DNA of 47,818 bases from Actinomycetes bacterium. GTDB lineage: Bacteria; Actinomycetota; Thermoleophilia; Gaiellales; F1-60-MAGs149. Location of the stretch: NCBI GenBank assembly GCA_025360225.1, contig JANYCN010000024.1, positions 1-47,818 of the forward strand, in the 5' to 3' direction. The notes beneath the pieces were generated by a model, which saw nothing but the letters and a program-made list of their open reading frames with translations, had not been told where the DNA came from and made no database searches. Positions 1 through 47,818 of the stretch are shown here, piece after piece. Position 1 is the first letter of the stretch. The number at the start of each line of letters is the position of its first letter. The translations under genes were made by a program, and so were the position numbers.

Positions 1-216
1 GCTCCGCCACCCGTCGGGTGGCTCTGCCAGCCAGCTGCGGCTTCGCGGGAACGTCGCGCGCCGCTTGACTTAGCGTGTCAAGGCCTTCGCCTTGACACGC
101 GTGCGAGCGGGCGTGCTATCCAGCACGCCCGCGATCAGCAAGCCCTGCGCGTCGCGCAACGCTCCCGCTCGCTCCAGACACCCAATGACCATGCCATTTC
201 ACAATCAAACCACTAG
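1..216 (+). repeat. Multi-hairpin inverted-repeat element, copy A (left end outside the window)
   Basis: This is the right part of a repeat whose complete copy is at 28741-29055. The right terminal repeat at 185-216 matches the reverse complement of the left end of that copy at 30 of 32 bases and ends in CTAG. Inside are the same perfect hairpins: a CCACCC/GGGTGG stem, a 12-bp stem GCGTGTCAAGGC with loop CTTC, and an 11-bp stem GCGGGCGTGCT with loop ATCC. The last is nested inside a GCGAGCGGG/CCCGCTCGC stem. It has no coding capacity. It behaves like a miniature inverted-repeat element (MITE); the mobilising enzyme is unknown, although a transposase tail lies 57 bases to the right. Confidence 0.8.
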
Positions 217-272
217 CTCACCGTCGCGGGGGTTCGGGCAATACTACGGGGGGCGGCTAATCTAAATAGGTG

Positions 273-422
273 TCAGGCTGCGGCGGCATATTTCACGTGG
301 CGTTCCTGGAAGTAGCGGGCGACGACGCGTGGTTGGCGTTGGCGGCTTCGTAGGCAGGCGCGGAGCTGGCGGACGAGCTCGTCGAGGGTGCGTGGGCTCC
401 GCCCTGTCGCGGTGCGGCCAGA
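273..422 (-). pseudogene. Transposase C-terminal remnant, IS630-like
   Basis: The frame open from 422 to a stop at 273 encodes PRTLDELVRQLRACLRSRQ, then QPRVVARYFQERHVKY and an alanine tail. This basic helical tail resembles the C-terminus of IS630-family DDE transposases (established family feature, recognised by eye). The start, the catalytic residues and the rest of the gene are absent. The sequence just upstream reads SLIWPHRDRAEP in the neighbouring frame, which would fit the preceding W-x-x-K-type segment after a frameshift. IS630 elements target CTAG/TA, and the adjacent repeat ends in CTAG, so the two may be related. It could also be a chance open frame. Confidence 0.45.
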
Positions 423-902
423 TCAAGCTGTCGTCTTCAGCGGAGGCGGCTCTTGCGAATCGGGGTCTCCGTAGGCCGAATAGCGAACATGTCTCGATCC
501 GGCAACCCAGCGGGCGCGACGCCAAAGCAAGCGGTAGAACCGGCTCGAGCCTTCAATCGGCAAAAGTGCCCGACACGAGACGACTTCCCCGGTTCTGGTC
601 ACCCCGATTTTCTCCTCGAAGCCATTTCGAACCGCGCGCAATAGATCGATCAAGTGAGCCATTTCGGCGGCCTTCTCGACCTCGATCGGAAGCTCCACAA
701 ACAACTCGTGCATGCCAACCGCGAGCCCAACCGCGCCTGGATCCGGGAACGAAACGATAATTGAAGCGGCCGACCTACAAGAAGGTTCGATCGTAAGTGC
801 CGAAACATTGTGTTCGAAACTTCGAGTCACTGTCGCGAGACCACTATCTATCCATGGCTGGAATTCCCGAACAATAGCCTCCTCGGCCGCCGCGGAATTC
901 AT
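423..902 (-). CDS. Hypothetical protein, candidate immunity protein
   Basis: A 159-residue protein that I do not recognise. It has a mixed alpha/beta, soluble look (for example VGMHELFVELPIEVEKAAEM) with no signal peptide or membrane segment. Its ATG at 902 overlaps the stop of an upstream 36-codon fragment as ATGA, so the two were probably translated together. A small soluble gene coupled to the 3' end of a larger gene is the usual arrangement of a polymorphic toxin and its immunity gene; applying it here is inference. The last residues (PDSQEPPPLKTTA) are low-complexity and the stop directly abuts the transposase remnant, so the native C-terminus may have been replaced at that junction. Base composition is less GC-rich than the neighbouring housekeeping genes. 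Confidence 0.55.
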   Translation of the reverse strand: MNSAAAEEAIVREFQPWIDSGLATVTRSFEHNVSALTIEPSCRSAASIIVSFPDPGAVGLAVGMHELFVELPIEVEKAAEMAHLIDLLRAVRNGFEEKIGVTRTGEVVSCRALLPIEGSSRFYRLLWRRARWVAGSRHVRYSAYGDPDSQEPPPLKTTA

Positions 903-1012
903 CTGTCGATATGCCTCTCAATCACGTGGATGTGAATCGGCTTCCCCGGACCACCGATGACGAGGCGAAACACTCGCCCGTTGTAATGGCCGTTCTTCTT
1001 CCAGCCGTAGCC
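899..1012 (-). pseudogene. Truncated 3' end of an unknown gene, possibly a toxin tail
   Basis: On the minus strand, codons from 1012 to the stop at 899 read YGWKKNGHYNGRVFRLVI-type sequence followed by GGPGKPIHIHVIERHIDR. The alternation of hydrophobic and His/Arg residues looks like a genuine folded C-terminus and is too long and too protein-like for intergenic DNA. It has no start codon: upstream it runs straight into the repeat fragment at 1009-1105. The stop overlaps the ATG of the 159-residue gene (ATGA). HIHV/ERHID would suit an RNase- or nuclease-type toxin tail, but I cannot assign a family. Confidence 0.5.
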
Positions 1013-1105
1013 TCAGCTCCAGCGACCGCGCCCCGGCCCGCTCTGCGTGCCGGATCGTGGGCTTCGCGGGAACGTCGCGCGCCCATTTGACAATCAGACC
1101 ACTAG
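1009..1105 (+). repeat. Multi-hairpin element, copy B (left-truncated, internally deleted)
   Basis: The sequence from CTCAGCTCCAGCGACCGCG to GTCGCGCGCC matches the middle of the complete copy at 28741-29055. It then jumps directly to the right terminal repeat (CATTTGACAATCAGACCACTAG). The 12-bp and 11-bp hairpin modules are missing. Its left edge abuts the broken reading frame at 1012. Confidence 0.7.
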
Positions 1106-1194
1106 CACCACCTGCCGTGCTCAGCTGTGGCCTGCTGGCGACCAGTTCGGCTCGCCGGCGTTGCAGCGGCTCGAGCAGTGGAGGCTCGCGACGT

Positions 1195-1290
1195 TCTGCA
1201 GCGGCGCGAGGACGTGGCCGCGGTTCGAGCGCGGCGGAACAAGCCTCGCCCGACAGGTCGGGACGAGCTGCGCTCCAGCTCGGTCGCTCG
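1195..1290 (+). repeat. Short dispersed repeat related to 18225-18375
   Basis: This stretch shares GCGGTTCGAGCGC-like sequence, then CCTCGCCCGACAGGTCGGGA followed by CGAG, then CTCCAGCTCGGTC with the region at 18225-18375. The CTCGCCCGAC/GTCGGGaCGAG part forms a stem with one bulged base. It overlaps nothing coding apart from the spacer before the stop of the phosphatase gene. It looks like a deletion version of the longer copy. Confidence 0.5.
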
Positions 1291-1294
1291 CGCT

Positions 1295-1903
1295 CTACAC
1301 CACGAGCGGAACGTTGTAGGCGAGCAGACGCCAGGCGCCCGACGGCGGCACCTCGATCGTCGTGACGCCGGCGTTCGCTGCCGGGGCGACGTGGAGACGC
1401 GCGGCGACTGACCCGGCGCCGAGGGCGTGCGCGACCAACGCGCGAATCACCCCACCGTGTGTCACCACCGCGATCACGCTCGCCGGTGCTGCCTCCCCGG
1501 CGAGCCGACTCGCCCATCGGACGGCGCGCGCCTGAAGGTCCCCGTACGTTTCTCCCCCGGCCCAGCCGGTGCCGCCAGCGAGGTGGCGCTCGAAGCCGGC
1601 CGGGTCGCTTGCGCGGGCGTCGGCATGGGTCAGGCCCGTCCACGATCCGGTCGCGATCTCGCGAAGGTCGCTGCAGAAGGTCGGCGTGAGCGCACAGGTC
1701 GTTGCGAGGTAGGCGGCCGTTTGCCGCGCACGTTGCAGGTCGGAGGAGACGAGCGCCTGCACGCCGTGACCGCTAAGCGCGGCGGCGAGGGAGGCTGCCT
1801 GGTGCTCGCCGCGGGGGTTCAGCGGCTCGTCCTGGTGGCCTTGCCAGCGGTCAGCCTCGTTCCAGTCCGTGACACCATGACGAATCAAGAGCAGCCGGGC
1901 CAT
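1295..1903 (-). CDS. Histidine phosphatase family protein (phosphoglycerate-mutase-like)
   Basis: A 202-residue cytosolic phosphatase. The N-terminus MARLLLIRHGVTDWN carries the RHG motif with the nucleophilic His at residue 9. A second conserved His lies in VVTHGGVIRAL near residue 155. Members act on phospho-sugars, alpha-ribazole phosphate or similar small molecules; the substrate cannot be read from the sequence. The frame stays open far upstream, but that extension runs antisense through the neighbouring SDR and is rejected. The start at 1903 lies 27 bases from the divergent SDR start at 1931, so both genes would share a very short promoter region. Dispersed repeats lie just beyond its stop. 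Confidence 0.88.
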   Translation of the reverse strand: MARLLLIRHGVTDWNEADRWQGHQDEPLNPRGEHQAASLAAALSGHGVQALVSSDLQRARQTAAYLATTCALTPTFCSDLREIATGSWTGLTHADARASDPAGFERHLAGGTGWAGGETYGDLQARAVRWASRLAGEAAPASVIAVVTHGGVIRALVAHALGAGSVAARLHVAPAANAGVTTIEVPPSGAWRLLAYNVPLVV

Positions 1904-1930
1904 CTCCTCGAAGCCTATACCCTGCCAGCG

Positions 1931-2695
1931 ATGGATCTCGGACTCGAAGGCCGGCGTGCGCTCGTGACCGGAGGGACAGAAGGTATTGGCCGCGCCGTGG
2001 CTCAGCGGCTTCTCGCGGCCGGCGCGCGGGTCGTGGTGATCGCGCGGGGCGTCGGCGCCCCGCCGGGAGCAACGCTCGTGCGCGCCGACCTGTCCGAGGC
2101 CGGTGGCGCTCGGTCGGCGATCGAAGGAGCGGTGGCCGAGCTTGACGGTTTGGACGTGCTCGTCAACAACGTCGGCGTTGCGCGCCAGACGACGCTCGCT
2201 GCGCTCGACGACGACGCGTGGGAGTCGTCCTTCCAGGTGAACCTGATGAGCTACGTTCGAACCGTGCGTCATGCCCTGCCGCACCTGCATCGGTCTGACC
2301 AGGCGCGCATCGTCAACGTCGCCTCGACTGCCGGCAAACGCCCGAGCACGGGGATGCCGGACTACAGCGTGATGAAGTCGGCGGTGCTGTCGTTCTCGCG
2401 GCTCGTGGCGGACACGGAGGCTGCCAACGGCGTGCTCTGCAACGCGGTCTGCCCCGGGCCGGTGCGAACGCCCGCGTGGCTCGCGGTTGGCGGGCTCGCC
2501 GACCAGGCGGCAGCGATGTCGGGCGCGTCGCGCGAGGCGGTGCTTGCCAAGGTGGGGGCGGGACGCCCGCTCGGCCGGATGGCTGAGGCGGACGAGATCG
2601 CAGACGTGATCGTCTTCCTCTGCTCCGCGCGGGCCTCCTACGTCACCGGTGCAGCATGGGGCGTCGACGGCGGCACCGTTCCCGTGATCATCTGA
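1931..2695 (+). CDS. SDR family NAD(P)-dependent oxidoreductase
   Basis: A classical short-chain dehydrogenase of 254 residues. The cofactor motif TGGTEGIG is at residues 13-20 and NNVG at 79-82. The catalytic set is Ser132 (NVAST), Tyr145 and Lys149 (YSVMK). The C-terminus has the usual SYVTGAAWGVDGG strand. Relatives reduce 3-oxoacyl groups or other ketones; the substrate is not evident. I chose the ATG at 1931 because the longer in-frame starts lie inside the divergent phosphatase gene; an ATG at 1877 is the nearest alternative. Confidence 0.87.
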   Translation: MDLGLEGRRALVTGGTEGIGRAVAQRLLAAGARVVVIARGVGAPPGATLVRADLSEAGGARSAIEGAVAELDGLDVLVNNVGVARQTTLAALDDDAWESSFQVNLMSYVRTVRHALPHLHRSDQARIVNVASTAGKRPSTGMPDYSVMKSAVLSFSRLVADTEAANGVLCNAVCPGPVRTPAWLAVGGLADQAAAMSGASREAVLAKVGAGRPLGRMAEADEIADVIVFLCSARASYVTGAAWGVDGGTVPVII

Positions 2696-2796
2696 CCGGC
2701 GTCGGCTCGGGCAACGGCGGGAGCGGCGGGGACGGCGGCCGCCCTCCGCGCGGGCCCAGCAAGCGCTGCAGGACGGCCGCCACCCGCGCCCGCTCC

Positions 2797-2840
2797 CACC
2801 GCCGCGCCATCGCCGACCTCTTTTCGACCGGCTCCTAGTA
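2797..2840 (+). repeat. Short intergenic repeat, copy 1
   Basis: The sequence CGCGCCATCGCCGACCTCTT followed by TTCGACCGGCTCCT in the spacer before cimA recurs, with few differences, at 42618-42652. The rest of the 2696-2853 spacer is very GC-rich with no convincing gene. Confidence 0.45.
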
Positions 2841-2853
2841 ACCTGCAGCGACG

Positions 2854-4434
2854 ATGGCCGCGCGCGTCTCGATCTACGACACCACCTTGCGTGACGGCAT
2901 GCAGGGCGAGGGCATGTCCCTCTCCGTCTCCGAGAAGGTGCAGGTCGCGCACCTGCTCGATGGCCTCGGCGTCGACCTCATCGAGGCGGGGTTCCCGGCG
3001 TCGAACCCGAAGGATCACGAGCTGTTCTCGCGGCTCGAACACGAGACGTTCCACCACGCCCGCATCGCCGCGTTCGGCATGACCCGTCGGCGTGACACCG
3101 TGGCGGCCGACGATGACGCGTTACGGCTCCTCGGCGCCTCGTTCTGTCCGGTGATCACGATCGTCGGGAAGACCTGGGACCTCCACCTTGAGAAGGTCGT
3201 CCGCGTCGGGCGCGATGAGAACCTGGCGATGATCGCTGACTCGGTCGAGTATCTCGTGGCGCAGGGCAAGGACGTCATCTACGACGCCGAGCACTTCTTC
3301 GACGGGTACGCCGCTGACCGTCATTTCGCGGTTCGTTGCGTCCAGGCCGCCGCCGCCGCCGGCGCGGTGAACGTGACGCTCTGCGACACGAACGGCGCGA
3401 CGCTCCCCGGAGCGATCGCGCGTGCGACGGCCGACGTCCTTGCCGCGCTCCCTGGCGTCGAGGTCGGAATCCACACCCACAACGATGCCGAGTGCGCGGT
3501 CGCGAACTCGCTCGCCGCTGTCGAGGTCGGCGCGCGCCTCGTTCAGGGCACCGTGAATGGCTACGGCGAGCGGTGTGGTAACGCGAACCTGATCGCGATC
3601 ATCGCGGGGCTGCAGCTCAAGCTCGGGTACGCCTGCATTGCCGCGGAGCAGCTTGCACGCCTGACGTCGGTGTCGCACGAGGTCGCGGAGCTGTGCAACC
3701 TCGCACCGGCGACGAGCGCTGCCTACGTGGGGCGGTCAGCGTTCGCGCACAAGGGCGGCATGCACGTCGCGGGCATGCAGGCCGACCCTCGGACGTTCGA
3801 GCACATCGAGCCGTCGCTCGTCGGCAACGCTCGCAACGTGCTCGTGTCCGAGCTCTCCGGCAAGGGGACCGTTCGCGAGAAGGCGGCGGCGTTCGGGATC
3901 GAGCTCGATGGCGCGGCCGTCGAACGCGCCCTCGAGCGCCTGAAGGTGCTCGAGCATCGCGGGTACGCGTACGAGGGCGCCGACGCGTCGTTCGAGCTCC
4001 TTCTCCGAGACGAGGCGGGCGAGATCGAGCCGCTCTTCCTGCTCGAGGCGTTGCGCGTGATCACCGAGAAGCGCGCTGACGGACGGGTCGAGACGGAGGC
4101 GACGATCAAGCTGCGCGTGCGCGGCGAGCGTGTCGTCCAGACGAGCGAGGGCAACGGGCCGGTCAACGCGCTCGACAGCGCGCTGCGAGCGGCTCTCGAG
4201 CGTCACTACCCCGGCATCAGCACGCTTGAGCTCGCCAACTACAAGGTCAGGATCCTGAACCAGCACTCCGGCACCGGGGCGGTGACGCGGGTGATTCTCG
4301 ACACGACGGACGGGCACGACGAGTGGGCGACCGTCGGCGTCTCCGCGAACATCATCGAGGCGTCGTGGGAGGCGCTCGTCGAGAGCCTGACCTATGGCGT
4401 GCGCCTCCGGCTCGCCGCACCCGCCGACGCGTGA
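2854..4434 (+). CDS. cimA: Citramalate synthase
   Basis: Condenses acetyl-CoA with pyruvate to (R)-citramalate, the first step of the threonine-independent route to 2-oxobutyrate and isoleucine. The 526-residue length and sequence fit the CimA branch of the LeuA/HMG-CoA-lyase family. The TIM barrel begins SIYDTTLRDGMQGEGMSLS, with catalytic Arg13 and metal Asp14. The second metal site is HTHNDAECAVANS, followed by GTVNGYGERCGNANL. The C-terminal third is the LeuA-type regulatory dimerisation domain (EATIKLRVRGERVVQTSEGN), where isoleucine feedback would act. The last codon shares one base with the next gene (TGATG). Confidence 0.93.
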   Translation: MAARVSIYDTTLRDGMQGEGMSLSVSEKVQVAHLLDGLGVDLIEAGFPASNPKDHELFSRLEHETFHHARIAAFGMTRRRDTVAADDDALRLLGASFCPVITIVGKTWDLHLEKVVRVGRDENLAMIADSVEYLVAQGKDVIYDAEHFFDGYAADRHFAVRCVQAAAAAGAVNVTLCDTNGATLPGAIARATADVLAALPGVEVGIHTHNDAECAVANSLAAVEVGARLVQGTVNGYGERCGNANLIAIIAGLQLKLGYACIAAEQLARLTSVSHEVAELCNLAPATSAAYVGRSAFAHKGGMHVAGMQADPRTFEHIEPSLVGNARNVLVSELSGKGTVREKAAAFGIELDGAAVERALERLKVLEHRGYAYEGADASFELLLRDEAGEIEPLFLLEALRVITEKRADGRVETEATIKLRVRGERVVQTSEGNGPVNALDSALRAALERHYPGISTLELANYKVRILNQHSGTGAVTRVILDTTDGHDEWATVGVSANIIEASWEALVESLTYGVRLRLAAPADA

Positions 4435-5378
4435 TGGGTGCGCTCGCCGACCGCGCGGTGCCGCCCTCGTTCACGGCCGGCCGGCTCGGCGTCGACGAGC
4501 CGTGCGACCTTCGCTCGCCGTTCCAGCGCGATCGCGACCGGATCATCCACTCGAAGGCGTTCCGGCGCCTGATGCACAAGACGCAGGTGTTCATCGCGCC
4601 TGAGGGTGACCATTACCGCACGCGCCTCACGCACACCATCGAGGTCTCCGGCATTGCCCGCACCGTCGCCCGCGCTCTCGGGCTGAACGAGGATCTGACG
4701 GAGGCCGTCGCGCTCGGGCACGACCTTGGGCACGCACCGTTCGGCCATGCGGGCGAGGAGGCGCTCTCCGACGCGCTCGAGGCCGTCAGCGGTCGGCGGT
4801 TTCGCCACAACGAGCACTCGTTGCGCATCGTCGACCATCTCGAACGCGACGGGCGAGGCCTGAACCTCACCGCCGAGGTGCGGGACGGCATCCTGAACCA
4901 CACCGGTCCGACCGCGCCAGCCACGCTGGAAGGGCGCATCGTGAAGATCGTCGACCGGATCGCGTACATCAACCACGACATCGACGACGCGATCCGCGCC
5001 GGCGTCCTCGCCCCCGACCGCATCCCGACCCGCGAGCTCGAGCTGCTCGGGGCGACCGCGAGCCGGCGCGTCGACGCGCTCGTCCGCGATCTCGTCGCGG
5101 CATCGGCAGCGGCGGGCGACATCGTGCAGTCGCCAGAGCTCGGCACCGCGATGCTCGGCCTGCGCGCCTTCATGTTCGATGAGGTGTACCTCCGCGCCGA
5201 GATGGCCGGCGAGCGCGCCCGCGTGCGGCACGTCGTCACCGCGCTCTTCGACCATCACCGCGCCGGTTCCGGAGACCTGGTCGCGGTCGTCGACCACGTC
5301 GCCGGCATGACCGACCGGTACGCGCTGCGGCGCTATCGCGAGCTGTTCGAGCCTGACGCGTGGCGGTTCCAGGGGTGA
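4434..5378 (+). CDS. dgt: Deoxyguanosinetriphosphate triphosphohydrolase-like protein
   Basis: An HD-superfamily dNTP triphosphohydrolase of 314 residues, removing triphosphate from dNTPs. The metal-binding motifs are R-x-x-H in TRLTHTIEV, the HD pair in GHDLGHAPFGHAGEEAL, and the downstream Asp in INHDIDDAI. The C-terminal domain (FMFDEVYLRAE, VVDHVAGMTDRYAL) matches the short actinobacterial/Bacillus-type form. The ATG at 4434 shares its A with the cimA stop; the open frame further upstream is antisense-like sequence inside cimA. It sits directly before dnaG, a common dgt-dnaG-rpoD arrangement in high-GC Gram-positives. Confidence 0.92.
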   Translation: MGALADRAVPPSFTAGRLGVDEPCDLRSPFQRDRDRIIHSKAFRRLMHKTQVFIAPEGDHYRTRLTHTIEVSGIARTVARALGLNEDLTEAVALGHDLGHAPFGHAGEEALSDALEAVSGRRFRHNEHSLRIVDHLERDGRGLNLTAEVRDGILNHTGPTAPATLEGRIVKIVDRIAYINHDIDDAIRAGVLAPDRIPTRELELLGATASRRVDALVRDLVAASAAAGDIVQSPELGTAMLGLRAFMFDEVYLRAEMAGERARVRHVVTALFDHHRAGSGDLVAVVDHVAGMTDRYALRRYRELFEPDAWRFQG

Positions 5379-7150
5379 GCGCCACGTTCGGACGCATCGC
5401 CGAGCGCACGGTTGAGGCCGTCAAGGAGCGTGCAGACCTCGTCGAGCTCGTCGAGGCGCGGATGGGGCAGGGACGGCGTTCTGGTGGTCAGGTGATGTTC
5501 CGCTGCCCGTTTCACGACGAGGCGACGCCGTCCTGTCGCGTTCATCCCGCTGCCAAGACGTTCCACTGCTTCGGCTGCGGTGAGGGTGGAGACGTGATCG
5601 GCTACGTCCGCAAGCTGGAGAACCTGTCGTTCGGCGAGGCCGTCGAGTGGCTCGCCGACAGGTACGGGATCGAGGTTGAGCGCGAGGACCTCTCGCCGTT
5701 CGACCGCGACCGCATCGACCGGACCAGGCGCCTCGACGGCCTGCTCGAGGAGGTGTCGGCCTTCTACCAGCGCTACCTGCAGGTCGCCGACGAGGCGGCG
5801 CCGGCCCGCGCCTACCTGGTCGAGCGCGGCATCTCTGCCGCATCGATCGAACGGTTTCGCCTTGGGTTCGCGCCTGACGACTGGGATCGCATGGTCAAGG
5901 CGGCGCGCGCGAAGGGCTACTCGGATGAGCAGCTGGTCGAGTCCGGCGTCGCGTCATCGAGCAAGCGCGGCCCGCTTGATCGGTTTCGTGGCCGGATCAC
6001 CTTCCCGCTCACCGACGCGCGCGGACGGGTGCGCGGCTTCGGTGCACGCGTGATGCCCGGTGGTGACGGGCCGAAGTACCTGAACAGCTCGGAGTCGGAG
6101 ATCTTCAAGAAGGGGCGGATCCTGTACGGGCTCGACCTGGCTCGCTCCTCGGTTGCGCGGCGCAAGCGCGCGATCGTCGTCGAGGGATACACCGACGTGA
6201 TCGCTCTCCACGCCGCCGGCTTTGAGGAGTCCGTCGCCGCGATGGGGACATCTCTGACGGAGGACCAGGTACGAGAGCTGCGGCGCCTTACGGACACCGT
6301 CGTCCTCTGCTTCGACGCTGACGCCGCCGGGCAGGGTGCCGCCCTGCGCGGCATGGAGATCGCAGAGCGCAGCGGGCTTCGCGTGCGGATCGCGGGCCTC
6401 CCAACGGGGCACGACCCCGCTGACCTCCTTCGCCTCGGGGCACCGGCGTTCGAGTCGGCGCTCGGTGCCTCCGAGTCCGTGCTGGCGTTCCGGGTCGGCC
6501 GGATCCTCGCGACCGCTGCGACGGAGGGAGCTGACGCTTCCTACGCGGCGGTGAGGGTCGCGCTTGCCGCCGCCGCGCCGGGCCCCGAGCGTGACGAGCA
6601 GCAGCGCCGGGTCGCTGGCGCGCTGCGGCTCGGCCGCGACACGGAGGCCGCCCTCGTGCCCGGGCGCTCGCGCTTGCCGACAGCTGACCCGAGCCGCTCG
6701 ACGCGCCGACGCGATCCGCGCGTCGAGACCGAGCTGAAGCTGTTCGCGGCATGCCTCGCGCTGCCCCGGCTTGCGCTCGAGGTTCTCGCTGACGACGAGC
6801 TGATCGGCCGGCTCGCCAACCCGCGCGTTCGGGCACTCGTGCCCTGGGTCGGCCAGCGGATCGGCGGAAGCGACAATCCCGCCCCGGAAGGGCTCGAGGG
6901 AGTCGCCGCCGCGGTCCTCGCCTACCAGGCCGACTTCGACGTCGCCTCCGAGGACGGCTATCGAGAGACCGCCGTGGCGTTACGCAAGCTTCGCGTCGGC
7001 GTGGAGCTTGCAGCCGTCGAGGACGCGATCGCCGTCCTCAAGGAAACGCTCCAAACTCCCGAATACACCCGGGAGGACCTCGAGAGACTGAAGGACCTGC
7101 AGGCTCGCCGCGCCCACCTACGCGGAAGGCTGCATGGCTCTGATGGTTAG
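5375..7150 (+). CDS. dnaG: DNA primase
   Basis: Synthesises RNA primers for replication. In this 591-residue protein the N-terminal CHC2 zinc domain has Cys44, His47, Cys65 and Cys68 (CPFHDEA...HCFGCG). The catalytic core follows (YLNSSESEIFKKGRILYGLD) with the TOPRIM motifs VVEGYTDVIALH and CFDADAAGQGA. The C-terminal helicase-binding region ends with LKDLQARRAHLRGRLHG. The start is the GTG at 5375, whose GTGA overlaps the dgt stop; another GTG at 5360 is possible and adds five residues. rpoD starts 6 bases after its stop, so the two are almost certainly cotranscribed. Confidence 0.95.
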   Translation: MSATFGRIAERTVEAVKERADLVELVEARMGQGRRSGGQVMFRCPFHDEATPSCRVHPAAKTFHCFGCGEGGDVIGYVRKLENLSFGEAVEWLADRYGIEVEREDLSPFDRDRIDRTRRLDGLLEEVSAFYQRYLQVADEAAPARAYLVERGISAASIERFRLGFAPDDWDRMVKAARAKGYSDEQLVESGVASSSKRGPLDRFRGRITFPLTDARGRVRGFGARVMPGGDGPKYLNSSESEIFKKGRILYGLDLARSSVARRKRAIVVEGYTDVIALHAAGFEESVAAMGTSLTEDQVRELRRLTDTVVLCFDADAAGQGAALRGMEIAERSGLRVRIAGLPTGHDPADLLRLGAPAFESALGASESVLAFRVGRILATAATEGADASYAAVRVALAAAAPGPERDEQQRRVAGALRLGRDTEAALVPGRSRLPTADPSRSTRRRDPRVETELKLFAACLALPRLALEVLADDELIGRLANPRVRALVPWVGQRIGGSDNPAPEGLEGVAAAVLAYQADFDVASEDGYRETAVALRKLRVGVELAAVEDAIAVLKETLQTPEYTREDLERLKDLQARRAHLRGRLHGSDG

Positions 7151-7156
7151 GATGGG

Positions 7157-8161
7157 ATGGAACCCGAGCGCTACGACTATCCGGACGTGCCCGGCGGCCT
7201 CGAAGATGGCCCGGTCGCGGGCGCTCCGGTGGAGGCTGAGCCGTTCGGCTTCGACCTCGTCAGCGAGCCCGAGGTCGAGGAGGACGACGAGGACCTGATC
7301 GCCGCACCGGGTCGCGTGACGATCGACGTCGGCGTCCGTCATCGCGACCACGACCCCGTCCGTGCATACCTGCGCGAGATCGGCCGTGTGCCGCTGCTCA
7401 CCGTCGAGGAGGAGGTCTCCCTCGCGAAGCGGTACGAGCGCGGTGACCAGCGTGCACGGGAGGCGCTGATCGAGGCGAACCTCCGGCTCGTCGTCTCCGT
7501 GGCGAAGCGCTACGTCGGGCGTGGGATGCTGTTCCTCGACCTGATCCAGGAGGGGAACGTCGGGCTGATGCGCGCCGTCGAGAAGTACGACTGGCGTCGC
7601 GGCTACAAGTTCTCGACGTACGCGACCTGGTGGATCCGGCAGGCGATCACCCGCGGCATCGCTGACCAGGGGCGGACGATCCGCGTGCCCGTCCACATGG
7701 TCGAGACGATCAACAAGCTCGTGCGGGTGCGCCGACAGCTGATGCAGGAGCTCGAGCGCGATCCGACCGAGGAGGAGATCGCGTTGCGCATGGAGATCAC
7801 TCCGGAACGCGTCGTGCACATCTTGAAGGTCTCCCAGGAGCCGATCAGCCTCGAGACGCCTGTCGGCGACGAGGACGACTCGAACCTCGGCGACTTCATC
7901 GAGGACGACGAGGTCACGCGACCGCACACGGCGATCGACTCGAAGGCGCGTGGCGAGGAGCTGCAGAGCGTCCTCGGATCGCTCTCCCACCGCGAGCGGA
8001 AGGTGCTCGAGCTGCGCTACGGGCTCACGGGGGAGGAGCCAATGACGCTCGAGGACGTCGGACGCTACTTCGGCGTGACGCGTGAGCGTATCCGTCAGAT
8101 CGAGAACCGCACGCTCTACAAGCTGAAGGCGATGCGCGCCGCCGGCCGCTTCTCGGAGTGA
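7157..8161 (+). CDS. rpoD: RNA polymerase sigma factor RpoD/SigA
   Basis: The primary sigma factor, 334 residues. Region 1.2 begins [17 protein letters not shown]. Regions 2.1-2.4 read [37 protein letters not shown] and [16 protein letters not shown]. Region 3 includes [16 protein letters not shown]. Region 4.2 contains the -35 helix-turn-helix [19 protein letters not shown]. The N-terminal tail before region 1.2 is only about 70 acidic residues, so the long region 1.1 of many actinobacterial SigA proteins is largely absent. Its place at the end of the dgt-dnaG operon supports the housekeeping role. Confidence 0.95.
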
Positions 8162-8200
8162 CCGACCGAGCCGCACGCTGCAGTACACTCAGGTACACGA

Positions 8201-8272
8201 TCCTCGGTAGCTCAATGGCAGAGCATCCGACTGTTAATCGGAGGGTTGAAAGTTCGAGTCTTTCCCGAGGAG
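8201..8272 (+). tRNA. tRNA-Asn (GTT)
   Basis: The acceptor arms TCCTCGG (8201-8207) and CCGAGGA (8265-8271) pair, with discriminator G at 8272. The anticodon loop CTGTTAA holds GTT at 8233-8235. The T-arm reads AGTTCGAGTCT. No CCA is encoded. It lies 39 bases after rpoD. Confidence 0.95.
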
Positions 8273-8348
8273 CTCGTAACGTCGCTGCGGGCGGCGTGCT
8301 GTCGATCGTGACGTTGGCGCGTCTGGCCGAGCGGCTACGCTCCGCCTC

Positions 8349-9338
8349 GTGATCGTCGTTCGCGGACTCCAGAAGGCCTTCGGTGAGACCGTCGCTCTCG
8401 CCGGTGTCGACCTCGACGTGCCGGAGGGTACCGTGCTCGGTCTGCTCGGGCCAAACGGCGCCGGGAAGACGACCGTCGTGCGCATCATCGCGACGCTGCT
8501 CGTGCCCGACGCCGGCACGGCGATGGTCGCGGGCATCGACGTCGTCGCCGACCCGCAGCGCGCGCGCTACGCCTTCGGCCTTGCTGGGCAGTTCGCGGCG
8601 GTTGACGGCGTTCTCACCGGGCGCGAGAACCTCGAGATGGTCGGTCAGCTGTACGGGTTGAAGCGGCTTGAAGCACGCGCGCGGGCCGCCGAGGCGCTCG
8701 AGCGCCTCGGTCTCGCCGACGCCGCCGACCGGCTCGTCCGCACGTACTCCGGCGGCATGCGTCGCCGCCTCGACCTTGGCGCGAGCCTTGTCGGTCGGCC
8801 GAAGGTGCTCTTGATGGACGAGCCGACAACGGGGCTCGATCCACGGACACGGATGGAGCTCTGGGCGTTCATCGAGGACCTCGTTCGCGATGGCACGACG
8901 CTCCTCCTGACGACGCAGTACCTCGAGGAGGCGGACCGCCTCGCCAACCGGATCGCGGTGATCGACCGCGGGACGCTGATCGCCGAGGGGACGGCCGACG
9001 AGCTGAAGGGTCGCATTGGTGGCGATGTCCTCGAGGTGCGCGTGAGCACGGCGGCCGACGTCGCTCGCGTCGTCGAGCTTCTTGACGGGATCGGCACGGA
9101 GCGGGCGACGGCGGACGAGCGCACGCAGAAGGTTCGCTTGCCGGTTCGCGAGAGGGTTGAGACCCTGCTCGCCGCAGCGCGGCGGATCGACGAGGCGGGG
9201 ATCTCTGTCGACGATCTCGGCGTGCATCGGCCGTCACTCGATGACGTCTTCCTCTCCCTGACCGGACGCGCGACCGAGTCGGACAACGAGCAGACGCCGC
9301 CCGGGCCTGGACGGCGCCGACGGAAGGGTGCAGCGTGA
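8349..9338 (+). CDS. ABC transporter ATP-binding protein, DrrA/CcmA type
   Basis: The ATPase half of a drug- or lipid-type ABC-2 exporter, 329 residues. The Walker A is GPNGAGKTT, the signature is YSGGMRRRLDLG, and the Walker B is VLLMDEPTTGLDPRTR, followed by the H-loop region LLLTTQYLEEADRLA. Glutamine replaces histidine in the TTQYLEEA switch segment, which is the normal state in the DrrA branch. The C-terminal extension (GDVLEVRVSTAADVARVVEL) is the DrrA-type accessory domain. It starts at GTG 8349, and its stop overlaps the start of the permease gene as GTGA. The substrate is unknown. Confidence 0.92.
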   Translation: MIVVRGLQKAFGETVALAGVDLDVPEGTVLGLLGPNGAGKTTVVRIIATLLVPDAGTAMVAGIDVVADPQRARYAFGLAGQFAAVDGVLTGRENLEMVGQLYGLKRLEARARAAEALERLGLADAADRLVRTYSGGMRRRLDLGASLVGRPKVLLMDEPTTGLDPRTRMELWAFIEDLVRDGTTLLLTTQYLEEADRLANRIAVIDRGTLIAEGTADELKGRIGGDVLEVRVSTAADVARVVELLDGIGTERATADERTQKVRLPVRERVETLLAAARRIDEAGISVDDLGVHRPSLDDVFLSLTGRATESDNEQTPPGPGRRRRKGAA

Positions 9339-10096
9339 GCCGCTTTCTCAGCGACACCCGGGTGATCGCGCGCCGCAGCCTGAAGACGCTGATGCGCACG
9401 CCGCAGATCGTCATCTTCGCGTCGATCCAGCCGATGATGTTCGTGCTGCTCTTCCGATACGTCTTCGGCGGATCGATCCGGGTTCCCGGGTACGACAGCT
9501 ACGTCGACTACCTGATCCCCGGCATCATCTCGCAGACGACGCTCTTCGGCGGCTCGTCGCTTGCCATCGTCGTCGCGAACGATCTCTCTGCAGGCATCAC
9601 CGACCGGTTCCGCTCGCTGCCGATGAGTCGTCCGGCGATCCTCGCCGGCGCGACGATCGCCGCAATCGCGCGCAACGCCTTCACCGTGATTCTCGTCACG
9701 CTCGTCGGGATGCTCGTCGGCTTTCGTTTCCACACCGGTGTGCCGCAGGTGCTCCTGGCGTTCGGCGTCGCGCTGCTCTTCGGGTTCGCGTTCGCGTGGT
9801 GCTTCGCGCTGATCGGGATCATCGTGAAGAACGCGGAGGGCGCTCAGCTTGCGTCGTTCCTGCCGATCTTCCCGCTCGTCTTCGCCGCGTCCACGTTCGC
9901 CTCGCCGCGGACGATGCCCGACGGGCTGCGCTGGTTCGCAGAGCACCAGCCGGTGACCCAGGTCGTCGACTCGATCCGCGCTCTAACCCAGGGCGTCGCA
10001 CCGGCAACGGAGCCGACGCTGCTCGCGATCGGCTGGAGCCTGGTGATCCTTGCCGTGAGCGCGTTCCTCGCGAACCGGCGACTGCGCAACCTCTGA
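9335..10096 (+). CDS. ABC-2 type transporter permease (DrrB-like)
   Basis: The membrane half of the exporter, 253 residues. After a cytosolic start (TRVIARRSLKTLMRTPQIV) there are about six hydrophobic segments: VIFASIQPMMFVLLFRYVFG, LIPGIISQTTLFGGSSLAIV, a third around AFTVILVTLVGMLVGF, then LLAFGVALLFGFAFAWCFAL, FLPIFPLVFAAS and ALIGWSLVILAVSAFLA. The motif LSAGITDRFRSLPMSR between the second and third is typical of DrrB permeases. It is translationally coupled to the ATPase (GTGA) and followed 8 bases later by nagA. Confidence 0.9.
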   Translation: MSRFLSDTRVIARRSLKTLMRTPQIVIFASIQPMMFVLLFRYVFGGSIRVPGYDSYVDYLIPGIISQTTLFGGSSLAIVVANDLSAGITDRFRSLPMSRPAILAGATIAAIARNAFTVILVTLVGMLVGFRFHTGVPQVLLAFGVALLFGFAFAWCFALIGIIVKNAEGAQLASFLPIFPLVFAASTFASPRTMPDGLRWFAEHQPVTQVVDSIRALTQGVAPATEPTLLAIGWSLVILAVSAFLANRRLRNL

Positions 10097-10104
10097 CGCG
10101 CCCT

Positions 10105-11229
10105 GTGGCCGACCTTCACATCGTCGGCGGATCGCGGGACGTCGCGATCGTTGCTGGTCGAGTGGCCGACGCACCCGCCTCCGGCTCCCCCGTTCTGGAC
10201 GCTCGCGGGCTGCTCGTTGCGCCGGGCCTGATTGACCTGCAGGTCAACGGTGCCGCCGGCCATGATCTCACCACCTGCCCGGAGCGGATCGCGGACGTCG
10301 CGCGTCACCTCGTCCGGCACGGCGTAACGGCGTTCCTGCCGACCGTGATCACCGCACCGCCAGACGCCTACACGCAGGCGCAGCGAGCGATCGGCTCCTG
10401 GCGACAGGATGGAGCATCCGCGACGCCGCTTGGTCTGCACTTTGAGGGGCCGATGCTCAGTCCACGTCGCCCTGGTGCACATCCGGTCTGGCACCTTCGG
10501 TCGGCCGCGGTTCCCCTGATCGAGGGCTGGAGCCGGGCGGCGGGCGTGGCGCTCGTCACGCTCGCTCCCGAGCTCCCTGGCGCGGCTGTCGTGATCGACG
10601 AGCTGCGCCGGCGGGGGGTCATCGTCTCGCTTGGCCACTCCGAGGCATCGCTCGTTGAGACCCGCGCCGCCGTCGACGCGGGTGCGTCGGCGATCACGCA
10701 TCTCTACAACGCGATGGGCGCGCTCGAGCATCGTCGACCAGGTCTCCTCGCCGCCGCCCTCGCAGGGACCGTCGACGTCACCTGTGGCCTGATCGCCGAT
10801 GGCGTACACGTCAGCGATGCGGCGCTCGCCCTCGCGTTCCGAGCGCTTGGCGCCGACCGCATCGTGCTCGTCTCTGACGCGATGGCCGCGCTCGGGCTCC
10901 CCCTCGGGGCGCGAACGTTTCTCGGCCAGCTCGCGGTGACGTTGACCGTCGACGGCGTCAGAGACGCCGGCGGTCGTCTCGCGGGGAGTGCCGCCGGGCT
11001 CGACGTCGGGCTCCGGAGGCTGCGCGAGGCGACAGGCGCGCTGGTCGGCGACGTCCTCGCGACGGCTACCTCGACGCCGGCCCGGCTTCTCGGGATTGAT
11101 GATCGCGGTCACCTCGGCGTTGGCGCAGTCGGCGACGTCGTGCTGCTGACCCCTGGTCTCGACGTCGTGCACACGGTGATCGGCGGCCGTCCCGTCAGCT
11201 GGTTTAGCGCGCGTCAGCTCTCCCTGTGA
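10105..11229 (+). CDS. nagA: N-acetylglucosamine-6-phosphate deacetylase
   Basis: Amidohydrolase-fold enzyme converting GlcNAc-6-P to GlcN-6-P and acetate, used in cell-wall amino-sugar recycling. In 374 residues one sees LVAPGLIDLQVNGAAGHD, then LGLHFEGPMLS with the metal Glu and substrate loop, SLGHSEAS and ITHLYNAMGALEHR with the metal His residues, and the catalytic Asp in VLVSDAM. The open frame runs back through the permease gene; that stretch is arginine-rich shadow. The GTG at 10105 starts the recognisable N-terminal strand ADLHIVGG. Confidence 0.88.
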   Translation: MADLHIVGGSRDVAIVAGRVADAPASGSPVLDARGLLVAPGLIDLQVNGAAGHDLTTCPERIADVARHLVRHGVTAFLPTVITAPPDAYTQAQRAIGSWRQDGASATPLGLHFEGPMLSPRRPGAHPVWHLRSAAVPLIEGWSRAAGVALVTLAPELPGAAVVIDELRRRGVIVSLGHSEASLVETRAAVDAGASAITHLYNAMGALEHRRPGLLAAALAGTVDVTCGLIADGVHVSDAALALAFRALGADRIVLVSDAMAALGLPLGARTFLGQLAVTLTVDGVRDAGGRLAGSAAGLDVGLRRLREATGALVGDVLATATSTPARLLGIDDRGHLGVGAVGDVVLLTPGLDVVHTVIGGRPVSWFSARQLSL

Positions 11230-11265
11230 CTGGACACGAGACGGCGTCTCCGCCACCATGAAGGG

Positions 11266-11664
11266 ATGGAGACGTCGATACCTCAGGTCCTTGCCGCGGC
11301 GGACGCGTGCGTCGCTGCCTTCGGCGCGCATGACGCCTCGGCCTACTTCGCGTGCTTCGACGCCGACGCGACGTTCGTCTTTCACACCACGCCGGGCGTG
11401 CTCGTCGGGCGGGTGGCGTGGGAGTGCGAGTGGGAGCGCCTCGAGCGGGAGGAGGGGTTCCGCGTGCTCGGATGTTCTTCCACCGATCGGCGCGTCCAGG
11501 TGGTCGGCGACGTGGCCGTGTTCAACCACAGCGTTGCGACGCGTATCCGTACGAACGCGGGTGGGGAGGAGGAGCTCGCGGAGCGCGAGACGATCGTCTT
11601 CGCACGTCAGCCCGACGGCGCCTGGCTCGCGATCCACGAGCACCTGTCGCCCGACCCGGCCTGA
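11266..11664 (+). CDS. SnoaL/NTF2-like nuclear-transport-factor-fold protein (DUF4440 type)
   Basis: A 132-residue soluble protein with the cone-shaped NTF2 fold signature: an opening helix (ADACVAAFGAHDASAYFACF), then FDADATFVFHTTPGV, and closing strands VAVFNHSVATRIR, ETIVFARQPDGAWLAIHEH. Relatives include SgcJ/EcaC and ketosteroid-isomerase-like proteins, many without a known substrate. No catalytic assignment is possible. It follows nagA by 36 bases and ends 6 bases before the convergent ureohydrolase stop. Confidence 0.8.
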   Translation: METSIPQVLAAADACVAAFGAHDASAYFACFDADATFVFHTTPGVLVGRVAWECEWERLEREEGFRVLGCSSTDRRVQVVGDVAVFNHSVATRIRTNAGGEEELAERETIVFARQPDGAWLAIHEHLSPDPA

Positions 11665-11670
11665 CAGGGC

Positions 11671-12609
11671 CTATCGTCGCTGCAGCGCGATCAACGAGAG
11701 GAACTCGAACACGACGTTGGCGGCCAGCACCGCGGTGACCTGGCCGGGGCCGTCGTATGGGGGAGAGACCTCCATGCAGTCGTAGCCAACGAAGGGGATC
11801 CCGCGCAGCGCGCGGACGTAGGAGATCGCCTCGCGGCTCGTCGGTCCACCGATCTCCGGTGTTCCCGTCCCGGGCGCGAAGGCCGCATCGACGAAGTCGA
11901 TGTCGAACGTGAGGAACGTCGGGCCGTCGCCGATCCGGGCGCGCACGCGTTCCGCGAAACCCGCCGGGGAGAGCGTCTCCAGCTCAGACCACGGCACCAT
12001 CTCGACACCGAGCTGGCCGGGGATCAGGTCGTCGTCCTCGCCGTAGAGGGTGCCGTGCATCCCCGCTTGGATGAACCGGGAGGGGTCGACGACTCCCTCC
12101 TCGATCGCTCGTCGGAACATCGTTCCGTGCGCGAACGGGAGCCCGTTGTAGCGATCCCACAGATCGGTGTGCGAGTCGATGTGCACCAGACCGAGCGGCC
12201 CGTGTACGGCGGCCAGCGCTCGGAGCTCGCCCAGCGTCGCCGAGTGGTCGCCACCGATCCCGACCGGGATCACCCCGGCCTGCGCGATCGGCTCGACGAA
12301 CGACGCGATCCGCGCGAGCGTCTCCTCGATGTACCCCGGGGCGGTCGGTGCGTCGCCGTGGTCGATGCAGGAGAGCGAGCCGAACACCTGCACCTTCTGG
12401 ACGGGGTTGTAGGTGCGGATGCAGCCGGACGCTGACCGGACCGCCTCAGGCCCGAACCGCGCGCCGGGGCGGAACGACGCACCGCCGTCCCACGGGATGC
12501 CGAACACGGCGACCTCAGCGCCTGCGAGGTCGCGGAGGTTTGGGAGTCGGGCGAAGGTGCGGGGGCCGGTGAATCGCGGAGCGAGCAGGGCGTCGGGAGG
12601 CTGATGCAT
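11671..12609 (-). CDS. speB: Agmatinase / arginase-family ureohydrolase
   Basis: A dimanganese enzyme releasing urea from agmatine or a related guanidine compound; 312 residues. The metal-binding motifs are all present: GIGGDHSATLG, VHIDSHTDLWD and FDIDFVDAAFAPGTGTPEIGG. The N-terminal GIPWDGGASFRPGARFGPEAVR fits agmatinase and guanidinobutyrase better than arginase. The start is taken at 12609; an upstream extension reads into the divergent ridA promoter. Divergent from ridA (47 bases between starts), it may share regulation with it. Exact substrate is uncertain. Confidence 0.88.
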   Translation of the reverse strand: MHQPPDALLAPRFTGPRTFARLPNLRDLAGAEVAVFGIPWDGGASFRPGARFGPEAVRSASGCIRTYNPVQKVQVFGSLSCIDHGDAPTAPGYIEETLARIASFVEPIAQAGVIPVGIGGDHSATLGELRALAAVHGPLGLVHIDSHTDLWDRYNGLPFAHGTMFRRAIEEGVVDPSRFIQAGMHGTLYGEDDDLIPGQLGVEMVPWSELETLSPAGFAERVRARIGDGPTFLTFDIDFVDAAFAPGTGTPEIGGPTSREAISYVRALRGIPFVGYDCMEVSPPYDGPGQVTAVLAANVVFEFLSLIALQRR

Positions 12610-12656
12610 GGTCGTACGGTTGCGCGTTTGCGCGCCGGGTGCAACCATGAGCGGCG

Positions 12657-13010
12657 ATGAGCACCATTGAGCGCCTCCACACGAACCAGCGGATGAGCCA
12701 GACCGTCGTCCACAACGACACGATCTACCTCGCGGGGCAGGTCGCCGCCGATCCTTCCGGTGGCGTCGCCGACCAGACACGACAGGTCCTCGCGCAGATC
12801 GACGCCCTCCTCGCCGACGTGGGGAGCGACAAGGCGCAGATCTTGATGGCGACGATCTGGCTGTCGGACATCTCGACCTTCGCTGACATGAACGCTGCCT
12901 GGGACGCGTGGGTCCCGGCGGGACACACCCCGGCGCGCGCGTGCGTCGAGTCGCGCCTCGCCGGCGAGGCGTGGAAGGTCGAGATCCGCGTCGTCGCGGC
13001 GCGCGCGTGA
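12657..13010 (+). CDS. RidA/YjgF/UK114 family enamine/imine deaminase
   Basis: A 117-residue protein of the family that hydrolyses reactive enamine/imine intermediates. The core motifs are VVHNDTIYLAGQVAAD, IDALLADVGSDKAQIL and the C-terminal GHTPARACVESRLAGEAWKVEI, in which the conserved Arg and Glu of the active site (RACVES) are visible. This looks like the RidA subgroup often paired with amino-acid catabolism. Its stop overlaps the next start as GTGA, so the racemase-like gene is its operon partner. Confidence 0.87.
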   Translation: MSTIERLHTNQRMSQTVVHNDTIYLAGQVAADPSGGVADQTRQVLAQIDALLADVGSDKAQILMATIWLSDISTFADMNAAWDAWVPAGHTPARACVESRLAGEAWKVEIRVVAARA

Positions 13011-13771
13011 ACCGCCAGCACATCCCGTTCGCCCTCGACGACGGCGTTGCCGGTCGCGCCGCGATCGGCCTGATCGTGCTCGCGTCCGACCACACGATCG
13101 AGCACGAGTGGCGCGCGATCATCCCACAGATCCCCGCCGTCGGCGTGTTCGCGACGCGCATCATGAACTCGCCCGACATCAACGCCGAGACGCTGGCAGC
13201 GATGGAGGCCGGCCTCGCGGGCTGCACGGCGATGCTGCGGCCCGGCGAGCGGATCGACGTCGTCGGCTACGCCTGCACCTCGGGGGCGATGGTGATCGGG
13301 CCAGAGGTCGTCGCGGCGCGGGTCAATGCCGTCAGACCGGGCATCCCGGTGACGAACCCGATGACCGCGGCGATAACGGCGCTCAAGGCGATGGGGGCGA
13401 AGCGCATCGCGCTCCTCACGCCATACGTCGACGACGTCAACCAGCGCATGCGCGTCTACGTCGAGTCACAGGGTCTCGAGGTGCCGGTGATGGGCTCCTT
13501 CAACCTCGCCGATGACAACGCCGTCGCTCGGATCACGGAGGCGTCGATCGAGGACGCGCTCGTCGAGCTCGGCGCCCACCCGCAGGTGGACGCGGCGTTC
13601 GTTGCCTGCACGAGCCTGCGCGTTGCGGCGATCGTCGCCGGCGCCGAGGCGCGGCTCGGCAAGCCGGTCACGTCCTCCAACCACGCGCTCGCCTGGCACT
13701 GCCTGCGGCTCGCCGGGGTGCAGGATGAGGTCGCCGGGCTCGGGCGCCTGTTCCTGACGCAGATCGCCTGA
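13007..13771 (+). CDS. Aspartate/glutamate racemase-superfamily protein (maleate isomerase / arylmalonate decarboxylase type)
   Basis: A 254-residue protein with the two half-site cysteines of the Asp/Glu racemase superfamily: GYACTSGAMVIG in the N-terminal half and AFVACTSLRVA in the C-terminal half. The TNPMTAAITALKAMGAKRIALLTPY segment between them fits the maleate cis-trans isomerase/EutA branch rather than true amino-acid racemases. It starts at GTG 13007, coupled to the RidA gene by GTGA. With RidA and the ureohydrolase it suggests breakdown of a nitrogen compound, but the substrate is not known. Confidence 0.8.
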   Translation: MNRQHIPFALDDGVAGRAAIGLIVLASDHTIEHEWRAIIPQIPAVGVFATRIMNSPDINAETLAAMEAGLAGCTAMLRPGERIDVVGYACTSGAMVIGPEVVAARVNAVRPGIPVTNPMTAAITALKAMGAKRIALLTPYVDDVNQRMRVYVESQGLEVPVMGSFNLADDNAVARITEASIEDALVELGAHPQVDAAFVACTSLRVAAIVAGAEARLGKPVTSSNHALAWHCLRLAGVQDEVAGLGRLFLTQIA

Positions 13772-13779
13772 TCAGCGGC

Positions 13780-15408
13780 CTACCTGCGAAAGCGCGAGAC
13801 GAGGTTCTGCAGCTGGTCGGCGGTCGTCGCGAGCTGGTGGGCGTTCGCCGCGATCTCCTCGGTAGAGGCGCTCGTCTGTTGCGTCGCCGCCGACACCTGC
13901 TGGGTCGCAGCTGACGTCTCCTCAGCAAAGGCGGCGATGTCGTTCAAGGCATCGTAGATCGAAGAGACCTGGGTGCCGACCTCCGAGAACGCCTCGACCG
14001 CCTCGCGTCGGACGATCTCGACCGCCTCGGCGCTCGCGGCCTGGATCTCGCCGATCAGCGAGCCAATCGACCCTGCAGCAGCCTGAGACTCCTCCGCGAG
14101 CTTGCGCACCTCCTCGGCGACGACGGCGAAGCCGCGTCCCTGCTCGCCGGCGCGCGCGGCCTCGATTGCCGCGTTCAGCGCGAGCAGGTTCGTCTGCTCG
14201 GCGATGCCGGTGATCGTGCCGACGATCGCGGAGATCGCCCCCGACTTCGCGTCGAGGTCGCCCATCGCCTCGGCCATTCGTGCCGCCGTCTTCGACCCCT
14301 CTGCGGCTGCCCTTGCTGCGCCCTCGGCGGTCGTTCTGGTCTCCGTGATCATCTGCGCCTGTCGCTCCGCGCCGTCCGCGACCTCAGAGACGGCGTGGGC
14401 GATCTCGCCGCTGGCGCGTCCCGACTCCTCGGACGCCGAGGCCATCTCCTCCGACGAGCTCGCGATCGTTGCAGAGGTCGCGTCGATCTCCGCCACGATC
14501 GCCGTGAGCGCCGCGCGGGCAACCCCGTAGGCGGTGACGGAGTTCGCATTGCTCTCGCACAGCGCGTTGATCGCGGTGGCGATGCGTCCGAGCTCGTCCG
14601 ATCCGGGGCTGTCGATCGGGCGCGTCGTCGTGACCACGCTCCCGGTCAGATCGCCGGCCGCGAACCTCTCAAGCCCCTCGCTGAGCGAACGGGTGTCGTT
14701 CGCCGCGAGGCTCTCCAGGCGATCAACGATCGGTCTCACCGCCCGCGTGATCGAGCGGATCAGGCGCAGCGCCAGGACGATGCCGACGAGCAGCGCGATC
14801 GCGCCGGCGGCGATCATCAGCATCGCGGTCTGGCTCCCCGTGTCGCTCGCGTCCTTGGAAGCGGCGTCGCTCTCCGCCCTGATCGCGTTGACGACCGTGT
14901 CGACGCTGTTGAAGGCCTTCGTGAAGAGCTCGATCTCGCGGCCGAGCACGAGGTCGTTCGCGGCACGGATGGCCGCCGGCGTGCCGGTGCGGTAGTCGCG
15001 GACGACGTCGACGTCCGTCGCCATGAACTGGTCGAACGCCGACGAGGCGGCGGCCAACGCCTCAGACTCCGTGGTCGAGAGGTGCTCAGCGCGCAGCGTC
15101 GCTAGCTCGTTGGAGTACGACGCGGCTGACGCGAGGAACGCCTTACGGCTGTCTGCGTTGTCGTCTGCGGCGCCCTTCAAGCCCCGGATGATGTCGAAGG
15201 CGTACGCCGTCTGCCAGCCGTTGAAGTCCGCGGCGCGGAACTTCAGCTGCAGCGCCTCGCGTGTGAGGCGTACCTGCGTCGTCAGCTGAGCAGCTGCGTT
15301 GCCCTCCGCGGCAGCGCCGCGGTAGCCGACGAGGACGACGGCGGTGAGGAGGATCCCGATGCCGCCGAAGGCGGTGACGAGACGGAAGCTGAGCGTCGTT
15401 CGGCGCAT
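13780..15408 (-). CDS. Methyl-accepting chemotaxis protein 1
   Basis: A transmembrane chemoreceptor, 542 residues. A first membrane helix ([15 protein letters not shown]) is followed by a periplasmic helical bundle of about 150 residues, with a four-helix-bundle MCP look ([20 protein letters not shown]). The second membrane helix is [21 protein letters not shown], then a HAMP segment. The signalling hairpin tip reads [41 protein letters not shown] (quoted here only as the conserved MCP tip), where CheA and CheW bind. It has no CheR-tethering pentapeptide. It lies 28 bases downstream of MCP 2, so the two probably form one transcript. Confidence 0.93.
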
Positions 15409-15436
15409 GATGTCCTCAGGTCAGGGATCGAGGGAC

Positions 15437-16927
15437 TTAGGTCGTCCAGCGGGCAGCGAGCTGGTTCAGGTGCTCGGCGTTCTCGGCGAGCTGGCGCGAT
15501 GCGTCGGCGATCTCGCGCGCCGCCCCGGTCGTCTCGTGGCCGGAGGCGCTGATCTCCTCCGTCGCGGTGCTCGTCGTCTCCGAGCGCGCTAGGAGATCGG
15601 CGAGGGCGTCGACGAGCTGCTTCGTCGTCTGCTGCGCGCTCATAGCACCGTCGCGCGCCGCGGTTGCCGCAGCGTCTGCGGCCGTCTGGATCTCCCCGAT
15701 TAGCGACGCGATCTGGCTGACGCTGCGCTGGGACTCCTCGGCGAGCTTGCGCACCTCGTCGGCGACGACGGCGAAGCCGCGGCCCTGCTCGCCGGCGCGC
15801 GCAGCCTCGATGGCGGCGTTCAGGGCGAGCAGGTTCGTCTGCTGGGAGATGCTCGAGATCGTCTCGACGATGCCGCCGATCGCGCCGGCCGAAGCCGCGA
15901 GCGTGGACATTGCAGCCTCGACGTGCCCGCTCGACCGCTCGAGCCCGTCAGCGGAGCTGAGGCTCGCTTCCCGCACCTCGGACACGGTTGCGGCTTGCGT
16001 CTCAGCAGCGTCGGCGATCTCCGTCAACGCGCTCGCCACCTCGCCGACGCTCCGAGTCGTCTCCTCTGCGGTAGCGGTGAGCTCCTGTGAGGTGGCGGAG
16101 AGCGACGAGGCGGTCTGCTGGAGCTCAAGCACTGACGCCGCCACCTCGCCAGCCATCGCGTCGAACGCAGCACCGAGCGCGCCGAGCTCGTCGCGTTGCG
16201 TCAGGTTGGCGCGTGGGCGCAGGTCGCGGTCGCCGTAGGCGTGCGCGACCTCGAGGAGGCGGGCAACCGGGTGGGTGATCGAACGGACGACGATGACGCA
16301 GGCGAGGCTGACGAGGACGAGGGCGACAAGAGCGATCAGCCCCAGAACCATCGTCGCCGTTGTCGCGGCGTCGGACACCGAGGTGAGCTGGTCCGCCGCA
16401 CGCTTCTGGACGTGCGTGCGCAGCTTCTGGAACAGGTCTGGTAAAGCGTTCGACGGCGCGAGGTTATCGATCGTCGCGACCTGCACGGCACGCTGGACGT
16501 TGCCGGCGACGGCGAACTGGCGGACCTGCAGCGAGAAGCCGTTGTAGTCCTTCAGGTTCGTCTCGATCTGGTCTGCGAGCCCGGTCTCCGTCGAGCCGTC
16601 GAGGAGGCGCCGGACGCTCGGGAGCTCCTTCACTGCGCCTTGGTACCCGGCAACCGCCTGGCCCCACGTCGTCTCCGCGAGGTCCTTCTTCGTCGGATCC
16701 TTCAGGGCCACGACGGCGGCGTACATGTTCGTCTGGTCGTCGTCCAGCAGCCAGCTCTCGAACATGCGGCTGACGCTCGCCGACGCGTCCTGTGCCCGCA
16801 GCGCGCTGGCGCTCGCGTCGCTCATCGTGCGCATCGTCCAGACCGCATAGCCCGCGAGGGCACAAGAGGACAGGATGGCGACGAGGCCAAGGATCGTCAG
16901 GCGCGTGCGGATCGACAGGTCAGTCAT
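15437..16927 (-). CDS. Methyl-accepting chemotaxis protein 2
   Basis: A 496-residue chemoreceptor with the same layout as MCP 1. Membrane helix one is near residues 9-31 ([21 protein letters not shown]). The periplasmic four-helix-bundle domain of about 155 residues follows, then helix two ([20 protein letters not shown]), HAMP and the signalling tip with [20 protein letters not shown]. The sensory domain differs clearly from that of MCP 1, so the ligands should differ. A sigma-28-like promoter lies immediately before the ATG. Confidence 0.93.
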
Positions 16928-16934
16928 GGCCGAG

Positions 16935-16962
16935 CTATCGACACGCCGCTGTCACCTCTTTA
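16935..16962 (-). promoter_or_regulatory. Sigma-28 (FliA/SigD)-like promoter for MCP 2
   Basis: On the minus strand TAAA (16962-16959) and GTCGATAG (16942-16935) are separated by 16 bases. The family consensus is TAAA-N15-GCCGATAA (established), so 6 of 8 bases of the -10 box match. The -10 box ends 7 bases before the ATG at 16927, so a transcript would start at or next to the start codon (leaderless). Confidence 0.5.
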
Positions 16963-17010
16963 GGGGATTCGGATCATCGACCGTTTACTGAAACGAGGAA
17001 GGATTCGTCC

Positions 17011-18189
17011 GTGCTTGTGAAGTCCTTTACGGAGGGTCAGAGCCTGCCGATATGGCCGTTGATGGTTCGCCACCATGGAATTCGGATGCGCCTCACCGTC
17101 GGCTTCGGCCTTGCCGTCGGCTCGATCGGTGCTCTCACGCTCCTTGGTCTGCGCGACGGGTCGCACGCCGCGACGGCAATCGTCGGCGTCGTCGCGCTCG
17201 TCCTCGTGTCTACGGCAGGCGTGCTGATCACCCGGTCGATCGTCGTGCCGCTCCAGGGCCTCGCCGGGTTCGCCGCGCGCGTCTCGACCGGTGACCTGCG
17301 CGTCCGACAGGCTGCGCGCGATGCTGCGAACGACGAGGTGTCGCGCGTTGCGGCGCGGTTCGAGGAGATGGTCGGCGACCTGGCGACGGTCGTCGCCGGG
17401 ATCCAGGCGGCCGCGTCGGGCCTCGCGGCCTCCAGCGAGGACCTGGCGGCCGGCGCCGACGCTGTCGGGCAGGCGGTCGGCCAGGTGTCCGCGGCGATGG
17501 CTGGCGTGACCGTCGGCACAGAGCGACAGGTTCGGGTGGTTGGCTCGGCGACCGACGCTTCCCGTCGTGCCCAGGTGGCTGCCTCCGCCGGGATCCGCGA
17601 CGTCGAGCTTGCCGCCGGTGAGATGGAGGTCGTGACCGGTGCAGCGCATGGAGTGGCGCGGGAGATCGCGACGCTCGGGGCGCGATCGGAGCAGATCGGC
17701 GGATTCGTCGCCACGATCGCCTCGATCGCCTCGCAGACCAACCTTCTCGCGCTGAACGCGGCGATCGAGGCGGCGCGGGCGGGCGAACAGGGCCGTGGTT
17801 TCGCCGTCGTCGCCGACGAGGTGCGCAAGCTTGCGGAGGAGTCCGGTAAGGCGTCGGCGACGATCTCCCACCTGATCGAGGAGATTCGCACAGCGATCGG
17901 GCGAGCGATCGAGCAGGTTGACCGGACGGCCACTCAGGTCGAGGCGGGCGCGGCGACGGTGAAGCGCTCGCAAGGGGCGTTCCGCGAGATCGACGCCGCT
18001 GCGCGAGAGGTCGACGGTGCCTTGCGCGAGGTCTCCGCCGTCTCTGAGGAGACCTCGCACGCGAGTCTCGCCGTGCGAGCCGCCAGCGAGGGGACGACGG
18101 GCTCCGCGCAGGCGATCGCGGGGACGGCCGATGCCGTTGCGCGGGCCGCTGAGGACCTCCAGGGCCTCGTCGTCCGCTTCACCGTCTGA
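17011..18189 (+). CDS. Methyl-accepting chemotaxis protein 3, without a periplasmic sensor domain
   Basis: A 392-residue receptor with two membrane helices ([20 protein letters not shown] and [20 protein letters not shown]) separated by only about 10 residues, so no extracellular ligand domain fits. HAMP and a complete signalling hairpin follow ([20 protein letters not shown], then [10 protein letters not shown]). It starts at GTG 17011, eight bases after the GAGGAAGGA ribosome-binding sequence; an ATG at 17062 is the alternative. It is transcribed away from MCP 2 with 83 bases between. It may sense an internal or membrane signal, or act as an accessory trimer partner. Confidence 0.85.
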
Positions 18190-18224
18190 GCCGTTCCAGG
18201 CGGGTGCCGCTGTCGACGCTCGTG

Positions 18225-18488
18225 CACCGTCTCGAGGATACGCGGCCGTTCGAGCGCTGCGGAGCGGCGTCTGAAACCTCGCCCGGCAGGTCGGGACGAG
18301 AGCTGGGCAAGCAATGCTTGCGCAGCGTGCGAGGTGATCTGGTATTCACCAGATCACCGGGTCTCCAGCTCGGTCACGTGTGCGCGGGCGTGCTATCGCG
18401 CACTCCCGCGATCAGCAAGCTCCCTCGCTGTCGCTTGTCAGACGTGCTCCTAACGACGAACCACCAGGCACGTACAGATCAGACCACG
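18225..18488 (+). repeat. Multi-hairpin element, variant copy C
   Basis: This region shares GCGGGCGTGCTAT...CCGCGATCAGCAAGC with the complete element and ends with AGATCAGACCACGAG, like its right terminus. In place of the 12-bp hairpin of the other copies it has an unrelated perfect stem GGTGATCTGGT/ACCAGATCACC (18333-18358, loop ATTC). A further short stem GCAAGC/GCTTGC lies before it, and a CTCGCCCGGC-type hairpin is shared with 1195-1290. No gene is visible in 18190-18686 apart from the regulatory end. Confidence 0.6.
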
Positions 18489-18622
18489 AGACGCTGTCCT
18501 CGACGCGTCGCGGCCGGCTCGGCGACCGGTCAGCGGCATTCACACCCGCGACGACGGTGCCGCATCTGCGCCGTAGGCAGTCCTAATGTTCCGATCGAAA
18601 CTGCCGATCATATTGTGTAGAT

Positions 18623-18640
18623 CGCAAGTAGATGCTTGCG
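18623..18640 (+). promoter_or_regulatory. Inverted repeat, candidate operator of the MerR-type gene
   Basis: CGCAAG (18623-18628) and CTTGCG (18635-18640) form a perfect dyad with a 6-base spacer in a locally AT-richer region about 47 bases before the start codon. MerR regulators commonly bind such dyads in their own promoters, but binding here is inference. Confidence 0.4.
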
Positions 18641-18686
18641 TGATGCTGTAATCAAAAGGCACCCGCTTGCCAGGGAGGGCAGAACG

Positions 18687-19007
18687 GTGGCACGAAGACA
18701 GGCTGAATTGCTCGAGGCGGTGAGCGTCGCCGACCGGGTCGAGGATCTCGAGTTCACGGTCGGACAGGTGTGTCGCATCGCCGGGATCACGAAGATGCAG
18801 CTCGACTACTGGACGGTCCGCGGCGACATCCCCACGCAGGGGAAGAAGCAGCGGCTGTACACCTCTGGTTCGGTCGAGACGGTGATGCTGATCAAGCAGG
18901 CGCGCGACCTCGGCTTCGACGTGAACGCTGCGATCGCTGCTGCGCGGGAGTTCCAGGAGCTCCGGGCCGCCGAGCCGGTCACGGCCCCGATCGCCAAGGC
19001 TGCGTAA
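18687..19007 (+). CDS. MerR-family transcriptional regulator (short form)
   Basis: A 106-residue DNA-binding protein. The winged helix-turn-helix is FTVGQVCRIAGITKMQLDYW followed by the wing RLYTSGSVETVMLIKQARDLGFDV. The dimerisation helix after it is short (AAIAAAREFQELRA) and there is no effector domain or Cys cluster, so it is not a metal or redox sensor. It starts at GTG 18687 behind a GGGAGGG ribosome-binding site at 18673-18679. In place of the usual RYYE it has LDYW. The target is unknown. Confidence 0.82.
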   Translation: MARRQAELLEAVSVADRVEDLEFTVGQVCRIAGITKMQLDYWTVRGDIPTQGKKQRLYTSGSVETVMLIKQARDLGFDVNAAIAAAREFQELRAAEPVTAPIAKAA

Positions 19008-19018
19008 CGCACGGTCCG

Positions 19019-19037
19019 GGGCGGGATCCTCCCGCCC
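19019..19037 (+). terminator. Hairpin after the MerR-type gene
   Basis: GGGCGGGA and TCCCGCCC pair perfectly around a three-base loop, 12 bases after the stop. There is no T-run, as is common for terminators in very GC-rich genomes. Confidence 0.55.
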
Positions 19038-19162
19038 GCCTCGGATCAGCGAGTCCGGCCGACCCGCATGGTGATCGCCTCGATTCCCGCCTGGTCTGGC
19101 GCGGCCAGCAGGCGGGTCATGCCCGTTCCTGTTGGCCGGTGAGGCTGTACGCTCCCGCCGGC

Positions 19163-19234
19163 GGGCTCGTAGCTCAGCGGTAGAGCAGCGGACTCATAAT
19201 CCGTTGTGCCCTGGTTCGAATCCAGGCGAGCCTA
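19163..19234 (+). tRNA. tRNA with CAT anticodon (elongator Met or Ile2)
   Basis: Acceptor arms GGGCTCG (19163-19169) and CGAGCCT (19227-19233) pair, with a terminal G-T wobble, and A is the discriminator. D-arm GCTCAGCGGTAGAGC, anticodon loop CTCATAA, T-arm CCTGGTTCGAATCCAGG. Because tRNA-Ile2 also has a CAT anticodon (modified to lysidine), the amino acid cannot be decided from the anticodon. The normal first base pair argues against initiator tRNA. Confidence 0.9.
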
Positions 19235-19395
19235 CTCGACGGCATGCCGTCCTCGGGGCGTCGTGCTTGCACCGGTCGTCGAGCGAGCCGGGTACGGATG
19301 GAACATCGCGACGGCGAGGCATCGCCTCATCTTCGCACGCCCGGACCAGCGCCCTGACGTCGGTGTTCGGCCCGGCGTATCCGGCGTTCAACCCG

Positions 19396-19695
19396 ATGCG
19401 CGTCCTCCGCACCCGGGTCGTCGCCGAACACGATGCGACCACCGGCGGGCCTGCCGACAGGGCGTCCCGGCCGCCTGTTGGAGAGCTCGTGGTGGGAGAC
19501 GAGCGGCTCGTGCTCCATCGCTTCGACTTCTTCCCGCCGACGCGCGCATCGAGCGGCGATCTCGATCAGCTGCCGCTGCTCGCCGGTCAGGGCGTCGGCG
19601 TGATCGACGACGTTCCGCGCGCCGGTGAGCTCGTGGAGGCGCTCGTGCGTGACGCCGTCGCGGTGATCAGGGCGTTCGAGACGAGCGACGCCTGA
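19396..19695 (+). CDS. Hypothetical protein, 99 residues
   Basis: I do not recognise this protein. It has protein-like composition (VGELVVGDERLVLHRFDFFP, LLAGQGVGVIDDVPRAGELVEALVRDAVAVIRAFE) with a predicted strand-rich middle and a C-terminal helix, and no membrane segment. The frame continues upstream through the tRNA, so the ATG at 19396 is the likely start, although no clear ribosome-binding site precedes it. It overlaps the end of the convergent methyltransferase gene by 29 bases. Confidence 0.45.
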   Translation: MRVLRTRVVAEHDATTGGPADRASRPPVGELVVGDERLVLHRFDFFPPTRASSGDLDQLPLLAGQGVGVIDDVPRAGELVEALVRDAVAVIRAFETSDA

Positions 19696-20572
19696 CGGTA
19701 GCCCGCAGGTCCGCGATCGCTGCCGCGTCGACACCGCAGCAGCCGCCGACGTAGGTCGCGCCCAAGGCGAGCCAGCGGTCGACCATCGCTCGTGGGAAGC
19801 CGCGCACGGGCGGGCCGCTCCAGCTCCGTGCGTCGGCGTCCCAGCTCCTCCCGGCGTTGGGGTAGACGACGAGGGGCACCGACGGAGCGACCGCGCGGAT
19901 CCGCGTTAGGAGACCCTCGACGTGCGCGGGCGCGGTGCAGTTGACGCCGACCGCCGCCAGGTTCGGCGCGGCGAGCGCGGCGAGCACGGCCCGCTCGATC
20001 GTGTCGCCGCCGCACGTCGTGGCCGCGTCGCGGCAGCAGAAGGACACCCAGGCCGGGATGTGCGGGTGGCCAGCGAGCGCCGTGGCGATCGCTCCCGCCT
20101 CGTCGGCGCGCGGGATCGTCTCGACCGCGAACAGGTCGGGGTTGCCGGCGGCCAGCGCGGCCAGTCGTGGTGCGTGGAACGCGTTGAGCGCAGCGGCCGT
20201 GATTCCCGCGTACTCGCCGGTGTACTCCTGGCCGCCGGCGAGGACGGCACCGTACGGGCCGACGGAGGCCGCCACCAGCGCGTCGGGACGTCCCGCGAGC
20301 GCCGCCGCCTCTCGTGCGAGGGTCACGCTCGCGCGCAGCAACGCGCCCGCGCCTGCTGCGTCGACACCGATCGTTGCAAATCCCTCGAAGCTCGCCTGGT
20401 AGCTGGCCGTGATCGCGACGTCGGCGCCGGCGTCGTAGAACGACGCGTGCGCTGCGACGATCGCCGACGGGTCGTCGCGCAGCAGGCGAGCCGACCACAG
20501 ACGGTCGCTCAGGTCGTGACCCTGCTGCTCGAGCACCGTAGAGAGCCCACCGTCGAGGACGAGCACCGTCAC
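19667..20572 (-). CDS. mmuM: Homocysteine S-methyltransferase
   Basis: Transfers a methyl group from S-methylmethionine or a similar donor to homocysteine. In 301 residues the TIM barrel opens LVLDGGLSTVLEQQGHDLSD. The zinc ligands are Cys in GVNCTAPAHVEGLL and the pair in YVGGCCGVDAAAI near the C-terminus. The ITASYQASFEGF segment is characteristic of the MmuM/BhmT branch. The start ATG at 20572 faces the DUF4395 gene across an AT-rich spacer of 68 bases. Confidence 0.92.
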   Translation of the reverse strand: MTVLVLDGGLSTVLEQQGHDLSDRLWSARLLRDDPSAIVAAHASFYDAGADVAITASYQASFEGFATIGVDAAGAGALLRASVTLAREAAALAGRPDALVAASVGPYGAVLAGGQEYTGEYAGITAAALNAFHAPRLAALAAGNPDLFAVETIPRADEAGAIATALAGHPHIPAWVSFCCRDAATTCGGDTIERAVLAALAAPNLAAVGVNCTAPAHVEGLLTRIRAVAPSVPLVVYPNAGRSWDADARSWSGPPVRGFPRAMVDRWLALGATYVGGCCGVDAAAIADLRATVRRRSSRTP

Positions 20573-20640
20573 CCTCGTATCGTAGGCGCTCGACGTATCT
20601 GCTATTGTTCCTTATCTTTACCATAAGATCGACTGATTTC
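20573..20640. promoter_or_regulatory. AT-rich divergent promoter region with a short dyad
   Basis: This is the most AT-rich intergenic stretch nearby. It contains CTTAT-N7-ATAAG (around 20611-20627) between the divergent mmuM and DUF4395 starts. It would suit a shared operator; no specific regulator can be named. Confidence 0.35.
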
Positions 20641-21129
20641 ATGCGAAACCTCATCTCCTTCCCCAATCCGGTCAACGAGGTCGCTGCGCGCGTGGTGGCG
20701 GCCGGTGTTGGGGTGCTCGCGACGACCGTCGCGGCAACGGGTTGGACGTGGCTTCTGCCCGTGCTGGCGGTAGGCTTTCTGCTCCGCGTGCTCGCCGGAC
20801 CGCGGTTCAGTCCGCTCGCCCTGCTGGTGACGAGGGTGATCGTTCCGCGGCTGCCGTTCGCGCCGCGCTACGTGCCGGGCCCGCCGAAGCGCTTCGCCCA
20901 GGGCATGGGTGCCGTGATGGCCTCGACCGCGACGGTCCTGGCGTTCGGGTTCGACCAGGGTGGCGCAGCACGCGTCGTCGCTGGCCTGATCGTCGTCGCT
21001 GCAACCCTCGAGGCCGGGTTCGGGGTGTGCATCGGTTGCCGGATCTTCGCGGTGCTCATGCGCGCCGGCCTCGTCCCTCAGTCGGTCTGTCTCGAGTGCG
21101 CGAACGTCAGCGCGCGCCTGTCCGCCTGA
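20641..21129 (+). CDS. DUF4395 membrane protein
   Basis: A 162-residue integral membrane protein of the DUF4395 family. Four hydrophobic segments are visible: VVAAGVGVLATTVAATGWTW, LLPVLAVGFLLRVLAG, AVMASTATVLAFGF and VVAGLIVVAATLEAGFGVCI. A Cys-x-x-Cys pair (GVCIGCR) and a further Cys pair in VCLECAN are present. Family members often sit near sulfur-metabolism or thioredoxin-like genes, and homocysteine methyltransferase is divergent here. The function is not established. Confidence 0.82.
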   Translation: MRNLISFPNPVNEVAARVVAAGVGVLATTVAATGWTWLLPVLAVGFLLRVLAGPRFSPLALLVTRVIVPRLPFAPRYVPGPPKRFAQGMGAVMASTATVLAFGFDQGGAARVVAGLIVVAATLEAGFGVCIGCRIFAVLMRAGLVPQSVCLECANVSARLSA

Positions 21130-21706
21130 CGCGTTCCTCGAGCAGGGCCCGCACGGCCGGCCAGTCGTCGTCGGTGACGCTGAACAACGCGACGTCGCGG
21201 AGGCCCGGGCCGTCCTGACGGCGGGAGTGCTTGCGCATCACGCCTTCGAGTTGCGCGCCGATTCCGAGGATCGCGCGTCGCGACTGCTCGTTCCGTGCGT
21301 CGGTCTTCAGCGTCACCCGTGTCGCGCCGAGCTCGTCGAAGGCGTGTGCCAGGAGCAGGAGCTTCGTCGCGGGGTTGACGCTCGTTCCTTGCCACGGGCC
21401 GCCGTACCAGGTGTTGCCGATCTCGATCCGACCATCCGCCGGGGCGATGTCGAGATAGCTCGATGAGCCTACGACCGACCCGTCCGTGAGGAGGACCGCG
21501 AACGGAAGCCGACCGCCAGCGGTTGCCTCGGCTAGTGCCTGAGCGAACCATCCGCTGACGCCCTCGTCGTGGACGCCGGGTCCGGAGACACGAAACGCCG
21601 ACACGTCGGCATCCGCTGCCGCGTGGATACCGGCCTCATGCGTCGGGTCGAGCGGCTCGAGACGGACGACCTCGCCCCTCAGGGTGGTGGCAGCGGGAGG
21701 ATGCAT
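21107..21706 (-). CDS. GNAT family N-acetyltransferase
   Basis: A 199-residue acetyltransferase resembling RimJ/RimL-type proteins. The N-terminal RGEVVRLEPLDPTHEAGI and the acetyl-CoA-binding core IEIGNTWYGGPWQGTSVNPATK, with AFDELGATRVTLKTDARNEQ after it, are diagnostic. The acceptor is unknown. It starts 11 bases after the amidase stop and is the last gene of an ogt-amidase-GNAT operon. Its 3' end overlaps the convergent DUF4395 gene by 23 bases. Confidence 0.87.
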   Translation of the reverse strand: MHPPAATTLRGEVVRLEPLDPTHEAGIHAAADADVSAFRVSGPGVHDEGVSGWFAQALAEATAGGRLPFAVLLTDGSVVGSSSYLDIAPADGRIEIGNTWYGGPWQGTSVNPATKLLLLAHAFDELGATRVTLKTDARNEQSRRAILGIGAQLEGVMRKHSRRQDGPGLRDVALFSVTDDDWPAVRALLEERVRRTGAR

Positions 21707-21717
21707 CGTGATGGATC

Positions 21718-23133
21718 CTACAACGGCGGACGCTGCCGCCAGAACCCGGTCTCCGCCTCGAGCGCCGCCCCTGCGCGGAGGACGCCGACCTCATCACGGA
21801 GCCGGCCGGCGATCTGCAACCCGACGGGCATGCCGCTTCGCGAGAACCCGGCCGGTACCGCAAGCACCGGGAGCGTCGTCAGGGTGAGCGCGTACGTCAG
21901 CCGGAACCAGTGGGTGTAGTCCTCCATCACCTCGCGACCGACGACCGTTGGGTAGGGCTCCTCGACGGGAAACGGCAGTACGGCGGTGGTCGGGCAGATG
22001 AGCAGGTCGTAGCGCTGCATGAACGCTGCCACCCGCGACCAGAGCGCTCCGCGCAACTGCGTCGCCGCCGCCACCTCTGGCGACGTGAGGGCGAGCCCCT
22101 GCTGGACGTTCCAGACGAGCCCCGGTTGCAGGACCGCGGCATGCCGCTCAACCCGCTCGGCGTGGGCAGCGACCATCGAGGCTCCGCGCGTCGCCCGGAT
22201 GATCTCGCGTACGCCCCGCAGGTCGGGCGAGTCCTCGACGACCGTCGCGCCGAGGCGCGCGAAGCTCGAGGCTGCTGAGCGACAGATCTCGCTGATCTCG
22301 GGATCAACGTCGAGGACGCCGCCGAGGTCCGGCGAGAACGCAACGCGCAGGCCTCGGACGGTCGGATGACGAGCAGCGTCGATGAACGTCGACCCGTCGA
22401 CCGGGTAGGAGAGAGGGACGCGGGGATCGGCGCCGGCGATCGACGCGAGCATGTGGGCAACGTCCGCGACGGTGCGTGCCATCGGGCCGGTGACGGCGAG
22501 TCCCTCCCACGGGCTCGGGTCGGGCCACATCGGCACGAGGCCGGGCGTCGTGCGGAACCCGACGACGTTGGAGAATGCGGCCGGCGTCCGCAGCGACCCG
22601 CCGAGGTCGGAGCCCTCGCAGATGGTGCAGGTGCCGGTTGCGAGCGCGACCGCCGAGCCGCCGCTCGATCCGCCGCAGGTGCGGCGTGGATCGTAGGGGT
22701 TGCGCGTGGCGCCGGCGACGTCGTTGAACGTGTTCGAGCCTGTCCCGAACTCTGGCGTGTTCGTCTTGCCGAGGATGATCGCCCCAGCGGCGCGAAGGCG
22801 CGCGACGACGAGCTCGTCGTCGGTCGGCACGTGGTCGCGGTAGAGGGTCGAGCCGAACGTCGTGCGCAACCCGGCGGTCTCGGTGAGGTCCTTGATGCCG
22901 ACGGGGATCCCGTGGAGCGGCCCGACCAGCTCGCCGCTCGTGAGCGCCGCGGTGGCGGCTCGGGCGCCTTCGAGGGCGCCCGCGCGGTCGACCGTCACCC
23001 ATGCGTTGACGACGGGCTCGACGGCGTCGATCCGCGCCAGGCAGGCCTCGACTGCCTCGACGGGCGACAGCGTGCGCGCACGGTACGCGTCGGTGAGCTC
23101 GCTGATCGTGGCGTACCCGGGATCGTCGATCAC
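21718..23133 (-). CDS. Amidase signature family protein
   Basis: A Ser-Ser-Lys amidase of 471 residues, related to GatA but without the GatB/GatC context, so hydrolysis of a small amide is more likely than tRNA amidation. The catalytic Lys lies in HGIPVGIKDLTETAG, and the glycine/serine-rich signature is TCGGSSGGSAVALATG with GSDLGGSLRTPA after it. The start is GTG 23133, coupled by GTGA to the ogt stop. A longer in-frame ATG at 23163 lies inside ogt. The substrate is unknown. Confidence 0.88.
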   Translation of the reverse strand: MIDDPGYATISELTDAYRARTLSPVEAVEACLARIDAVEPVVNAWVTVDRAGALEGARAATAALTSGELVGPLHGIPVGIKDLTETAGLRTTFGSTLYRDHVPTDDELVVARLRAAGAIILGKTNTPEFGTGSNTFNDVAGATRNPYDPRRTCGGSSGGSAVALATGTCTICEGSDLGGSLRTPAAFSNVVGFRTTPGLVPMWPDPSPWEGLAVTGPMARTVADVAHMLASIAGADPRVPLSYPVDGSTFIDAARHPTVRGLRVAFSPDLGGVLDVDPEISEICRSAASSFARLGATVVEDSPDLRGVREIIRATRGASMVAAHAERVERHAAVLQPGLVWNVQQGLALTSPEVAAATQLRGALWSRVAAFMQRYDLLICPTTAVLPFPVEEPYPTVVGREVMEDYTHWFRLTYALTLTTLPVLAVPAGFSRSGMPVGLQIAGRLRDEVGVLRAGAALEAETGFWRQRPPL

Positions 23134-23609
23134 GTGTGGCGCTCCTCGTGGTCCAATAACCATCGTTTCGCGGCGAGGCCGCCGCCGTACCCGGTCAGTC
23201 CGCCGTCACTGCCGATCACGCGGTGGCATGGCACGATGACGGAGATCGGGTTCGCGCCGTTCGCCGCCCCGACCGCGCGGATCGCCGTTGGTCGCCCGAT
23301 CGTCGCGGCGACCTCGCGGTAGGTCGTGCGCGCCCCGTAGGCGATGCCGAGCAACGCGCGCCAGACGCCGTGCTGGAAGGGCGTGCCTCGGGCAGCGAGC
23401 GGGATCGTGAACGTCCGCCGCTCGCCGGCAAAGTAGGCCTCGAGCTCCTCGACGCACTGCCCGAAGGGCCCGACGTCGCGGCGCCACGTGCTCGAAGGCG
23501 AGCGCTCTCCGCCGACCCAGAGGCCGGAGAGCCGGCCGTCGTCCTCGGCGAGCAGCAGCTTGCCGATAGGGCTCGTCAGCGTGCGGAAGCGGGTGATCAC
23601 CGCGTTCAC
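23130..23609 (-). CDS. ogt: Methylated-DNA-[protein]-cysteine S-methyltransferase
   Basis: A suicide repair enzyme that removes the alkyl group from O6-methylguanine. In 159 residues the N-terminal domain (TSPIGKLLLAEDDGRLSGLW) is followed by the DNA-binding helix-turn-helix (YREVAATIGRPTAIRAVGAA). The active site is PCHRV with nucleophile Cys128, then GSDGGLTGYGGGLAAKRWLL. It starts only 19 bases from the divergent alpha/beta hydrolase and heads the operon with the amidase. Confidence 0.93.
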   Translation of the reverse strand: MNAVITRFRTLTSPIGKLLLAEDDGRLSGLWVGGERSPSSTWRRDVGPFGQCVEELEAYFAGERRTFTIPLAARGTPFQHGVWRALLGIAYGARTTYREVAATIGRPTAIRAVGAANGANPISVIVPCHRVIGSDGGLTGYGGGLAAKRWLLDHEERHT

Positions 23610-23628
23610 GAGGGACTACTGTACCGCC

Positions 23629-24447
23629 ATGCCTACCTGCACCGTGCGCGGCCTCGACCTTCACTTCACGCGCGTGGGCGAGGGGCCCGACCTGCTGCTG
23701 CTCTGCGGGCTCGGCGACGACGTGAGCGCCTGGGACGCGCAGGTGCAAGCGTTTCGGGCCACGCGTCGCGTGACGGTGATCGATAACCGGGGTGTTGGCC
23801 GAACGCCGCTCCCCGACGGTCCGCTGTCGGTTGCAGAGCTCGCCGCCGATGCTGCGGCGCTCTGCTCGGCAACCGGCATCGTCGAGGCGGACGTCGCAGG
23901 CTTCTCGATGGGCGGCGCGATCGCGCAGGAGCTTGCGCTCGGCTGGCCATCGCTCGTCCGGACGCTGACGATCGTCGGCTCGTGGTGTCGCAGCGACGGC
24001 GCGTTTGCCGCCGCGTGCGAGGCGCTCGCGTGGCAGGCGGGCGTCGTCGACGCTGATGAGCCCTTCGTCAGGTCGCTCTTCGCGCTCGTCTACTCGGCCG
24101 CGATGCATGAGGACGGCCGCGTCGACGCGTACGTGCGCGCAGCGCTTGCCAACCCGCACCCGCAGACCACCGAGGCCTTCGTTCGTACGGCCCGCATGTT
24201 GCGGACGCACGACACGGCCGATCGCCTTGACGCTGTCGAGGCGCCGACGCTCGTGGTCTGCGGCGCCGAGGATGTCCTCTGCCCGCCGCGTCACTCCCAG
24301 GCGATCGCGGCTCGCATTCCTGGCGCCCGCCTCGTCGAGGTGCCGGCGCAGGCACACCAGCCGTTTCAGGAGGATCCCGCGGCGTTCAACCGGCTGCTCG
24401 CGACGTTCCTGGAGGAACGGACAATCCCGACGGTGTCCGTGCGATAG
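23629..24447 (+). CDS. Alpha/beta hydrolase
   Basis: A 272-residue serine hydrolase of the alpha/beta fold. The sequence shows [18 protein letters not shown] with the oxyanion loop, [15 protein letters not shown], nucleophile elbow [10 protein letters not shown] with Ser, the acid region [13 protein letters not shown] and a terminal His in [11 protein letters not shown]. The pattern fits 3-oxoadipate enol-lactonase-like or esterase-like hydrolases. The substrate is unknown. The long upstream open frame is the antisense of ogt and is not used. Confidence 0.87.
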
Positions 24448-24509
24448 CATCGTGGAGGCGGACACACGTCCGGGCATTGACGGCGCGAACGCGCGCGGAA
24501 GGGGCTGAC

Positions 24510-25388
24510 ATGGCCGAGTTCGGGACGATGCGGATCAAGAGCGGTCTCGCGGAGATGTTCAAGGGCGGCGTGATCATGGACGTCGTCAACGCCGAACAGG
24601 CGAAGGTCGCCGAGGACGCGGGCGCGTGCGCGGTGATGGCGCTCGAGCGCGTCCCTGCTGACATCCGTGCCGACGGCGGCGTCGCCCGCATGAGCGACCC
24701 CGAGATGATCAACGGCATCCAGGCCGCCGTGACGATCCCGGTGATGGCCAAGGCGCGGATCGGACACTTCGTCGAGGCGCAGGTGCTGCAGGCGCTCGAG
24801 GTCGACTACATCGACGAGTCGGAGGTGCTCTCGCCCGCCGACGAGGCCCACCACATCGACAAGTGGAAGTTCGATGTGCCGTTCGTCTGCGGCGCGACGA
24901 ACCTGGGCGAGGCCCTTCGCCGCATCGGCGAGGGCGCGGCGATGATCCGCTCGAAGGGCGAGGCCGGTACGGGCAACGTGATCGAGGCGACGCGGCACAT
25001 GCGTGCGATCTCCGGCGCGATCCGCCAGCTTGCGGCGCTTGATCCGGACGAGCTCTACACGCGTGCGAAGGAGCTTGGGGCGCCCCTTCCGCTCGTGCAG
25101 TGGGTGGCTGAACACGGCCGCCTCCCGGTGGTGCTGTTCACCGCCGGCGGCCTCGCGACGCCTGCCGATGCCGCGATGATGATGCAGCTCGGCGCCGACG
25201 GCGTGTTCGTCGGATCCGGCATCTTCAAGTCCGGCGACCCCTCGAAGCGCGCTCGCGCGATCGTCCAGGCGACGACGCACTTCCGTGACGCGAAGGTGAT
25301 CGCCGACGTCTCGCGCAACCTCGGCGAGGCGATGGTCGGTCGAACGAACCTCGCGCCCGAGGAGCTGCTCGCCACCCGCGGCTGGTAG
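24510..25388 (+). CDS. pdxS: Pyridoxal 5'-phosphate synthase, PdxS subunit
   Basis: Makes PLP from ribose-5-phosphate, glyceraldehyde-3-phosphate and ammonia supplied by PdxT. The 292-residue TIM barrel has Lys81 ([12 protein letters not shown]) and Lys149 ([10 protein letters not shown]), the two lysines known to carry the covalent intermediates in this family. The phosphate-binding segment [20 protein letters not shown] and GSGIFKS follow. The start is preceded by GGAAGGGG. pdxT starts 2 bases after its stop, and the two subunits form the usual synthase complex. Confidence 0.96.
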
Positions 25389-25390
25389 CG

Positions 25391-25963
25391 ATGGCGCGAA
25401 TCGGAGTCCTTGCGCTGCAGGGCGCATTTCGCGAGCACTGCGCCGTCCTCCGTCGCCTCAACCACGAGGCGACGGAGGTGCGGACGCCGGCGGAGCTCGC
25501 CGGCGTGGAGGCCCTGGTGATCCCTGGCGGCGAGTCAACCACGATCGACAAGCTGCTCGACTCCTCCGCCCTCCGGGCGCCGCTGCTCGAGCGTCTCGCC
25601 GCGGGGATGCCCGCTTTCGGCACCTGCGCAGGGCTGATCGTGCTGTCCGCCTCGGCCGTCGACGCGACGCCGGACCAGCGCCCGCTCGCGGCGATCGACG
25701 TCGTCGCCCAGCGCAACGGCTACGGCCGGCAGGTTGCCTCGTTCGAGGCGCCGGTTCGGCTCCTGGGTGACGAGAGGGCGATGCCCGGCGTCTTCATCCG
25801 GGCACCGCGCATCGTCGCCGTCGGCCCTGGGGTGGAGGTCGTCGCCACGCTTCAGGGTGAGGCGGTCGCGGTCGCCTCGGGCACTATCATGGTCGCGACG
25901 TTCCACCCCGAGCTGACGGAAGACGACCGTCTTCACCGCCGCTTTGCGGCACTGCTCGCGTAA
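25391..25963 (+). CDS. pdxT: Pyridoxal 5'-phosphate synthase glutaminase, PdxT subunit
   Basis: The class I glutaminase partner of PdxS, 190 residues. The sequence gives IGVLALQGAFREH, LVIPGGESTTIDKLL, nucleophile Cys79 in FGTCAGLIVLS, and the His/Glu pair in ATFHPELTEDDRLH. YebC follows by 15 bases, so pdxS-pdxT-yebC is likely one transcription unit, as in several actinobacteria. Confidence 0.95.
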   Translation: MARIGVLALQGAFREHCAVLRRLNHEATEVRTPAELAGVEALVIPGGESTTIDKLLDSSALRAPLLERLAAGMPAFGTCAGLIVLSASAVDATPDQRPLAAIDVVAQRNGYGRQVASFEAPVRLLGDERAMPGVFIRAPRIVAVGPGVEVVATLQGEAVAVASGTIMVATFHPELTEDDRLHRRFAALLA

Positions 25964-25978
25964 CGCCCTGGAGGATTC

Positions 25979-26716
25979 ATGTCGGGCCATTCCAAGTGGT
26001 CGACGATCAAGCACAAGAAGGCCGCGACGGACAAGAAGCGCGGCAAGCTGTTCTCGAAGCTGTCTCGTGCGATCATCGTCGCGGCCAAGGAGGGTGGGGG
26101 CGACCCCGCCGCCAACAACTCGCTCGCCACGGCGATCGAGAAGGCGCGGAGCTACTCGATGCCGAAGGACAACATCGAGCGCGCGATCGCCCGTGGTGCT
26201 GGCTCCGACCAGTCGGAGGCGTACGAGACGGTGGTCTACGAGGGCTACGGGCCAAGCGGCGCGGGCTTCGTCGTCGAGGCGCTCACGGACAATCGCAACC
26301 GGACGGCTGCGAACGTCCGTGCCGCGTTCAACAAGGCTGGCGGCGCGCTCGGGCAGTCCGGGTCGGTCGCCTACCTGTTCGACAGGAAGGGCGTGCTGGT
26401 CGTTGAGGGTGTCGTCGACGAGGACGAGCTGACCCTTGCCGCCGCCGATGGTGACGCCGACGACGTGACGGACGAGGACGGTTCGTGGTCGGTCACCTGC
26501 GAGCCGACGGCGCTCGCGCGGTGCCGCGGCGCGCTCGTGGCCGGCGGGTTCAGCGTCGTCTCGGCCGAGATCCAGATGATCCCGAAGACGCTCGCGACGG
26601 TCGACGAGGAGACGGGTCGCAAGCTCCTCCGGCTGGTCGACAACCTCGAGGACGACGATGACGTCCAGGACGTCTGGTTCACCTTCGACGTCCCCGAGGC
26701 GCTGCTTGACGAGTAG
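25979..26716 (+). CDS. yebC: YebC/PmpR/TACO1 family protein
   Basis: A 245-residue protein. The N-terminal signature is MSGHSKWSTIKHKKAATDKK and GKLFSKLSRAIIVAAKEGGG, followed by GAGSDQSEAYETVVYEGYGPSG-type segments (split here by position) and the acidic C-terminal domain. Members bind DNA as transcription regulators in some bacteria and act on ribosomes stalled at proline stretches in others; which applies here is open. It often sits next to ruvC, but here it follows pdxST. Confidence 0.92.
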   Translation: MSGHSKWSTIKHKKAATDKKRGKLFSKLSRAIIVAAKEGGGDPAANNSLATAIEKARSYSMPKDNIERAIARGAGSDQSEAYETVVYEGYGPSGAGFVVEALTDNRNRTAANVRAAFNKAGGALGQSGSVAYLFDRKGVLVVEGVVDEDELTLAAADGDADDVTDEDGSWSVTCEPTALARCRGALVAGGFSVVSAEIQMIPKTLATVDEETGRKLLRLVDNLEDDDDVQDVWFTFDVPEALLDE

Positions 26717-26794
26717 TGGTGGACGCCGGCAGGTATACTCCCCTCGACCGCAGGCCGCGGGCCGCATCGGCGGCTGCGCCTCGGGTATCTCGCT

Positions 26795-28744
26795 GTGGAG
26801 ACCAAGCAACCACCCCGACTTCCCCCCGAGGCGCGCCTGTACTCGACGGCCGGTGACGGGCCGGTGCGCCCCGCGATGCGGGTGTACAAGGCGGAGAACG
26901 GGAAGCCGCCCAAGCGTCGAAAGCGCGGGTGGTTGCGGGTCGTAGCGTGGACGCTCCTGACGGTGGCGGTTGCGGCCGCCGCGCTCGTCGGCGTGCTCTG
27001 GTGGAAGGCGCGGCAGGCGACCGACGTGATCACCGCTGTGAGCACGCCTGGCGACCGCGCCGGCGTGAAGGCGACGAGCAGCGCACCGATCGCCGACACG
27101 GCGCCCGTGACGTTCCTGATCTTCGGTGTCGACACCCGCACCAGGCAGGACGGCGGCTCGCGCTCCGACACCGAGATCCTCGTACGCCTCGACCCGGTGA
27201 AGCAGACGTTGACGCAGCTCGCCTTCACCCGGGACTGGCTCGTGCACGTGCCTGGGTATCCGGGGTTGCGCCAGATCAACTCGGCGTTCGCCCTCGGCGG
27301 CGCCAAGCTCGCGATCGACACCCTGGCCGAGGCGACGGGCATCCGTCCGAACTACTACATCACGATCGACTTCAACGGCTTCAAGGCGGCGGTTGGCGCG
27401 TTCGGCGGAACGTACACCGAGGTCGACAAACGGTACTTCCATCGCAACAGCGGGACGGGCCTGCAGAACTACCTTTCGATCGACCTCCAGCCGGGGTACC
27501 AGCGGTTGGACGGCGCGAACGCTCTTGCCTTCGTCCGCTACCGTCACACCGACGACGACACGGTGCGCAACAGCCGCCAGCAACGGTTCCTCGCTGCCTT
27601 CAAGCGCGAAGCCGATCCGGTGGCGATCGGTACCAACGTCCTCAACCTGCTGAACATCGCGGAGCGCTACGTGAAGATCATCGGGCGGCGCCGAGCAGGG
27701 CCGGAGGACATCGCGCGTTGGGCGACGACGAGCCGCTCCATCCCGAAGCAGAACGTCATCAACGTCCGGTGCCAGTTCACGCCGGCGGTCTCTGATCGCA
27801 ACCGGGAGGCGATCGCTCCGGCCGATCTCCAGCGGTGCCTCGACGAGTTCAAGAACCCTGATCCGACGCTCGCCGCGCGCTCGGCGACCGTCACGGCAGG
27901 AGCAGGCGCCGATCCCGGGCCACACGTCGCGTTCGACCCGGCGGTCGTCCCGGTGGAGGTGCGCAACGGTAACGGGCGTGCGGGCGTCGCCGCGAGCGCC
28001 GCGAGCGGTCTGGTCAGCCAGGGCTGGAAGCACGCGTCATCCGCCGGCAACGCCGACGCCTCGAGCTACTTCCACACCGCGGTCTACTACGGTGGCGGAG
28101 CCACCGAGAAGGCCGCGGCGAGCGAGCTCGCGCGGATGTTCGCGCCGGCCGACCTGCAGCCGCTGACCGCAGCGATCGCGGCGCGGCTTGGCAAGGCCGG
28201 GCACGCGGTCGGGGCGAACGTCGTCATCGTTGTCGGCCAGTCGTTCACGGAGCTGCCGCCCGCAGTCCAGCGTCCCGTCGCGCCGGCCGTCAAAGCGAAC
28301 GTCCGTGCGGTTACGGGGCGCGACCTCGCGCGCTGGCGGGCCGCCGGGCACAAGCTCGGGCTCGCGATGTGGTACCCGACGAAGCTCCCGGTGGGCACGC
28401 AGACGATCGACCCGGGATTCGCGAACGACGTCAACCCGTTCCGAACGTACAAGGTGAACGGGCAGGCAGCCCTGCATGTGACCTACTGGGACCCGGCCTT
28501 GACCTACGGCACCTTCGGCGTCCAGGTTCTCGCCTGGGACTCGCCGCCGATCCTTGACGGACCGACGACGACGCGCGTGCGGAACGGCGTGACGTACAAC
28601 CTCTACTACAACGGAGGGAAGCTCGACCGCGTCGCCTGGCGCACCGACGCTGCCTGGTTCTGGCTCTCGAACACGCTGATCGACGAGCTGCCGAACTCGA
28701 CGATGTGGGCGGTCGCGACGAGCTTCGTCCGTGTTCCGGCCTAG
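26795..28744 (+). CDS. LytR-CpsA-Psr (LCP) family protein with an added C-terminal domain
   Basis: Envelope enzyme attaching anionic glycopolymers to peptidoglycan; 649 residues. A basic cytosolic start is followed by one membrane helix (WTLLTVAVAAAALVGVLWW, about residues 49-67). The LCP domain runs from about 105 to 270 (FLIFGVDTR, SDTEILVRLDP, TRDW, VRYRHTDDDTVRNSRQQRFL). A LytR_C domain follows at about 385-485 (VEVRNGNGRAGVAASAA). After it lies an extra region of about 160 residues (ARWRAAGHKLGLAMWYPTKL to the end) not usual in LCP proteins. The GTG at 26795 gives this length; ATG 26876 is possible. Its stop codon lies in the CTAG of the adjacent repeat element. Confidence 0.87.
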   Translation: METKQPPRLPPEARLYSTAGDGPVRPAMRVYKAENGKPPKRRKRGWLRVVAWTLLTVAVAAAALVGVLWWKARQATDVITAVSTPGDRAGVKATSSAPIADTAPVTFLIFGVDTRTRQDGGSRSDTEILVRLDPVKQTLTQLAFTRDWLVHVPGYPGLRQINSAFALGGAKLAIDTLAEATGIRPNYYITIDFNGFKAAVGAFGGTYTEVDKRYFHRNSGTGLQNYLSIDLQPGYQRLDGANALAFVRYRHTDDDTVRNSRQQRFLAAFKREADPVAIGTNVLNLLNIAERYVKIIGRRRAGPEDIARWATTSRSIPKQNVINVRCQFTPAVSDRNREAIAPADLQRCLDEFKNPDPTLAARSATVTAGAGADPGPHVAFDPAVVPVEVRNGNGRAGVAASAASGLVSQGWKHASSAGNADASSYFHTAVYYGGGATEKAAASELARMFAPADLQPLTAAIAARLGKAGHAVGANVVIVVGQSFTELPPAVQRPVAPAVKANVRAVTGRDLARWRAAGHKLGLAMWYPTKLPVGTQTIDPGFANDVNPFRTYKVNGQAALHVTYWDPALTYGTFGVQVLAWDSPPILDGPTTTRVRNGVTYNLYYNGGKLDRVAWRTDAAWFWLSNTLIDELPNSTMWAVATSFVRVPA

Positions 28745-29055
28745 TGGTCTGATTGTGAAATGGCGTGGTCATTCGACTGCCTGGATCGTCCTGCGCTTGC
28801 CGGCTCTGCCACCCGTCGGGTGGCTACGCCGCTCAGCTCCGGCGACCGCGATCCGGCCCGCTCTGCGTGCCGGATCGTGGGCTTCGCGGGAACGTCGCGT
28901 GCCGCTTGCACTTAGCGTGTCAAGGCCTTCGCCTTGACACGCGTGCGAGCGGGCGTGCTATCCAGCACGCCCGCGATCAGCAAGCCCTGCGCGACGCGCA
29001 ACGCTCCCGCTCGCTCCAGACGCCCGATGACGATGCCATCTCACAATCCCACTAC
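28741..29055 (+). mobile_element. Complete multi-hairpin inverted-repeat element (MITE-like), copy D
   Basis: The reference copy, 315 bases with CTAG at the left and CTAC at the right end. Terminal repeats of about 32 bases pair (28741-28772 with 29024-29055). Between them are four perfect hairpins. CGATCCGGC/GCCGGATCG occupies 28849-28857 and 28869-28877. GCGTGTCAAGGC occupies 28915-28926 with its partner 28931-28942. GCGGGCGTGCT occupies 28949-28959 with its partner 28964-28974. GCCACCCG/CGGGTGGC lies at 28808-28824. An outer stem pairs 28945-28953 with 29006-29014. It has no open frame of note and lies between the convergent ends of the LCP and anti-sigma genes. Confidence 0.8.
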
Positions 29056-29077
29056 GAGCCACCCGGAAGGCAGGCTC

Positions 29078-29629
29078 CTACCGGGTCGCGACGACGACCC
29101 GCACGTCGCCGCGCGGCAGGGCGCGGAGGGCGGCAACGGTGGCGGCGAAGCGTTTGCCGGGGACGACGACGACCCACTCCTCCGCCGTGAAGTCGTACGC
29201 GATCCGCACCCCGCTCGCGTCCGTCGCAGCGACGTGGCGCACCGTATCGGCGAACCCGGTCGCGGATCGCATCGTCAGGGCGACGCTGCTCGGCGCCGTC
29301 GGGTTCCCGCCACCGTCGGCGAGCACGGCGCTGATCGCGGCGACGCCAGCAACGAGGATCGCGACGCCGGGCAGGCCCACGAGACGCGTGCGCGCCCTCG
29401 TTCGCGACGGCTCCGGTGCGTAGAGCGAGTCATGGGGGATGCTGATCGTCGGCAGCCGATCGAGCTCGTCGACGGTAACCGAGAGGTCACCCATCGTGCG
29501 TTGACACGCGCGGCACTGCCCGACGTGGCGCCTGATCTGGTCTGAAGCCTCACGCGGCAGCTGACCCGACAGATAGTCGAGGAGGTCGAGCTCCTCAGGG
29601 TGATCCTCGATGCGGTCGCGCGAGCCCAT
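29078..29629 (-). CDS. Anti-sigma-factor-like membrane protein with zinc finger (zf-HC2 type)
   Basis: A 183-residue protein. The N-terminal cytosolic domain has the H-x-x-x-C-x-x-C zinc motif (HVGQCRACQRTM), as in anti-sigma domains of the RsrA/RskA type. One membrane helix follows (LPGVAILVAGVAAISAVLA), then an external domain with the strand-rich ATDASGVRIAYDFTAEEWVVV segment. No ECF sigma factor gene is adjacent, so its partner is not identifiable here. It is the second gene after the small membrane protein, 27 bases downstream. Confidence 0.75.
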   Translation of the reverse strand: MGSRDRIEDHPEELDLLDYLSGQLPREASDQIRRHVGQCRACQRTMGDLSVTVDELDRLPTISIPHDSLYAPEPSRTRARTRLVGLPGVAILVAGVAAISAVLADGGGNPTAPSSVALTMRSATGFADTVRHVAATDASGVRIAYDFTAEEWVVVVPGKRFAATVAALRALPRGDVRVVVATR

Positions 29630-29656
29630 GGCGGTTCCTACAGCGTACTACGCAGG

Positions 29657-29869
29657 TCAAGCGGCGCGGTGGCGCTGCTCGCCATGCCCGTGCGGTGCGG
29701 CGTGGATACGGGTCACCGGTGCGGCGACCAGACGCCGGCGCTCGACGAGCGTGAAGGCGCCTTCGAGGAGCACGAGGGCGAGGATCGGCATGAGCCAGAG
29801 CCCTGTCTCGATCGCGAGGCAGCACACGAGCCCGATCACCGCGAAGTACCACCGTTCCCGAGCGCGCAT
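29657..29869 (-). CDS. Small two-helix membrane protein, 70 residues
   Basis: The start at 29869 follows a perfect AGGAGG ribosome-binding site six bases upstream, which fixes it against the longer open frame. The sequence has a short basic start (MRARERWYF), two hydrophobic helices (AVIGLVCCLAIETGLWLMPI and LALVLLEGAFTLV) and a basic tail (VERRRLVAAPVTRIHAAPHG). Its place just before the anti-sigma-like gene suggests a shared operon. I know no family for it. Confidence 0.65.
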   Translation of the reverse strand: MRARERWYFAVIGLVCCLAIETGLWLMPILALVLLEGAFTLVERRRLVAAPVTRIHAAPHGHGEQRHRAA

Positions 29870-30064
29870 GCGATTCCTCCTGGTCACCGCAGTCATCGGC
29901 GAGGTTCGGCGTCGGCTTGAGTCTCGATCCGCCGTGAACCGCCGTCGCCGGCGTCGCTCGAAGCCTTCGCATGGGTCGCCGTGACGCATCAGCGACGAGC
30001 CGCCGCCTCGAGCCTGCGGTCGAGCGCCGAACGTACGGCGGGTCGTTGGTATCTTCCCGGGTCC

Positions 30065-31255
30065 GTGGGTGAGTCCATCTCTGATCCGATCGCCGCGCTC
30101 GAAGGAGCCCGTCAGCACTTCGCCAATGCCACCGACTTCACGATTGGCATCGAGGAGGAGTTCCAGATCCTTGACCCTGCCACGCTTGACCTTGCCCAGC
30201 GCTACGGCGAGCTTCGAGCCGCCGCCGACGCGTCAGATCTGAACGGGTACGTCGCAGGAGAGCTCATCTCGTCGGAGATCGAGATCAAGACTGGCCGCTG
30301 CGAGACCTTTGCCCAGGCCGCTAGCGAGATCCGCGAGCAGCGTCGCAAGCTGTGGGCGCTCGCCGATCGGCACGACGCGCTCCTCGGCGTGAACGGGACG
30401 CACCCGTTCGCCCGCTGGCAGGACCAGGTGATCATCGACACGCCGCACTACCGCATCGTCGAGGGCAACCTGAAGTACGTCGCGTGGCGAAACAACACGT
30501 TCGGCATCCACGTTCACGTCGGCATCCGCGACGCTGATCGAGCGATGGCCGTCGCCAACGCGCTGCGCTCCGTCGTTCCCGAGCTGACCGCTGCGTCGGC
30601 AAGCTCGCCGTGGCTTGAGGATCGCTTCACGCACCTCCGGTCGACCCGGACGCAGATCTTCACGCGCATGTTCCCGCGCTGCGGCGTCCCGGACGCCTTT
30701 GCAAGCTGGGACGAGTACGACCGGTTCGTCCGCTTCCTCCTCGAGACCGGCTCAATCCGTGAGCACACGGAGATCTGGTGGACGATCCGGCCGCACCAGT
30801 CGTTCGGGACGGTCGAGATCCGCGCGTGTGACGCGCTCCCCGACATCAACGAGTCGATCGCCCTGTGCGCCTTCCAGGTCGCGCTCACCGCTCGCTTCAC
30901 CCGGCTCTACGACGAGGGGCGTCCGCTGCCGGTCCTCGAGGGTCGATACATCGAGGAGAACCTCTGGCGTGCGATCCGGTGGGGCCTCGATCGAGAGCTG
31001 ATCGACTTCGAGACCGGCAAGAGCGTCGCGGCAACCGACAGGATCAAGGCGCTCCTTGACGCGTGCGCCGAGGAGATCGACCAGCTCGCGCTCGCCCCGT
31101 ACCTCGCGCCGCTCGAGCGGCTTCTCGAGCTCGGCGACAACGCGTCGCAGTACGCCCGTCGCATCGAGGCGGGAGAGTCGCCACGGGCGGTCTTCGCTGA
31201 GCAGGTTGAGCGTGCTCGCGCGTCGATCGACGCTGTTCCCTCGGGGGCCCGCTGA
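30065..31255 (+). CDS. Carboxylate-amine ligase / glutamate-cysteine ligase type 2 (YbdK family)
   Basis: An ATP-dependent ligase of the GCS2 family, 396 residues. Key segments: FTIGIEEEFQILDPATLDLA with the Glu-rich nucleotide and metal site, ISSEIEIKTGRCETF, GIHVHVGIRDADRAM, FGTVEIRACDALPDI, and the C-terminal NASQYARRIEAGES. The family acts as a weak glutamate-cysteine ligase or in related peptide-ligase steps; the true substrate here is unknown. The GTG at 30065 is preferred; a GTG at 29981 would add 28 low-complexity residues. A TATCTT box lies at 30050-30055, nine bases before the start. Confidence 0.86.
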   Translation: MGESISDPIAALEGARQHFANATDFTIGIEEEFQILDPATLDLAQRYGELRAAADASDLNGYVAGELISSEIEIKTGRCETFAQAASEIREQRRKLWALADRHDALLGVNGTHPFARWQDQVIIDTPHYRIVEGNLKYVAWRNNTFGIHVHVGIRDADRAMAVANALRSVVPELTAASASSPWLEDRFTHLRSTRTQIFTRMFPRCGVPDAFASWDEYDRFVRFLLETGSIREHTEIWWTIRPHQSFGTVEIRACDALPDINESIALCAFQVALTARFTRLYDEGRPLPVLEGRYIEENLWRAIRWGLDRELIDFETGKSVAATDRIKALLDACAEEIDQLALAPYLAPLERLLELGDNASQYARRIEAGESPRAVFAEQVERARASIDAVPSGAR

Positions 31256-31641
31256 TGGACGAGGACCGTGAGACCCGAGCGGCGATCGAGGAGCTCGCGT
31301 CGATCGGCGCGCCACAGCTCGTCGTGAGCACGATCTCGACGCTCGTCAATCTCGCCTTCGTCCGGCTCGGGCTCGTCGACGGTGCCGCAGAGCACGCCGA
31401 CGCCCGCGAGGCTGCCGTTGCAATCGACGCCATCTCGGCGCTCCTGCCGGTGGTCGAGCGCTTCGCGCCGCCCGAGGCGACCGACGAGCTCCGTGGCACC
31501 GTCGCCTCGCTTCAGGTGGCGTTCGCACGCGCCGTCGGCGCCCCTCCGCCCGGCACGGAGCCGCGCACCGCGCCGCCGTCCCCGCCGCCCCCTCCCGCGC
31601 CGGAGCGTCCGAAGATCTGGACTCCCCGCGGCGACGTCTGA
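31255..31641 (+). CDS. DUF1844-like protein
   Basis: A 128-residue protein with a hydrophobic helical core (VVSTISTLVNLAFVRLGLV, AREAAVAIDAISALLPVVE) like DUF1844 proteins, and a proline-rich tail (PPSPPPPPAPERP). Function unknown. Its ATG shares a base with the ligase stop (TGATG), so it is translated with that gene. Confidence 0.68.
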   Translation: MDEDRETRAAIEELASIGAPQLVVSTISTLVNLAFVRLGLVDGAAEHADAREAAVAIDAISALLPVVERFAPPEATDELRGTVASLQVAFARAVGAPPPGTEPRTAPPSPPPPPAPERPKIWTPRGDV

Positions 31642-31648
31642 GCGTCGC

Positions 31649-32515
31649 GTGAGCTCCCACCAACGCGGCGTCCTCTACGTGGCGCTGGCCGCGATCGCTT
31701 GGTCGAGCGCCGGCGTCCTGACGCGGGCGATCGCCGCGCCCGCCGCCGCCCAGCTGTTCTGGCGCGCGCTGTTCGCCGGGGCCTGCCTTCTCGGCGTCGT
31801 CGCCGTCCAGTCGCGAGGGCGGATCCTCACGCCGTTTCGACGACTCGGGCTCCCCGGTCTTGGCGTGGCGGTCTCATTCGCGACCGCGTCGTCGTGCTTC
31901 ATGCTGGCGCTGGGCCAGACCACCGTTGCGCGCGTCCTCTTCATCCAGGCCGCCTCACCGTTTCTCGCCGCTGCGCTTGCGTGGCTCGCGGTGCGCGAGC
32001 GAGTCGAGCGTCGCACCGCCGCGGCGATGTGCGTCGCGATCGGCGGGATCGCGACCATGCTCGGCAGCTCGCTCGGCGGTGGGCACCTGGCGGGCGACCT
32101 CCTTGCGACGACGATGGCGCTGGCGTTCTCGTCGGCGATCGTCCTCACCCGCGTGCACCGGGAGGTCCTGATGACGCCGGCGATGTGCCTGGCGATGGTC
32201 CTCGCGGCGGTCGTCTCAGCACCGCTTGCCGACCCGCTGGCGGCGTCGGCGCACGACATCGGGCTCCTCGCAGCGTTCGGCGCAGGGCAGATGTGCCTCG
32301 GGCTCGCGCTCTTCGCAGTCGGTGGCCGTCTCGTCCCGGCGAGCGAGGCGGCCCTGATCACGACGCTCGAGGTCGTGCTCGGGCCGATCTGGGTGTGGTT
32401 CGCGTACGCGGAGCAGCCCGATCGATCGACGCTTGTCGGCGGCGCGATCGTCCTCATCGCCGTCGTCGCCCATGCCCTCAGCGACGGCCCGTCGGAACCC
32501 GCCGGCTCAGGCTGA
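31649..32515 (+). CDS. EamA/DMT-family transporter
   Basis: A 288-residue drug/metabolite transporter with two EamA repeats of five helices each. Typical segments are VALAAIAWSSAGVLTRAI, LFWRALFAGACLLGVVAV and VRVL/LFIQAASPFLAAALAWLA in the first half, and LALFAVGGRLVPASEAALI with LGPIWVWFAYAEQP in the second. The substrate is unknown. GTG 31649 starts it; the longer open frame overlaps the previous gene. Its last 9 bases overlap the convergent PilZ-like gene. Confidence 0.87.
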   Translation: MSSHQRGVLYVALAAIAWSSAGVLTRAIAAPAAAQLFWRALFAGACLLGVVAVQSRGRILTPFRRLGLPGLGVAVSFATASSCFMLALGQTTVARVLFIQAASPFLAAALAWLAVRERVERRTAAAMCVAIGGIATMLGSSLGGGHLAGDLLATTMALAFSSAIVLTRVHREVLMTPAMCLAMVLAAVVSAPLADPLAASAHDIGLLAAFGAGQMCLGLALFAVGGRLVPASEAALITTLEVVLGPIWVWFAYAEQPDRSTLVGGAIVLIAVVAHALSDGPSEPAGSG

Positions 32516-33217
32516 TCCACGGCGGCGGGCGTGCATGCCCGACGGCGTCGGTCCTGCCGTGGCATCGGCGGCGACATCGAGCGCTTCGGCGGCGGCCGGA
32601 GCAGCACGGACCGGCGCCCGCCACATCGCCGCGACCATCGCGGCAAACAGCGACGCGCCAGCGTTCTCGTCGGCATAGCGAGCTCCGTACTGCACGGGGG
32701 CGTTCGCGTCGGCGCGGACGACGACGATCCCCGCGTTGACGGGCTCGTCCCCTGTGACGCTCAACACGAGCTCCTCGCCCGGGTTGAGGGGCACGTGGGA
32801 GTTGAACCCAACACCGCTGCGTGAGCCGTCGGCGATCTCGACGTTGAACGTGTCCCCTGGCGAGCGTTGCAGGCGACCCTCGATGCCGACGGACTCTCGC
32901 CGGGTGGAACGCTCGACCACCGAGGTATCAGAGATCAACCGCACGGCGACGATGTCCCTCGACGCCGACGCCGTCGTCGTGCGCAGCGTCTGTACCACGG
33001 AGCGGCGCGCGCGCCCGTTGATGAAGTAGCGCAGCGCGAAGAACGCACCCTCGGGAATCATGTTGCGGGGCGCTTCGAGCCGGATCGTCCCGCTCGCGTT
33101 CGGCGCGGTGAGGAGCGACACGGAGAGGGTCATCCGGATCGTCTCGACGCGATCTGCGGGGATCGGTGACGCAGAAGCTGGGATGGACTCCGGGGGAAGC
33201 GCCGAAACGGCCACCAT
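32507..33217 (-). CDS. PilZ-domain-like protein
   Basis: A 236-residue protein. Residues of about 105-185 carry the two elements of a c-di-GMP-binding PilZ domain: an arginine-rich ERSTRRESVGIEG and a downstream DGSRSGVGF, matching the D-x-S-x-x-G motif, with LNPGEELVLSV after it. The N-terminal half is a beta-rich domain as in YcgR-type proteins. It begins 6 bases after thiED, so it is probably cotranscribed with thiamine genes, which is unusual. The C-terminal tail is low-complexity. The link to chemoreceptors elsewhere in the window is only suggestive. Confidence 0.7.
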   Translation of the reverse strand: MVAVSALPPESIPASASPIPADRVETIRMTLSVSLLTAPNASGTIRLEAPRNMIPEGAFFALRYFINGRARRSVVQTLRTTTASASRDIVAVRLISDTSVVERSTRRESVGIEGRLQRSPGDTFNVEIADGSRSGVGFNSHVPLNPGEELVLSVTGDEPVNAGIVVVRADANAPVQYGARYADENAGASLFAAMVAAMWRAPVRAAPAAAEALDVAADATAGPTPSGMHARRRGSA

Positions 33218-33223
33218 CCAAGC

Positions 33224-35647
<2,424 letters not shown>

Positions 35648-35651
<4 letters not shown>

Positions 35652-36730
35652 ACCGGCACCGTAAACCGCGACGGCGAGAACGGCGTCGTCAGCGGGCTCG
35701 GTGATCGGCCGGCGACCTCGGCACTGATCGCGTCGACGACGAGCGGCAGGAGAAGCACTCCGTGACGGAACCCGCCGGTGGCCCAGATCACGCCAGCGTC
35801 GTCACGGCCCAGCAGCGGCCGGAGGTCGACCGTCGCCGGCCGCAGGCCGGCTGCGACGGTCGCGAGGCGCGCGTCCGCGAGCCCCGGCGCGAGCCTCACC
35901 GCCTCCTCGAGCAGGCCGAGCACCCCGTCTACCGTGACGTCCGTGTCGCTCTGCTCCTCCTGGGTCGCGCCCACCACCACCGTCCCGTCCGCGCGCGGGA
36001 CGACGTATGCCCCGGGCGTTCGGACGATGCGATCGATGCCGAGCGACCGACCGCCGCGTGGCGCAAGCGTGACGATCTGCCCTTTCACCGGACGGACCCG
36101 GCCGCGCAAGCCGAGACGGCCGGATCCCGCCCCGGCCGCGATCACCACCGCGCCGGCAGCGAGGAGCGGATCATCGAGCGACGTGATCGATGCCTCCCGT
36201 CGGTCAACGGCGGCGCGGGCGAGCGCCTGATCGAGCGCCTGAAGGAGCAGTCGAGGGTCGACGGAGTGCTCGTCCTCGAGCGCGATCCCACCGCTGACTG
36301 CGGGACCGATCGCCGGAACGAGCCGGGAGACCTCCTCGTGGTCGATCCACGGCTGCTCGTACCCGTCACGAGCGAGGATCGAGCGCAGGCGCTCGACGGC
36401 GCCGTGGTGCTCAGGGCGGCTCGCCACGAACACCGAGCCGGTTCGATGGTATCCCACGCTCGCGCCGCTCGCGGCCTCGATCCGAGCGGCGAGGGCTGGC
36501 CAGTCCCTGGCGCAAGCATGGAGCGCCGACGGCAGCTGATCCTCACCGTCGTCGACCTTCTCCGACCACGGACAGAGCATGCCGGCTGCGATCTCGGCTG
36601 TCGCCGGACGCCCGTCGCCAACCAGGCGTACGGAAGCGCCATCCAGGGACAGACGAAACGCGATCGCACGGCCCCAGGCACCGGCGCCGACCACCACGAC
36701 GTCCGGACGTTTGCTGTGCGATGCGGTCAC
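35648..36730 (-). CDS. thiO: Glycine oxidase
   Basis: An FAD-dependent oxidase producing the imine of glycine for thiazole formation; 360 residues. The N-terminal dinucleotide fold is DVVVVGAGAWGRAIAFRLS. The C-terminal DAO-type signature is TVAAGLRPATVDLRPLLGRD with ATGGFRHGVLLLPL. Starts at GTG 36730, three bases after a GGGAG ribosome-binding site that is part of the TPP riboswitch. It is the first gene of a chain joined by 4-base overlaps. Confidence 0.93.
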
Positions 36731-36734
36731 GAGC

Positions 36735-36810
36735 TCCCTTCGCTGGTACGAGCCAGAGCAGGTTCCGCGGTCGCGGCACGTGCCGCCTCTCAGCCTCAAC
36801 GAGGCTCCCG
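36735..36810 (-). promoter_or_regulatory. TPP riboswitch (THI element)
   Basis: On the minus strand the conserved blocks are in order: CTGAGA (36793-36788) after GGGAGCCTCGTTGAGG, the GAACCTG block (36765-36759) and the CCAGCGAAGGGA block (36746-36735). The last block includes the GGGAG that would serve as the thiO ribosome-binding site, so ligand binding would hide it and stop translation (known mechanism for this class; inferred here). Confidence 0.93.
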
Positions 36811-36864
36811 CGCTCGCATCGAAGCGTACCGGATGGGCGACGCGACGGTCGCCGAGGCCGAGCC

Positions 36865-37662
36865 TCAGGCCAGGTCGGTCGTCGAGATCACCTGCACGGC
36901 GACGATCGTCACGTCCGACACCGTAAAGACATCAGGCGCCCCGGTCGCGGCGTAGCAGACGACCTCGTAGCCGCCGTTCGACGGTCCACCGGTCGCCAGC
37001 TGGATGGCGAACGACTGGTCCGCGCCGCTCGCCACCGCAACCGACGCGTGGCTGCTCAACGACGGCGCGCCAGAGCTCCGCAGCTCACAGGCCAGCGGCG
37101 CCGAGCCGCTCGTGCGGCTCGCCGTTCCCGTGGCAGTGACGACGTACTTCGCGCTCGGCAGGGCGACGACGACCCCGAGCTGGCCGACGCGAACGGCGTG
37201 ATCGAGATCCGAGGCGTCGCCAGAGAGCGTCGTCGACGCGACGGTGTGCCGGAACGCAGGACCTGTGCCGTCCCGCCCCGAGTCGCCGGCAACGCCGGCA
37301 GGGCCGGCCTCGCCCTGCTGCCCGGTCGGCCCGTCAGGCCCGGGAGGGCCCGGTGCGCCATCGGCGCCGGCCTCGCCCTTCGTCCCCTGCGGGCCGACGA
37401 TCCCCGGGTCGCCCTTCTCACCGCGGAGGCCGCGCGGACCCTGAACCCCGCCGTTGAGCGTGCCCTGAAGGCGGTCGAGCGCCACTGAGTGCGCCTTCAA
37501 CCGGTCGCCATTGATCGTTCCGGCCTTGATGTCCTTACCGTCGATGAACCGTGACGCCGCCGGCGCGATGGCGACGACGGAGAAGACGACGACGATGCCT
37601 GTGAGGACAGCGGCAGGGTGGAGCCGTCGCAGGACGGCGCCGGCTTGGCGCGGGATCTTCAT
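36865..37662 (-). CDS. Membrane-anchored collagen-like protein
   Basis: A 265-residue protein. One hydrophobic helix ([19 protein letters not shown], about residues 18-36) anchors it. A short linker ([20 protein letters not shown]) leads to 19 uninterrupted Gly-X-Y triplets at about residues 75-131, for example [12 protein letters not shown] and [14 protein letters not shown] beta-rich C-terminal domain of about 130 residues follows with two or three Cys residues ([19 protein letters not shown]). Such stalk-plus-head proteins are expected at the cell surface. The start at 37662 has a GGGAG ribosome-binding site four bases upstream. Confidence 0.85.
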
Positions 37663-37801
37663 GTACTCCCTGGTATCGGTCACGATCGTCAACGGCCTAT
37701 GACCCACCCGGGTGATGCCACGCCTGCCGCCTGCCGGCGGGCCGGTTGGTAGGATCAGGCGTCGTTCTGCCCTCTTTGACGTAGGAGTCCCGAACCACCC
37801 G

Positions 37802-39910
37802 ATGGAAACCCTGTTCCAGCAACACGCCGTCCTGATCGCCCTCTTCTGCGGCGCAGCGACGGTCCTCTACGGGCTCGCCCTGATCCGTTGGGTGCTTGCA
37901 AAGCCCCAAGGCAACGACGAGATGCGCGCGATCGCCGCCGCGATCCAGGAGGGCGCAGCGGCCTACCTGTCGCGCCAGTACCGCACGGTCGCCGTCGTCG
38001 CCGTCGCCCTGACGGCGATCCTGTTCGTTCCTGACCTCGGCGGATGGCGCGTCTCGGTCGGCTTCGTGATCGGCGCCGCGCTCTCCGCTGCCGCCGGGTT
38101 CATCGGCATGAACGTCGCCGTGCGTGCGAACGTCCGCACCGCCGAGGCGGCCCGCACCGGCCTGTCCGAGGCGATGTCGATCGCGTTCAAGGGCGGCACC
38201 GTCACGGGCATCCTTGTGGTCGGGCTCGGCCTCCTCGGCGTCGCCGGCTACTACGGCGCCCTCAAGGCTGGCGGCCAGACCCAGAACGACGCCATCCGCG
38301 GCCTCGTCGGTCTCGGTTTCGGCGGCTCCCTGATCTCCGTGTTCGCCCGCGTCGGCGGCGGCATCTTCACGAAGGGCGCCGACGTCGGCGCGGATCTCGT
38401 CGGCAAGATCGAGGCGGGCATCCCGGAGGACGACCCGCGCAACCCGGCCGTGATCGCCGACAACGTCGGCGACAACGTCGGCGACGACGCCGGCATGGCC
38501 GCCGACCTGTTCGAGACGTACGCCGTCACCATCGTCGCATCGATGCTGCTGCTCGACCACGCAACGAACTCCGGCACCGCGGCATCACAGGCGATCGTTG
38601 GTCTCCCGTTGATCCTCGCCGGCCTCTCTGGCCTCGCCTCGATCGTCGGGACGCTGCTCGTTCGCGTCAAGCCAGGCGGCTCGATCATGAACGCCTTGTA
38701 CGTCGGCGTCCTCGTCTCGGCGATCATCTCCGCCGGCCTGTTCCTGCTCCCGATCACCGCCATCGGCAAGGTGTTCGCCAGCGCGGGCGCCGGCTTTGCC
38801 GACATCACCACCAGTGACTTCATCATCTGTGCGATGGTCGGCCTCGTGATCACCGCGCTGCTGATGGCCATCACCGAGTACTACACCGGCACTCGCTGGA
38901 AGCCCGTCAAGGACGTCTCCGAGGCCTCGACGACCGGCCACGCGACGAACATCATCTCGGGCCTCGCTTACTCGATGCAGGCTACCGCTGCACCGGTCGT
39001 CGTGATCGGCGGCGGCATCCTGATCGCCAACAAGCTCGCCGCCCTTCCCGGCATAGCGATCGCCGTCGTCTCGATGCTCTCGATGGCGGGCGTGATCATC
39101 GCGCTCGACGCCTTCGGCCCGGTCACCGACAACGCCGGCGGCATCGCCGAGATGGCGAACCTTCCGCACGAGGTGCGCGACTCCGTCACCGACCCGCTCG
39201 ATGCCGTTGGCAACACCACCAAGGCCGTCACGAAGGGCTACGCGATCGGCTCAGCCGGCCTCGCTGCCCTGGTGCTGTTCGCCTCCTACCGCGACGAGCT
39301 GAAGCTGCGCCTGATCGCCGACCACAAGGGCGCGATCGCGAGCACGCTCTCGTTCGACCTCGGCAACGCCTGGGTCGTCGTCGGCCTGCTCGTCGGCGGG
39401 GCGATGCCGTTCCTGTTCGCCTCCTTCTGCATGTCCGCCGTCGGCAAGGCCGGTAAGGCGGTCGTCGAGGAGGTTCGCCGCCAGTTCCGCGAGAAGCCCG
39501 GCATCATGGACTACAGCGAGAAGCCCGAGTACGGCGCGTGCGTCGACATCGTCACGAAGACCGCGTTGCGCGAGATGATGGTCCCCGCCATGATCCCCGT
39601 CGCGATTCCCGTCATCGTCGGCATCATCTCGATGCAGATGCTCGGCGGGCTGCTCGTCGGCACCATCGTCACCGGCCTGTTCCTCGCGATCGCGATGACC
39701 TCCGGTGGCGGCGCGTGGGACAACGCGAAGAAGCTGATCGAGGACGGCGCGCACGGCGGCAAGGGCTCGATCGCTCACCAGGCGGCGATCACCGGCGACA
39801 CCGTCGGCGACCCGTACAAGGACACCGCAGGTCCGGCGATCAACCCGATGATCAAGATCGCGAACATCGTCGCGATCCTCGCGATCCCGCTGATCGTTCA
39901 CTTCGCCTAG
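37802..39910 (+). CDS. hppA: K+-independent proton-translocating membrane pyrophosphatase
   Basis: Hydrolyses pyrophosphate and pumps H+ across the membrane. It has 702 residues and about 16 membrane helices. The catalytic acidic motifs are [20 protein letters not shown] and [13 protein letters not shown], with a second set in [17 protein letters not shown] and [20 protein letters not shown]. The key residue after GNTT is Lys in [17 protein letters not shown]+-dependent enzymes have Ala at this place, so it is assigned to the K+-independent class (known rule). The start is ATG 37802. Confidence 0.95.
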
Positions 39911-39916
39911 ACCGAC

Positions 39917-39958
39917 GCGGTTGAGGGGACGGGCCGCGCTGCCCGGCCCCTCAACCGC
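39917..39958 (+). terminator. Strong hairpin after the pyrophosphatase gene
   Basis: GCGGTTGAGGGG and CCCCTCAACCGC form a 12-bp stem continued by CGGGC/GCCCG around a short loop, seven bases after the stop. There is no T-run. It lies directly before the repeat at 39980. Confidence 0.75.
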
Positions 39959-39979
39959 TACGTCAGGCGCGTCGACCTG

Positions 39980-40075
39980 GTGGTCTTGATTGGGAGATCG
40001 CGGTCATCCGGCTGCCTGGTTCGTCCTGCGCATGCTGGGACACCCAATGACCATGCCATCTCGCAGTCAGACCAC
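39980..40075 (+). repeat. Multi-hairpin element, copy E (ends only)
   Basis: 96 bases consisting of the left end (GTGGTCTTGATTGGGAGATC and CTGCCTGGTTCGTCCTGCGC) joined directly to the right end (GACACCCAATGACCATGCCA, then GTCAGACCAC). All internal hairpins are deleted. The two termini remain imperfectly complementary. It lies between the convergent ends of hppA and hom. Confidence 0.75.
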
Positions 40076-40110
40076 GAGCTTCCCGCCGCGGCCGGAAGCT
40101 GCCGCCGCGC

Positions 40111-41385
40111 TTAGCGCGGCAGCGCGCGCAGCATCGTCGGCTCCGCCCGGGTGACGCCGAGCGAGCGGATCCGCCCGACGGCGTCGAAGAAGCGGCCTTC
40201 GGGCGCGGGATGGGTCGTCACGACAAGCTGCGCCCGTCCGTCCGCCGCGCGCTGGATCACCGACTCGATGGAGATGTCCACGTCAGCGAGCACGCGCGCG
40301 ATCTGCGCGAGGACGCCAGGCTGGTCAAGGACGTCGAGACGGAGGTAGAAGCCGCTTTCAACCTCGGACTCGGGCACGACCGGCAGCTGTCGGAAGTACC
40401 CGTCGCTCTGGAAGAAGCCGGTGCCGCTCGTTCCCAGCACGCTCATCACGTCACCGATCACGGCCGACGCGGTCTCGTCGCCGCCAGCGCCCGGTCCGAC
40501 GAGCGTGATCTCGCGGATCGCGCTGCCGCGGAGCATGACAGCGTTGAAGGACCCTTCGACGCCCGCAAGGGCGTGCGAGGTCGGCACGAGCGTTGGGTGG
40601 ACGCTCGCCGCGACACCGCCGGGAAGGCGTTGCGCCGAGCCAATCAGCTTGATCTTGTAGCCGAGCTCAGCCGCGAACGCCGCGTCAACCGCCTCCAGAT
40701 CCTCGATGCCGTTGAACGGCACGTCGTCGATCGTGACGCGAGTGTGGAAGGCGATCGAGGCGAGGATGGCGATCTTCGCGGCGGCGTCGGCGCCGTTCAC
40801 GTCCTCCGTCGGGTCAGCCTCGGCGTAGCCGAGCTCTTGTGCCCTGGCAAGCGCGTCGCCGTAGGTCTGACCGCCCGCCATCGCGCTGAGGATGAAGTTC
40901 GTCGTCCCGTTGACGATGCCGAGCACGCCGGCGACGTCGTTTGCGATCATCGACTCGCGTAACACCTTGACCACCGGGATCGCGGCGCACACCGACGCCT
41001 CGAAGCGCAGCTGCACGCGGTGGCGCTCGGCGGCGGCGAACAGCTCCGCGCCGTGGCGCGCGAGCAGCTGCTTGTTCGCCGACACGACGGACTTGCCCGC
41101 CGCGAACAGCTCCAGCAGGTAGCCTCGCGTTGGCTCGATCCCGCCCATCACCTCGGCGACGACGCCAATTGCGGGGTCGTCACGGATCGCCGCGAAGTCG
41201 GTGGTCAGGACGCCGTCGCGCGCATCTCGTCGGCGCTCGATGTCGCGCACGAGCGCGTGGCGGACGGCGACGGGCCCGCCGGCGACGCGGGCGATGTCTT
41301 CCGCCCGGTCGTTCAGGAGGCGGTCGACCGCTGACCCTACGGTGCCGTACCCGAGCAGGCCGATGGAGGTTGTGAGATCGGTCAT
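40111..41385 (-). CDS. hom: Homoserine dehydrogenase
   Basis: Reduces aspartate semialdehyde to homoserine for threonine and methionine synthesis. In 424 residues the NAD(P) fold is IGLLGYGTVGSAVDRLL. The catalytic domain includes VVSANKQLLARHG, GIVNGTTNFILSAMAGGQTY and DVNGADAAAKIAILASIAF. A C-terminal ACT domain (LRLDVLDQPGVLAQIARVLA) indicates amino-acid feedback, probably by threonine. It is divergent from thrC with 41 bases between starts. Confidence 0.95.
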   Translation of the reverse strand: MTDLTTSIGLLGYGTVGSAVDRLLNDRAEDIARVAGGPVAVRHALVRDIERRRDARDGVLTTDFAAIRDDPAIGVVAEVMGGIEPTRGYLLELFAAGKSVVSANKQLLARHGAELFAAAERHRVQLRFEASVCAAIPVVKVLRESMIANDVAGVLGIVNGTTNFILSAMAGGQTYGDALARAQELGYAEADPTEDVNGADAAAKIAILASIAFHTRVTIDDVPFNGIEDLEAVDAAFAAELGYKIKLIGSAQRLPGGVAASVHPTLVPTSHALAGVEGSFNAVMLRGSAIREITLVGPGAGGDETASAVIGDVMSVLGTSGTGFFQSDGYFRQLPVVPESEVESGFYLRLDVLDQPGVLAQIARVLADVDISIESVIQRAADGRAQLVVTTHPAPEGRFFDAVGRIRSLGVTRAEPTMLRALPR

Positions 41386-41426
41386 GACGGCTCTGAGCGT
41401 AGCCGTTCGGTAGGTTTCGACGTGTC

Positions 41427-42482
41427 ATGACGCATCCCGGCACTGCCTGCCTGATCGATCGCTACCGCCACCGCCTGCCGGTGACGACCGCCACCCCCGT
41501 GATCGCCCTCGGCGAAGGGTCGACGCCGCTCGTGCAGGCGCCAAGGCTTGGCGCCGAGCTCGGCGTGGACCTCTGGTTGAAGCTCGAGGGGGCAAACCCG
41601 ACCGGCTCCTTCAAGGACCGAGGCATGACGATGGCGATCTCGAAAGCCGCGGAGGATCGCGCCGAGGCCGTGATCTGTGCGTCTACTGGGAACACGTCTG
41701 CATCCGCGGCGGCGTACGCGGCGCACGCGGGGCTGCGCTGCGTCGTGGTCATTCCGGGCGGCAAGATCGCGCTCGGCAAGCTCGCCCAGGCTCAGATCAT
41801 GGGCGCTGTCGTGTGTGCGATCGACGGCTCGTTCGATGATGCGCTGCGGATCGTTCGCGAGCTCGCGGAGACGCACCCGATCACGCTCGTGAACAACCTG
41901 AACCCCTACCGTCTCGAGGGGCAGAAGACGGCGGCGTTTGAGATCGTCGAGGAGCTGGGGGTCCCAGACTGGGTCGCTCTCCCTGTCGGCAACGGCGGCA
42001 ACATCACCGCGTTCTGGCGCGGTTTCAACGAGGCGGTGACGGCCGGCGACGCGAGCGATCGGCCCCGTCTCCTCGGGTGCCAGGCAGACGGATCGGCGGC
42101 GATGGTGCGCGGCGAGGACGTCCTGGAGCCCGAGACCGTGGCGACCGCCATCAGGATCGGGAGGCCCGTACGCCGGGTCGAGGCAGCAGCAGCCGCGCGC
42201 GAGTCGGAAGGCGGCTTCGTTGCCGTCTCCGACGACGAGATCCTCCGGTGGTACGAGCGGATCGCCCGCCTCGAGGGCGTCTTCTGCGAGCCGTCGAGCG
42301 CGACGAGCGTGGCGGGTGTCGCACGAGCGCGCGCAGCTGGGACGATCGTCGAAGGCGAGCGGGTCGTGTGCGTGCTGACCGGCCACGGGCTGAAGGACCC
42401 GGGTTCGGCGTCCGCGCTCGGTGCAGAGGTGATCACGTTGCCGGCGACGCGGCACGCGATCGAGCAGATCGCGTTCGGCTGA
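41427..42482 (+). CDS. thrC: Threonine synthase
   Basis: PLP-dependent conversion of O-phosphohomoserine to threonine, 351 residues. The N-terminus IALGEGSTPLVQAPRLGAEL, the PLP lysine in NPTGSFKDRGMTMAIS, STGNTSASAAAYAAHAGLRC and the phosphate loop LPVGNGGNITAFWRGF are all visible. This is the short class found in Gram-positives. The homoserine kinase gene is not adjacent. Confidence 0.94.
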   Translation: MTHPGTACLIDRYRHRLPVTTATPVIALGEGSTPLVQAPRLGAELGVDLWLKLEGANPTGSFKDRGMTMAISKAAEDRAEAVICASTGNTSASAAAYAAHAGLRCVVVIPGGKIALGKLAQAQIMGAVVCAIDGSFDDALRIVRELAETHPITLVNNLNPYRLEGQKTAAFEIVEELGVPDWVALPVGNGGNITAFWRGFNEAVTAGDASDRPRLLGCQADGSAAMVRGEDVLEPETVATAIRIGRPVRRVEAAAAARESEGGFVAVSDDEILRWYERIARLEGVFCEPSSATSVAGVARARAAGTIVEGERVVCVLTGHGLKDPGSASALGAEVITLPATRHAIEQIAFG

Positions 42483-42617
42483 ACGGACCTCGGGCATCGG
42501 AGCGCGTCAAGGAAGCGCGGTGCTGTCACATCGGATGGGAGAGGCCTCCACCCGATCGCTGCGGCTCCCGGACGTTCGGCTCAGCAACGTCGAACGCGCG
42601 GTCTTCGCGATCCTACC

Positions 42618-42652
42618 CACGCGCCATCGCCGACCTTTCTTGACCGGCTCCT
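42618..42652 (+). repeat. Short intergenic repeat, copy 2
   Basis: CGCGCCATCGCCGACCTTTC followed by TTGACCGGCTCCT resembles 2797-2840 in the spacer before cimA. The rest of 42483-42666 shows nothing recognisable. Confidence 0.45.
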
Positions 42653-42666
42653 GGGTGTGAACGGGG

Positions 42667-43116
42667 TCAGGCGAGAAGGAGGCTGAGCAGCTCCGTGCGG
42701 CTGCCGACCGCGGTCGCGGGGGTGCGAGCGTCGGCAACGATCGTCTGGACGGCGCGACGCAGACCCAGCTGGGCGAGGTAGAGCTCGACTGCCGCTGTCG
42801 GCAGTGGCGACGCGACGGTGATCGTGGCACCAGAACGCACGGCTCCTCGGAGCGCGGCGTTCAAGGTCGGGTCGGGTCGCAGGGCGGAAGGGGCATGCGC
42901 CTCGTAGAAGCGCACGAGCTCAAGCCGCCAGTTCGCGGCGGCGCCGCCCGCCCAGCGGTCGAGGTCAGCGATCGCCTGGTCGCGGTCGGCGGAGATCGAT
43001 GTGCGGTCGAGCGGGTGGATCGCGGCGAACTTTGCTGCAAGGTGGTCGACGGCGAGGTTGAAGACCCGGTCGGCGTCGCCGAGCGCAGCATCCGACACGG
43101 TGATCTCGGCTCTCAC
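42667..43116 (-). CDS. HAD-like protein lacking the nucleophile motif
   Basis: A 149-residue protein. The segment ATITVASPLPTAAVELYLAQ with LGLRRAVQTIVADARTP resembles motif II and the following part of haloacid-dehalogenase-type phosphatases. The N-terminus (ITVSDAALGDADRVFNLAVD) has no D-x-D-G-T nucleophile motif, so it is probably not an active phosphatase. The GTG at 43116 is chosen; the frame is open further upstream. It may be a decaying gene or a non-catalytic relative. Confidence 0.55.
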   Translation of the reverse strand: MRAEITVSDAALGDADRVFNLAVDHLAAKFAAIHPLDRTSISADRDQAIADLDRWAGGAAANWRLELVRFYEAHAPSALRPDPTLNAALRGAVRSGATITVASPLPTAAVELYLAQLGLRRAVQTIVADARTPATAVGSRTELLSLLLA

Positions 43117-43233
43117 GCGAAGCAGCGTACCCCGCGACGGACCGCGCGCCTTCTGTGACGGTCCGCCACAGACGTACGCGTGCAGCCCGTGCGACGCTCG
43201 ACGCATCCCGTTCTGCAACCCACGAGGAGCACG

Positions 43234-45192
43234 ATGATCACCCCTACCCGAGCCTGCGCGATCGGCGCCATGCTGCTTGCGCTTGCACCGGTCGCAGCGC
43301 GAGCGGCCGACTACACCACCACCATCACGCTGCCAAACGCCGACCAGTCCGGTCTGCATGCGGCGATCGGTGTCGGTTTTGGCGGCTGCGGTGGAGGCGC
43401 AACCTCGTGGCGTTGTCCCACTCCAGGTGCGGCCGCGGTGCGGCTGACGCCGTCTGCTGCCGCGCCGAAAGGGTCAAGCGCGGAGATGCTCTTCCTTGCG
43501 CCGCCCGCCACGTCCGTCAGCGCCGCGACCGTGCGCATCCGCTACCACGTGCTCACACCCGGCGTTCACGCGCGGCTGCTCTACCGCACGGGCACGGCCG
43601 CGTGGAAGGTGACGGCGCTGCCCGATCGACGGGTCGACGGCGTCCTCATCGTCCCCGTGCCTGCCGGGGCGACGGAGTTTGGCGCCTCGCTCTACACGAG
43701 CGCCGCCGTTCCCGCCGCCGTCCGCTCGGCCGTCTCCGACGTCCTCTCCGTCGAGACGATCGGCGTCGCTCTGCGCGACACCACGCGCCCGGTGGTGGTC
43801 GATGCGGGCCAACTGGACGACGCGACCTGGCATCGCGGCTCGACCTGCTTCACGGTCGACGCCCGCGACAGCGGGCTCGGCGTGCACGACGTCCGGGTGA
43901 CGGCTGGCACCACCGTCGCGACCGTCGAGGCACCGCGAGGTACGCGCCTCCAGCCTCGGCCGCTGACGTTCCACGGCGAGCCATGCCTCGATACCACGAC
44001 CCTGCCAGACGGCCTGCAGCTGGTCACGGCGAGCGCCGGCGACGGCGTCGACGATGGCGGCAACCGATCGACGGCGATGGGCTTCTCCGTGCTCGTGGAC
44101 AACACGCGCCCCGAGGCGGAGGTGACCGTGCCGACCCAGACCGAGGACCGGCTGCCGACCATCGCCGGGCACGCCGTCGACCGTTCCAGCGGCGTCGCCG
44201 CGATCGCCGTGACGATCGACGGAAACGCGGTCGATACCGTGACCGGCGCCGCCGGTGCGTTCACGGCCCGCCTCGCGACCCTGCTGTCGTGGGGCACGCA
44301 CGTTGTCGCCTGGACGGTGGTCGACGCCGCCGGGAACACGACGAACGGTCGCAGCGAGATGACCGTCGCCGACGTCACGGCGCCGCTGATCGACGCAATC
44401 CAGCCCGCCGACGGCGCCGAGGTCTCCGGCGCGGTCACCGTGAGCTTTGCGATGTCCGACCCGCTCAGCGGTGTCGCCATCGAGACGCTCCGCGTCGCCA
44501 TCGACGGACGCGAGGTGGAGGGAGCTGGCACGATCGCGAACGGCGTGTTTCTTCTCGCCGCAGCGGCCTACGACCCGGGCCGCCACGACGTCCGCATCCG
44601 CGTCGCCGACCGCGCCGGCAACATCGCCGAACGCGCGTCGACGTTCCTCGTCCCGGTGCCCGTGCCGGATCCCAAGCCACTCGAGCTCCTGACGCCCGCG
44701 ACGGCGCTGGTCCAGGCAGGCACCCGCAGCACGCTCCACGTGCACGTCGAGCGCGGCGGCGTGCCGGAGCGCGGTGTCCGCATCACGTTTGGTTGGGGAA
44801 CCGGTAGCGCGATCGGGTCAGCGGTCTCGGACGAGGCGGGTATCGCCGACGTCGTGCTTGATGGCTCCCGCGACGGCACCCTGTGGGTGCGGGGCGGCGA
44901 CGCAGCGACCACGATCCAGGTGCGACTGCAGCGCGGCGTGACGCTCTCGGCCTCGACGACGAACGCGTGTCGCTCCTGCTGGATCACGCTCCGTGGGCGC
45001 GTCGCGCCGGCGAGCGCCGGCATCATCATCGAGAGCTACCACGACGGCGGCTGGCACGCGTTCCGCACCGTGCGCGGTGACGCGAGAGGCGCGTACTCGC
45101 TGCGCATCCGTCCGCGCGCGCGCGGCCTCTACGTGTTCCGCGCGACGACCGGGGGCGTGACGTCCGCGACCGTCCAGGTCTGGGTCAGGTAA
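43234..45192 (+). CDS. Secreted protein with Ig-like repeats
   Basis: A 652-residue exported protein with a signal peptide (MITPTRACAIGAMLLALAPV, cut near ARA-A). Several beta-sandwich units follow, with recurrent phrases such as DNTRPEAEVTVPTQ, VVDAAGNTTNG, DVTAPLIDAIQPADGAEV and RVADRAGNIAERAS, typical of bacterial Ig-like (Big/PKD-like) domains. The end (VRLQRGVTLSASTTNACRSC to RGLYVFRATTGGV) looks like a further beta domain. It has no membrane anchor or sortase motif. An AGGAG ribosome-binding site precedes ATG 43234. Confidence 0.8.
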   Translation: MITPTRACAIGAMLLALAPVAARAADYTTTITLPNADQSGLHAAIGVGFGGCGGGATSWRCPTPGAAAVRLTPSAAAPKGSSAEMLFLAPPATSVSAATVRIRYHVLTPGVHARLLYRTGTAAWKVTALPDRRVDGVLIVPVPAGATEFGASLYTSAAVPAAVRSAVSDVLSVETIGVALRDTTRPVVVDAGQLDDATWHRGSTCFTVDARDSGLGVHDVRVTAGTTVATVEAPRGTRLQPRPLTFHGEPCLDTTTLPDGLQLVTASAGDGVDDGGNRSTAMGFSVLVDNTRPEAEVTVPTQTEDRLPTIAGHAVDRSSGVAAIAVTIDGNAVDTVTGAAGAFTARLATLLSWGTHVVAWTVVDAAGNTTNGRSEMTVADVTAPLIDAIQPADGAEVSGAVTVSFAMSDPLSGVAIETLRVAIDGREVEGAGTIANGVFLLAAAAYDPGRHDVRIRVADRAGNIAERASTFLVPVPVPDPKPLELLTPATALVQAGTRSTLHVHVERGGVPERGVRITFGWGTGSAIGSAVSDEAGIADVVLDGSRDGTLWVRGGDAATTIQVRLQRGVTLSASTTNACRSCWITLRGRVAPASAGIIIESYHDGGWHAFRTVRGDARGAYSLRIRPRARGLYVFRATTGGVTSATVQVWVR

Positions 45193-45239
45193 CGGCTCGC
45201 CAACGTATCGAGGAGGCGCGCTGGTACGCTGGGGTCGCG

Positions 45240-47501
45240 ATGCCAGCGGGCCTCCTCGACGGGTTGAACGTCCCGCAGCGCGACGCCGTCGAGTCGGTGA
45301 ACGGGGCGGTGCTCGTCGTCGCCGGGGCCGGCTCAGGTAAGACGCGCGTGCTCACCCATCGGATCGCCAACCTCGTCGCGAACCATGGAGTCCGGGCGCA
45401 TGAGATCCTCGCGATCACCTTCACGAACCGGGCGGCCCGTGAGATGGTCGAGCGGGTCAACGCGCTGATGGGAGCCTCAAGCCGAGGCATGTGGGTGATG
45501 ACGTTCCACGCGGCTTGCGCGCGCATTCTCCGCAAGGAGGCCGAGCTGATCGGGTTTCGTCCGGCGTTCACGATCTACGACCAGGCCGATCAGGTTCGGG
45601 TCGTCCGTGACGTGCTGGAGGAAGAGCTCGACAAGGATCCGAAGCGCTACCCACCACGTGGAATCCACGCACGCATCTCGGACGCGAAGAACCGCCTCAT
45701 CGGCCCCGAACGGTTCGCCGAGGAGGCGAGCGGGTTCTTCGACCAGACCGTTGCCGAGGTCTACGCGGCCTACCAGCGTCGCCTCGCTCGCGCCGGCGCG
45801 ATGGACTTCGATGACCTGCTGCTGCACGCGGTGCAGCTGCTGGAGAGCCACACCGCAGTCGCCTCCCGCTACGCCGAGCGGTTTCGCCACGTGCTGGTGG
45901 ACGAGTACCAGGACACGAACCACGCGCAGTACAGGCTCGTCCGGGCGCTGACCGCCCACCATCGAAACGTCTGCGTCGTCGGCGACTCAGACCAGTCGGT
46001 CTACTCGTGGCGCGGCGCGGACATCCGCAACATCCTGGACTTCGAGCAGGACTTTCCGAACGCGAGGACGGTGCGGCTCGAGCAGAACTATCGCTCGACC
46101 CAGCACATCCTCGACGCCGCGAACGCCGTGATCGAGAACAACCGTGACCGTCAACCGAAGCGCCTCTGGTCCGACCTAGGCCCGGGCGAGAGGGTGCGCG
46201 TCGTCCAGTGTGAGGACGAGCAAGCGGAGGCGCGCCTCGTCGTGACGCAGGTCGCGCGGATGCTCAACGAGGGGTACGCGGCGTCAGACGTCGCGGTGTT
46301 CTACCGCACGAACGCCCAGTCGCGAACGATCGAGGACCTTCTTCGTCGTCACGACATCGCCTACCAGGTCGTGGGCGGCTTGCGCTTCTACGACCGGGCG
46401 GAGGTCAAGGACGCGCTCGCCTACCTGCAGGTTCTCGGCAACCCGGCCGACACCGTGGCGATGCGCCGCGTGATCAACGCACCGCGCCGAGGGATCGGCG
46501 ACACGACCGTCTCGCGGCTCGTTCAGCACGCGCAGGCCTTCGGGATCACGCTCCGCGAGGCGCTCGGTGAGGCGGAGAGCGCGTTGCCAAACGCCGCTGC
46601 TCGTAAGGCTGTGGCGGCGTTCAACGAGCTTCTCAGCAGCCTCGAGTCGCTTACCGCGACCGCGAGCGTCGCCGAGCTTCTCCTGCGCGTGCTCGACGAC
46701 TCCGGCTACCGAGACGCCCTGCTCGAGGAGCGCACCGTCGAGGCCCGCGGAAAGCTCGAGAACCTCGATGAGCTGGTGAGCGTCGCGCGCGAGTTCGAGA
46801 GCCGTACCGACGACGGGCCGCGTGATCTCGCGACGTTCCTGCAAGAGCTCTCGCTCGTGTCGGACGCCGATGAGGACGAGCACGCCGTCCGCTCGCTCGT
46901 AACGCTGATGACGCTTCATACCGCGAAGGGGCTGGAGTTTCCAATCGTCTTCCTCGTCGGCATGGAGGATGGCGTGTTTCCCCACGCCCGGGCGATCGAC
47001 GACGGCAACCTCGAGGAGGAGCGCCGCCTCTGCTACGTCGGCATGACGCGGGCGCGCGAGCATCTGACCCTCCTGTACTGCCGTTCTCGAATGCTCTTTG
47101 GCGTCCGTAACAGCAACCCACCGTCGACGTTCCTCGCCGAGCTTCCCGATAGCGCCATCGAGCACGAGCGCCTGCGTGCGACGTACCAGTCGATCGCCCG
47201 TCCGGCCGCCGTTCCGGGTGCTCGGGAGGGCGGGTGGGGGCCAGGCCGGGCCGGCTGGGAGCGAGAGCGCAGCTCCGGCTTCCGTCAGGCGCCCGCGCCG
47301 ACACCCGCCGCACCAGCGAGAGCGCCGACGCGACCGAGACCCGAAGGACCGATCCTGGGGACGGGTGACACGGTACGTCACACGAAGTGGGGCGAGGGGA
47401 TCGTCATCGGTGTCGAGTCGGCCGACATCGTCCTCGTACGTTTCCCGACCCAGGGGGAGAAGCGCCTCCACGTCGGCTACGCCCCGATCGAGCGCGTCTG
47501 A
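45240..47501 (+). CDS. pcrA: ATP-dependent DNA helicase PcrA/UvrD
   Basis: A superfamily 1 3'-5' helicase for repair and replication restart; 753 residues. The motifs are Walker A VVAGAGSGKTRVLTHRI, Ia AITFTNRAAREMVE, II LVDEYQDTNHAQY, III VGDSDQSVYSWRGAD, IV LEQNYRST, V LMTLHTAKGLEFPIVF and VI CYVGMTRAREHL. The C-terminus ends in a small beta-barrel (DTVRHTKWGEGIVIGVE), the Tudor-like domain of PcrA that contacts RNA polymerase. The ATG at 45240 is the natural start. Confidence 0.96.
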   Translation: MPAGLLDGLNVPQRDAVESVNGAVLVVAGAGSGKTRVLTHRIANLVANHGVRAHEILAITFTNRAAREMVERVNALMGASSRGMWVMTFHAACARILRKEAELIGFRPAFTIYDQADQVRVVRDVLEEELDKDPKRYPPRGIHARISDAKNRLIGPERFAEEASGFFDQTVAEVYAAYQRRLARAGAMDFDDLLLHAVQLLESHTAVASRYAERFRHVLVDEYQDTNHAQYRLVRALTAHHRNVCVVGDSDQSVYSWRGADIRNILDFEQDFPNARTVRLEQNYRSTQHILDAANAVIENNRDRQPKRLWSDLGPGERVRVVQCEDEQAEARLVVTQVARMLNEGYAASDVAVFYRTNAQSRTIEDLLRRHDIAYQVVGGLRFYDRAEVKDALAYLQVLGNPADTVAMRRVINAPRRGIGDTTVSRLVQHAQAFGITLREALGEAESALPNAAARKAVAAFNELLSSLESLTATASVAELLLRVLDDSGYRDALLEERTVEARGKLENLDELVSVAREFESRTDDGPRDLATFLQELSLVSDADEDEHAVRSLVTLMTLHTAKGLEFPIVFLVGMEDGVFPHARAIDDGNLEEERRLCYVGMTRAREHLTLLYCRSRMLFGVRNSNPPSTFLAELPDSAIEHERLRATYQSIARPAAVPGAREGGWGPGRAGWERERSSGFRQAPAPTPAAPARAPTRPRPEGPILGTGDTVRHTKWGEGIVIGVESADIVLVRFPTQGEKRLHVGYAPIERV

Positions 47502-47545
47502 CCGGCGAGCGCCCCTCGCGCGGTTGCTATCATCGCCTCCGACCG

Positions 47546-47618
47546 GGGCGGTTAGCTCAGTTGGTAGAGCACTAGCTCGACAAGCTAGGGGTCACTGGTT
47601 CGAGCCCAGTACCGCCCA
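47546..47618 (+). tRNA. tRNA-Val (GAC)
   Basis: Acceptor arms GGGCGGT (47546-47552) and ACCGCCC (47611-47617) pair, with discriminator A. The anticodon loop TCGACAA has GAC at 47579-47581, and position 33 is C instead of the near-universal T. A TATCAT box at 47528-47533 could be its promoter. The 3' end is followed by an integrase fragment. Confidence 0.92.
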
Positions 47619-47691
47619 TCTCAAGAACTCCCTGCTCACGGCCGGTTTCTGCCGGGCGTCCCTCGGGCCGACGCTTCCGTCCGCCGCACAA

Positions 47692-47818
47692 TCAGCGCAC
47701 AGACGCATTGAGGAGGTCCCGCGCGCGGTCGATGCTGCCGGGGCTGAGGTGCCCGTACGTGCCCTCGATCATCCTGATGCTCGTCCCCATGTACCGGCTA
47801 AGCTCGAACGGTTGGACG
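47692..47818 (-). CDS. Tyrosine recombinase/phage integrase, 3' end only
   Basis: The gene enters from beyond the right edge. The 41 visible codons read FELSRYMGTSIRMIEGTYGH followed by LSPGSIDRARDLLNASVR and a stop. TYGHL holds the catalytic tyrosine of phage-type integrases, in the position where the family has the nucleophile before a short C-terminal helix. Its 3' end points at the tRNA-Val gene 73 bases away, the usual place for an integrase next to its attachment site. Confidence 0.8.
   Translation of the reverse strand, partial: VQPFELSRYMGTSIRMIEGTYGHLSPGSIDRARDLLNASVR

What the first reader, a model, noticed from the sequence alone, without database searches (positions are those of the whole stretch)
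28741..29055. A multi-hairpin inverted-repeat element family with CTAG ends
The complete copy has about 32-base terminal inverted repeats and at least four internal perfect hairpins, one nested in an outer stem. The copies at 1-216, 1009-1105 and 39980-40075 are truncated or internally deleted versions, and 18225-18488 is a variant. All are in the same orientation and lie outside intact genes. The hairpins are seen directly; that the family is mobile or a structural RNA/DNA element is inference.
Basis: partly seen in the sequence, partly recalled or inferred. Interest (0 to 1): 0.85.

Follow-up and report, generated by a model that had tools for sequence, protein, structure and literature searches.

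The report
Transposons sharing a three-armed folded core
The repeat is one of at least a hundred copies of a small gene-less jumping DNA element that often inserts at gene stop codons, and it carries a three-armed folded core that relatives keep by matched base changes even though their ends differ, which suggests that the fold itself helps the element spread.

Summary
The 312-nt element at 28744-29055 folds far better than shuffles (z -11.4), and its genome holds 223 matches to its end sequence (0 in a control).

It is a MITE-like non-autonomous DNA transposon: about 30-bp terminal inverted repeats, TA target inside CTAG, no gene found. In 21 of 53 copies a junction forms the TAG stop codon of a neighbouring gene; in three, both convergent genes' stops, as TA duplication predicts.

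The unexpected part is the interior. The same core occurs in six other genomes of the order (two weakly), inside elements with other terminal repeats and partly other targets. One relative has an IS5-family transposase with a matching end. Across three families covariation far exceeds shuffled and slid controls; GA/GAA and GNA/GNA internal loops are conserved, and G-U exceeds A-C about 2:1 on that strand only.

Individual copies decay without compensation, so selection seems to act on element lineages. RNA versus single-stranded DNA is unresolved, and family A's transposase was not found. The 18225-18488 'variant' is a separate family sharing a hairpin module; the same-orientation claim fails genome-wide.

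The parts
28742..28743 (.). TA target base pairs inside CTAG (28741-28744); with the first G of the element they form the TAG stop codon (28742-28744) of the gene ending there
   Evidence: sequence; gene call 26882..28744
28744..29055 (-). complete family A element, 312 nt; the better-folding, presumably functional strand is the minus strand
   Evidence: R3 hit 28783-29017 minus, 129 bits
28744..28775 (+). left terminal inverted repeat
   Evidence: 223 matches genome-wide
29025..29055 (-). right terminal inverted repeat (this copy has CACTAC in place of GACCAC at its tip and GAG, not TAG, beyond)
28783..29017 (-). three-armed core, interrupted by module M in arm P3
   Evidence: R3 covariance-model match, 128.9 bits
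28786..28845 (-). arm P1 with conserved GNA/GNA internal loop and bulged A (minus strand) at its base
28846..28880 (-). arm P2, near-perfect hairpin
28881..29014 (-). arm P3 with conserved GA/GAA internal loop (minus strand) at its base; its tip holds module M
28914..28978 (.). module M: two perfect hairpins (28915-28942, 28949-28974), absent from many A copies and shared with family B
1..216 (-). truncated family A copy at the contig end, right end CCACTAG at 210-216
   Evidence: R3 33-175 minus, 52 bits
1012..1105 (-). internally deleted family A copy with right end
   Evidence: R3 967-1109 minus, 43 bits
39977..40078 (.). short internally deleted family A copy with both ends (CTGGTGG.. / ..CCACGAG)
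18219..18490 (+). family B element (left end CTC-GTGCACCGTCTCG) with an A-type right end; shares hairpin 2 of module M; no core

Best explanation
The element is a MITE-like non-autonomous DNA transposon. A transposase supplied in trans recognises its roughly 30-bp terminal inverted repeats and inserts it at TA within CTAG. In this 70% GC genome CTAG is rare and fairly often lies at a gene's TAG stop codon; because TA is duplicated and the element begins with G, the stop codon is rebuilt and the insertion does little harm. Homologues in other genera keep this core while their ends, and in part their targets, change. I infer that the fold is kept because it helps the element itself (transposition, maturation or protection), as an RNA or a specific DNA single strand, and not because the host uses each copy. 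Shown: repeat structure, copy number, target, stop-codon placement, core homology with covariation, and an end matching family C next to an IS5-family transposase gene. Inferred: transposition in trans for family A, and what the core does.
For: Copies and ends. TA in CTAG, no longer duplication. Abutting elements share one TA: L018, L166, L167. Stop codons: 21 of 53 G000 and 8 of 11 G003 elements form a neighbour's TAG at a junction, and in L104, L133 and L138 both convergent genes end this way, as expected from one CTAG with TA duplicated. Same three-arm plan with different arm tips in two genera. Third family with other ends and TTA/TAA duplications, and an IS5-family gene with end TTA|GAACTCATTGCAGAATGA, 17 of 18 bases like family C's GAACTCATTTCAGAATGA. 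Covariation 0.310 against 0.131 +/- 0.011 shuffled and at most 0.081 slid; 92.9% of cells paired. Core hits in 7 of 399 genomes of the class, all in this order. Copies decay independently: double changes 18 against 17.5 expected.
Against: No transposase with family A's ends was found in G000, which is a fragmented draft. No empty site from a close strain was available. A fifth of ends have CTC in place of CTA, which simple TA duplication does not explain. The shuffle control does not remove relatedness, and there are essentially three independent families. Inverted repeats can also be kept matched by template switching between arms; L015 shows an inverted loop of that kind.
Confidence: 0.75

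Rival explanations
1. The core is a functional RNA of the mobile element, transcribed from the minus strand, and needed for the element's spread, for example by binding the transposase or by acting on transcripts.
For: Minus strand folds better in 49 of 51 copies of three families. Across families G-U against A-C is 147:75 on the minus fold and 96:109 on the plus fold. Conserved purine internal loops GA/GAA and GNA/GNA and a bulged A on that strand.
Against: No transcript data, no promoter or terminator identified. No Rfam match on either strand. Among copies of one genome the small excess runs the other way (plus-strand G-T 112 against A-C 78). Sheared G-A loops are also stable in DNA (my knowledge).
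Confidence: 0.4
2. The fold acts as DNA: one strand of the element folds when single-stranded, for example during replication-coupled excision, and this helps or protects transposition.
For: Very stable folding of one strand; hairpin turnover typical of single-stranded intermediates, namely an inverted loop (L015) and tandem arm copies (L043, L085).
Against: The G-U preference across families is better explained by RNA. Elements made of terminal repeats only, 69-72 nt, also exist, so the core is not strictly needed for movement, unless these are deletions after insertion.
Confidence: 0.3
3. An ordinary MITE whose hairpins are kept by mutation mechanisms only (template switching between arms, recombination of hairpins between families), without selection on the core.
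For: Hairpin module M is shared by unrelated families A and B; hairpins are lost and gained as units; loop inversion and tandem arms occur. Copies show no compensation beyond chance.
Against: Arm bases and unpaired loop bases (GA/GAA, GNA/GNA, bulged A, AGGACGATCC) are conserved between genera, which arm correction would not produce; strand asymmetry.
Confidence: 0.22
4. A host-used gene-end element, such as a bidirectional transcription terminator or mRNA 3' stabiliser.
For: Copies lie at gene 3' ends, often exactly at the stop codon, and very rarely between divergent genes.
Against: Placement is largely explained by a CTAG target and loss of insertions inside genes. Orientation relative to the gene whose stop they form is even, 14 to 13 (tallied). 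Copies decay without compensation. No T-run follows the outer stem (sequence).
Confidence: 0.07

Closest known systems
MITEs derived from IS elements, for example MITEPsy1 of Pseudomonas syringae (100 nt, 18-nt terminal repeats, inserts at CTAG or YTAA with 4-nt duplication, IS5-related; PMC3189936)
   Same: Short, non-coding, terminal inverted repeats, target CTAG, many copies, presumed movement by an IS transposase in trans
   Different: Here a three-armed core is conserved across genera inside differing ends; TA rather than four bases is duplicated as far as seen
IS630-family elements with CTAG target (IS870: title of Fournier et al. 1993, seen only as a citation in PMC6471742)
   Same: CTAG target and use of the target to make a TAG stop; the G003 IS630 element does this for its own transposase
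   Different: The family A element has no gene, and no IS630 transposase was found in its genome
Correia elements of Neisseria and other TA-flanked MITEs (compared by the authors of PMC4853749 with Thiomargarita MITEs)
   Same: Terminal repeats, TA-type ends, long hairpins, intergenic, over 100 copies
   Different: No conserved multi-arm core across genera is known to me for them
Stem-loop repeat families of bacterial genomes (92 families, PMC2267715)
   Same: Repeated intergenic sequences with a common predicted fold, possibly acting as RNA
   Different: Here ends, target and covariation across genera are established
Transposons with internal structured RNA (IS110 bridge RNA, IS200/IS605 omega RNA; my knowledge)
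   Same: A conserved strand-specific fold inside a transposable element
   Different: Those are not elements with long terminal inverted repeats and TA/TNA duplication; no Rfam match here

Membership tests
MITE (non-autonomous IS derivative) | terminal inverted repeats | tested here: met
   about 30 bp, 223 matches genome-wide
MITE (non-autonomous IS derivative) | short target duplication | tested here: inconclusive
   TA on both sides in 22 of 53 copies as CTA/TAG, convergent stop codons and shared TA support it; no empty site seen; CTC at a fifth of ends
MITE (non-autonomous IS derivative) | no transposase gene, under about 500 bp, high copy number | tested here: met
   69-374 nt, length changes and whole-hairpin deletions rule out a conserved reading frame
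MITE (non-autonomous IS derivative) | autonomous partner with matching ends | tested here: inconclusive
   family C: IS5-family gene (frameshifted, right end not located) with one matching end; family A: none found in a fragmented draft
IS630-derived | TA target and IS630 transposase with the same ends | tested here: inconclusive
   TA/CTAG target met for A; no IS630 transposase in G000; the G003 IS630 has other ends, GTGTCCTGTCGC
IS5-derived | IS5-family transposase with the same ends; three-base TNA duplication (one IS5 group inserts at three nucleotides, PMC2516522) | tested here: inconclusive
   supported for C (TTA, TAA) and for D by its TGA duplication; not shown for A
IS200/IS605-type single-strand elements | no terminal inverted repeats, no target duplication | tested here: not met
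   long terminal inverted repeats present
REP/REPIN | 20-40 nt palindromes linked to a RAYT transposase | tested here: not met
   312-nt unit with terminal repeats; RAYT itself was not searched for
Known Rfam RNA families | match at gathering score | tested here: not met
   none over the element; weak matches only at E 1.6 and 3

The most novel reading that the evidence does not exclude
A previously undescribed structured RNA (or strand-specific DNA fold), conserved within one bacterial order, is carried by non-autonomous DNA transposons and is kept through changes of terminal repeats, targets and probably transposase type; these DDE-type elements would depend on an internal folded nucleic acid for their spread.
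Probability: 0.35. Interest if true: 0.85.

Novelty: new variant of a known kind. Interest (0 to 1): 0.62.

Why it matters
MITEs are usually seen as empty shells with ends that a transposase recognises. A core kept by matched changes in several genera, inside different ends, would mean that some cut-and-paste transposons carry a functional folded nucleic acid, as known so far mainly for IS110, IS200/IS605 and introns. The stop-codon placement also shows how an element can settle at gene ends without breaking the gene and reach a hundred copies in a compact genome. The families give ready material for testing what the fold does.

Tried and rejected
Exact terminal-repeat pattern in genome contigs: no match. 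Core pattern in genome contigs: repeated only in Bin_62_12, which has G003's contig lengths; single hits elsewhere look like chance. Viral contigs, phages, plasmids: none. IS630 transposase in G000: none. Target duplication beyond TA: chance-level identity. CTC ends as age-related decay of CTA: no relation to divergence seen. First RNA alignment (A1) misaligned the P1/P2 boundary and was dropped; anchored alignments A2-A4 replaced it. Compensation among copies of one genome: none. Module M as an independent mobile unit: found only inside A and B elements in the fetched loci. Cis-regulatory role with orientation bias: 14 to 13, none. Rfam weak matches (CC1840, CRISPR-DR12) far below threshold, rejected. 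My notebook says 'about 25 of 53' copies form a stop codon; the recount is 21.

Full report
1. Observation. The window is G000:C77 of a 3.24-Mb, 89-contig draft genome (97% complete; 70% GC in the window). The element at 28744-29055 is preceded by CTA and folds as one continuous branched structure (-189.9 kcal/mol, z -11.4). It belongs to a large family: 40 places were scored as long or partial copies, and the terminal repeat GTGGTCTGATTGTGAAATGGC has 109 forward and 114 reverse matches with up to three mismatches against none for the reversed control, which means at least about a hundred copies. Many contigs begin or end inside a copy. The copies at 1-216, 1012-1105 and 39977-40078 are truncated or deleted. 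The one at 18219-18490 belongs to a second family, B, with other ends and no core, about eight long copies. Orientation is mixed among fetched copies (28:26).

2. Transposon anatomy. Fetched copies with both ends range from 69-72 nt (terminal repeats only) to 374 nt. The outer flank is CTA at 115 of 179 ends and CTC at 38; there is no duplication beyond TA. Where two elements abut they share one TA (L018, L166, L167). In the relative G003 an IS630-family element (NCBIfam E 1e-82) with ends C-TA-GTGTCC sits at the TA flank of a core element, and the TAG stop codon of its transposase comes from that CTAG. No IS630 transposase was found in G000. G000 does hold an IS5-family fragment (L223) whose end GGACTC|TAA lies inside a family A core.

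3. Stop codons. With a simple codon-usage gene caller, 21 of 53 G000 elements and 8 of 11 G003 elements have a neighbouring gene ending exactly at the TAG formed by the target TA and the element's terminal G. In L104, L133 and L138 both convergent genes end this way, which is expected if they overlapped at one CTAG whose TA was duplicated. CTAG sites next to elements lie at a stop codon in 44 of 134 cases; other CTAG sites in 16 of 98, and inside genes in 38 of 98. Target choice plus loss of harmful insertions can therefore account for most of the placement.

4. The core. Consensus folds of G000 and G003 show the same plan: an outer stem and three arms, with arm bases alike in sequence and arm tips completely different yet still paired. 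A covariance model from both (R1) found further multi-copy elements in G072 and G073, in another family of the same order. These 245-nt elements (family C) end in GAGCTCGAATCAGAATGAGCG or GAACTCATTTCAGAATGAGCG, with TTA or TAA on both sides in four of six copies. In G073 an IS5-family transposase gene, frameshifted, follows TTA|GAACTCATTGCAGAATGA; its right end was not located. A model of all three families (R3) hit seven of 399 genomes of the class, all in this order. Three of them hold single copies, each inside still other terminal repeats: G001 (E 3e-6, TGA on both sides), and, weakly, G054 (E 7e-4) and G121 (E 8e-3).

5. Strand. The minus strand folds better in 49 of 51 copies, and most individual minus-strand core folds of the three families give one plan. 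Its conserved internal loops are GC-GA-GCGGG / CCCGC-GAA-GC in P3, and TCGCC-GNA / GNA-GG-A-CGA in P1 (GGA with GCA in A and G003, GCA with GAA in C). On alignment A4 the 41 pairs score 0.310 for covariation against 0.131 +/- 0.011 for shuffles and at most 0.081 for slid structures; 92.9% of cells are paired, and 80 cells changed on both sides against 32. The shuffles do not preserve relatedness and there are essentially three independent families, so the number of independent events is small; the slid controls argue against an alignment artefact. When pairs are defined in one family and read in the others, G-U against A-C is 147:75 on the minus fold and 96:109 on the plus fold.

6. Level of selection. 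Among 35 copies of G000, double changes are at the level expected from independent decay (18 against 17.5), and the small excess of G-T (112) over A-C (78) on the plus fold runs against an RNA read from the minus strand; paired positions change less than unpaired ones (0.051 against 0.131). I read this as selection on lineages that move, followed by decay of inserted copies. This is inference.

7. Turnover. Copies lack or gain whole hairpins cleanly. Module M (28914-28978) takes the place of a short loop in arm P3 and also occurs in family B. L015 shows an inverted loop; L043 and L085 show tandem copies of an arm.

8. Verdict. Transposon nature is well supported (about 0.9). The core as a selected structure is likely (about 0.75). 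RNA rather than DNA is open (0.4 against 0.3). Compared with known MITEs the new point is the conserved core inside changing ends. I found no description of it in the searches made, which cover only open-licence papers.

Noticed in passing
ends of A and B elements in G000: The base before the terminal GTG is C instead of A at 38 of 179 ends (CTC), independently at the two ends, in families A and B, hardly ever in G003, and without relation to copy age. Unexplained.
   Followed up: partly
L223 (G000:C26 1-470): IS5-family transposase fragment whose end GAAACGGACTC|TAA lies inside a family A core.
   Followed up: partly
L069 1168-2340 (G003:C34): IS630-family element whose transposase takes its TAG stop codon from the CTAG target.
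   Followed up: yes
window 2685-2796, minus strand: Weak R3 match (23 bits, E 0.01) just after a gene end, possibly an old remnant of the core.
   Followed up: no
window 28914-28978; family B copies: Hairpin module M is shared by two otherwise unrelated element families, at different positions.
   Followed up: partly
L015, L043, L085: Hairpin loop inversion and tandem triplication of an arm, signs of template switching at hairpins.
   Followed up: no
many contig ends of G000: The draft assembly breaks inside element copies, so recent copies and any autonomous partner may be missing from it.
   Followed up: no
window 36718-36821, minus strand: TPP riboswitch (Rfam, 63.6 bits).
   Followed up: no
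window 2985-3062, minus strand: ARAGORN calls a tRNA-Ser (cga) here, overlapping a predicted gene on the other strand; Rfam's tRNA model does not list it at its gathering score.
   Followed up: no
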